The translations under genes were made by a program, and so were the position numbers. 30,510 bases of DNA, taken from positions 1 through 30,510 of the IMG/VR virus record IMGVR_UViG_3300047678_000819; one strand, written 5' to 3'. The notes under the pieces were generated by a model. The model was not told the origin of the DNA and did not search any database. It worked only from the letters and a program-made list of their open reading frames with translations. Origin of the DNA: a virus. This document shows, one piece after another, positions 1 to 30,510 of this stretch (position 1 is its first letter; each line of letters begins with the position of its first letter).

Positions 1-318
1 TCACTTCACGCGAATCTGAACCCTGCATGCGCCCCCCTGAACGTCAATAACCTCGGCGACGTATTGGTGGCCCTTCTCCATGCATTCAGCCAGGCGTTGG
101 ATGATCGAGGATGTAATTGTTCCGGCCACTTGCCCGTTGAAAAGTGCTTCGACTGTGACCGCTTTGCCGGTCTTGTTGACGCTAACGTCGAGCACGGTGC
201 CTTTGCTGAGCTGACTTAGAATCGCTCTGTTCGGCGAGTTCAACGTGGTCTGCTGCGACAGCGTTTCGCAACTGTCACCAGGCTGGTCAATCCAAGTTCC
301 GCCACCCGATCCAGACAC
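1..318 (-). CDS. small 'MSGSGGG' accessory protein, unknown function
   Basis: This encodes a 105-aa protein that starts with MSGSGGG and has a short Cys-containing N-terminal part. A compact domain follows (about residues 37-105) with a 'KGTVLDV' strand, a 'GQVAGTITS' motif, a helix 'RLAECMEKGHQYVAEV' and a final 'GGACRVQIR' strand. I recognise the general pattern (MSGxGG..., GxVLDV, GxITS, C...GxxYxAxV, CxVxI) as one that recurs among small hypothetical proteins, but I cannot assign a function. The start is GTG at 318, chosen because a perfect GGAGGT lies 5 nt upstream. It sits last in the minus-strand series after a 123-bp AT-rich gap and is somewhat less GC-rich (about 55-58% on sampled lines) than the tail genes. 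That position fits a cargo (moron) gene. The stop codon is the first three bases of the window. Confidence 0.75.
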   Translation of the reverse strand: MSGSGGGTWIDQPGDSCETLSQQTTLNSPNRAILSQLSKGTVLDVSVNKTGKAVTVEALFNGQVAGTITSSIIQRLAECMEKGHQYVAEVIDVQGGACRVQIRVK

Positions 319-441
319 GTTTCACCTCCAAATTGAACGTCTAATCAACAAATATAACGCGTCGCATGCCTACCGCGTGATCAATCTGCTTGAAGAATCT
401 CCAAGTCGGAAGCGAGTTCTAGGTGATCCACTGGCCGATCC
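319..441 (-). promoter_or_regulatory. AT-rich leader, possible own promoter of the 105-aa gene
   Basis: This is a 123-bp gap in a region where neighbouring genes otherwise abut or overlap. The part next to the gene is about 45% GC (line 301-360), well below its surroundings. On the minus strand TATATT at 356-351 could be a -10 box about 33 nt upstream of the start. I see no good -35 box at 16-18 bp spacing; the nearest TTGATC is 22 bp away. The promoter is therefore inferred from composition and position only. Confidence 0.3.
324..329 (-). promoter_or_regulatory. strong ribosome binding site for the 105-aa gene
   Basis: On the minus strand this reads GGAGGT, 5 nt before the GTG codon at 318. 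It is the most consensus-like Shine-Dalgarno sequence in the left part of the window and it decides the GTG start. Confidence 0.7.
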
Positions 442-792
442 TCAGAGCTTCACAATGGGAGCAAGCAGCGCAGCGATCAAGGGTTCAAGCCATCTGCGGT
501 CTGCCGCCGCTCCGTATGCTCCCCACGTTTCGATTCCGTTCTTGATCCGGGCGACCTCGGCGTCCGTGAACTGGAATTCCTTTACAGGGACCGCGAGCGC
601 CGGGTTCCACACCGTTCTCTCCTGCCCGTTCACGAGTTCACGTTTGAGTTCGATGGCCTTTTCTTCATCCGCATCGAGCGCGAGCTTGTCTTGCACTGCC
701 CAGATCGCACGAATAGATCCCACGTCTGCCCGCTGCGCGCCGAGGAGCGCGTGCAGGTTCAGACGCTGAGTATGATCCAGCGTCAGCTTCAT
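442..792 (-). CDS. small conserved phage protein, unknown function
   Basis: This encodes a mostly helical 116-aa protein starting MKLTLDHTQR. It carries patterns I associate with small proteins at the end of tail-fibre operons: a 'LLGAQRADVGSIRAIW' helix, a charged 'DADEEKAIELK' helix, a central 'TVWNPAL' strand, and 'KEFQFTDAEVARI' leading into a final helix. I do not know its function. The reading frame is open up to 879, but ATG 792 is chosen because AAAGGA lies about 7 nt upstream, between this gene and the tail fibre gene that ends at 804. The 11-bp spacing suggests co-transcription with the fibre. A fibre chaperone is conceivable from position alone. Confidence 0.75.
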   Translation of the reverse strand: MKLTLDHTQRLNLHALLGAQRADVGSIRAIWAVQDKLALDADEEKAIELKRELVNGQERTVWNPALAVPVKEFQFTDAEVARIKNGIETWGAYGAAADRRWLEPLIAALLAPIVKL

Positions 793-803
793 TTGTTTTT
801 CCT

Positions 804-2831
804 TTATGGGTTGGAGTAGAGGAGTACGTAGCCAGCCGTGGCTCCGGCTGGAGTCTTGACCTTGATCACGCCGGCCCATCCGGACGGACTGCTGGCACTC
901 CCAAGGTCAGCCAGGCGATAGCCGTTGCCAGTACCGCCAGCGATGATAAGTTCGCCTCCTGCGGTGACTTCAAGGAGGGTGTGATCTGCGAGGTTCGAAC
1001 CAGGGCCAAACACGCGCAGCGGCGACTCCGTGTTGTCCTTCGCGGAGATCACGACCGCGCCGCAGGCTATTCCGGCCGCCATGATCGCGATCTGCGACGC
1101 CCACGTCCGGGCGTACCCGATCTTCGGGTCGTTGCCTTGCTGCAAGCACGCGCCCCACAGGTAGATTGAACCGGTGGTCCAATCGTCGCCGTTCGAATCA
1201 TACTGGCGCACGACGATCCAAAGGCCGGTCTGCCCGCTGGCCAGCGTGCCGGTGATCCGAAACCGCTGCCACGCAGTAGTGAGAGTGACCTGCGTCGGCC
1301 CCGCCAGGTATGCGCCGTAGGCGTTGTTGACGATAGCGAGAGACACCTTCCGAGTTCCGGACGCAACCTTCGCCCAGACGTAGAACGTGTACGTGCCGCC
1401 GTCCACGAGGCCCACGATCTGCTGCTGAATGATCGGAGTCGCTGTACTCGCGGTTACGGTGTCGGCGGTCGCGTTGCCGTCGGGAGCGGCGGTGTTGTTG
1501 GGGGTCACCGAGCAGGAACCGCCGTTCTTGTCCCACGTTCCGACGCTGAAGTCCTCCGAGTACTTCGCCATGTTTTCGAATGCGCCGCCGACGGTCTGGT
1601 ACGGGCCGCATTCGACGAAGGCTTGATCTCCACCGAGGTGCAGCGTGCCGGTGAAAGTGTCGCCGGCCTTGTTCACGGGCGTGTAGCCGAGCGCGCCGGT
1701 CACATCTCCCGAAGAGAGTGCCGCGACGGAAACTGCCGCGCCCGCCGAAGCCTGGCGCAGGAAGCCGGGACCTGTTGCGGAGAGATCCGCTCCCGAGCCA
1801 CCCCGCGCGAGGGCCAAAGAGCCGGATACGATATCGGTCGCGGTGTGGGTGTGCGTTCCAAGGGAGATCACCCCTGCGGCCAGCGATAACCCAGAGCCGA
1901 CACTCAACTCGGCGAGCGTGTCCGGGGACGGTGAGTAGAGGAGTTTGTTGGCAGCGACGGTAGTCAGCCCCGTTCCACCGCGATTCACGCCGAACGCGCC
2001 GCTCACGATGTCACCAGCGACATGAGTGTGCGTGGGCAGGTCGGACGAGCCAAGCGACGCACCGGCTGTGACGCGACCCTTGGCGTCCACAGTGACCTTT
2101 GGGTACGTGCCAGGCGTGACCGCCGTGTTCGCCAGCGAGAGGACTCCGGCCGCGACCGCCAGCCCGCCGACGGCGTCGATCTGGGCGATGCCTTTGCTCG
2201 CGGTCGTGGCATCCGGGTACGAGAACGCGCCGAACGTCTGGCCAACAGCAAAGTCGATGATCGCTTCCATGGCCACATGGTTCGCGGCGTTCAGGCTCAT
2301 CCCGAGATCGCCGGAATTGTCCGCCTTGCGCCACCGCAACGCTCCGTCATTGGGCAGCCGCACGAGGCCGGTCGCAGCCTTGGCTCCCGCGCCGAACTCC
2401 GCGCCGTCCACGAAGGTCTTCAGACCAGTGATCGTGACTGCGCCGTCCTTGCGGACGTAGTTGCGCGCGGACGCCACACCGACCTCGTTCTCGATGGCGA
2501 GAACCGCTGACTGAAGCGCGGTCAAGAAGCCGGAGACCATGTTCGCCTTCACCGCGACGCCGGAGGAGTGCTGCGCCGCCGACGTGCCGAACGCTCCCCG
2601 CTGGCATCCAGTAAACTGCGTTGCGTTCCTCGCGGTGTAAATGATCAACTCGTCGTTGATCGAGAGAATGCCGTACGTGGCGGCGAAGCCATCGGTGGAC
2701 GCGACGCTCACGGTCGAGTCGCCGGCGAGGATCTGCTGCGTAGCCGTGGTGTCGAGCGGCTTGGTCGAGAACGCATCTGCCGGAGAGTACAGGCTTGAAG
2801 CGTCGTCAATCGCGCTGGGGTAGTTAGCCAT
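804..2831 (-). CDS. tail fibre protein with HxH motifs
   Basis: This 675-aa protein is probably a trimeric tail fibre or receptor-binding protein. The N-terminus (about 1-100) is a compact virion-attachment-like region rich in Ala, Ser and Thr. Two THTH motifs followed by 'DIVSG' occur near residues 268 and 330. Such His-x-His motifs coordinate metal along the axis of trimeric phage fibres (T4 gp37-type). A 'GYTPVNKAGDTFTG' fibre repeat follows near residue 385. Residues about 415-560 read like a carbohydrate-binding beta-sandwich ('YSEDFSVGTWDKNGGS', 'YTFYVWAKVASG'). The C-terminus ends in the short 'GYVLLYSNP' typical of fibre tips. ATG 2831 overlaps the end of the upstream 1177-aa gene by 8 bp, and GAGG lies about 9 nt upstream. 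Receptor and host range are unknown. Confidence 0.85.
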   Translation of the reverse strand: MANYPSAIDDASSLYSPADAFSTKPLDTTATQQILAGDSTVSVASTDGFAATYGILSINDELIIYTARNATQFTGCQRGAFGTSAAQHSSGVAVKANMVSGFLTALQSAVLAIENEVGVASARNYVRKDGAVTITGLKTFVDGAEFGAGAKAATGLVRLPNDGALRWRKADNSGDLGMSLNAANHVAMEAIIDFAVGQTFGAFSYPDATTASKGIAQIDAVGGLAVAAGVLSLANTAVTPGTYPKVTVDAKGRVTAGASLGSSDLPTHTHVAGDIVSGAFGVNRGGTGLTTVAANKLLYSPSPDTLAELSVGSGLSLAAGVISLGTHTHTATDIVSGSLALARGGSGADLSATGPGFLRQASAGAAVSVAALSSGDVTGALGYTPVNKAGDTFTGTLHLGGDQAFVECGPYQTVGGAFENMAKYSEDFSVGTWDKNGGSCSVTPNNTAAPDGNATADTVTASTATPIIQQQIVGLVDGGTYTFYVWAKVASGTRKVSLAIVNNAYGAYLAGPTQVTLTTAWQRFRITGTLASGQTGLWIVVRQYDSNGDDWTTGSIYLWGACLQQGNDPKIGYARTWASQIAIMAAGIACGAVVISAKDNTESPLRVFGPGSNLADHTLLEVTAGGELIIAGGTGNGYRLADLGSASSPSGWAGVIKVKTPAGATAGYVLLYSNP

Positions 2832-5800
2832 TGAGCTTGCCCTCGTTCAACTTGAAGCGGTTCATTGCGCCCGATGCGGTTGAGACTACCGGCACCGCGA
2901 CGGTGGCCTCCAGCGCGCGGGCCGCGCGAGGTTTGTGATACGCGACCGCTGTGGCCCTTGCTTGAATCCATGCTTCGATCGGGATCGGCCTGCTGTTCAG
3001 GCAGAACTGATCGAACGCCCAGAAGCACATCGAGTAGAGCTTTGCCGCGCGCCACATCCCGTACGCCTGGGCGATGGGCGGGTCCGGAGGACCGTAGATG
3101 CCCGCCAGGTAAATGCACTCCGCGGCGGGTCGGCCAAGCACCTGGTTCGCGTAGGTGATGGTCTGGCGCATCCGGACGGCGTTCTTCTGCCACACGTCGT
3201 AATCGAATCCCTCGCACCGGAAGTACTTGATCCCGTACGAGGAGGTCTTCCACTCGTTCGGCAGGTTGACATGCATCAGGAGTCTCCGGAATGCGGCGTC
3301 CGGCGCGGGCTTCCCTTGGTTCGCGTCGAGCGGCCAGAGGCATTCGAACACAGCGGTCGGATGGTAGGAGCGGACGTACGCCATCACGTCGGCGCAGTAC
3401 TGCCAAATGCGGTCGCGCAAGAAGTCGGCGGTCTCGAAGCTGTGCGCCGGATCGCCCGCAGGGTCATTCGTGTTCGCCGTGAACGGCCAGATCTGGTGAC
3501 CATTCGCGGCTTGGAAGGTATCTATGGTTTCCTGATCGTAGAAACCCATCCCGCCATTCGGGTCCTGCGAGGTGTTGGGGAAGTACCACCACTGCGTCTC
3601 ACCGAACTGAAGCACGACCGGCGCGCCCGCCGCCGCGATCTCGTCGGCGCATTCCTTGTACATTTGGCGCAGGTAGTTCCGGACACGCTGCCCGAAGTGC
3701 ATCTGGTGCGAAGGGATCTCCAGGAATACGTCCGCGCCTGGCTGAACCACGCCGCCGTTGTAAAGCAGGTACTTCGCCCGCATCGCCGCCGGCGGACTAT
3801 AGACCTCCATCGAGAACGCGAACGACGCCATGATCCCCGCCGATTGGAACTGGCTGGCGAGATCGCGAATCCACTTCCGCGCGCCTTCGGTCATGACGGG
3901 CGAGACGGAGTCGATCAACTCCCAGTCGCCCTCGTCGCCCGCCGTTCCGAGGTTGCCCGTAAGCGTGAGGGTTACGGAGTTCGGCTCGCCGACGGAGATC
4001 GATGGGAACGTCCACGAAGGGGCCTTCGACTGAATGCGCAGCGTCGCGCTGGTTCCGAAATTGTCGTCGGCCCAAACGCCCACGAACGTGCCGTTGAGCG
4101 CGGCGCGCATCTGGCTCACGATGCTCTGAAGCGTTTCGCCATAGCCGATGGCGTGGTTGATGGTGGTCCCGGAGATCGTGATGGAGGCAACGTCGCCCGG
4201 AACGGGGCTGCCCGAGAACTCGATGGTTGCGTACGGGTACGTTGCTCCCACGCGCCGCCGCTTGTTGTTCCAGAAGACGCCCATGTACACGTCGGCGTGG
4301 CCCTGGAGCCCGAGCTTCTGGAGGTGCCAGAGGTGCCAGGCGGGGGGCTTCTTGTAGCCGTGGTCGGTGTCGAAGTCGATGGCGAGCGACACGTCCGAAA
4401 GGACCTCCGGCGCGTCCGGAACGTCCTGCGGCACCATAGGCCACAGGTAGTCGAAGTAGAAGTAGTACCCGGTGGACGCGGCGTTCTTGTCGTACAGAGC
4501 GGTGATCTCGACGGTATGGTTTCCGGCAGCAATGTTGCCGCGGACCTTGAGGTTCGCCGTCATGCCGCCGAACTCCGCGAGGTAGAGATCGTGCGTGGTG
4601 ACGACGCCGTCCACCGAGACGTTGATCTTTCCACAGTCGGTGTACAGGAACGTCCCGAGGTACAGATCGTGCGTTTCAGACTTTGAGTAGGTGATCCGCA
4701 CCTTGCGAACGTCGAGCGCGCTGGCGGGTGCGGTACGTTTCGCGTGGCCCGCGCTCCACCATTGCGTCGGGAAGCCGCCAGTGTATTTGTAGTTCTCCCA
4801 GAAGCCGTTGTACTTGCACCGGCCATCGGACTCCTCGATACGCGGTGCGGCACCACCAACTTTAAGGGCGCGGTCGCCGATGACCGTGATGTTCGAGATT
4901 GTAGCGGCCCACTCCGCATCGGAGGCGAAGCCGCTCATGGGCGAGAGCTTCTTCACGCGGGTTCCAGCCGCCCACGTGCCAGGCGTCGAGGACTGGTAGC
5001 CACGCTCTACTGTGATCTGTGTAGGCGAATCGAGGGCGACAAGGCGCATACGTTCCTCAACGGTGGGTGTGCCGATGAAGTACCGGCCACCGGAGAGTTT
5101 CGATGAGTCGTCCACCTGCCAGACGGTGTCGGTCACGCCCGCGCTCGCCGTGAGGAAGCAGCCATCCTCCAACTCCTGCTCCGTGATCTCGAAGCGCGGA
5201 GCGAAGACCATATACATCTTGCGGCAGTCGTTCATCGGCACCGTGCGGCCGAGCTTGTCGAGAAGGGGCTGCGTGAAATCGAGGGTGATGTGGTACTTGG
5301 TGTCGTTGTCGCCTCCGGCGAATCGCCGCGACGTACCGCTGCCGTCAGACCAGTCGATCTGCTGTGACCCAGGCGGGTCCGGAGGGTTGGCGTCAACGTG
5401 GCCTGACGTGACGGTCACCCGGTCGATGTTGCCGAGCTTGCCGTAGCGCGCGGCCGGAAGCGCGGGCGTCGCGAACTGAAGCTGGAGGCTGACCACTGAC
5501 GTGGAGAACGCCGTCGCGGTCGCGGAGATGACACCCGCTTGGTCGGGACCGAATCGGCCCGCGACTGGATCGCCAGTCGTGTTGATTATTTGGGCAAGCT
5601 TCTGAGACAAATGCTTCGCGCCCAACTGGAGCGTAACGAAACTCCCGGCGGGGTGGTTCATGGTGACCACGCAACGGATTGTGCCCGCGCCGACTGCCTC
5701 GACTCGCATCAGTTCCTCGTTCGTGCCGGTGCGCTCGATGTAGACGTAGTCGCCGACTCCGATTCCCGTCGTGCTCGCGACCGGGATGTCCTGCGCGGTC

Positions 5801-6357
5801 GTGCTTGCGGTGGCATCCGCAGAGAGAGTCGTCTCGACGATACAGTCGGTGTGCGCCACCGTGTAACGAGTGTCGCGGAAGTAGAGGTGGAGGTAGTCGA
5901 TCCCGTAATACGGCGCGATTCCGCCGGCGTCGAACTGGCAAGATGCCGGTGTCTCGCCGCCAGAGAGGACGGTTGCGTGATCGAGAAGGCGAACTTCGTA
6001 AAGGTCGTTCGGTCCACCCACGCCACACACGAATGTCATGGCGTCCCAGGAAACGGACGGGAACTTCGCGGCGTCGAGTCGCATCGCGCCGTCGAGAGCG
6101 TGGTCGTACTCGATGTCGAACTCCAGCTTCAGGTCGGACAGATCGGTGCGCGGCAAGTGCTTTACGCGCAGATGGTTGAAGTAGTCGTAGGCGTTCCAGA
6201 AGCCGAGCACCGCGAAATCTTCGGCGGCTTGGAAGATGCCAGAGATGGCGACACCTGTGGCTGTGGCATCGTGAATCGTTGTTGTCGCGGCGCGACCAGA
6301 GAAACCCTGCACGTGAAAGTTCCGGCGCGGGTCGAAGATGAGGAGTTCCTCAGACAA
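2824..6357 (-). CDS. large tail protein with possible glycosidase-like domain
   Basis: This 1177-aa virion protein follows the tail tip and cargo genes. Residues about 1-430 are beta-rich and include 'ATSTTAQDIPVASTTGIGVGDYVYIER' type elements, split here by segments; similar 'VDDSS...FIGTPTVEERM' elements follow near 420-460. Residues about 480-630 look like a beta-sandwich. From about residue 655 onward it resembles a TIM-barrel glycoside hydrolase: 'SLAIDFDTDHGY', 'VYMGVFWNN', 'VVLQFGETQWWYF' (E920), 'AVFECLWPLD' (E1005) and 'SMCFWAFDQF'. A phage-type insert lies around 690-800. E920 and E1005 are candidate catalytic acids, which is inference. The start is TTG 6357, because no ATG or GTG occurs between it and the upstream in-frame stop; the SD is weak. 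It might degrade surface polysaccharide or bind it. Confidence 0.8.
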   Translation of the reverse strand: MSEELLIFDPRRNFHVQGFSGRAATTTIHDATATGVAISGIFQAAEDFAVLGFWNAYDYFNHLRVKHLPRTDLSDLKLEFDIEYDHALDGAMRLDAAKFPSVSWDAMTFVCGVGGPNDLYEVRLLDHATVLSGGETPASCQFDAGGIAPYYGIDYLHLYFRDTRYTVAHTDCIVETTLSADATASTTAQDIPVASTTGIGVGDYVYIERTGTNEELMRVEAVGAGTIRCVVTMNHPAGSFVTLQLGAKHLSQKLAQIINTTGDPVAGRFGPDQAGVISATATAFSTSVVSLQLQFATPALPAARYGKLGNIDRVTVTSGHVDANPPDPPGSQQIDWSDGSGTSRRFAGGDNDTKYHITLDFTQPLLDKLGRTVPMNDCRKMYMVFAPRFEITEQELEDGCFLTASAGVTDTVWQVDDSSKLSGGRYFIGTPTVEERMRLVALDSPTQITVERGYQSSTPGTWAAGTRVKKLSPMSGFASDAEWAATISNITVIGDRALKVGGAAPRIEESDGRCKYNGFWENYKYTGGFPTQWWSAGHAKRTAPASALDVRKVRITYSKSETHDLYLGTFLYTDCGKINVSVDGVVTTHDLYLAEFGGMTANLKVRGNIAAGNHTVEITALYDKNAASTGYYFYFDYLWPMVPQDVPDAPEVLSDVSLAIDFDTDHGYKKPPAWHLWHLQKLGLQGHADVYMGVFWNNKRRRVGATYPYATIEFSGSPVPGDVASITISGTTINHAIGYGETLQSIVSQMRAALNGTFVGVWADDNFGTSATLRIQSKAPSWTFPSISVGEPNSVTLTLTGNLGTAGDEGDWELIDSVSPVMTEGARKWIRDLASQFQSAGIMASFAFSMEVYSPPAAMRAKYLLYNGGVVQPGADVFLEIPSHQMHFGQRVRNYLRQMYKECADEIAAAGAPVVLQFGETQWWYFPNTSQDPNGGMGFYDQETIDTFQAANGHQIWPFTANTNDPAGDPAHSFETADFLRDRIWQYCADVMAYVRSYHPTAVFECLWPLDANQGKPAPDAAFRRLLMHVNLPNEWKTSSYGIKYFRCEGFDYDVWQKNAVRMRQTITYANQVLGRPAAECIYLAGIYGPPDPPIAQAYGMWRAAKLYSMCFWAFDQFCLNSRPIPIEAWIQARATAVAYHKPRAARALEATVAVPVVSTASGAMNRFKLNEGKLNG

Positions 6358-6418
6358 GATGGCACCGACCGGTTTCCGATGGAATGTTGGAACTTGGTGA
6401 GGAGGCGCGAGCTAACGG

Positions 6419-7510
6419 CTACTCCTCGTTGAACTGAAAACCGATCCACTCATGCATGGTCTCGTTCCATTCAACTGGGGTTGCGCCCTCACCCAAAGTG
6501 ACTACAAGCACTCGGCTCGGATTTGGGGCATCGCCCGACATAAGGACAGAGACAGCCTCGCGCGCATCGGACGCAAGTACACCATGCTCCGAGGCCGGGT
6601 CAGTGACGGCGAATGTGATGAACATCGCGAGGTCCAGGCCGTTTTGTTGCACTCCCACCGACGTTTCACCCAGCGGACGCCGAAGCTTCTGTTGCTGCTG
6701 CTGCTGAGCCTCAGTCAGATGGCGTTCAAAATCCTTTGCGGCGCGCACCGTAGGCGCAAGGCTCCACGAGTTCTTCAGATTCGGATGATAGAAGAGGTAG
6801 TATCCTAAGTGGTCTCGCTGGACAAGCGCAGCGACTTGGTCGAGATCAATTCGAGCGTTTCCGCTGCGGCCAACCTTCTTGGACTGGAATCGAACGACCT
6901 TGAAGAACTCATCCTGGTCACGAAATTTCGCCTGGACTATTAGGCCGAGATCAGCACCCGTTGTCGCTTCCCGCCTCCCGGCAGCGGTGTCGGCATACCA
7001 AATCCGACACGTGGACTTCGGTTCCGTTGATTCGTTTAGGGTTGCCCAGGCGTCTCCAAATTCTTCTAGGCGTTCGATTAATTGCGAAACCAGATGACCT
7101 GTGAGGCGTTCCTCGTGGCTCCAGTATGGTACGTACTTGTGGAGGAAATGATGCTCAGCCTTCGCCAACGCCCAGAACAGCGCCCATACCGGCTTCGGAT
7201 TGAAAGATGTCGGAGCAGCCAACAACCCCTCGATAAACACTCTCGGGTTACTTCGCATCTTGCGACCGAAGAAATGCCAAATTTCTGGGTCATGCGCCAT
7301 GAACGACGGCCACCCGTTTTCTTTCGGGTGCACCAAGAAGCTGGATTCAAGAACAACTTGCAGGCTTTCTCTGAAGACATTCTCAAAATGACGAAAGGCT
7401 CCGAATCCCGTCCTTCCGCGCAGTGTGCCGTAGACCAGGGCCTGGGCCGTAGAGGTGAGGTGCGCAAACTCAGGTCGCTGGGTCCCAGTTTCAGGCAGTG
7501 ATTCGGGCAT
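6419..7510 (-). CDS. cargo protein with candidate PD-(D/E)XK nuclease core
   Basis: This 363-aa protein has no resemblance to virion components. The N-terminal half (1-125) is helical and aromatic-rich ('PVWALFWALAKAEHHF'). Residues 130-150 read 'HEERLTGHLVSQLIERLEE'. A candidate nuclease core follows: E181 and D187 in 'EATTGADLGL', a beta strand, then 'FQSKK' (Q209, K211) and 'IDLDQVAAL', then 'GYYLFYHP'. This order (E...GAD...QxK...Q...Y.Y) matches restriction-like PD-(D/E)XK proteins of the DUF6615 or defence-nuclease style. The assignment is by pattern only. A Gln tract lies at 269-274. The frame is open to GTG 7561, but ATG 7510 has GAAGGA 10 nt upstream and is preferred. Sampled lines are about 52-55% GC against about 65% in the next gene. 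It interrupts the tail operon between the J-like and fibre genes, which suggests acquired cargo. Confidence 0.7.
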   Translation of the reverse strand: MPESLPETGTQRPEFAHLTSTAQALVYGTLRGRTGFGAFRHFENVFRESLQVVLESSFLVHPKENGWPSFMAHDPEIWHFFGRKMRSNPRVFIEGLLAAPTSFNPKPVWALFWALAKAEHHFLHKYVPYWSHEERLTGHLVSQLIERLEEFGDAWATLNESTEPKSTCRIWYADTAAGRREATTGADLGLIVQAKFRDQDEFFKVVRFQSKKVGRSGNARIDLDQVAALVQRDHLGYYLFYHPNLKNSWSLAPTVRAAKDFERHLTEAQQQQQQKLRRPLGETSVGVQQNGLDLAMFITFAVTDPASEHGVLASDAREAVSVLMSGDAPNPSRVLVVTLGEGATPVEWNETMHEWIGFQFNEE

Positions 7511-7520
7511 GTGGGTTAAA

Positions 7521-7526
7521 TCCTTC
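7521..7526 (-). promoter_or_regulatory. ribosome binding site deciding the cargo-gene start
   Basis: The minus strand reads GAAGGA 10 nt before ATG 7510, while the alternative starts at 7561 (GTG) and 7558 (ATG) have no comparable purine stretch. A CATAAT box at about 7537-7532 could be a -10 element of a private promoter, but no convincing -35 box accompanies it. The whole leader 7511-7638 separates the cargo gene from the tail-tip gene. Confidence 0.45.
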
Positions 7527-7638
7527 ACCACATTATGTCTCAGCGCATGTGGCCACATCACACCGTCGCCCGCGTTCGGGCCAATGTGTTCCGGGACCTG
7601 CCCCGATTCTCGCGCGACACGTTACCTGCGGGAATAAA

Positions 7639-10600
7639 TTAGGTCTGGATCACCACCGTCAGATCGGACCCCGGATCGGGCGACGCGACCGAGAGGATAT
7701 CGAAAGCCAAGTCGTCGCCTTCGTTCAGAATTGGCGTCGGCCAGATCGCGGGACGGACGTTCTCTCCGGCCAAGTGGTCGCCCGTTACAATCGCATCGAA
7801 CGTCTGGTTGTCCGGATCGACGGCCAGCAGATGCACGTATTCTTCATTCGCCCCGCCGAGGTCGATGTGGATGAACCTCCCGACCTCCAGGCCAAGTCGG
7901 TTCGCGCCGTACGATGCCGTCGAGACGGTCTGTTGCGTTCCGGATCCGGTGATGTCCTGCGCCAACATGATTCCGTAGTCGGCATACGGTAGGCGGCGCG
8001 TGGCCGGTAGGCCGTAACCCTGGTTGTTCACCATGAAGTCGAACGTGTTCTTGTAGGCGGTCGGCAGCGACTGAGCGATGCCCATGTATTCGAGCGGCTC
8101 CCACGTAGCTCCGTCGTCGCGGCTGATCTTGACCAGATAGGCCGACTGGCCGTCGGTGGTGCCCTGCTGGACATAGGCATAGATGCACCGGATGGACGCG
8201 GCGTCCTGCACCTTCATAGGGATCGCGACGGTGTCTTGCGCTGCGAGCGCACCCGGAATTTGGAACGTGTAGGCGCCCCCATTGCAGGTCCGGTCGCCAG
8301 GCGTGAACGGTTCGCTGTGGTGCGAGAGAGGAAAGACCGTGAATGGCCCGAAGCCGAAGTGGTTTGCGACACCCACGAGCGCCGACACCACACACGCCGA
8401 GGGAAGCTTCGCTTCAACGCGTGCCGGGAGGCCGGGCGTCCGGAAGAAACCCTTCTTCACCGAGAACGTGAATGTCTTCTGATCGAGTTTGTAGAAACGG
8501 ACACCCTTCAAGTGCGCACAGCGCATCGTGCCGAATGTGGCTTGGCCGGTTGGTACGCCAGGGTACTCCCGCTGGAACTGGAAGTTTCCGGACGGGACGA
8601 CATCTCCTTCGTTACCCGGACCCACGATCTGAACACACTCGAACGAGCGCCGCCCGCTGTTATCCGTGTCCTTCGCCTCGTCGTTGAACACTACGAAGTC
8701 GCCCACTTTGAACTCTCGCGTGGTGTCGGGGTTCACCGTACAGGCCACCGTCGCTGGATCGGTGGTCTTGTCGAGCGCGGCGTCGAGTGAGGCCCATAGA
8801 TCCGCGGCGAGTTCATCCACGTAGTAGAGCGCCATGGCGACCTGCTGCGCGCCCACGATGTTACTGTTGCCGGAGGCATCCGGAAGGACCTCCATGTTGT
8901 CGACGGCGAACGTGCCGTAGTCGGAGAGTTTGGGTGTTCCGGTCACGATCCCCGGTACTCCGGTATCGATCAGAACCTCCTCCGGCACGTCGTCGGGAGT
9001 CACATCGGCGGGCTTCGGGCCGGTGACCAAGTCGTACATCGAGTCCGTGGTTGTGCGGCCCTGAATGTCGATGCTGTAGTCGTTGTTCAACCGCCAGCCC
9101 GTGACGCGGAACTCTCCCGCACCACCCGGCATGTCCGGGTGCGTCATCGAGCAGACAACCCCCGGCTCGGTGTTGAGCGCGAGGACAGTGGTCCGGAACT
9201 GAACGCCCCTCGCAGCCTTCCATTCCGCTGCTGTGATGCCGCCCAACTCCTCGCGGAGGCGAATCGCGATGATCCTGCCCGCCTGCGACTTCGAGAATGT
9301 CCCGGCGAGGTTGACGCTCGACTTGAGGAACTGCGGTCCCGCGCCACCGGCCAGCAGGAGCGCATGGTCCACGTCGTAGACGGCCACGCTGTTCGCGACG
9401 AACTCGAAATCCTCATCCGCGAAGTGCGCGGTGATGTGATTGAACGACGGCTTGAGCGGCGCGAGTTTCAGGCTGCGGAAGAGGATGTTCCCGTCGGTGA
9501 AAGCCTCGACTGCCGAGGAGTTCACCCTTACGCCAACCTTGAGCTTCCCGAAGGAGAACGTATAGTAGCCCAGGCAGTTGATCAGCACTTCCTGAATCCA
9601 GTCGCGGAGTGGCTTCTCCTCCTGCACTGATCCTCGGAACTTGAACTGAGTCTCCGTGCCGGTTCCGACGAGCTTTGTCACTTGCTCGTCACAGATCGTG
9701 GCCGCATCAATGGCGGCCTGCACGTCGAAGAACGTCTCCGCGAGGTCCAACTGCTGGGTGGTCGCGCCGGAGCCGAGACGCAGGCCACGCGCGCGGAACA
9801 GCATGTTGATCGCAATCCAGACAGGGTTGGTGAGGGGCGGGCCGTACACGCGCACGCCAGGTGAAGTCCAGACCCAGCCCTTCATCCCGCTCTGGACGAT
9901 GGCTTCCATCTGGTGCTCGCCGGGCTTCGACAACTGAAGTCCCTTGGCATCGCCGCGCCGCAGCACGAGGAAGGCGGTTCCAGCCGCGAAGTTGTCCTTG
10001 TAGGTGGAGTTGCCGGAGAAGACTTTTCGCCAGTCGCCGCCGGTCTGGTTTCCGGACTGGTCGAGAGAGAACCAGTCCAGCGCCCCAGCGGGATCGTCGC
10101 CGGAGACCGTGCGAAGCCCGAAGGTGCCTGGGTAGCCGTGGTGAAACTGGCCGTCGAGTTTGTGGCCGTTGCCGAACGTCACCGGGCCCTCGCAGACGAC
10201 ACCCAGCCCTTCGTAGAAGTCGCTCTCGTCCCGGCCTGCCGCCATCTTGCCGTTCACCGGCATGTCGCTGTCGGTGTAGACTTCCGGCATCACCTGGTCG
10301 TAGATCGAGTCCGCGACTAGCGAGACGCTGGTGAGTGGCGACCGCCCGAAGCCCCATGTTCCGGTCGAGTTGTCCTTGATGCGGACACCCTGCGGTTCCG
10401 CGAGGATCGCGCCGTAATACCGCTTCATGCCGTGCGCCAGGCATCCGTTCGGCGTCTCGTATCCCTTGTCGCACTTCGAAGCGTTGGCGTCCGGGAAGTG
10501 AATCAGGTCGAGAGCGCCAGCGGTCGAATACGGGCAGGGACCGGAGTTGAAGTGCTTCCAGCACGTCCGCGAAATCTTGCGAGTCGGGTACGGCAGGTTC

Positions 10601-11445
10601 AGTTCATACAGGCCATCGGCGGCGTTGACCTTGAACTCTGGACTGGCGTCGAGCGACCAGTTGACGATGTCGCCCTTCCAAAGGTCGAGCTTGATGCCTT
10701 GCCCGACATGGAATAGGGAGAACTCGATTGACGCGCGGTAGAGGTCCACGTCGTTTGCGAGGTCGCGCATCACGCGATCCGCGTTCCCGAACGTGAAGGA
10801 CGCATCGTCGGACTCGCCGCCCATGCCCTGCTGGATGCCGTCGAACTCCAACAGCCGCGCCTGGTACAACTGCCCGCCGATGGTGCAACGGCGGTCGGAC
10901 AGGTAAATCGCAGGGTACCCGCTCTGGAGAGGCTGGATCTTGACGAGCGGGACGATCCGCTGGACCTGGGACAGCAGCGCGTCCTTCAACGCCTGCGTCG
11001 GGAAGCGGGTCAACGTGGAATTGAGGGTATAGGTGGGAGGCGCCGCTGGGATCTCGATCAGCGTCAAGCCGACCGAGCAGATATGGTCCGCGACCATCTC
11101 CCACGAGAGAGGCTCGTTGGCGAAGCGGCATGTGTAGGCAGTCGTCCCGATGCCATCAACGTTGGGTGCGTTGTAAGTGAACGCGCCGTAGGCTCCGTAC
11201 TTCGACTCGAAGAAGTTCCGGAGGGCGATCCGGTCTGAATCGCGCAACGAGGCGCGCCGTACCGTGAACCGCTTCGCGCCAGTGCCCAGCAGGAAGCGTT
11301 GTTCGATCTTCGCGTTCCCGCTGCCGAACTGATGGATCGCCACGTCTGGACGCCAGGCGCGGCCGTGCTGATAATCCGGCACGATGGGGAACACGCCACT
11401 CGGTGCAATCTCCGGGACGGTGATGTTGCCGATAGTGTCGGGCAT
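7639..11445 (-). CDS. tail tip protein, M/L/J-like fusion
   Basis: This 1268-aa protein assembles the distal tail tip. Residues about 30-145 resemble the M-like or DUF2460 distal tail domain ('IALRNFFESKYGAYGAFTYNAP'). Residues about 150-345 resemble the DUF2163 / lambda gpL region, including a Cys set C295, C304, C325 and C335 ('TCWKHFNSGPCPY', 'KCDKGYETPNGC'). In lambda gpL relatives such cysteines hold an iron-sulfur cluster. Residues about 560-860 resemble the hub region of gpJ-type central tail proteins ('RDWIQEVLINCLGYYTF', 'GEFRVTGWRLN'). The rest (about 870-1268) is beta-rich and probably forms the exposed tip or fibre attachment. In lambda L and J are separate and K and I lie between them. 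Here no K or I is seen. ATG 11445 has GAGGAG upstream and lies just after the 87-aa gene. Confidence 0.85.
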   Translation of the reverse strand: MPDTIGNITVPEIAPSGVFPIVPDYQHGRAWRPDVAIHQFGSGNAKIEQRFLLGTGAKRFTVRRASLRDSDRIALRNFFESKYGAYGAFTYNAPNVDGIGTTAYTCRFANEPLSWEMVADHICSVGLTLIEIPAAPPTYTLNSTLTRFPTQALKDALLSQVQRIVPLVKIQPLQSGYPAIYLSDRRCTIGGQLYQARLLEFDGIQQGMGGESDDASFTFGNADRVMRDLANDVDLYRASIEFSLFHVGQGIKLDLWKGDIVNWSLDASPEFKVNAADGLYELNLPYPTRKISRTCWKHFNSGPCPYSTAGALDLIHFPDANASKCDKGYETPNGCLAHGMKRYYGAILAEPQGVRIKDNSTGTWGFGRSPLTSVSLVADSIYDQVMPEVYTDSDMPVNGKMAAGRDESDFYEGLGVVCEGPVTFGNGHKLDGQFHHGYPGTFGLRTVSGDDPAGALDWFSLDQSGNQTGGDWRKVFSGNSTYKDNFAAGTAFLVLRRGDAKGLQLSKPGEHQMEAIVQSGMKGWVWTSPGVRVYGPPLTNPVWIAINMLFRARGLRLGSGATTQQLDLAETFFDVQAAIDAATICDEQVTKLVGTGTETQFKFRGSVQEEKPLRDWIQEVLINCLGYYTFSFGKLKVGVRVNSSAVEAFTDGNILFRSLKLAPLKPSFNHITAHFADEDFEFVANSVAVYDVDHALLLAGGAGPQFLKSSVNLAGTFSKSQAGRIIAIRLREELGGITAAEWKAARGVQFRTTVLALNTEPGVVCSMTHPDMPGGAGEFRVTGWRLNNDYSIDIQGRTTTDSMYDLVTGPKPADVTPDDVPEEVLIDTGVPGIVTGTPKLSDYGTFAVDNMEVLPDASGNSNIVGAQQVAMALYYVDELAADLWASLDAALDKTTDPATVACTVNPDTTREFKVGDFVVFNDEAKDTDNSGRRSFECVQIVGPGNEGDVVPSGNFQFQREYPGVPTGQATFGTMRCAHLKGVRFYKLDQKTFTFSVKKGFFRTPGLPARVEAKLPSACVVSALVGVANHFGFGPFTVFPLSHHSEPFTPGDRTCNGGAYTFQIPGALAAQDTVAIPMKVQDAASIRCIYAYVQQGTTDGQSAYLVKISRDDGATWEPLEYMGIAQSLPTAYKNTFDFMVNNQGYGLPATRRLPYADYGIMLAQDITGSGTQQTVSTASYGANRLGLEVGRFIHIDLGGANEEYVHLLAVDPDNQTFDAIVTGDHLAGENVRPAIWPTPILNEGDDLAFDILSVASPDPGSDLTVVIQT

Positions 11446-11449
11446 CTGC

Positions 11450-11713
11450 TCAGCGCTCCTCGACTTTCGCGATGAACGAGCGGTCTTCTGTCCGTCCAGC
11501 CGAAGTCGCGATGCGATTGGTGACGGTGTACGACTGGCCCGCCGTGCCGCCCGAGAGCCAAACCGTAGCCGATGATGCCGTCTTCGAGTCCGCCATCTTC
11601 GTAAGCCCTACCGGGACCAGCCACTCGCTCGTTGCGATCTGATCGCTCGCGAGCCAGCGAGTCCAGTCGATTGTGTAGTCGAGGACCGCGTTCGGGTCTT
11701 TCGCGAAAGTCAT
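11450..11713 (-). CDS. small Ig-like tail / fibre adaptor protein
   Basis: This 87-aa protein starts MTFAKDPNAVLDYTIDW. It has an N-terminal 'LDY..DW..WL....I..S.W' pattern and a beta-sandwich core, 'ATVWLSGGTAGQSYTVTNRI', ending in 'RTEDRSFIAKVEER'. I associate this pattern with a widespread family of short phage proteins located between LamG or fibre genes and the tail tip, sometimes named fibre-tail adaptors. It is probably a small virion Ig-like domain that links appendages to the tail. The frame is open further upstream to 11779, but ATG 11713 overlaps the previous stop in the classic ATGA arrangement, which indicates translational coupling. The next gene begins 4 nt downstream. Confidence 0.75.
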   Translation of the reverse strand: MTFAKDPNAVLDYTIDWTRWLASDQIATSEWLVPVGLTKMADSKTASSATVWLSGGTAGQSYTVTNRIATSAGRTEDRSFIAKVEER

Positions 11714-12801
11714 GCCTCGATGTCCCGGTTCTCGTGACGAACGGTGAACGTGCGTGATTCTGGTGCCGGCGACACGCAACGACTCTCATGCCTGATTGAC
11801 AGCGTGCGCTCCGGTGCTCCAGGCGGCCTGCGGTATGCGGCGAAGCTCGCGGTTCCTTCGATCACTGCGCTTCTTGGCGCGCCGCGGAACCCTGCTACTG
11901 CCGAAGACGAGCCACCGGCGATCTGCGCCTCGCGATACGCCATGAGTGGCGCATACCAAAACCGCTGCCGCTTGGCGAGTAGTACCCACGGCCCCAACGA
12001 CACTTCGCGGACTTCCTCCGGATACAGCGATCTTGTCCACGAGGCGAAGCCGAAGATCTCGGCGAACATTCCCGGCGTGGCCGACGAAAGTGCAAAGACA
12101 TCGACGTTTCCGGCAACCCCACTGGCGTTGGCAAGCGTGTTCTGCACGGCCAGAACGCCGTTGTGGTAGACACTGGCGGTCTTGTCTGCGTCGCAGGGAA
12201 GGATGAAGGTCACGCAGTTGACCTTCCGAAGATCGGCATTGTAGGAACCCCACTCAAATGGCCCATACGGTGCCGATCCGTTGCGAAAGATGGCCTTGTA
12301 CGCGCCGGTGGAGGTTCGCACGCCCAACCACCATGTGCTCGTAAAACTGTTGCCGACGATGGTCGGGTATCCCGAGCCGTTCACGCGGTTGATCCGGAAC
12401 CACACGCACACCGAGACAACCTTGTTCGTCCCATCGCCGCTGTAAATTGGGCAGTTGCCGAGACCGCCAACTGACAATCCAGCCTGCTCGTTGCTGTAGG
12501 CGAAAGCGCGCCCGAACGGAGTTGCGACGTTGCCGCCAGCGCCAGGAGCAACCGTCAATCCGGAGGGCGCGGCTCCCGACTGGAGACGCCGCCGATAGTA
12601 CCCGGGCGAAAACTCCCCGGTGGTAGTCTCACGCTTGCCGTTCATGTGAAACGCATTCGCTGACATGCGAGGCTCAAGCCCGCTTGGCAGCCAGAGCGAA
12701 TGCAAGCCGCCCGCCAACGGCGAAGCAAAATCGGGAATCGCCTCCTGCTGGCCGCTTGGGAAGCAGGTTTGCGACTCGGCATTGAGCAGCAGATGGCGCA
12801 T
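11710..12801 (-). CDS. LamG-like (concanavalin fold) tail appendage protein
   Basis: This 363-aa protein has a central LamG / concanavalin-like jelly-roll at about residues 85-270: 'FAYSNEQAGLSVGG', 'VVSVCVWFRI', 'WWLGVRTSTG', 'TASVYHNGVLAVQ', 'FAEIFGFASWTRSLYPEEV'. It ends with 'LGPWVLLAKRQRFWY', the closing motif I know from phage LamG proteins of this class. Such domains usually bind sugars on the host surface. The C-terminal tail (about 325-363) repeats the motif 'RTLSIRHESR' / 'RTFTVRHENR', which may be a short attachment element. The frame is open up to 12894, but ATG 12801 shares its A with the previous stop (TGATG) and is preferred. The 3' end overlaps the next start by 4 bp, so three genes are translationally coupled. 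Confidence 0.8.
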   Translation of the reverse strand: MRHLLLNAESQTCFPSGQQEAIPDFASPLAGGLHSLWLPSGLEPRMSANAFHMNGKRETTTGEFSPGYYRRRLQSGAAPSGLTVAPGAGGNVATPFGRAFAYSNEQAGLSVGGLGNCPIYSGDGTNKVVSVCVWFRINRVNGSGYPTIVGNSFTSTWWLGVRTSTGAYKAIFRNGSAPYGPFEWGSYNADLRKVNCVTFILPCDADKTASVYHNGVLAVQNTLANASGVAGNVDVFALSSATPGMFAEIFGFASWTRSLYPEEVREVSLGPWVLLAKRQRFWYAPLMAYREAQIAGGSSSAVAGFRGAPRSAVIEGTASFAAYRRPPGAPERTLSIRHESRCVSPAPESRTFTVRHENRDIEA

Positions 12802-13277
12802 CAGGCAACCTCGAACTCCACACCGCGCCAGAAGCCCAGGTTGTCGGTGGCATCGAGCGCTAAGCCGCAGCGGTTGATAGCGAGAACGCCCCATACGGGC
12901 GGAAGTACGTTTCCGAAGGCCGGGGCGACGGAGAACGGAGGACTGATCAGGATGCCCGCGCCGGGGACGTAGATCGAGCCGATCTGGCGGATCGACAGGG
13001 TTTCAAGCGTGACCGACACTGCTTCATCCACGCCGGTAACGCCAGCCGGGAAGATCGGCGACGTGTCGTCGGTCGCGCCCCAAGCAAAGAAGTAGACGGC
13101 ATACCGGTCACCAAGGCTTCCCGACGCGGGTTTGATTTTGAACTGGCAGATGGCGTCGATGTAGCGGCTGTTCTGGTTTTCGACCTTGGCAGAACTGCGA
13201 GCCGCGCCGGTGGCGAGGCCGTTGAGGGTAACGCTGAAATTGGTGACCGGGCCGAAATGGGTGCGGATCGTGGACAC
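12801..13277 (-). CDS. phage tail-region structural protein, unknown
   Basis: This 158-aa beta-rich protein has regularly spaced strands: 'FSVTLNGLATGAAR', 'YIDAICQFKIK', 'RYAVYFFAWGATDD', 'VSVTLETLSI', and 'FWRGVEFEVA' at the end. The pattern of a virion jelly-roll or decoration domain is clear, but I cannot name the family with certainty. The start is GTG 13277 with AGAGG about 6 nt upstream, 9 bp after the previous gene. Its stop overlaps the LamG gene start (TGATG). The position suggests a component of the tail tip or an appendage base that works with the LamG protein. Confidence 0.75.
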   Translation of the reverse strand: MSTIRTHFGPVTNFSVTLNGLATGAARSSAKVENQNSRYIDAICQFKIKPASGSLGDRYAVYFFAWGATDDTSPIFPAGVTGVDEAVSVTLETLSIRQIGSIYVPGAGILISPPFSVAPAFGNVLPPVWGVLAINRCGLALDATDNLGFWRGVEFEVA

Positions 13278-13286
13278 GTGTGCCTC

Positions 13287-13670
13287 TTAGTCCTGAAGGA
13301 TCGAAAGGTCGTTCTCGCGAACGATGACGAAGTCGCCGTCGTTGACCGTGGCCGGTGAGGAGAGAGAGCCGCCGCCCAGAAAGTTCCCCGCGCTTTGCGC
13401 GTCCCACATGCCGAGGTATGTGTACGTCCCGGCGGGAACCGGGAAGAACAGAGCGGTCACGTTTCGGGTTCGCTTGGCGTTCCCGCTGTCGTCAATCGCG
13501 GTGAACTGGGTGACCGCCTTCCGCGCGTATGGGCTGCCGGAGGTTTCGCTCTGGCCGGTCTTGCCGGGATCGGCAGTGTGCAGGCTGCACCAGTATTCGG
13601 TGACCTGGAAGTCCTGTCCGAGGAATGCTTTTTCGAGGATCTTCTGGTCCAGGTATGCGGAAAACGACAT
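13287..13670 (-). CDS. short phage tail fibre-type protein
   Basis: This 127-aa protein begins 'MSFSAYLDQKILEKAFLGQDFQ' (shown in part) and continues with 'WCSLHTADPG', 'GSPYARKAVTQF', 'TALFFPVPAGTYTYLGMWDA' and 'GGGSLSSP'. This follows a recurrent pattern of small phage tail fibre proteins: an N-terminal 'YL...L...F', 'VgLhta.P', 'YaR.avt', 'F......W..v.higlwDa..gG'. It probably forms a small virion beta-sandwich at the tail tip. ATG 13670 has AGGAG about 6 nt upstream. It lies 17 bp after the M-like gene and 9 bp before the 158-aa gene, and so belongs to the same operon. Confidence 0.75.
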   Translation of the reverse strand: MSFSAYLDQKILEKAFLGQDFQVTEYWCSLHTADPGKTGQSETSGSPYARKAVTQFTAIDDSGNAKRTRNVTALFFPVPAGTYTYLGMWDAQSAGNFLGGGSLSSPATVNDGDFVIVRENDLSILQD

Positions 13671-13687
13671 CGACTTCTCCTGCGGGT

Positions 13688-14089
13688 TCAGGCCAACTCA
13701 ATCAGTTCGATGGAGACGTCCGAGCGTCCGGGGCCAGCAGTTTGGTTCCACTCACCGTCGAACCGGACGGTGTACCTGCCGGTCGTCGCCGCGCCGGTCG
13801 GGTCCCATGAGAACTTCGGGTTGGTCTCGTATGGATCGTAGAAATAGAACGGTTCAGTCGGCCCGCCCCGCGCCTCGTAGAAATCGCGGAGCGCCTGTAG
13901 CGGCGTGGGCTGCAGCCGCTTCGCCAGCCGCCACCGCTTCCTGCTGTTGTTCACCGGGACCGAGCGCTGCGACTCTCCGTTCCGGTACTCGTTTTCGATG
14001 ACCGGATACTCCTGCGAACGCGCGAACGCGCGGGACAGGGTTTGCGGCAGCACCGTCGCCGGCGCGGCGTTCTGAATAGAGCCAGGCAT
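13688..14089 (-). CDS. minor tail protein, M-like
   Basis: This 133-aa protein lies directly after the tape measure, where lambda has gpM. Its middle reads 'WRLAKRLQPTPLQALRDFYEARGG' (shown broken: WRLAKRLQ, LQALRDFYEARGG) and then 'PFYFYDPYE'. This is the helix followed by 'G...pF.f.dP' seen in lambda gpM and DUF2460-type distal tail proteins. The C-terminus 'YTVRFDGEWNQ...VSIELIEL' is the expected final beta sheet. It probably caps the tail tube at the tip end. It is 24 residues longer than lambda gpM. ATG 14089 has a weak SD and follows the tape measure by only 4 bp, so it may depend on coupled translation. Confidence 0.7.
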   Translation of the reverse strand: MPGSIQNAAPATVLPQTLSRAFARSQEYPVIENEYRNGESQRSVPVNNSRKRWRLAKRLQPTPLQALRDFYEARGGPTEPFYFYDPYETNPKFSWDPTGAATTGRYTVRFDGEWNQTAGPGRSDVSIELIELA

Positions 14090-14093
14090 GGAA

Positions 14094-17000
14094 CTACGAG
14101 GTCAGCAGTCCAGGACTCATCTGAAGCGTGGCCATCTGCCGCCGCCCGGAATTGGACCGTGCAGCGCTCATCGTCGCGCCTTGCACCGCGCGCGGGTTGT
14201 CCGCGATGGCTTGCACCGCTTCGCCGCGCAGCAGAGCGGTGGTCGCCGGGCCGTCCAACTGGATCACGACGTTCCCGGCACCGGACGGCACGCCGCCGCC
14301 AATCCGGTCGAGCGTCGGTAAGCCTCCCAAGCCAGGGAGAGCGGTCCCATTTGCGAACCCGGCAGACTGGAACAGCGAGCCTCCGGACTGCACCAGATCG
14401 AGCGGGCGCGCGGTGCCTGGCATGCCCGTCGGCTTCTGTCCGGTGCTCATGGCGTACAACTCCACGAGGTCACGGATCTGCTGGGCCCGGATCGCTACGT
14501 CGAGGTTGCCGCCGAAGCCCTGCTTGGCAATATCGACGATCTGCTTCAGGAGTCCCTTGTCGGAGATATCGACGCCGTAGGTCGCCTTGATCTTCTCGCG
14601 GGCTTTCTCCTGCGCGCCCTTCACGAACAGGCGCACGATTCCGGCCGCGAATCCGATTCCAGCGCCGATGGCTGCGCCCAGCGGACCGCCATACTTGAAC
14701 CCGATCAGCGCGCCACCAGCCGTCGTCTCGCCGACACCGAGCCACCCGCCGCGCCGCAATCCATCGAACGCCAAGAGGGCGCCTCCCATCAGCGCCGCGT
14801 TCGACTTGCCGATCGCAGAGAGCTTCTGGCCCATCGTCGCCGCCTGCCACGTCGTCGCGACGCCGGGAGCCAACTGCACGCTGCCGCCAATCCCGAGGAA
14901 GGATTTCAGGTTCGCCAGCGAGCCAGCCAAACCTGCCTTCGAGAACAACCCGCCGGTCCCCGCTGCGGTCGCCACGCCACCGACACCGCCACTTCCGCCG
15001 CTGTTGGGAATGAACGGAGGAGTGCCCCATCCACCAGCGGCACCGCCGGGAATCGGGACGCCGCCACCGAACCCACCACCTCCCGCGCCGAACACGGGGA
15101 CCGCGCCGACGCCAAGCATTCCGCCCAGCCCACCGAGGATGCCGCCGCCCGATCCTCCGGACGCGAAAGACACCTTCTGGCCGGTGAACAGTTGCATCAG
15201 CATCGCCGCTACGCGCGAGGAGACCACGTCCTTGATCGCGGTCAGCAGTGCGGTCTTGAACGAATTTCCGATGGCCGACCAAATGGACTGCGACTTCGTG
15301 AGGAGCGCATCGAAGACGCCTTCGGCCTGCCGCTTGAAGGAGTCGAATACCTGCCGGTTGTGGTCGCGGATCATCCCCGCCGTCCGAGTCGCGGCGTTCT
15401 GGCGTGCGGCGTCGATGGCGGCGTCGGTGCCCTCCTGGTTGGCTTGGCGGATATCCTCGCGCTGCTGACCCAGTTCCCCGATCCGCGCCTTGATTTCGTC
15501 GGCGCGATACCCGAGCCGCTTCAGGTTCGCCTCCTCCTCCAAGACCATGCGCGACGTTTCGAGATCGAACAGGCGCATCTTGATCTCGTGGACGCGCTCC
15601 AGGTAATCCACCTCGATTGCGGCCTTCCGCTGTTCGACGGCGACCTTCTGTTCGAGGGTCTGGGCATCTGCCGCCTCGACAGCGCGGAGTCGGGTGTCGC
15701 GGTCGATTCCAGCGCGCTGTTCTTCAACACCCAGCAACCGTTCGAGGTGTTCGAGGTTCCGCCGCGCGATCTCCTCGTTGTACTGAAGCCTCCGCTGGAA
15801 TAGCTCAGTCTCGAACTCCAGCCGCTTCCGGGCCGCTTCTTCTTCGTCCTTCAAGTACTCCGCAATATGTTCGCGATTGTCCTTGAGCAGCTTCTCTTTG
15901 AACGTTGCCCACCGGTTCGACAACTGATCGAGCACGCTCTGCCACGCCTTGCCTGTCAGCGCGATTCGCTGCTCGACTCCCCGGTCGTCGGTGAACGTCG
16001 TCCACTTCTGGATCTGTGCGTTCATCTCGGCGATCTCGCGAGCGAAGCCCGATTGTCCCCTGACACCGGCTTCGATAGCTGCCTGTCGAGATTCCCGTTC
16101 CACCTCGGCCTGCCGCTTGCGGATCTCGGCGAAGCGCTTTAGTGCCTCGAGGTCCGGTTCTTTGTCGGCCTTGCCTGCCTGCGAAATGGTGATCTTCGGA
16201 CCACCGAAATCAAACGGTTGCTCGCCGGGAAAGATCTGCTTACCCATGATGAGTTCCCGGATTTGGTCGTCCGTCATTCCCTGCTTGCGCAATTCCTCAA
16301 CGCTTGTCTTGCCACTGGCAAGCTGCTTGCGGAGAGCCTGCTGCTGCATCTCGTCGAAGCGAGCCTGGAGTTGCTCCTGCGTGTTCTTGAAGTTGTTATA
16401 GATGATCGCGCCCGCCGCGACGACGCCAGTGGCGAGTAGCGCGTAGGGGTTCAGGCTGGCAAGCCTCAGCGCCGCGATGGATTTCGCGAGCGCCATGATC
16501 TTTTCGGCCAGAGCGTAAGAGGCAAGGATGCCCGAGACCCACAGTGCTATCTCGCCAAACTTTGTGAGGCCATTGGTGTTGTCCTTGAGCCACCCGACCA
16601 GGCCGCGAAGATTGACGATCATCCCCTTGAGGTCCGCTTGGAATTTGGCCCCGATGTCTTCTCGAACGTTGTTGAACTCGCGCCGAAGCGCGCCGAGTTG
16701 GCCTTCGACCGTCTGCGACGCGGCCGCGTGCGCACCCTGAATCTTCACGCCCTCGCGCATCACCGCGTTGTAGCGGATCTGCTTCTCCTCGGTCTCCGTC
16801 AATGCGCGGCCCAGTTGAAGCTCCGCGATCTGGGTTTTCTTCTGGAAGTCGACGAATAGGCCCAACGTGCGCAGGCCGCGCGACGCGCCCGACTCGATGG
16901 CGAGGACAATGCCCTCCATCGCCTCGCCAGCAGATACGTTTTGCACCGCCGCCGCGTCCTTGGCGAGTTTGGCGAGTCCTTCGGACTTCGCGAGGTCCAT

Positions 17001-17411
17001 GTCGGCGACTATCAGACGCTGAACGGCATGCGCGGCCTCGGTGAACTCGAACCCAATGTCTTCGATGGCCGCCACCTGCTTCGACGCCGCGGCTGCACCC
17101 ACGCCATGCGCGGTTGCCAGTGCCCGGAGAGAAGCCTCGGCCTTGGCATTCTCCGCCGCCATCATTACGGAACCGACCGTAAAATCCTTCGCCCAGGCAA
17201 GAGCGCCTTTGATGGCGTCGGCAAACAAGCTTCCCGCCGTTGCGCCTTTCACCATGGCGGCCGTCATTCCGTCGATGCCTTGGGTGGCGCCCTTCGCGCT
17301 CTTGGTGGCGGACGCTTCCATGCTCGACAGACTGGCGTTGACGCTCTTGATGGACTGATTTGCTTTGTCCACCTCGACCGTTACGACCAGTTCGAGTTTG
17401 TTATCGGCCAT
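14094..17411 (-). CDS. tail tape measure protein
   Basis: This 1105-aa protein sets tail length. At the commonly used figure of about 0.15 nm per residue it would give a tail of roughly 165 nm. The N-terminus 'MADNKLELVVTVEVDKANQSI' (about 20 residues) leads into helices with 'SSMEASATKSAKGATQGI', typical of tape measures. Hydrophobic segments lie at about 290-340 ('LWVSGILASYALAEKIM', 'YALLATGVVAAGAIIYN'). A long charged coiled coil spans about 430-720 with many R/E/Q heptads. A Gly-rich linker at about 760-830 is followed by hydrophobic 'GGPLGAAIGAGIGFAAG' near 980. The glycine segments may help in membrane passage during DNA injection, as known for this family. ATG 17411 overlaps the T reading frame by 11 bp. 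Confidence 0.93.
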   Translation of the reverse strand: MADNKLELVVTVEVDKANQSIKSVNASLSSMEASATKSAKGATQGIDGMTAAMVKGATAGSLFADAIKGALAWAKDFTVGSVMMAAENAKAEASLRALATAHGVGAAAASKQVAAIEDIGFEFTEAAHAVQRLIVADMDLAKSEGLAKLAKDAAAVQNVSAGEAMEGIVLAIESGASRGLRTLGLFVDFQKKTQIAELQLGRALTETEEKQIRYNAVMREGVKIQGAHAAASQTVEGQLGALRREFNNVREDIGAKFQADLKGMIVNLRGLVGWLKDNTNGLTKFGEIALWVSGILASYALAEKIMALAKSIAALRLASLNPYALLATGVVAAGAIIYNNFKNTQEQLQARFDEMQQQALRKQLASGKTSVEELRKQGMTDDQIRELIMGKQIFPGEQPFDFGGPKITISQAGKADKEPDLEALKRFAEIRKRQAEVERESRQAAIEAGVRGQSGFAREIAEMNAQIQKWTTFTDDRGVEQRIALTGKAWQSVLDQLSNRWATFKEKLLKDNREHIAEYLKDEEEAARKRLEFETELFQRRLQYNEEIARRNLEHLERLLGVEEQRAGIDRDTRLRAVEAADAQTLEQKVAVEQRKAAIEVDYLERVHEIKMRLFDLETSRMVLEEEANLKRLGYRADEIKARIGELGQQREDIRQANQEGTDAAIDAARQNAATRTAGMIRDHNRQVFDSFKRQAEGVFDALLTKSQSIWSAIGNSFKTALLTAIKDVVSSRVAAMLMQLFTGQKVSFASGGSGGGILGGLGGMLGVGAVPVFGAGGGGFGGGVPIPGGAAGGWGTPPFIPNSGGSGGVGGVATAAGTGGLFSKAGLAGSLANLKSFLGIGGSVQLAPGVATTWQAATMGQKLSAIGKSNAALMGGALLAFDGLRRGGWLGVGETTAGGALIGFKYGGPLGAAIGAGIGFAAGIVRLFVKGAQEKAREKIKATYGVDISDKGLLKQIVDIAKQGFGGNLDVAIRAQQIRDLVELYAMSTGQKPTGMPGTARPLDLVQSGGSLFQSAGFANGTALPGLGGLPTLDRIGGGVPSGAGNVVIQLDGPATTALLRGEAVQAIADNPRAVQGATMSAARSNSGRRQMATLQMSPGLLTS

Positions 17412-17742
17412 GGGGATTCAACTGCTCGCGGTCCAGCTTTTCGCGTTCGTCTTCGAGGATCAACATCGCGTAGAACTCGTCCGCGCGAATGTCATCGAGG
17501 CCTAGGTGTATGCCCAGCTTCAGTGCGGCCCGGAGGTCCAAAGCCCGGCGGATAAGGAGACCCGGCTCCGACGATTGCGCGCTGTCGAGCCTGTCGAGCG
17601 GGCAGTGGTCGCACCGGTCACCGTCGTCGGGCGCATCCGGACACAACCTCGGGTCACAGAGATCGTCGCGGCGCAGGGCCCAGTGAACCAGGTATCGCAG
17701 GGAGGGCTGCTCGGGCCACTCCTCCCCGCCTACGAGTTTGGG
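17401..17742 (-). CDS. T extension of the tail assembly chaperone (G-T fusion)
   Basis: This reading frame is expressed as the C-terminal part of a G-T fusion after -1 frameshifting at 17736-17742. It adds 111 residues beginning 'LVGGEEWPEQPSLRYLVHW' and gives a fusion of about 317 aa (lambda gpGT is 279 aa). It has no good independent start: a TTG at 17646 exists but leaves out the conserved-looking first 30 residues. A Cys cluster in 'LCDPRLCPD' and 'RCDHCPL' (CX4C-X9-CX2C) could bind zinc. A helical end 'IRADEFYAMLILEDEREKL' follows. In the lambda system the T part contacts the tail tube protein while G binds the tape measure. The end overlaps the tape measure start by 11 bp. Confidence 0.8.
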   Translation of the reverse strand, partial: PKLVGGEEWPEQPSLRYLVHWALRRDDLCDPRLCPDAPDDGDRCDHCPLDRLDSAQSSEPGLLIRRALDLRAALKLGIHLGLDDIRADEFYAMLILEDEREKLDREQLNPHGR

Positions 17743-18353
17743 TCGCCCGGCTCCTGGAATCCGGCGTCGAGAGCGTCGATGGCTGCCTTCACGGCAACCG
17801 CCTGGTGCATGACCGGCGCGTCTCCTGCGTAGCCCTCGGCGGTCGTGATCAGCTTTTTGTAGAGAGCACCAGCAGCCGCGAGGTTGATGGTGAGTTCCTG
17901 GCGGTTGTAGGGGAGATCGAGCACTCGGGCGAAGCCACGGCGGTACTCTGTCACGTCTTTTGCCGAGGCCATCTTCAGCACATGAGTGACGGTCCCGCCA
18001 AGGACTCGGAGTGTCACGCGGAAGGCGTCTCCTGCCTGCACCACATCATCCACCTCGGCTTGGCTCAACTGCTCAATGATCCGGCTGGCTTCGAAGGCAT
18101 CCACCTCGGGCGCGTCTTCTTCGGGTACGCGAATTTTGGCGAGCAGCGCGCCGTCGGCGTCTTCGCCGTTGGCGATGATCGTCTCGGAGACGCCGCGCCC
18201 CAACTGTTTGATGATCACTTTCCGCCGACGCTGGCGCTCGGTCCATTCCTCGTCGGATGGGAAGCGAACCCGGATGGTTTTCACACCCGCCGAAGTCCGC
18301 AACTGCAGCGCAATCGGACGCGCCGCGTCGAATACGGGAATTGTCTGTTCCAT
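17730..18353 (-). CDS. tail assembly chaperone, G-like
   Basis: This protein of about 207 aa lies between the tail tube gene and the tape measure, where lambda has gpG. It is acidic and helical with no transmembrane segment ('FPSDEEWTERQRRRKVI', 'EASRIIEQLSQAEVDDVV'), as expected for a chaperone that coats the tape measure and is absent from the finished virion. ATG 18359 and in-frame ATG 18353 are both possible. AGGAG sits 6 nt before 18353, which is better spaced, so I use it. Near the 3' end the zero frame reads C CCA AAC TCG TAG. A -1 slip at CCCAAAC produces a longer G-T protein (see next entries). Confidence 0.85.
   Translation of the reverse strand: MEQTIPVFDAARPIALQLRTSAGVKTIRVRFPSDEEWTERQRRRKVIIKQLGRGVSETIIANGEDADGALLAKIRVPEEDAPEVDAFEASRIIEQLSQAEVDDVVQAGDAFRVTLRVLGGTVTHVLKMASAKDVTEYRRGFARVLDLPYNRQELTINLAAAGALYKKLITTAEGYAGDAPVMHQAVAVKAAIDALDAGFQEPGDPNS
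17736..17742 (-). promoter_or_regulatory. -1 ribosomal frameshift slippery site CCCAAAC
   Basis: On the minus strand the heptamer CCCAAAC is read C CCA AAC in the G frame. It fits the canonical X XXY YYZ rule for -1 slippage (CCC AAA C after the slip). It lies one codon before the G stop (TCG TAG). The -1 frame is open from here to 17401 and encodes the expected T extension. Lambda uses GGGAAAG at the same place in its G/T genes. Confidence 0.85.
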
Positions 18354-18362
18354 TTTCATCTC

Positions 18363-19403
18363 CTATTGACCGATGTTGTCTACGTTGCACTTGGCCACCG
18401 CCGAGACGATGCCGTTCGAGGAGTCGTACATCGGCAGGCATTCGACGGAGACAGTCACGATTCCGTCCGTCTCCCCAACTTCGGCCATCGCGAACGAGAC
18501 CTTCTGCCAGGTGATCTCCAGCGAGTTGTTGGCATCGTAGGTGAGCGAGAGCACGGCGGTGCCAGTGGACTGATTCTTGAGCTTGGTCAGTTCCGTCGAG
18601 CCGTTCTCAAAGCGGGCCACGAACTTCAGCATGCCCTGGCGATTGGCGAATTCCAGGCGGCCGCGGATCGCGCCGCTTGTCGCGTCGCCCGGCGTCTGGA
18701 AACCGGAGCCAGGAAAGAATCCGCCATCGAGACGGACGTTGTTCTTCCACGACGTTTCGAGCGAAATGATGTTCTTGTTCGAGACGTAGTTGACGCCGTT
18801 GATGGTGAGCGCGAGCGACGCGGACGGCAGGAGTTTCTCCAGTGTCGCCGCAGGCATCGTGATGCCAGACGGTTCGGTCGTCTTGCCCGCACCGACGAAT
18901 TCGACGGTGATCTTCGAGTTGGCGCGTCCCGGCCCGCTGCCGATGGAGATCGTCCAACCTTCGACGACGCAGCCAACAGCCATTCGGTCAACGACCACAC
19001 CCGCGCCGGGCCGGATTTGCTCGACGAAGGAGAAGTACGGCAGTTCGGCAGCATCGCCGCTCGCCGGGATCAATGGCGTGCACGTGTAAGTGAAGTTAGG
19101 CGTGGTGCCCGACTTCACGACCTTCCCAAGGCCAAAGGCCATCGCCCACGCGCCGATCTCCGAGCCGAGATACTTTTCGAGCGTGCCGTTGACGTCCCAG
19201 GATGTTTGGAATGACTGGGTTGGGAACTCGTGGCCCTTGCCAAACTCCTCGGCGTCGTTTTCGGTGTTGAGTTTCGGGTTGGCGAGCGCGGCGTTGAGCT
19301 TCCGCAACTGCCACATCTGCCCGCCGGTATTGGCCGTGGCGATGTCGGTCTGCTTCTGTTTGCCGAAGCAGATCAAGACCTCCTGCAATCTAGTCGTGGA
19401 CAT
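18363..19403 (-). CDS. major tail tube protein, V-like
   Basis: This 346-aa protein is upstream of the G/T chaperones and downstream of the tail terminator, which is the position of lambda gpV. The sequence is beta-rich: 'MWQLRKLNAALANPKL', 'SFQTSWDVNGTLEKYLGSE', 'VVEGWTISIGSGPGRANSKI', 'FVGAGKTTEPSGI', 'LALTINGVNYVS', 'ISLETSWKNN', 'ITWQKVSFAMAEVGE'. These alternating strands fit the tail tube fold, and the length suggests an added C-terminal domain compared with lambda gpV (246 aa). ATG 19403 has GAGGAGG about 8 nt upstream, located inside the small 53-aa gene. Subunits would polymerise into the tube around the tape measure. Confidence 0.8.
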   Translation of the reverse strand: MSTTRLQEVLICFGKQKQTDIATANTGGQMWQLRKLNAALANPKLNTENDAEEFGKGHEFPTQSFQTSWDVNGTLEKYLGSEIGAWAMAFGLGKVVKSGTTPNFTYTCTPLIPASGDAAELPYFSFVEQIRPGAGVVVDRMAVGCVVEGWTISIGSGPGRANSKITVEFVGAGKTTEPSGITMPAATLEKLLPSASLALTINGVNYVSNKNIISLETSWKNNVRLDGGFFPGSGFQTPGDATSGAIRGRLEFANRQGMLKFVARFENGSTELTKLKNQSTGTAVLSLTYDANNSLEITWQKVSFAMAEVGETDGIVTVSVECLPMYDSSNGIVSAVAKCNVDNIGQ

Positions 19404-19551
19404 TCTTGGTCACCTCCTCGCTGCGCTTGGGCGGCTCGCACTGGGTCCACCCGGCCAGCATGAGTGGCACCAGGACCTCGGGCGTCGCTTCTACCTCTTT
19501 CGGTTCGCCCAAACCGAAGGGCGGCTTCATATACACGCGGTCGCTATTCAT
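19390..19551 (-). CDS. 53-aa small tail-region protein
   Basis: This short frame reads MNSDRVYMKPPFGLGEPKEV..., contains 'TPEVLVPLMLAGWTQCEPPK' and ends KNVHD. Three signs support it. GGAG lies 7 nt before ATG 19551, the start overlaps the U-like gene by 8 bp, and its end overlaps the tail tube gene by 14 bp, so it fills an otherwise empty 140-bp gap. The 'VYMKPPFG...V..L...GW' pattern resembles very small phage proteins of the type 'V.(x)pf...V......L..aGW', often found beside head-tail or tail tube genes. The function is unknown. It would be missed by gene finders with a 60-aa cutoff. Confidence 0.6.
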   Translation of the reverse strand: MNSDRVYMKPPFGLGEPKEVEATPEVLVPLMLAGWTQCEPPKRSEEVTKNVHD

Positions 19552-20017
19552 CGCCGATCTCCGTGAACGTAATGGGAACCTCGAAGTAATCCAGGCCTTC
19601 CGCGTCGGTCTGCCGCTGGATGAGCGGCAGGTCCATGGGATAGCAGGAGGGGTGGACGGTTGCGTTGATCATCGGCGCTCCGGCCGCAGCCGGGACGCCC
19701 TTGGTGATCAGCCGGAACAAACGGTAGTAGGCAGTGGGCGGGTCGCCGTCAAACGTCTCCCGCGCGCGGAGGTAAAGCGTCACTTGGTGCTTCCACACAT
19801 CCACGTTGCCGAACGACCCCGGACTGGTGCCCTGCCAGACGGCCATGATTCCCGGCGCGGGCATCGTGTGGATCGCCATCGCGAGGCTCGACCGTTTCGG
19901 GTACTGGTCGTGGTAAGCCTTGATCCGCTCCGGATCGCCGTCCATCTCCGTGACGAGGTCCGGGATGTCTTTCAACAGGGCCACCAATGAGTTGACGAGG
20001 TTGGAAGGATCGATCAC
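19544..20017 (-). CDS. tail terminator-like protein (U position)
   Basis: This 157-aa protein is in the position of lambda gpU, after a Z-like gene and before the tail tube gene. It starts with helices ('IDPSNLVNSLVALLKDIPDLVTEM', given in part) and contains beta strands 'VDVWKHQVTLYLRARETF' and 'LDYFEVPITFTEIGDE'. This alpha-beta layout agrees with tail terminators, which form a hexameric ring at the head-proximal end of the tube. The start is GTG 20017 with GGAGG 9 nt upstream; it overlaps the previous gene by 4 bp. Homology to gpU is inferred from order and layout, not demonstrated. Confidence 0.65.
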   Translation of the reverse strand: MIDPSNLVNSLVALLKDIPDLVTEMDGDPERIKAYHDQYPKRSSLAMAIHTMPAPGIMAVWQGTSPGSFGNVDVWKHQVTLYLRARETFDGDPPTAYYRLFRLITKGVPAAAGAPMINATVHPSCYPMDLPLIQRQTDAEGLDYFEVPITFTEIGDE

Positions 20018-20469
20018 CGTTGTTTACCTCCGAGCACGCGTTCTATCGTGAGCCGCGGAATCATCTCGTTCATGACTCGTTTGGCCGCATCGAGCACTGC
20101 TGCCTTGTTTTTGGGAGAGAAGACGATCCAGGGTTCGATCTTCTGGTTCACCCAAGCCTTGATACGGTCCTTGCGAGTCGAGTTGCTGGCCTTGGCCTTG
20201 TTCTCGCTCACCGTCCGCACCTGAAAGTTCCGGAGCATGTCGCCGGTCAGCGAGAGGTTGCGCCGGTTACCTTTGCCCAGCTTCGTTTTGCGAATCGCGT
20301 ACCGCTTCGTGAGTGGCTTCGCCGCCGCATCGTTCGCCCCAAGCGCTGCACCGAGCCGATTCTTCACCGCCGCGGTACCGACGTTGCCGAGCTTGAACAT
20401 CTGGTGCTGCTTGACGTTCAGGCGGTCCAGCCGGATTTCCTTTTTCTGATAAATGCGCACCGAACCCAT
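20014..20469 (-). CDS. minor tail / tail completion protein (Z position)
   Basis: This 151-aa very basic protein contains 'SVRIYQKKEIRLDRL', 'RRNLSLTGDMLRNFQVRTVSENKA' (in part), 'WVNQKIEPWIVFSP' and 'KRVMNEMIPRLTIERVLGG'. The 'LtLTGdmlrnf.V' helix-strand and a C-terminal amphipathic helix are common in HK97-gp10-like or gpZ-like tail completion proteins. It sits between the FII-like joiner and the U-like gene, as gpZ does in lambda (192 aa). Its likely role is joining of the tail to the head. ATG 20469 has AGAGG about 5 nt upstream. The family assignment is moderate. Confidence 0.65.
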   Translation of the reverse strand: MGSVRIYQKKEIRLDRLNVKQHQMFKLGNVGTAAVKNRLGAALGANDAAAKPLTKRYAIRKTKLGKGNRRNLSLTGDMLRNFQVRTVSENKAKASNSTRKDRIKAWVNQKIEPWIVFSPKNKAAVLDAAKRVMNEMIPRLTIERVLGGKQR

Positions 20470-20478
20470 GGGGAACCT

Positions 20479-20769
20479 CTATGCTTCGCGGAGCGCCAGC
20501 CACGCGCCTCGCGTCGGATCGGACAGGACTTCGAAGACCTTGTAGGTCTTGCCGTCAACGGTCACTTCATCTCCCTGCTCGGGCTGGGCGGCGAAGTCCG
20601 CAAGGTTGATGAACAGACGTGCGTACACTCCGTCCTGATGGCGTTCCTCGTCCGAGTCCCTCTGCAAGATGCCGTTGACTGCAAACGGTGCAGCGGTTGC
20701 TGGCCGGTAGGTGGCCGAGGTCCCGAAGGTTTTGAGGCACGCCGAGTTGAGCGCGGAGAACGGAGACAT
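20479..20769 (-). CDS. head-tail joining protein, FII-like
   Basis: This 96-aa protein contains 'FSALNSACLKTFGTSATYRP', 'FAVNGILQRD', 'YARLFINLADF', 'PEQGDEVTVDGKTYKVFEVLSD' (in part) and 'GAWLALREA'. The pattern of helix, strand, 'rGD.v.vdG..y.V..v..D..g...L.L' matches lambda gpFII and the Phage_attach family, which connect the portal complex to the tail. ATG 20769 shares its A with the stop of the previous gene (TGATG), so translation is coupled; a GTG one codon upstream is less likely. A Z-like gene follows after 9 bp, as in lambda. Confidence 0.75.
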   Translation of the reverse strand: MSPFSALNSACLKTFGTSATYRPATAAPFAVNGILQRDSDEERHQDGVYARLFINLADFAAQPEQGDEVTVDGKTYKVFEVLSDPTRGAWLALREA

Positions 20770-21329
20770 CACGCCTTCCGCGTGTACTCCAGCCAGACCG
20801 CATAAACGTACGCGTCGTTGGAGGCGGTCGCATGCGCGCCGGGCTTGAGGCCGATGGTCAAGGACTTCGGATAGGCACCCACATCGGCGGCGGCCAGCAC
20901 GACCGTGAGCTTCTGCAGAGCGGTACTGAGAGCAGAAGTGTCACCGCCCATGTTCGTGTCGCCGACACCCTCCCACGCCGAAACCGTGATGACCGGCGCG
21001 TCTACTGAACCAGCCTTCATCGCTGCCAGGATGTTCACCACGATGGGCTGGGCATCGTCCAGATCCGGGGGATAAGCGACGGGGGGCATCTGGATTTCGA
21101 TCACCGAGGCAGAGGCCCAGGACAGACGCAACGACTTGTCGGTTGCACCGTTCGAGCGTTCGAGGATTGGGTCCGTGTCCTTGGAGGCAGTGCCGCCGTC
21201 GGTCGCGCCCTTCACGCCGATATCGTTGGAGGCGATGATTCGCGCCTCCGTGATCGAGAGTTGGATCACGCCCTTTTTCAAGTTCCCCGACGGCGAGATG
21301 TCGGAGATCGTCAAGACTTGCTTCGCCAT
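20769..21329 (-). CDS. phage head-region structural protein, unknown
   Basis: This 186-aa protein is mostly beta with 'VIQLSITEARIIASNDI', 'KSLRLSWASASVIEIQM', 'YPPDLDDAQPIVVNILAAM', 'APVITVSAWEGVGDTNMGG', 'LQKLTVVLAAADVG' and 'AYVYAVWLEYTRKA'. It looks like a virion jelly-roll with a DLDDA motif. I do not recognise a named family. Its place after the capsid gene and before the FII-like joiner suggests a head-completion or head-decoration role. ATG 21329 has AAAGGAG about 7 nt upstream and overlaps the 91-aa gene by 19 bp; the end is coupled to the FII-like gene. Confidence 0.75.
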   Translation of the reverse strand: MAKQVLTISDISPSGNLKKGVIQLSITEARIIASNDIGVKGATDGGTASKDTDPILERSNGATDKSLRLSWASASVIEIQMPPVAYPPDLDDAQPIVVNILAAMKAGSVDAPVITVSAWEGVGDTNMGGDTSALSTALQKLTVVLAAADVGAYPKSLTIGLKPGAHATASNDAYVYAVWLEYTRKA

Positions 21330-21586
21330 TTGGTATCTCCTTTGCCGACTGTGCCGGCAGGTTTGGTTTTCACGGAAGGAACAGCGGGTTGATCGACCAT
21401 CGTGATCCTCCGCACTTCGTACAACTGCCGAAGCAGTCGCAGGTAAACGCGCGCCGCTCCCGGCTCCACCGGCACAGGCGGCATCGCCTCTCCCGGTTTC
21501 ATGGGGACGCCGTTCAGCACCGGCAGGCGCGCGGTAACGAGGAATCGGGCTGAGGGGTCGAATTTCGGCAGTGACTTATAGCCCAT
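21311..21586 (-). CDS. small head-region protein, unknown
   Basis: This 91-aa protein has 'ARFLVTARLPVLNGVPMKPGEAMPP' (in part), then 'GAARVYLRLLRQLYEVRRITM' and a basic Lys/Gly-rich C-terminus ending KWRSKS. The first part resembles short phage proteins that place a small beta barrel ('V...pv..nG..y.pGe.v') before a helix. No function is assigned. ATG 21586 has a clear GGAGG 7 nt upstream. It lies 13 bp after the major capsid gene and overlaps the next gene by 19 bp, which makes it part of the head operon. Confidence 0.7.
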   Translation of the reverse strand: MGYKSLPKFDPSARFLVTARLPVLNGVPMKPGEAMPPVPVEPGAARVYLRLLRQLYEVRRITMVDQPAVPSVKTKPAGTVGKGDTKWRSKS

Positions 21587-21599
21587 CGATCAACCTCCT

Positions 21600-22589
21600 C
21601 TACGCAATCGCGCTGGTGAAGAAGTACCCGAGCTCCGGAGCGATGAGCTTGGAGTCGAATGCCATCTCGATCTCGACGATGTCGCTGGCGATGATCTCCC
21701 AGCGGTACCGTTTGATGCGGTTGCCTTCGTTCCCAGCGCCGAGGTATCCGGTCCAGGAGAAGGTGTACGCAGCGGACGGAGTGAGCAGGCCGGGGCTGGG
21801 CGCGACGTTGCAGAGCAGCGCGCTCTTGCCGCCAATGAAGGAGTGCGCTGCAGTCTGACCTTCAGCCGCCGTGTTCTCGATGCTGCCCATCACGAGGATG
21901 CGGTCCAGTTCGAGGATCGCGGCCAGCGCTTCGCGGCTCACCGTGGCGGGACGGCCCGCCGTCTGGCCGTACTTCACGCGGTCCACCAGATCCGGATGGT
22001 CGACGAGCTTCAACCACACCGGTTCGGACAGCACCAGCGTGTTGGCGGGGTAGCCGGTAGCCTGCTTGATGGCCAGCTTGCCCGCGCGAACATCTTCGAT
22101 AGGCGTCGATGCGCCGTCGTTCCACTGCAGGAACTGGCCGCCGGTAGGGCCGGATGCGACCCCGGTCATGTCGGTTCCCCACTTGCCTGTCGTGAACAGG
22201 TTGGCGGCGAAGATCTTTTCACGACGGATCAGCGCCTGCTGTGACAGGAACTCCGTCGCATCACGATCCATGTTGAGGACCGCATCGGCGTTACCGCGCA
22301 ACTGATCGGGAATCGGCTTCGCTTCCGCCCACACATCGGCGAAGTAAGTCGGCGTGTTGTCGAGGCGGTAGCCGACGCTTGCGGCCGGAGTGCCGGGCGC
22401 GCGGCGTTGCATTTGATCGCGGAAGAAATCGCCGCGATTGTAGACGTAGTAGCGGTCGCTCTGCTTAGTCACCGGGATGATGGGGCAGACTTGCGCGGCC
22501 ACAAACTCCGTCTGGTTCTGGAGATACGCGATGCTGATTTGCGTCAGCGGCGTATTGACGTGGACGTCACCGGGAGTCGGGGTATACAT
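21600..22589 (-). CDS. major capsid protein
   Basis: This 329-aa protein follows the protease/scaffold and decoration genes, the place of lambda gpE. Features include 'TPGDVHVNTPLTQISIAY', 'AAQVCPIIPVTKQSDRYYVY', 'FRDQMQRRAPGT', 'TEFLSQQALIRREKIFAANL', 'GYPANTLVLSEPVWLKLVDHP' (in part), 'VKYGQT' and 'AALCNV'-like C-terminal strands ('KSALLCNVAPSPG'). The length and the order 'V...kvp......  ...L..hp.v......' fit HK97-fold capsid proteins of the class that keep a full-length N-terminus and rely on a separate scaffold. ATG 22589 has AAGGAG 12 nt upstream, a long spacing; an ATG closer to it is out of frame. Confidence 0.88.
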   Translation of the reverse strand: MYTPTPGDVHVNTPLTQISIAYLQNQTEFVAAQVCPIIPVTKQSDRYYVYNRGDFFRDQMQRRAPGTPAASVGYRLDNTPTYFADVWAEAKPIPDQLRGNADAVLNMDRDATEFLSQQALIRREKIFAANLFTTGKWGTDMTGVASGPTGGQFLQWNDGASTPIEDVRAGKLAIKQATGYPANTLVLSEPVWLKLVDHPDLVDRVKYGQTAGRPATVSREALAAILELDRILVMGSIENTAAEGQTAAHSFIGGKSALLCNVAPSPGLLTPSAAYTFSWTGYLGAGNEGNRIKRYRWEIIASDIVEIEMAFDSKLIAPELGYFFTSAIA

Positions 22590-22621
22590 GGTTGTTCATT
22601 GCTCCTTTTCTGAGTTGCCTG

Positions 22622-22987
22622 CTACCGCATCAGGATCAGCAGCGCCGGGACGATGTCGCCCGCCGCGCCCGCTGCTGCCAGCGCCTTTGCGACGATCTTG
22701 CCCGAGGATTGGGTGACCGCCTTTCCATTGCTGTCCACTTCGAGCAGCGCGCCATTGGCGAAAGACGCGCCTGCCATCACTCGTGCGATTTGCCCGGGGA
22801 AGGACGCCAGTCCGCAGGGGCGACCCTGCGCGCTGGGACCGAGTGCGATGACGCCATCCGACGCGAGGCCCGCGCCGGTTACCGCCACTTGCCCGCTCGC
22901 GTTGATCGTCCCGAACAGAAACTGCTTCGTGGAAAGGTCGGCGCTAGCCGGGACCGAGATCGTTTGCAAATTGACTTCGAAAGCCAT
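22622..22987 (-). CDS. capsid decoration protein, DUF2190 family
   Basis: This 121-aa protein matches the DUF2190 pattern: 'SADLSTKQFLFGTINASGQV', 'VTGAGLASDGVIALGPS', 'PCGLASFPGQIARVMAGASF', 'GALLEVDSNGKAV', 'KIVAKALAAAGAAGDIV' and 'ALLILMR'. Members are small beta-barrel proteins encoded between scaffold and capsid genes and act as cement or head-decoration proteins, equivalent in place to lambda gpD. ATG 22987 has GGAG 9 nt upstream. It is followed 32 bp later by the major capsid gene, in the same order as in lambda (C-Nu3-D-E). Confidence 0.82.
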   Translation of the reverse strand: MAFEVNLQTISVPASADLSTKQFLFGTINASGQVAVTGAGLASDGVIALGPSAQGRPCGLASFPGQIARVMAGASFANGALLEVDSNGKAVTQSSGKIVAKALAAAGAAGDIVPALLILMR

Positions 22988-23025
22988 GATCGATTGCTCC
23001 TTTTCGGTTGGATTGGCTCGCCGCC

Positions 23026-23493
23026 CTAGTTCGCCCGCACCGGGGCCGACTTCTCAGCGAGGTACTGCTGGTAAAGCTCTGGGTGGAGTTTCATGGCCTC
23101 CACGTACGCCTGCGCGAACGGGATGTTGCGGCTGGCGGCGAGTTGCTGCGCGGCGGCGTTCAACTGCCCTTCCGCGCCGGTCGGGCTACCCTGCACGTGC
23201 GACTGCACAGCCGTCCGCTGCGATTCCTGCGCCTTGAGCGACAGCAGGTGCTCGCGGACTTGGGCCACGGTCTTCTTGCTTGCGATCAACTCCGCGACCA
23301 GTTCGGGATGGCCCGAGAGAGTGCAGAGCACCGCGATCTCTTCATACTCCGCGCGCAACCGGGTTTCGATTGCGGCGGCGTCAACCACCGGCAGGGCGGC
23401 GGCTGGAGCCGGCGCTTCCGGAGGTTTCACTTCGGCGGACACCAGCGGTACAGCGGGGGCGTCTGCCGTTTTCGTTTCGACTTGCTGACTCAT
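23026..23493 (-). CDS. nested scaffold protein (Nu3-like)
   Basis: This 155-aa product shares frame and stop with the protease gene and begins MSQQVETK at codon 319. It has its own AAAGGAG eight nt upstream, stronger than many gene starts here, inside otherwise coding sequence. The product is Pro/Ala-rich at the N-terminus ('APAVPLVSAEVKPPEAPAP', in part) and then helical with 'IETRLRAEYEEIAVLC', 'ELIASKKTVAQVREHLLSLK' and 'IPFAQAYVEAMKLHPELYQQ'. In lambda, Nu3 arises in the same way inside gene C. It would serve as the internal scaffold for head assembly and be removed by the protease. Confidence 0.75.
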   Translation of the reverse strand: MSQQVETKTADAPAVPLVSAEVKPPEAPAPAAALPVVDAAAIETRLRAEYEEIAVLCTLSGHPELVAELIASKKTVAQVREHLLSLKAQESQRTAVQSHVQGSPTGAEGQLNAAAQQLAASRNIPFAQAYVEAMKLHPELYQQYLAEKSAPVRAN

Positions 23494-24447
23494 CGTTGTT
23501 TCTCCTTTGGGAATCTGCGTTGCGGCAGACGCCGCTACGCGAGCTTGTTTTCGCGCCGTCGCCGCTTCGAGAACGGCAGTTAACGCATCATCAAAAGTCC
23601 CGACCTGATCCGCGAAGCCAGCATTGATAGCTTTCTCCGCGTAGCACAGGCCCGCCTCGGTGTTCCGGACCAACGCCGGTTTCATCTCCCGGTTGCGCGC
23701 GACCGTACCGACGAACATCTCGTAGAGCCGGTCGATCTCGGCCTGCAATTCGTCCTTGGCAGCACTGGACAGCGGCTCGTGCGGGTTGAAGTCGTTCTTC
23801 CTGGTGCCCGCGTAAATCGCGGTGTACTTCCTGCCGGCCTTCTCGTCGAAGGCCGACTGGTCCAGGTGCAAGGCGATCACGCCGACGCTGCCCACACCGC
23901 CGGTGCGGGTCACGAACAGGCGTTGCGCGCTGCTGGCGATGGCATACGCCGCCGAGAACGCGTCGTCGTCTGCAATGGCCATACAGGGCTTCTCAGCCCG
24001 TGCGTTGTAGATCTCGTCCGCGAGGTCGAACAGACCGCCGACTTCGCCGCCTGGCGAGTCCACGTCGAGCAGGATGCCTTGAATTCGCGGATCGCCAAGC
24101 GCGTCCTGGAAATCCGCGCGGATGCTCTCGTAAGACTGCATCCCCGACGCCGCGTCGAGCCAACTGGCCTTCTTGACCAGCGTCCCGGAGACGGTAATGA
24201 CCGCGATGCCATCCGGAGTCACCAGATACGGCTTCTGGCTCCGGGCCATCTCATCGGGATCGTCCTCCTCATCCACCGGCATTCGCGCGACCACCGGCAC
24301 GCCCAGTCCTTCGATTTCGATCTCCGCTTGTCGCAGGCCAAGACGCGGGCCGATGGCCTGGAGGATGACGCTCAACTTCTGCGGCTGGATCAATAGCGGA
24401 ACGCCGAAGACCCGTCCCGCGAGGTGCGGGAGATAGTTCGCTTTCAT
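23026..24447 (-). CDS. S49-family prohead protease with C-terminal scaffold
   Basis: This 473-aa protein is equivalent to lambda gpC. Residues 75-295 form a SppA / S49 Ser-Lys peptidase. 'ILLDVDSPGGEVGG' is near 126-138, the nucleophile S165 lies in 'DDAFSAAYAIAS', and K217 is in 'YAGTRKNDF'. The 52-residue spacing of S165 and K217 equals that of the dyad in the related Bacillus SppA. Residues about 300-473 are Ala/Gln/Glu-rich and helical, the scaffold part. The enzyme matures the prohead and should cleave the scaffold. ATG 24447 overlaps the portal stop (ATGA). An internal start at 23493 (codon 319) defines a separate scaffold (next entry). Confidence 0.9.
   Translation of the reverse strand: MKANYLPHLAGRVFGVPLLIQPQKLSVILQAIGPRLGLRQAEIEIEGLGVPVVARMPVDEEDDPDEMARSQKPYLVTPDGIAVITVSGTLVKKASWLDAASGMQSYESIRADFQDALGDPRIQGILLDVDSPGGEVGGLFDLADEIYNARAEKPCMAIADDDAFSAAYAIASSAQRLFVTRTGGVGSVGVIALHLDQSAFDEKAGRKYTAIYAGTRKNDFNPHEPLSSAAKDELQAEIDRLYEMFVGTVARNREMKPALVRNTEAGLCYAEKAINAGFADQVGTFDDALTAVLEAATARKQARVAASAATQIPKGETTMSQQVETKTADAPAVPLVSAEVKPPEAPAPAAALPVVDAAAIETRLRAEYEEIAVLCTLSGHPELVAELIASKKTVAQVREHLLSLKAQESQRTAVQSHVQGSPTGAEGQLNAAAQQLAASRNIPFAQAYVEAMKLHPELYQQYLAEKSAPVRAN
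23502..23508 (-). promoter_or_regulatory. internal ribosome binding site for the nested scaffold
   Basis: AAAGGAG on the minus strand lies 8 nt before ATG 23493, within the protease gene. Its strength and spacing are those of a real start, and this position corresponds to the beginning of the helical scaffold region. Confidence 0.7.
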
Positions 24448-26084
24448 TTCTTAGGCTCCTTGCGCTTCGGCTTTGGCGGTTGGGGTTTGGGCGGCTCCGG
24501 TTTCGAATCCGCGGGCGCGCCGCTATCCACGCTCTCGCCGCCATCGCCCGTTTCGAGCACGTTCGCCGCCTGGCCACGCGCGTCTGTTTTCCTCGGATCG
24601 GAATCGAGCACCAAGCCCAGCCGATCTGTGCGCTCGTTGTCGCGGGCGATCTGCGCGTCTACCTCTTCCTCATCAAGGCCCGTCTCGTTGATGGACATGC
24701 TCCGTGCCTTCAAACCAGCGCGAATCGCCATGATCTCGGCCCTGACGTCCTTTTCCGGATCGACCCATGCCCACTTCGGCGTGTGCCATTCGACCGCAAG
24801 GTAGTCGTCGCGATTCCGCTGATAATCACGGGCGTCGAGCTTGCCTGCCAGGACCGCCTGCTCTACAAAGGCGCGCCAGGTCGGACGGCAGAACTGGTAG
24901 ATGAAGACGCCGAACTGAATCTGCTCGCACAACCGCCGGAACGAGAGAATCCCCGCGCGGATCGACGAATAACTGGTCCTCGACAGATCGCCGGTAAGCA
25001 TGTCGTAGGGCATGCCAAGTCCCGCCGCGATCCGGAGCAACTGGATGCGTTCAAACGCTTCGTAGTTCCCACCCACATCTGCGGGTTCGCTGAACTTCAC
25101 ATCCTCGCCGGGTTCCAACTCCGTCATGGTGCCCGCTTCGAGCTGCGCGACCGCGACGCCCGGACCGCTCAGACTCGCCGCGCCACCGGCGTCGGTGGCT
25201 TCCGGCGGCGTGGCGTTCGGGAAGAACGCATCGTCCGGATTCTGACGGGTGATGAAGCCCATCATCATCGCGGCGAACTTCTTTCGCAGCAGTTCGGCGT
25301 CGTCGTACTGGTCCAGTTCCCACAAGCGCACCAGCGCGTTCGCCATCCACGGCACGCCCCGCAACTGGCCGGGCCGGAGCGACCTGAACAGATGCATGAC
25401 CTCCGTGGCCGGAACCCGCATCAGTTCCAGATCGGTGGGGAAGAAGATCCTCTCGCCCGGATGCTGTTTGTAGAAGTAGTAGGCCGTGCGGCGACCCGAC
25501 GGATCGAACTCGATGGACGCGCGAACGACGTTGCCTTGGGGCGTGTTCGGCGTGGGCCGCGCCAGGTAGAACGGCAACTGCTCCGCTTCGAGCAACTGGA
25601 ACTGAAGCGGCACGCTCAAACCCTCACGGAGGTCGCGGTCGTGCCTGCGCGCGAAGCACTCGCCGCCTTCGACCATCGACCGGAACGCGAGGGCCTGAAG
25701 ACCGTAGATGTCGGTCATCCCGGCGGCGTCCGCTTCATTTGCCCAGAGGGACCAGAGCGCCTGGAGCCTCTCCTTGACTGCTAGCGTCGGGTGCATCGAC
25801 TGCGGCTTGATGCCAGTGCCGATGGCGTTGCATACCCACTCGTCAACCGCCTTCGATGCCCACCCGTCTTTGCGGACGATGTCGCGAGAGCGCGCCACCA
25901 ACTGATCCGCGCTCTGATACCAGACGGAGTTGATGGCATCGCGGGTCGTAACCCAGTTGCCAAGCCGCCGGCCAGTGGTCGCGCCCTCGTATGGCGACCC
26001 ACTGGCACGCCGCGCGGGAGGCTGCGCGGACACACCGCTCCCACCCCGCTTGAAGCGGGTCAGAAATGAACTCAGGTTGAACAC
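24444..26084 (-). CDS. portal protein, lambda family
   Basis: This 546-aa protein (lambda gpB is 533) forms the dodecameric ring through which DNA enters the head. Typical features are the N-terminal basic 'RFKRGG', then 'RDAINSVWYQSADQLVARSRD' (in part), 'VRKDGWASKAVDEWVCNAIGTGI', split here for length, 'GGECFARRHDRDL', 'FQLLEAEQLP', 'IEFDPSGRRTAYYFYKQHPG', 'MHLFRSLRPGQLRGVPWMA', 'ELWDQYDDAEL'-like 'WELDQYDDAELLRKK', and 'LSRTSYSSIRAGILSFRR'. The C-terminus is Pro/Lys-rich ('PEPPKPQPPKPKRKEPKK'). The start is GTG 26084, 3 bp after the gpW-like gene, with a poor SD, so coupled translation is likely. The stop overlaps the protease start. Confidence 0.93.
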   Translation of the reverse strand: MFNLSSFLTRFKRGGSGVSAQPPARRASGSPYEGATTGRRLGNWVTTRDAINSVWYQSADQLVARSRDIVRKDGWASKAVDEWVCNAIGTGIKPQSMHPTLAVKERLQALWSLWANEADAAGMTDIYGLQALAFRSMVEGGECFARRHDRDLREGLSVPLQFQLLEAEQLPFYLARPTPNTPQGNVVRASIEFDPSGRRTAYYFYKQHPGERIFFPTDLELMRVPATEVMHLFRSLRPGQLRGVPWMANALVRLWELDQYDDAELLRKKFAAMMMGFITRQNPDDAFFPNATPPEATDAGGAASLSGPGVAVAQLEAGTMTELEPGEDVKFSEPADVGGNYEAFERIQLLRIAAGLGMPYDMLTGDLSRTSYSSIRAGILSFRRLCEQIQFGVFIYQFCRPTWRAFVEQAVLAGKLDARDYQRNRDDYLAVEWHTPKWAWVDPEKDVRAEIMAIRAGLKARSMSINETGLDEEEVDAQIARDNERTDRLGLVLDSDPRKTDARGQAANVLETGDGGESVDSGAPADSKPEPPKPQPPKPKRKEPKK

Positions 26085-26087
26085 GAG

Positions 26088-26291
26088 TTAGAAGCCCTTG
26101 CTCCCCGACAGTTGGTACTGCCGAACGCGCTTACCGGACCGCTGGTTCAGAGAATTCTGCACAACGGAGATCGCGCGCTGCAATTCCTGGACGGAACGGT
26201 ACGTGATGCTGCGTCCCTCGAAAGTGACCGTCAAGGTGCCGGAGGCCAGCGCTTCTTGCAGGGCATCCAAATGACTCTGTGTATACGCCAT
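26088..26291 (-). CDS. head-tail connector, gpW-like
   Basis: This 67-aa protein, nearly identical in length to lambda gpW (68), lies between terminase large subunit and portal as in lambda. The sequence follows the gpW pattern: helix 'YTQSHLDALQEALASG', beta hairpin 'LTVTFEGRSITYRSV', helix 'QELQRAISVVQNSLNQ' and a basic C-terminal tail 'KRVRQYQLSGSKGF'. gpW binds under the portal to stabilise packaged DNA. ATG 26291 has GAGGA about 5 nt upstream. It follows the terminase by 9 bp. Confidence 0.85.
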   Translation of the reverse strand: MAYTQSHLDALQEALASGTLTVTFEGRSITYRSVQELQRAISVVQNSLNQRSGKRVRQYQLSGSKGF

Positions 26292-26300
26292 CGCTTCCTC

Positions 26301-28226
26301 TTAGAACCGGCCCCAAGTCCGTCTCCGGGCAGGGCGGGCCTGCGGACGCGATCCGGCTGGCGCGGCCGGAGTAGCCGGAGATGGTGTCTCCGGAGCCTTC
26401 GGCACTCCCATGCGGTCTTCGATTGCCTGCCAGTGTTTCTCCTGGTAGCGATCCAACCCGATCCGACTCGCCGCCGCCCGAGCGTAGACCCGGCAATCCA
26501 GCGCCTCGTTGCGTTCGCGCATCTTCTGCCACTCGTGACGCCGGTAGCCTTTCACGATCTTTGTGACCAGTTGCTCGGCGGTGATCTGCTTGAAGTACTC
26601 TTCGCTGTATCGCGGGAAGTGGCAGTAGCCGGGTGGGAAGGATTGCCCTTGCTGGAGGTCTTCGTCGGTGGGTCGTTCCAGGCGCAGCCAGCGGTACAAC
26701 TCCTCCTTCGCCATGCCGGAGTTGACCGGCCAGACTTTGACGCCGCGCTTGATCTTCGCGCCGAGCGGTCCGATTTCAATCGGCGCTGGGTTGCCCAGGA
26801 GCGCTGCGGCCCGCGAGTCACCCTTGATCACGACTACGCGATGACCCTGTTTCCGGGCCCATGTGTAGACCTCCGTCGCCGCGTACCCGGAATCCACCGC
26901 GAGTTGTGTAATCGGTACTTCGAGGCCGCTGGCACTCGTGAACGTTTCATTCAGCAGCCCGGTGAGTCTGTCCCACACCTGCGGGCGCGATGTGTCGCCC
27001 TCGATCACGCGGTAGTCGATGGACCACGATTCCTTCCCACGTCCCCACGCTACGACTTCGACTTCGATGCGGTCCTTCTGAACGTCCGCACCGGCTGTCA
27101 GGAAAAGACCGCCACGTGGGATGATGCCGGTCTTGTATTCCTCGCGCCGGTCATAGAGCGGCTTCCAGTCTGGCGCTTCGCCCAGCAGCGTCCATGTCTC
27201 GCCGAGCACCGTGTTGACGAAAACTTGAAGCAGCGATGAATTCTTTTGCGCCTGCTCGAACTGCTTGGCGGCGTCGCCCCACGAGAACCAGCCGACCGGG
27301 CTGTAGAGGCTGGAGATGTGGAAGCCAGCCGTCTTGCCATCGCCTTTCGCGCCTGCGCGCCACTCGCCGCGTGCCAGCATCGACTGCTTCTGGTGGTTGC
27401 GAATCTCCTGGCCGCAATGCTCGCAGACATAGGCAGCGCTTTGCGGATCGCCCTTCGGCCACCGGAGCTGCGCGAACTTCAGGATCTGGAACTCGCGGCA
27501 TGTCGGGCATGGCACCCAGTACTTCCGCTGGTCGCTCTCTTCATATGCCGCCTCGATCCGGCTCATGCCGGTAATCTTCGGCGTCGACACCAGAAATACT
27601 TTGCGGCACGCGAATGTCCGCGTGCGCGCCATCGCCAGCGTGATCGGATCGCCCTCGCCTTCTACATCGCCGGGATACGCGTCCACCTCGTCGAGGAACA
27701 GGTACCGCGCCGCCATCGACCGCAAGCCGACCGCGCTGTTCGCGCCGGTCATCACCAGCACGCCGCCCGGAAAATCCTTCGACAGAACGGTGTTGCCCGA
27801 ATCGCGCGACCGGGGATCGCGGACGAGCTTTCGTAGCACTTCCGACTCCTCGATCAGCGGCTCGATGCGCTGCTTCGAGTTGCGCTTGGCCATCTCGACG
27901 GTGGGTTGCACCGACATCATCGGACCAGGCGCCTGGTGGATCACGTACCCCATCCAGTTGTTGCCGCACTCCGTGCCGCCGATCTGCGCGCCTTTCATGA
28001 ATGCCACGCGCTCGATCAACGAGGACGGCGAAAGGCAGTCCATGATCTCGCGCAAGTACGGTGTCCGCTCCGTGCGCCAGCGCCCGTGTTCTGCGGATGC
28101 GCGTTGCGAGAGCCAGCGGTAGCGGTCGGCCCACTGCGAGATCGTGAGCAGCGGGTCCGGTCGCGCGCCAGCCGCCGCAGCGGCAGCGTAGATCTCGTCA
28201 GCCGTTAGATTCGTCGGCAAAATCAT
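26301..28226 (-). CDS. terminase large subunit, GpA family
   Basis: This 641-aa protein is the packaging motor and nuclease. The N-terminal ATPase has a Walker A-like 'GAQIGGTE' (79-86), preceded by 'ERVAFMK', and a Walker B 'YLFLDEVDAYPG' with D179-E180. Before it come 'TISQWADRYRWLS' and 'GRWRTERTPYLREIMD', hallmarks of GpA. A zinc-knuckle segment near residues 235-280 ('CPTCREF', 'CEHCGQEI') is frequent in this family. The nuclease half contains 'GADVQKDRIEVEVVAWGRG' near 370 and 'LAVDSGYAATEVYTWARK' near 440. The C-terminus is Pro/Arg-rich. ATG 28226 overlaps the small-subunit gene by 29 bp. The Walker A glycine arrangement (GG instead of GK) is a known variation to check. Confidence 0.92.
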   Translation of the reverse strand: MILPTNLTADEIYAAAAAAGARPDPLLTISQWADRYRWLSQRASAEHGRWRTERTPYLREIMDCLSPSSLIERVAFMKGAQIGGTECGNNWMGYVIHQAPGPMMSVQPTVEMAKRNSKQRIEPLIEESEVLRKLVRDPRSRDSGNTVLSKDFPGGVLVMTGANSAVGLRSMAARYLFLDEVDAYPGDVEGEGDPITLAMARTRTFACRKVFLVSTPKITGMSRIEAAYEESDQRKYWVPCPTCREFQILKFAQLRWPKGDPQSAAYVCEHCGQEIRNHQKQSMLARGEWRAGAKGDGKTAGFHISSLYSPVGWFSWGDAAKQFEQAQKNSSLLQVFVNTVLGETWTLLGEAPDWKPLYDRREEYKTGIIPRGGLFLTAGADVQKDRIEVEVVAWGRGKESWSIDYRVIEGDTSRPQVWDRLTGLLNETFTSASGLEVPITQLAVDSGYAATEVYTWARKQGHRVVVIKGDSRAAALLGNPAPIEIGPLGAKIKRGVKVWPVNSGMAKEELYRWLRLERPTDEDLQQGQSFPPGYCHFPRYSEEYFKQITAEQLVTKIVKGYRRHEWQKMRERNEALDCRVYARAAASRIGLDRYQEKHWQAIEDRMGVPKAPETPSPATPAAPAGSRPQARPARRRTWGRF

Positions 28227-28689
28227 TCAGAGCTTTCCGGATTTCCGTGGTCAGGAGCGCATGCACCGTGGCCTCTACGGTTTCGGCGGCAAGCATCGCC
28301 GCCAGCCGGTCGGGGATGTTGATCATGGCATCGCGAAACTGGCGGAACTTGTTGAAGGCGGCGACCTGAACCTGTTCGCCTGAGACGAGCTTCGCGATCC
28401 GTTCCTCGTAATCGATCTTGGCGAGGCGCGCCTGATAGTGCTCGCGCACCGCCCGCGCCTTCGTATACTGCGATGCGCCGAAGACCTCGCCGTCTTCTTC
28501 CGGCTGGCCACGCCGGTCAACGGGTGGCGCTTGTGTTTGGGTGTTGCGCGCCCACTCCGCGTCGGCAATCTCGGAATCGATCTGGCCGTTGGGCAACGTG
28601 TGGATGCGGCCGCTCCCGATGGCCTTCTGGACGGTGCTGGCCGAGACTCCGCGGTGGCGGGCGTAGGCCCGTTGGCTCATGACTGGCAT
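28198..28689 (-). CDS. terminase small subunit (Nu1-like)
   Basis: This 163-aa protein has an N-terminal helix-turn-helix-like region of winged type, 'SQRAYARHRGVSASTVQKAI', then 'GRIHTLPNGQIDSEIADAEW', as in Nu1-type DNA-binding subunits (also seen as phage 'DNA packaging' proteins). After a linker come 'SQYTKARAVREHYQARLAKI' and 'FRQFRDAMINIPDRLAAMLA', a long helical oligomerisation region of the type in GpA-associated small subunits. It should recognise the packaging site and load the large subunit. The start is ATG 28689; ATG 28680 (MSQRAY) is a possible alternative. Upstream is the divergent control region with the leader repeat. Confidence 0.85.
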   Translation of the reverse strand: MPVMSQRAYARHRGVSASTVQKAIGSGRIHTLPNGQIDSEIADAEWARNTQTQAPPVDRRGQPEEDGEVFGASQYTKARAVREHYQARLAKIDYEERIAKLVSGEQVQVAAFNKFRQFRDAMINIPDRLAAMLAAETVEATVHALLTTEIRKALNDFADESNG

Positions 28690-28711
28690 GTGTTTATTCC
28701 CGAGAAAAGCC

Positions 28712-28749
28712 CTTGCCTTCCGGGGCCACCGGAGTGATGAATCGTCATG
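28712..28749 (+). repeat. 38-bp leader repeat, copy 1
   Basis: This copy matches 29291-29328 at 35 of 38 positions. It contains the hairpin TCCGG-(5)-CCGGA, with GGAG at its end, followed by a small ATGA-ATCG-TCAT inverted repeat. All three mismatches fall in the 5-nt loop. It sits 33 bp before ATG 28783 and about 22 bp from the divergent terminase start. Confidence 0.7.
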
Positions 28750-28782
28750 CGCGGATCAACCGCCGAAAGGATAAACACCTCG

Positions 28783-29223
28783 ATGAAGAACGCAGAAGCT
28801 ACCACGACCACAGAATCCGCCGCCGTTGCGGAACAGGGCGCGCACGTCGCGCCGGAGAAGGCCGCCTCGAAGAAGGCTGCCAGCCAGAAGAAGGGCGCGC
28901 CCAAAGCCAACAAGGGCGCGAAGAAACCTGCCACGCAGGCCAAGGCCGCACCGAAGAAGCAGGCCAAGGAGAAGGTCGCCAGCAAGAGCGCCACCAAAGT
29001 GAAGGAGGCTAAGGTGCCGCGCGAGTTCTCGAAAAAGAACATCGTCCTGGAACTCTTGCGCCGGAAGGACGGCGCGACGATGGCCGAGATCGCCAAGGCC
29101 ACCGACTGGCAGAACCACAGCATCCGGGGCTTCATCAGCGGAAACCTGACCAAGAAGATGGGCCTCACGGTCGAGTCCACGAAGAACGAGGCGGGGGAGC
29201 GGACCTACAAGATCGGCAAGTAG
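28783..29223 (+). CDS. DUF3489 protein with histone-H1-like Lys/Ala tail
   Basis: This 146-aa protein is on the strand opposite to the phage late genes. The C-terminal part (about 83-146) matches DUF3489: 'IVLELLRRKDGATMAEIAKA', 'TDWQNHSIRGFISGNL', 'KKMGLTVESTK', 'GERTYKI'. This is a small winged-helix-like domain presumed to bind DNA. The N-terminal 80 residues are low complexity, with repeated Lys, Ala, Gln and Pro blocks ('KKAASQKKGAPKA', 'AKAAPKKQAKEK'), as in histone-H1 tails. ATG 28783 is preferred (AAAGGA 11 nt upstream); the frame is open to an ATG at 28747, the end of the repeat. A strong terminator follows at 29243-29270. Function is unknown, perhaps regulatory or nucleoid-like. Confidence 0.85.
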   Translation: MKNAEATTTTESAAVAEQGAHVAPEKAASKKAASQKKGAPKANKGAKKPATQAKAAPKKQAKEKVASKSATKVKEAKVPREFSKKNIVLELLRRKDGATMAEIAKATDWQNHSIRGFISGNLTKKMGLTVESTKNEAGERTYKIGK

Positions 29224-29242
29224 GAACGCCTGCCTCCCAATC

Positions 29243-29270
29243 AGCCGCCTGGAAACGGGCGGCTTTTTTA
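29243..29270 (+). terminator. rho-independent terminator after the DUF3489 gene
   Basis: AGCCGCC (29243-29249) pairs perfectly with GGCGGCT (29258-29264) across an 8-nt loop, and a run of six T follows. It lies 20 bp after the stop codon of the plus-strand gene. It separates this gene from the next plus-strand unit. Confidence 0.88.
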
Positions 29271-29290
29271 CGGCACGTCGCGATTATTGA

Positions 29291-29328
29291 CTTGCCTTCC
29301 GGTCGCACCGGAGTGATGAATCGTCATG
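29291..29328 (+). repeat. 38-bp leader repeat, copy 2
   Basis: This copy differs from 28712-28749 only at three bases in the loop of the TCCGG/CCGGA hairpin. It ends 2 bp before ATG 29331. TTGACT at 29287-29292 could be a -35 element, but no matching -10 is visible at normal spacing. Confidence 0.7.
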
Positions 29329-29330
29329 TC

Positions 29331-29642
29331 ATGAAAACCACCACCAAGAAGCAGAACCAATACAACGGATTCGCCGTCGAGATTACCGACGCCACCGACC
29401 TCGGCCTCGCGATGCTGATCGCCGAGTCCGAAGACGGCCAGTATGAGCCGGTCGCCGTAGTGGCCAACGTGGGCGAGGCGAGAGAGATCGCCAGCGACGA
29501 CATGGCCTCCCGGATGCGCCGCCTGGAGCACGGCGAATCGCCGCTTTGCCCATGGGTCTACAAGGTCTGGGCGCGCGGAATCGACGGCGAACACCGGATC
29601 GCCTGCGAGATCAAGGACGCCACCCGGACCACCAAGCGCTAA
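29331..29642 (+). CDS. small unknown protein sharing the leader repeat
   Basis: This 103-aa protein reads 'MKTTTKKQNQYNGFAVEI' and continues with 'DATDLGLAMLIAESEDGQYE', 'PVAVVANVGEAREIASDDM', 'WVYKVWARGIDGEHRIACEI' and 'KDATRTTKR'. It alternates strands and helices with a Thr/Lys-rich N-terminus and looks like a small soluble alpha-beta protein. I recognise no family. ATG 29331 gives the simplest start; an in-frame ATG at 29316 inside the repeat is possible and would add MNRHV. It lies in the plus-strand island with the DUF3489 gene and shares its leader repeat, which suggests common control. The downstream hairpin at 29655-29684 may end its transcript. Confidence 0.75.
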   Translation: MKTTTKKQNQYNGFAVEITDATDLGLAMLIAESEDGQYEPVAVVANVGEAREIASDDMASRMRRLEHGESPLCPWVYKVWARGIDGEHRIACEIKDATRTTKR

Positions 29643-29654
29643 CCGCCTTCCACG

Positions 29655-29684
29655 CCGCCGCCGGGTTCAACCATCCGGCGGCGG
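29655..29684. terminator. long GC hairpin between convergent genes
   Basis: CCGCCGCCGG (29655-29664) pairs perfectly with CCGGCGGCGG (29675-29684) across a 10-nt loop. No T run follows on either strand, so it is at best a weak or Rho-assisted terminator. It lies between convergent gene ends and overlaps the 3' end of the 71-aa minus-strand gene. Confidence 0.45.
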
Positions 29685-29882
29685 TCCTGCTTCTGCTCCC
29701 TCAAGAATCCGCAGTTCCGCCGACCAATCCGACAGCGCCAAGCAAAGGCCCGCAACATCCGGATGACCAGCCAGCAGCAACGCCTCGACGGACGCGATTT
29801 CCGCGCGGCACCTCGCCACCTCACGCCGCCACTGCGCTTCGCTCTGCGGCGACCGCGCTGTAGCTTCTCCCGTCGGCTTCAA
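29667..29882 (-). CDS. small phage protein, 71 aa, unknown
   Basis: This is a helical 71-aa protein with 'SEAQWRREVARCRAEIASVE', 'ALLLAGHPDVAGLCLALSDW' and 'SAELRILEGAEAG'. The 'AEI..vEa.llaG.PDv.GLcLAL.DWsaEL' pattern looks familiar from small proteins beside phage methyltransferases or terminases, but no function is known to me. The start is TTG 29882 with GGAAG about 5 nt upstream. It overlaps the 3' end of the methyltransferase gene by 62 bp in another frame. The alternative is that it is only a chance frame, but the regular helix pattern argues for a gene. Confidence 0.6.
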   Translation of the reverse strand: MKPTGEATARSPQSEAQWRREVARCRAEIASVEALLLAGHPDVAGLCLALSDWSAELRILEGAEAGPPPDG

Positions 29883-30510
29883 GCTTCGCTTCCTGCCCAG
29901 TGAATTCCTGCCATCGCCGGACGATCACGTCACAGTACTTTGGCTCCAGTTCAATCACTCGCGCCTGCCGTCCTGTTTTCTGGCACGCGATTAATGTGGT
30001 TCCGGACCCACCGAAGGGATCGAGAATCGTATCGCGCGTCTTGCTGCTGTTCCGGAGCGCGCGCTCGACGAGTTCCACCGGCTTCATGGTCGGGTGCTCC
30101 AGACTCGCCATGGGCCGCTTGATGAACCACACGTCGCCCTGGTTCCGGTCGCCGCACCAGAAGTGCTGCGTCCCGTCGCGCCAGCCATACAGGATCGGCT
30201 CATACATCCTCTGGTAGTCCGACCGGCCCAACGTGAAATGGTGCTTCGCCCAGATCACGAACGTAGACCAGTGGCCTCCGGCATCGGTGAACGCCCGGAA
30301 AAGCGTGTGCAGTTCCGACGAGGACATGCACATGTAGATCGCGCCCTTCGTCATCGCGAGCATGTTGGCCGAGGCCTCGCGCAGGAACTCATAGAACTTG
30401 CCGCCGAGAGCATCGTTGTCGATGGTGAGCTTCTTCGCCGTCTTGCCTTCATAGGCGACGTTGTACGGTGGATCGGTGAACGCCATGTCAGCGAGCCCGC
30501 CAGCCAAGAC
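29821..30510 (-). CDS. DNA methyltransferase, beta class (N6-adenine or N4-cytosine), partial
   Basis: The gene runs off the right edge, so its N-terminus is missing and about 229 residues are visible. The motif order is that of beta-class DNA methyltransferases: catalytic 'TDPPYNV' (motif IV) at the start, 'HPTMKPVEL' in the middle, and the SAM-binding 'LDPFGGSGTTLIACQ' (motif I) near the C-terminus. It belongs to the N6_N4 Mtase family. Phage versions often carry an upstream ParB-like domain, which would be outside the window. No cognate restriction enzyme is visible, so it is probably a solitary phage methyltransferase for host-mimic modification or regulation. The target sequence is unknown. 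The 3' end overlaps the 71-aa gene. Confidence 0.92.
   Translation of the reverse strand, partial: VLAGGLADMAFTDPPYNVAYEGKTAKKLTIDNDALGGKFYEFLREASANMLAMTKGAIYMCMSSSELHTLFRAFTDAGGHWSTFVIWAKHHFTLGRSDYQRMYEPILYGWRDGTQHFWCGDRNQGDVWFIKRPMASLEHPTMKPVELVERALRNSSKTRDTILDPFGGSGTTLIACQKTGRQARVIELEPKYCDVIVRRWQEFTGQEAKLEADGRSYSAVAAERSAVAA

Follow-up and report, generated by a model that had tools for sequence, protein, structure and literature searches.

The window, by which we mean the whole 30.5-kb stretch of DNA analysed here, is a viral record in which a gene of 363 codons lies between tail genes that share its minus strand. The features of the locus are as follows.

7639..11445, minus strand: left flank, tail-tip J-like protein of 1268 aa (PHROG central tail fibre J; relatives of 54-95% identity)
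6358..7638, minus strand: inserted segment from the J stop to the start of the TIM-barrel gene, 1,281 nt, GC 56%, delimited by alignments with the related contigs L013 and L033
6419..7510, minus strand: DUF6615-like cargo gene for a 363-aa putative PD-(D/E)XK nuclease (intact frame, third-position GC, core homology, invariant residues)
6782..7117, minus strand: nuclease-like core, residues 132-243 (E133 in the first helix, GAD187, Q209-S-K211, Q225, YYLFYHP)
2824..6357, minus strand: right flank, TIM-barrel fibre-like protein of 1177 aa (Pfam PF23845, E 2e-8), which adjoins J in relatives
804..2831, minus strand: tail-fibre-like gene of 675 aa with a carbohydrate-binding domain (CBM_4_9, E 4e-9; tail PHROGs)

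Results

Properties of the 363-aa gene

The frame is uninterrupted from an ATG at 7510 to a stop at 6419, and a GTG 17 codons upstream of the ATG is a possible alternative start. The first-pass annotation had described a lower-GC gene with its own ribosome-binding site inside the tail operon, and both points hold: GC is 55.6% in the gene vs 62.5% in the whole window, third-position GC is 0.615 vs 0.791 +/- 0.032 in 20 phage genes (z = -5.4), and a purine-rich, Shine-Dalgarno-like AAGGA stands about 11 nt ahead of the ATG. Within the insert (6358-7638) there are neither repeats at the ends nor a tRNA, an Rfam family or a recombinase at the site; no sigma-70-like promoter and no meaningful terminator were found in it, and its flanks fold no better than shuffled sequences. 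Elsewhere in the window, positions 29821-30507 hold a probable DNA methyltransferase gene, recognised by eye and cut by the end of the record.

Direct searches with the 363-aa protein returned nothing. It matched no Pfam family at E <= 1, the DUF6615 model included, and no PADLOC model at E <= 1, those of Shedu, Kiwa and the other named systems included; sequence searches of PHROGs, NCBIfam and PDB gave no match, and tblastn found no relative in phage, plasmid, IMG/VR and GTDB collections. Relatives were therefore reached only by way of the relatives of J.

The J/fibre junction is a variable cargo site

Starting from J, we collected relatives of 54-95% identity from IMG/VR and from Acidobacteriota genomes, many of them labelled Bryobacterales or Bryobacteraceae. 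Several are embedded in long chromosomal contigs (L058, a nearly complete 6.2-Mb genome; L044, 562 kb; L046, 320 kb) and are thus prophages. Some genomes carry five or more J copies. Three Acidobacteriota MAGs (JACQZR01, JADLBD01 and CAIRSA01; L033-L067) hold three to seven copies each, with differing cargo or an empty site, an observation that suggests either heavy polylysogeny or binned mixtures of phages.

Counting contigs, which are not independent events as some are near-copies of one another, the site is empty in 26 distinct contigs, where the J stop and the fibre start are 1-15 nt apart and the genes abut, and occupied by changing inserts in 59, the window among them, where 166 to 5,616 nt separate the J stop from the next start codon. 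Insert GC lies below that of the contig's own J gene in 59/59 (median 0.566 vs 0.645). The borders are exact: inserts start after the J stop codon and end at the next start codon, with no common border sequence. The J proteins of L013 and L033 share 94% identity with that of the window; when the two contigs are aligned with the window as nucleotide sequences, the alignment ends at the J stop and picks up again no more than a few codons from where the fibre gene starts. The site is empty in L033 and holds an AIPR gene in L013, an Mrr gene in L003 and the DUF6615-like gene in the window; with J proteins so close, this turnover of cargo must be fast.

The J/fibre junction is thus a fixed site in related phages that is either empty or filled with changing cargo. 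Since the flanking genes abut or enclose other genes in relatives, the 363-aa gene is itself cargo and not a virion gene, in keeping with its earlier description as non-structural. Its position between two tail genes would suit a virion or tail-assembly component peculiar to the window phage, but it is missing from relatives in which the J and fibre genes abut, the genes that replace it belong to defence and toxin-antitoxin families, and no tail PHROG matches it; we consider such a role extremely unlikely. The tail tip-fibre gap, previously taken to be an unusual place for cargo, turned out to be a main cargo site in this group of Bryobacterales phages, and in lambda, too, the dispensable lom is situated between J and stf (PMC10695390).

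About three quarters of the occupants, judged by eye, are antisense to the late operon, whereas the cargo gene of the window is co-directional with it. This orientation, together with the lack of a sigma-70-like promoter, means that it could be a late gene, for instance a takeover or counter-defence nuclease co-transcribed with the tail genes and acting on host or rival DNA during lytic growth. The late-operon strand, the gene's own Shine-Dalgarno-like sequence and the missing promoter all agree with this, but the antisense orientation of most other cargo indicates that the site favours independently expressed genes, and the family relatives described below are chromosomal genes. We hold a late factor to be unlikely.

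Recognised defence systems occupy the site

Occupants were identified by Pfam and PADLOC searches, and recognised defence systems are present among them. One is a whole two-gene CBASS in L082, made up of a CD-NTase and a Cap15 effector (E 2e-123 and 7e-70). Strong matches were also obtained for a Schlafen (SLFN) helicase, PDC-S41 (L049, E 3e-188), GmrSD/HEC-06 (L119, E 8e-103), CAP12-TIR/PDC-S35 (L020, E 8e-74), Lit (L096, E 7e-58), DUF4238 (L018, E 4e-34) and AIPR/AbiU (L013, E 2e-24). Further occupants are Mrr_cat (L003), an HD/dGTPase-like protein (L028), a LinB-like nucleotidyltransferase (L008/L021), a TIR_2/ThsB-like protein (L045), SLFN_AlbA_2 (L086), PDC-S26 (L110), NYN (L099), HNH_5 (L108), UPF0489 (L097) and a radical SAM protein with weak similarity to viperin (L121). 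Among the short inserts, toxin-antitoxin-like pairs were recognised by eye: BrnTA-like in L005, L114, L117, L118 and L068, HicAB-like in L077 and L102, and VapBC-like in L047 and L050. In all, the catalogue comprises some 45 cargo types, of which about a third are recognisable and most are nameless; metabolic-looking cargo also occurs.

PADLOC matched 13/43 cargo proteins. For comparison, a control set of 52 genes, taken from five arbitrary locations in one host genome, was searched at a PADLOC threshold of 1e-5; these genes matched 12 PADLOC families, probably representing about six proteins and including some housekeeping cross-matches (DndA/SspA). With a control count that is 12 of 52 genes at the most and probably nearer 6, the 13/43 cargo proteins give a p value from 0.29 to 0.02 depending on that count, so that the enrichment in defence genes by counting is modest; what carries the argument for a hotspot is that specific systems are matched strongly and over their full length. 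These occupants (CBASS, GmrSD, Lit, AIPR, TIR, Mrr and the toxin-antitoxin pairs) speak for the defence-type character that the cargo gene had been given earlier.

A second variable cargo site was observed directly after the tape-measure gene. It is empty in 37 contigs, including the window (14089-14094), and holds a conserved gene of 130-150 aa in many others; elsewhere, deoxyribosyltransferase/TIR-like, GIY-YIG-like, HigA-like antitoxin and unnamed genes were recognised by eye. Inserts at this site lie at L008 8073-9264, L013 7764-8319, L032 8648-9286 and L015 1544-2604.

The cargo gene belongs to a family homologous to DUF6615

Another occupant of the J/fibre site, a 351-aa protein in L123, shares its core with the window protein (BLASTP 29% over 76 columns, E 2e-5). 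A profile of these two sequences, searched against Acidobacteriota genomes, retrieved further family relatives (L160, L161/L171, L164/L169 and L197-L200). The relative in L161/L171 adjoins an integron integrase whose closest PDB chain is IntI4 (2a3v, E 2e-86), and another cassette of the L171 array is related to the phage cargo of L019 (E 3e-37). This Acidobacteriota integron array (L171 1911-6433, genome G081) therefore contains relatives of both the L123/window family and the L019 cargo, hinting at a gene pool common to integrons and the J/fibre site of the phages. The related proteins of the L019 phage (14236-15924) and the L171 integron (1911-2711) appear by eye to be adenylate-cyclase-like, the L019 cargo matched nothing in Pfam or PADLOC, and the protein is a candidate for a new signalling-type system.

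The relative in L164/L169 begins where a KwaB gene (E 2e-92) ends, at its stop codon, in a neighbourhood with NurA-, HerA- and Dam methylase-like genes (by eye). In genome G390 (L169 6556-8309) the order is a small membrane-protein gene, KwaB and then the window-family gene, possibly a version of Kiwa extended by a third, nuclease-like gene. The likeness to Kiwa (KwaA-KwaB) is limited to this family member directly behind KwaB, whereas the cargo gene of the window has no adjoining KwaB; canonical Kiwa is not known to include a third gene. L197 is 44% identical to L123, and in both L197 and L198 the same partner gene comes next. This arrangement is a two-gene module of Bryobacterales, in which a nuclease-like member precedes a conserved partner of 371-383 aa (L201 7955-10165, L202 44-2433) that may resemble DUF6236. 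The integron cassettes and the position behind KwaB give further support to a defence-type gene.

In order to avoid circularity, homology to DUF6615 was assessed with the window protein left out, the profile being built from eight other family cores and three DUF6615 cores. In a search of the 13,834 ORFs from all loci, this profile of 11 relatives picked out the window protein with an E value of 1.7e-5, the next non-member coming at E 9. When the DUF6615 cores were omitted, the window protein scored E 0.0085 and was outranked by one sequence, a DUF6615 member; with the DUF6615 cores alone it was found at E 17. Comparison of the family with DUF6615 by hhalign gave 87%, vs 0.2% for an unrelated alignment used as control. 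The earlier guess of DUF6615 was thus right as a statement of homology.

Seven residues, E133, D187, Q209, K211, Q225, Y238 and Y241, are invariant in 12/12 aligned sequences. The first-pass annotation had listed E181-x5-D187, Q209-x-K211, Q225 and YYLFY, all of which are in the protein as described; its choice of E181 as the key acid has to be revised, since E181 is not invariant (most of the 12 aligned relatives have an acidic residue at 180 or 181) and the acidic position of the first helix that never varies is E133. With DUF6615 (PF20320) the family shares, in the same order, an EE-x-LT helix, E/EE...GAD, Q-x-K, Q and Y-x-x-Y. It differs in that the window protein reads GADLG where two of three DUF6615 members read GADWE, and in that its N- and C-terminal parts cannot be aligned. 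A DNA pattern for GADLG-x19-QxK was also run against viral contigs, and its seven matches were judged to be due to chance.

The core follows the PD-(D/E)XK pattern

By residue order and kind, the core reads as that of a PD-(D/E)XK nuclease in which Q would replace the second acid: E133 falls in the first helix, D187 in the second strand and Q209-x-K211 in the third. The elements of the AlphaFold models (H132-161, E167-174, E186-195, E201-208, H223-230, E235-243) come in the alpha-beta-beta-beta-alpha-beta order of a PD-(D/E)XK core, at a pLDDT of 39. Both AlphaFold runs, each with a two-sequence alignment, reached this same pLDDT, at which neither the modelled fold nor the failure of Foldseek to match the first model carries meaning. 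Profile comparison with Mrr_cat gave probabilities of only 5% and 2%, and a match of the core to PDB 2aby at E 0.07 was judged too weak. The type IV restriction endonucleases of Mrr_cat (PF04471) share the D ... Q-x-K order, and one of their genes occupies the same site in L003, but the 2-5% of the profile comparison and the lack of sequence membership set the window family apart. The PD-(D/E)XK fold proposed earlier is as pattern-based as before. The predicted nuclease activity derives from the motif and from homology to DUF6615, itself an uncharacterised family.

With models at pLDDT 39, and with toxin-antitoxin and metabolic-looking cargo at the same site, the gene may serve some other purpose as cargo (in plasmid-type stabilisation, in host fitness or in signalling) or may be a decayed gene, its fold bearing no more than a resemblance to the nuclease motif. 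Against this stand the intact frame and the retention of the motif residues across 12 divergent relatives, and we find it rather improbable.

Discussion

We conclude that the gene is cargo of a prophage (a moron) in the J/fibre hotspot, where inserts fit exactly from the stop codon of J to the start codon of the tail gene that follows in a group of Bryobacterales (Acidobacteriota) temperate phages. It probably acts as a single-gene system, a DUF6615-like PD-(D/E)XK DNA nuclease with a protective role in the lysogen, where it would be expressed. In the mechanism we propose, invading DNA would be cleaved by the core, with E133, D187, Q209 and K211 placed around a metal ion, and the helical N-terminus (residues ~1-130, unique to this protein) and the C-terminus (~245-363) may recognise the target or restrain the enzyme. 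Such a nuclease would act on other phages or on plasmids that enter the lysogen. Cargo would be replaced by recombination through the conserved 3' end of J and 5' end of the fibre gene; the site has no repeats, tRNA or recombinase.

A nuclease-like gene alone at the exact junction of two conserved genes also calls to mind a free-standing homing endonuclease, which would cut the empty J/fibre junction of co-infecting phages, copy itself by repair and spread selfishly, and HNH-type proteins do occur at the site in L031 and L108. Yet the site harbours some 45 unrelated cargo types, most of them not nucleases and on both strands, the gene is missing from the nearest phages, whose J is 94% identical, and the family relatives lie in integrons, behind KwaB and in chromosomes rather than at J junctions. 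Homing is therefore very unlikely, and we rejected it, together with a virion role, in view of the diverse cargo and the relatives without the gene.

Hotspots for defence genes have been described in P2 and P4 as well as in Vibrio and Bacillus prophages (PMC9122126), and the P2/P4 and other prophage hotspots (Rousset et al. 2022, PMC9122126) likewise combine a fixed site with changing one- or two-gene systems that are mostly unnamed. The hotspots outside E. coli that are described there adjoin repressor or integrase genes, whereas the site reported here lies in the late operon, from J to the fibre gene, of Acidobacteriota phages. A late operon is also where JBD26 carries its defence moron Tab (PMC10884400). 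Both lom and Tab are single genes at places of their own, and the available parts of PMC10695390 and PMC10884400 hold no changing catalogue of defence systems at one junction. Within the open papers covered by the literature search, a site with many defence systems and exact borders at the J/fibre junction of Acidobacteriota phages appears to be new.

Conclusions

Phages of soil and groundwater Acidobacteria carry often-swapped cargo, which is often anti-phage defence, at one junction of tail genes. We are somewhat inclined to regard this junction as an undescribed defence hotspot of temperate Acidobacteriota phages, where each phage carries one small system from a pool partly shared with integrons and where the nameless occupants are candidate defence systems. 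Prophage hotspots in enterobacteria, Vibrio and Bacillus have been a productive source of new anti-phage systems, and a comparable site is now at hand in phages of an abundant and hardly cultured soil phylum, with a ready list of ~45 cargo types. Lying in the late tail operon, such a site would be missed by defence scans of prophage ends. The DUF6615-like family, found also behind KwaB and in integrons, is testable, with defined residues to mutate. If the hotspot reading is true, the nameless occupants, the family of the window protein among them, would form a catalogue of candidate defence systems.

Follow-up and report, generated by a model that had tools for sequence, protein, structure and literature searches.

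A two-block element before DUF3489 and neighbouring phage accessory genes as a probable promoter-operator

In phage lambda, several phage promoters with poor σ70 hexamers answer to one phage DNA-binding protein, CII, whose sites are TTGC repeats around the −35 position, and one of these promoters serves the integrase. Other described systems attach small regulatory sequences to accessory genes. As far as the accessible part of their description goes, the SAS of Cluster K mycobacteriophages are 13-bp sequences located at the ribosome site, for which a translational role has been proposed; SAS and ESAS are short asymmetric repeats that precede numerous small non-structural genes from different families in these phages, for the most part in a single orientation, and the host genome has almost none of them (PMC3203893). 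Moron genes, in the portion of the source that is accessible, have their own promoter and are oriented against the lytic genes (PMC7067206). In anti-CRISPR loci, according to the accessible part of the reports, accessory genes with their own promoter stand beside a helix-turn-helix gene, aca, that controls that promoter.

The element described here lies in a window of 30,510 nucleotides, the whole stretch of DNA that was analysed (IMG/VR record IMGVR_UViG_3300047678_000819), and searches of the openly accessible literature gave no description of it. It resembles SAS and ESAS in the traits listed above, but it differs in sequence and position from GGGATAGGAGCCC at the ribosome site: it consists of two blocks at fixed spacing before a likely transcript start, some of the genes behind it lack a ribosome site, and a single gene for a predicted DNA-binding protein, DUF3489, is linked to the elements. 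The lambda arrangement would recur here with other sites and an unrelated protein, and DUF3489 may activate or repress. The likeness to Aca loci is one of arrangement, whereas here each gene has its own copy of the promoter and DUF3489 is at most a candidate Aca family; as to autoregulation of the Aca type, the sequences show linkage and co-divergence of DUF3489 and the element, and neither an anti-CRISPR function nor any other sign of defence or anti-defence activity was found. The window agrees with morons in anatomy, with a promoter and a terminator of its own and an orientation opposite to the late genes, but here several cassettes share one probable promoter-operator type that is conserved between phyla.

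The original prediction described two 38-bp copies of a repeat, at 28712-28749 and 29291-29328, and both positions hold. The copies are identical in 35 of 38 bases, the three mismatches all fall in the loop between the TCCGG arms, and a second inverted repeat (ATGA..TCAT) can be drawn in them as had been proposed. Both precede plus-strand ORFs amid minus-strand phage genes, with the large and small terminase subunits on one side and a DNA methyltransferase on the other (Table 1). The element pattern has two matches in the window and none in 100 dinucleotide shuffles, by which a chance origin of the two copies is rejected, and the simplified pattern TTG-N17-AG[CT]G[AT]T finds the same two matches only. 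Exact relatives in bacterial genomes are all in Acidobacteria bins (12 of 12 stretches), several of them named Bryobacterales or Solibacter; the source record is a viral contig, and the window copies sit in a prophage of a soil bacterium.

Table 1. Features around the two element copies (window coordinates; transcription starts are predictions)
Feature	Position	Strand	Remark
Element copy 1, TTGCCTT-N9-CCGGAGTGATGAAT	28713..28742	+	upstream of DUF3489; −35-like block 28712-28717, −10-like block 28736-28742
Element copy 2	29292..29321	+	upstream of 103-aa gene; −35-like block 29291-29296, −10-like block 29315-29321
Predicted transcription start, copy 1	28749	+	element position 37
Predicted transcription start, copy 2	29328	+	element position 37; start codon 3 nt on
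Small leader hairpin GCGG-ATCAA-CCGC	28751..28763	+	2 nt inside predicted 5' end, 2 nt before AAAGGA (28766-28771)
DUF3489 (PF11994) gene, 146 aa	28783..29223	+	Lys/Ala/Pro-rich tail and predicted winged-helix domain
Intrinsic terminator-like hairpin with T run	29243..29270 (hairpin 29243-29264)	+	3' of DUF3489 gene, ~20 nt before −35-like block of copy 2
103-aa gene	29331..29642	+	downstream of copy 2
Terminase small subunit gene (phrog_57)	28198..28689	-	divergent neighbour
DNA methyltransferase gene (N6_N4_Mtase, phrog_498)	29821..30507	-	convergent neighbour, cut by window end

The conserved part of the element is not the TCCGG hairpin, whose stem had been taken as exactly kept, but two blocks at a fixed distance, CTTGC[CT]TT and CCGGAGTGATGAAT, with nine free bases between them. 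In 85 listed copies including those of the window, and later in 126–130 distinct contexts, the TCCGG arm varies, CTTGC[CT]TT is constant and CCGGAGTGATGAAT always stands nine bases on; exact-pattern searches such as that with the 21-mer CCGGAGTGATGAATCGTCATG, found in 69 viral-contig stretches, favour close copies. After removal of identical contexts 130 copies remained, one of which (L072) was dropped as a probable chance match before the stems were counted and a PWM was built from 96 distinct 30-mers. All five Watson-Crick pairs of the stem are present in just 20 of these 96 distinct copies, four pairs in 16 and three or fewer in 60, and a consensus fold of 26 diverse copies has zero pairs, which rules out the hairpin as the conserved unit. 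The second inverted repeat, ATGAATCGTCAT, occurs in 73 of 129 copies, a share that is inflated because the repeat is part of the exact 21-mer with which one search was made. When copies from the same record are compared (36 pairs), the blocks are 90–94% identical, the nine-base spacer 60% and the positions 11–30 nt upstream 31%, and therefore selection acts on the two blocks and their distance. In three records (L045, L028 and L069) the first block of copy 1 has TTTACTT in place of TTGCCTT, which matches letter for letter the first block of the Yuavirus repeat discussed below.

The distance between the two blocks, 17–18 bp, is that between σ70 hexamers. Of the 144 listed DUF3489 genes, 98 have the string TTG-N17-AG[CT]GAT in their upstream region and none has it there on the reverse strand; other spacings of the blocks give 0–20 of 144, the next best being a spacing of 22 that arises partly via TTGACTTG. 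Among distinct host-order copies (103, aligned), an A/T-biased stretch precedes the first block and position 37, ~7 nt past the second block, is a purine in 98. Compared with an ordinary σ70 promoter, the hexamer spacing of 16–18 bp is present and the −10 hexamer TAnnnT is absent: the second block offers GATGAA or ATGAAT, its fixed A25 and T30 do not fall on positions −11 and −7 of a single hexamer, and a σ70-like consensus scan gave zero matches.

What follows the element falls into several types. An ORF of at least 60 aa begins with a start codon at positions 38–40 in 60 of the 199 distinct copies, and one of these has a ribosome-site-like string in reach; of the rest, 66 combine a ribosome site with a start further on, 53 have an ATG at 34–35, which is ambiguous as it falls within the CATG of the element itself, one has an ATG at 37 and 19 have neither. 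The ATG of ATGAAT was considered as a start codon and rejected, being in frame in several copies and separated by a frame-breaking stop in others (e.g., the CGTCATGTATGAAG type), and GGAG was rejected as a Shine-Dalgarno sequence because in copies of the copy-2 type it is too distant from the start codon (15–17 nt). Where a ribosome site is present, it tends to be preceded by a small hairpin: 50 of 67 such leaders have a stem of four or more pairs whose end is no more than 8 nt from the ribosome site, versus 242 of 1340 mononucleotide shuffles. These stems have many different sequences, with compensating changes among relatives, and in the window GCGG/CCGC precedes the ribosome site of DUF3489. 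If transcription starts at position 37, this hairpin would be the very 5' end of the DUF3489 mRNA, a place where hairpins protect transcripts. A start only 3 nt before the start codon of the 103-aa gene would make its mRNA nearly leaderless, and with the terminator ~20 nt ahead of copy 2 there is hardly any space for another promoter. The anatomy supports well the reading of both copies as promoters, with position 37 as the putative start.

Further copies were sought in related genomes, as the original prediction had suggested, and were found. With up to two mismatches allowed, the element is present in 32 of 200 host-order genomes and its reversed control in none. Among the matches listed, 40 of the 52 host-order copies have a same-strand DUF3489 domain no more than 2.4 kb away, and for the other 12 no same-strand DUF3489 is listed within 4 kb. 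From the other side, of the 144 listed DUF3489 genes in host-order genomes, 105 have a copy with a PWM score of at least 10 within ~1.6 kb upstream, whereas the reverse strand gave none and the shuffles 1 of 432. These 144 are 150 listed genes, of at least 150 that exist, minus six at contig starts; at least 75 of the 105 were absent from the search that helped to train the PWM, and 30 were in it. The remaining 39 genes score below 10, and 19 of the 144 have less than 700 nt upstream. In 61 of the 144 regions a stop falls in the last 60 nt, as the slices were one base too long, which affects the ORF column and, by one base, the distances, and not the element scan. Viral records agree with this picture, since 36 of 37 records with the element also hold DUF3489 (the 37 being the window and 36 of ~84 viral records, mostly the longer ones) and the lone exception is about what chance would give for that pattern by our own estimate.

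Outside such loci the element is scarce. In 400 kb of one host genome, read on both strands (0.8 million strand-bases), none was found at a PWM score of at least 5, and the simple pattern had six matches. Together with the 40 of 52 listed copies near DUF3489, this leads to the rejection of a general host promoter and also of a dispersed host repeat, one of the three options first offered. Several contigs hold arrays of elements, with four copies in one contig of G212, five in G202, four in G035 and three in G001. In one locus (L185, 4222-5448) four tandem cassettes have nine-base spacers that are identical in three and one base off in the fourth, near-identity that points to probable recent copying of these cassettes; in other arrays the spacers differ.

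The protein encoded next to copy 1 passes the Pfam DUF3489 cut-off (84.2 bits vs 29.5, positions 3–68 of 68). An AlphaFold2 model of the domain has the order HHH-EE with a mean pLDDT of 84, a predicted winged-helix fold, and Foldseek places MarR-type regulators best (probability 0.99, E 0.03) and histone H5 lower, with no match at E ≤ 0.001. A search of the DUF3489 profile against the sequences of solved structures gave a MarR regulator as the best match, at E 0.17. A weak match between DUF3489 and a CARF model (E 0.0003) was the sole result when the cassette genes were compared with PADLOC and NCBIfam, and is read as a shared winged-helix fold. The accessible part of the literature on DUF3489 contains a fold assignment only. 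The N-terminal half of the window protein (28783-28990) contains much Lys, Ala and Pro; in combination with the winged helix it resembles linker histones H1/H5.

Across 42 upstream loci, the divergence of the blocks from locus to locus follows that of the DUF3489 proteins (r 0.82; partial 0.76 given TerS; 0 of 500 permutations), compared to r 0.48 and a partial of 0.16 given DUF3489 for TerS, which may be more saturated than DUF3489 in these tests. A rank version gives 0.69 for DUF3489 vs 0.21 for TerS, and the spacer follows TerS (0.42) and not DUF3489 (0.10) in the same 42 loci. The elements of the next cassette behave as the upstream ones do, with partials of 0.71 for DUF3489 vs 0.39 for TerS (n=17); both sets are what remained after dropping duplicates and loci without TerS or methyltransferase matches. 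Within the Acidobacteria-like subset the methyltransferase does as well as DUF3489, with both partials at 0.29. Homologues of TerS, TerL or the methyltransferase are also present in 106 of 111 viral DUF3489 loci, so that co-occurrence alone is no proof of a functional link and linkage remains a possible cause.

The same geometry is found in other phyla. The pattern lies upstream of DUF3489 in 78 of 111 viral loci, compared to 3 of 111 on the reverse strand, a count that leans towards the window's kind because the 111 comprise the best 80 of 599 viral relatives and 31 loci from another search. The layout is also that of Acidithiobacillus phage AcaML1 and of proteobacterial prophages, where the core is GCGTTCATA; the element reads TTGGCTT-N9-ACAGCGCGTTCATA in AcaML1 and TTGCTGC-N9-GAAGAGCGTTCATA in Eleftheria. 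Plasmid-borne DUF3489 loci with this kind of element occur in Eleftheria, Roseicitreum, Agarilytica and Bradyrhizobium, with a weaker match in Roseicitreum and Bradyrhizobium, and none was seen at the DUF3489 loci of Paracoccus, Shinella and Endozoicomonas. The gene order terminase, DUF3489 array, methyltransferase is common to AcaML1, Eleftheria and Roseicitreum, the terminase of Eleftheria being just a small-subunit-like gene in the stretch read. In the whole AcaML1 genome the core GCG[AT]TCATA with its first block occurs four times, three of them in the DUF3489 array and one before gp4-gp3-gp2. This fourth copy lies on the minus strand, far from DUF3489 (L473, ~3043), and the gp4-gp3-gp2 operon includes a site-specific recombinase.

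Two further phages with DUF3489, Yuavirus MP1412 and Bordetella phage CN2, have the gene behind a plain σ70-like promoter. In MP1412 this promoter, CTTTACTTCTTCGG-N8-CACTATACTT, recurs at other places in the genome, and it resembles the element in having two blocks, the same −35/−10 distance and one copy upstream of DUF3489. It differs from the element in its true TATACT −10 box and in its copies before many genes, beyond the DUF3489 locus. The Yuavirus promoter may be a second solution, or DUF3489 may not be tied to one promoter type; in the accessible text of the Yuavirus paper, neither "promoter" nor "intergenic" has a match. At least seven such sequences, resembling CTTTACTTCTTC..-CACTATACTT and with two conserved blocks, were seen in MP1412, one of them upstream of DUF3489 (L477 2878, 7726, 10504, 23067, 25095 and 30244, and L478, record position 31467).

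The explanation that we favour, with a probability of roughly 0.6, is that the element is a phage promoter-operator of accessory cassettes with DUF3489 as its likely regulator. The sequences show the element itself, its spacing, its distribution and its coupling to DUF3489. The model proposes that each copy would be the promoter of a one-gene prophage accessory cassette and at the same time a DNA site for a phage-encoded regulator. RNA polymerase would use CTTGC.TT as a −35-like and [G]ATGAAT as a −10-like sequence, 17–18 bp apart, and would start ~7 nt further on. The DUF3489 transcript would then open with its short hairpin followed by the ribosome site, and the second gene, insulated from the DUF3489 gene by the terminator, would be transcribed as a nearly leaderless mRNA, with leaderless translation presumed. 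DUF3489 would act on its own promoter and on those of neighbouring cassettes, and in AcaML1 also on the distant recombinase operon. As the −10-like block has no TAnnnT and the element hardly occurs away from DUF3489 loci, a dedicated factor would be needed, and DUF3489 is the likeliest one because it is a predicted winged-helix DNA-binding protein present at nearly every such locus. As regulator of the element DUF3489 is the best single hypothesis, at about even odds and with binding predicted from sequence; its candidacy as the binding protein, already suggested in the original prediction, has been strengthened by the later data. The asymmetry of the element counts against this reading, being unusual for the site of a homodimeric winged-helix repressor. 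Of the three options that had been proposed, an operator for a phage or host regulator comes closest, and the RNA control element and the dispersed host repeat fall away.

It could be argued that the element is a promoter read by another phage protein or by an alternative σ factor, with DUF3489 as the first passenger gene of the array. Two blocks with σ-factor spacing and poor σ70 hexamers would suit such a factor, DUF3489 is nearly always accompanied by the same phage module and the Yuavirus gene stands behind a different promoter type; near-confinement to DUF3489 loci in the 200 host-order genomes makes a host σ factor with host targets unlikely, and block divergence tracks DUF3489 over TerS, also at the second cassette, so that we regard this alternative as unlikely, though deserving attention. 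An ordinary constitutive promoter for lysogenic moron genes, served by the main RNA polymerase of the host and conserved through recent spread of the cassettes, is improbable: the σ70 spacing, the own promoter, the terminator and the anti-late orientation all fit moron cassettes, but CCGGAGTGATGAAT lacks TAnnnT and escapes the σ70-like scan, blocks stay unchanged where spacer and flanks have diverged, their geometry is kept between phyla and the one host genome scanned has none at the PWM threshold in 400 kb.

Two further alternatives move away from a promoter. The repeated intergenic unit might be a recombination boundary, a homology site for cassette exchange with regulation as a secondary matter, and it does recur before different genes in arrays of three to five cassettes; yet the matched bases amount to ~21 in two blocks around a diverged spacer, and transcription accounts better for the exact spacing and for the purine at position 37, which makes this possibility very slight. 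Slighter still is the chance of an RNA control element, with the TCCGG hairpin or the ATGA..TCAT repeat working at the level of the transcript: both structures can be drawn in the window copies, but neither the pair counts nor the pairless fold favour them, the window has no Rfam family at gathering score, and copy 2 would require a promoter between the terminator and itself. A different, covarying hairpin is the one present in the DUF3489 leader.

The element offers a DNA signature pointing to small accessory (moron) genes that are hard to spot from sequence, and its link to DUF3489 provides a function hypothesis for a domain of uncharacterised role that is present in many phages. A wider proposal, to which we give somewhat less than an even chance, is that DUF3489 is a widespread, unrecognised family of phage transcription switches reading TTG[GC].TT - N9 - ..AG[CT]G[AT]T..AT before its own gene, before accessory-gene arrays flanked by terminase and methyltransferase genes and, in AcaML1 at least, before the recombinase operon, in phages of Acidobacteria, Alpha-, Beta- and Gammaproteobacteria and Acidithiobacillia. 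Under this proposal the element could serve to track down accessory genes in phages. DUF3489 occurs in cultured phages (AcaML1 and the Yuaviruses of Pseudomonas aeruginosa), and therefore laboratory testing is possible. As for the second cassette of the window, the 103-aa protein has no match in Pfam, PHROGs, NCBIfam or PADLOC, and its homologues are present in 20 of the 111 viral DUF3489 loci. Members of the family (NGFAVEITD...CPWVYKVWARG) follow DUF3489 repeatedly, both in arrays of the Acidobacteria type and in G202.
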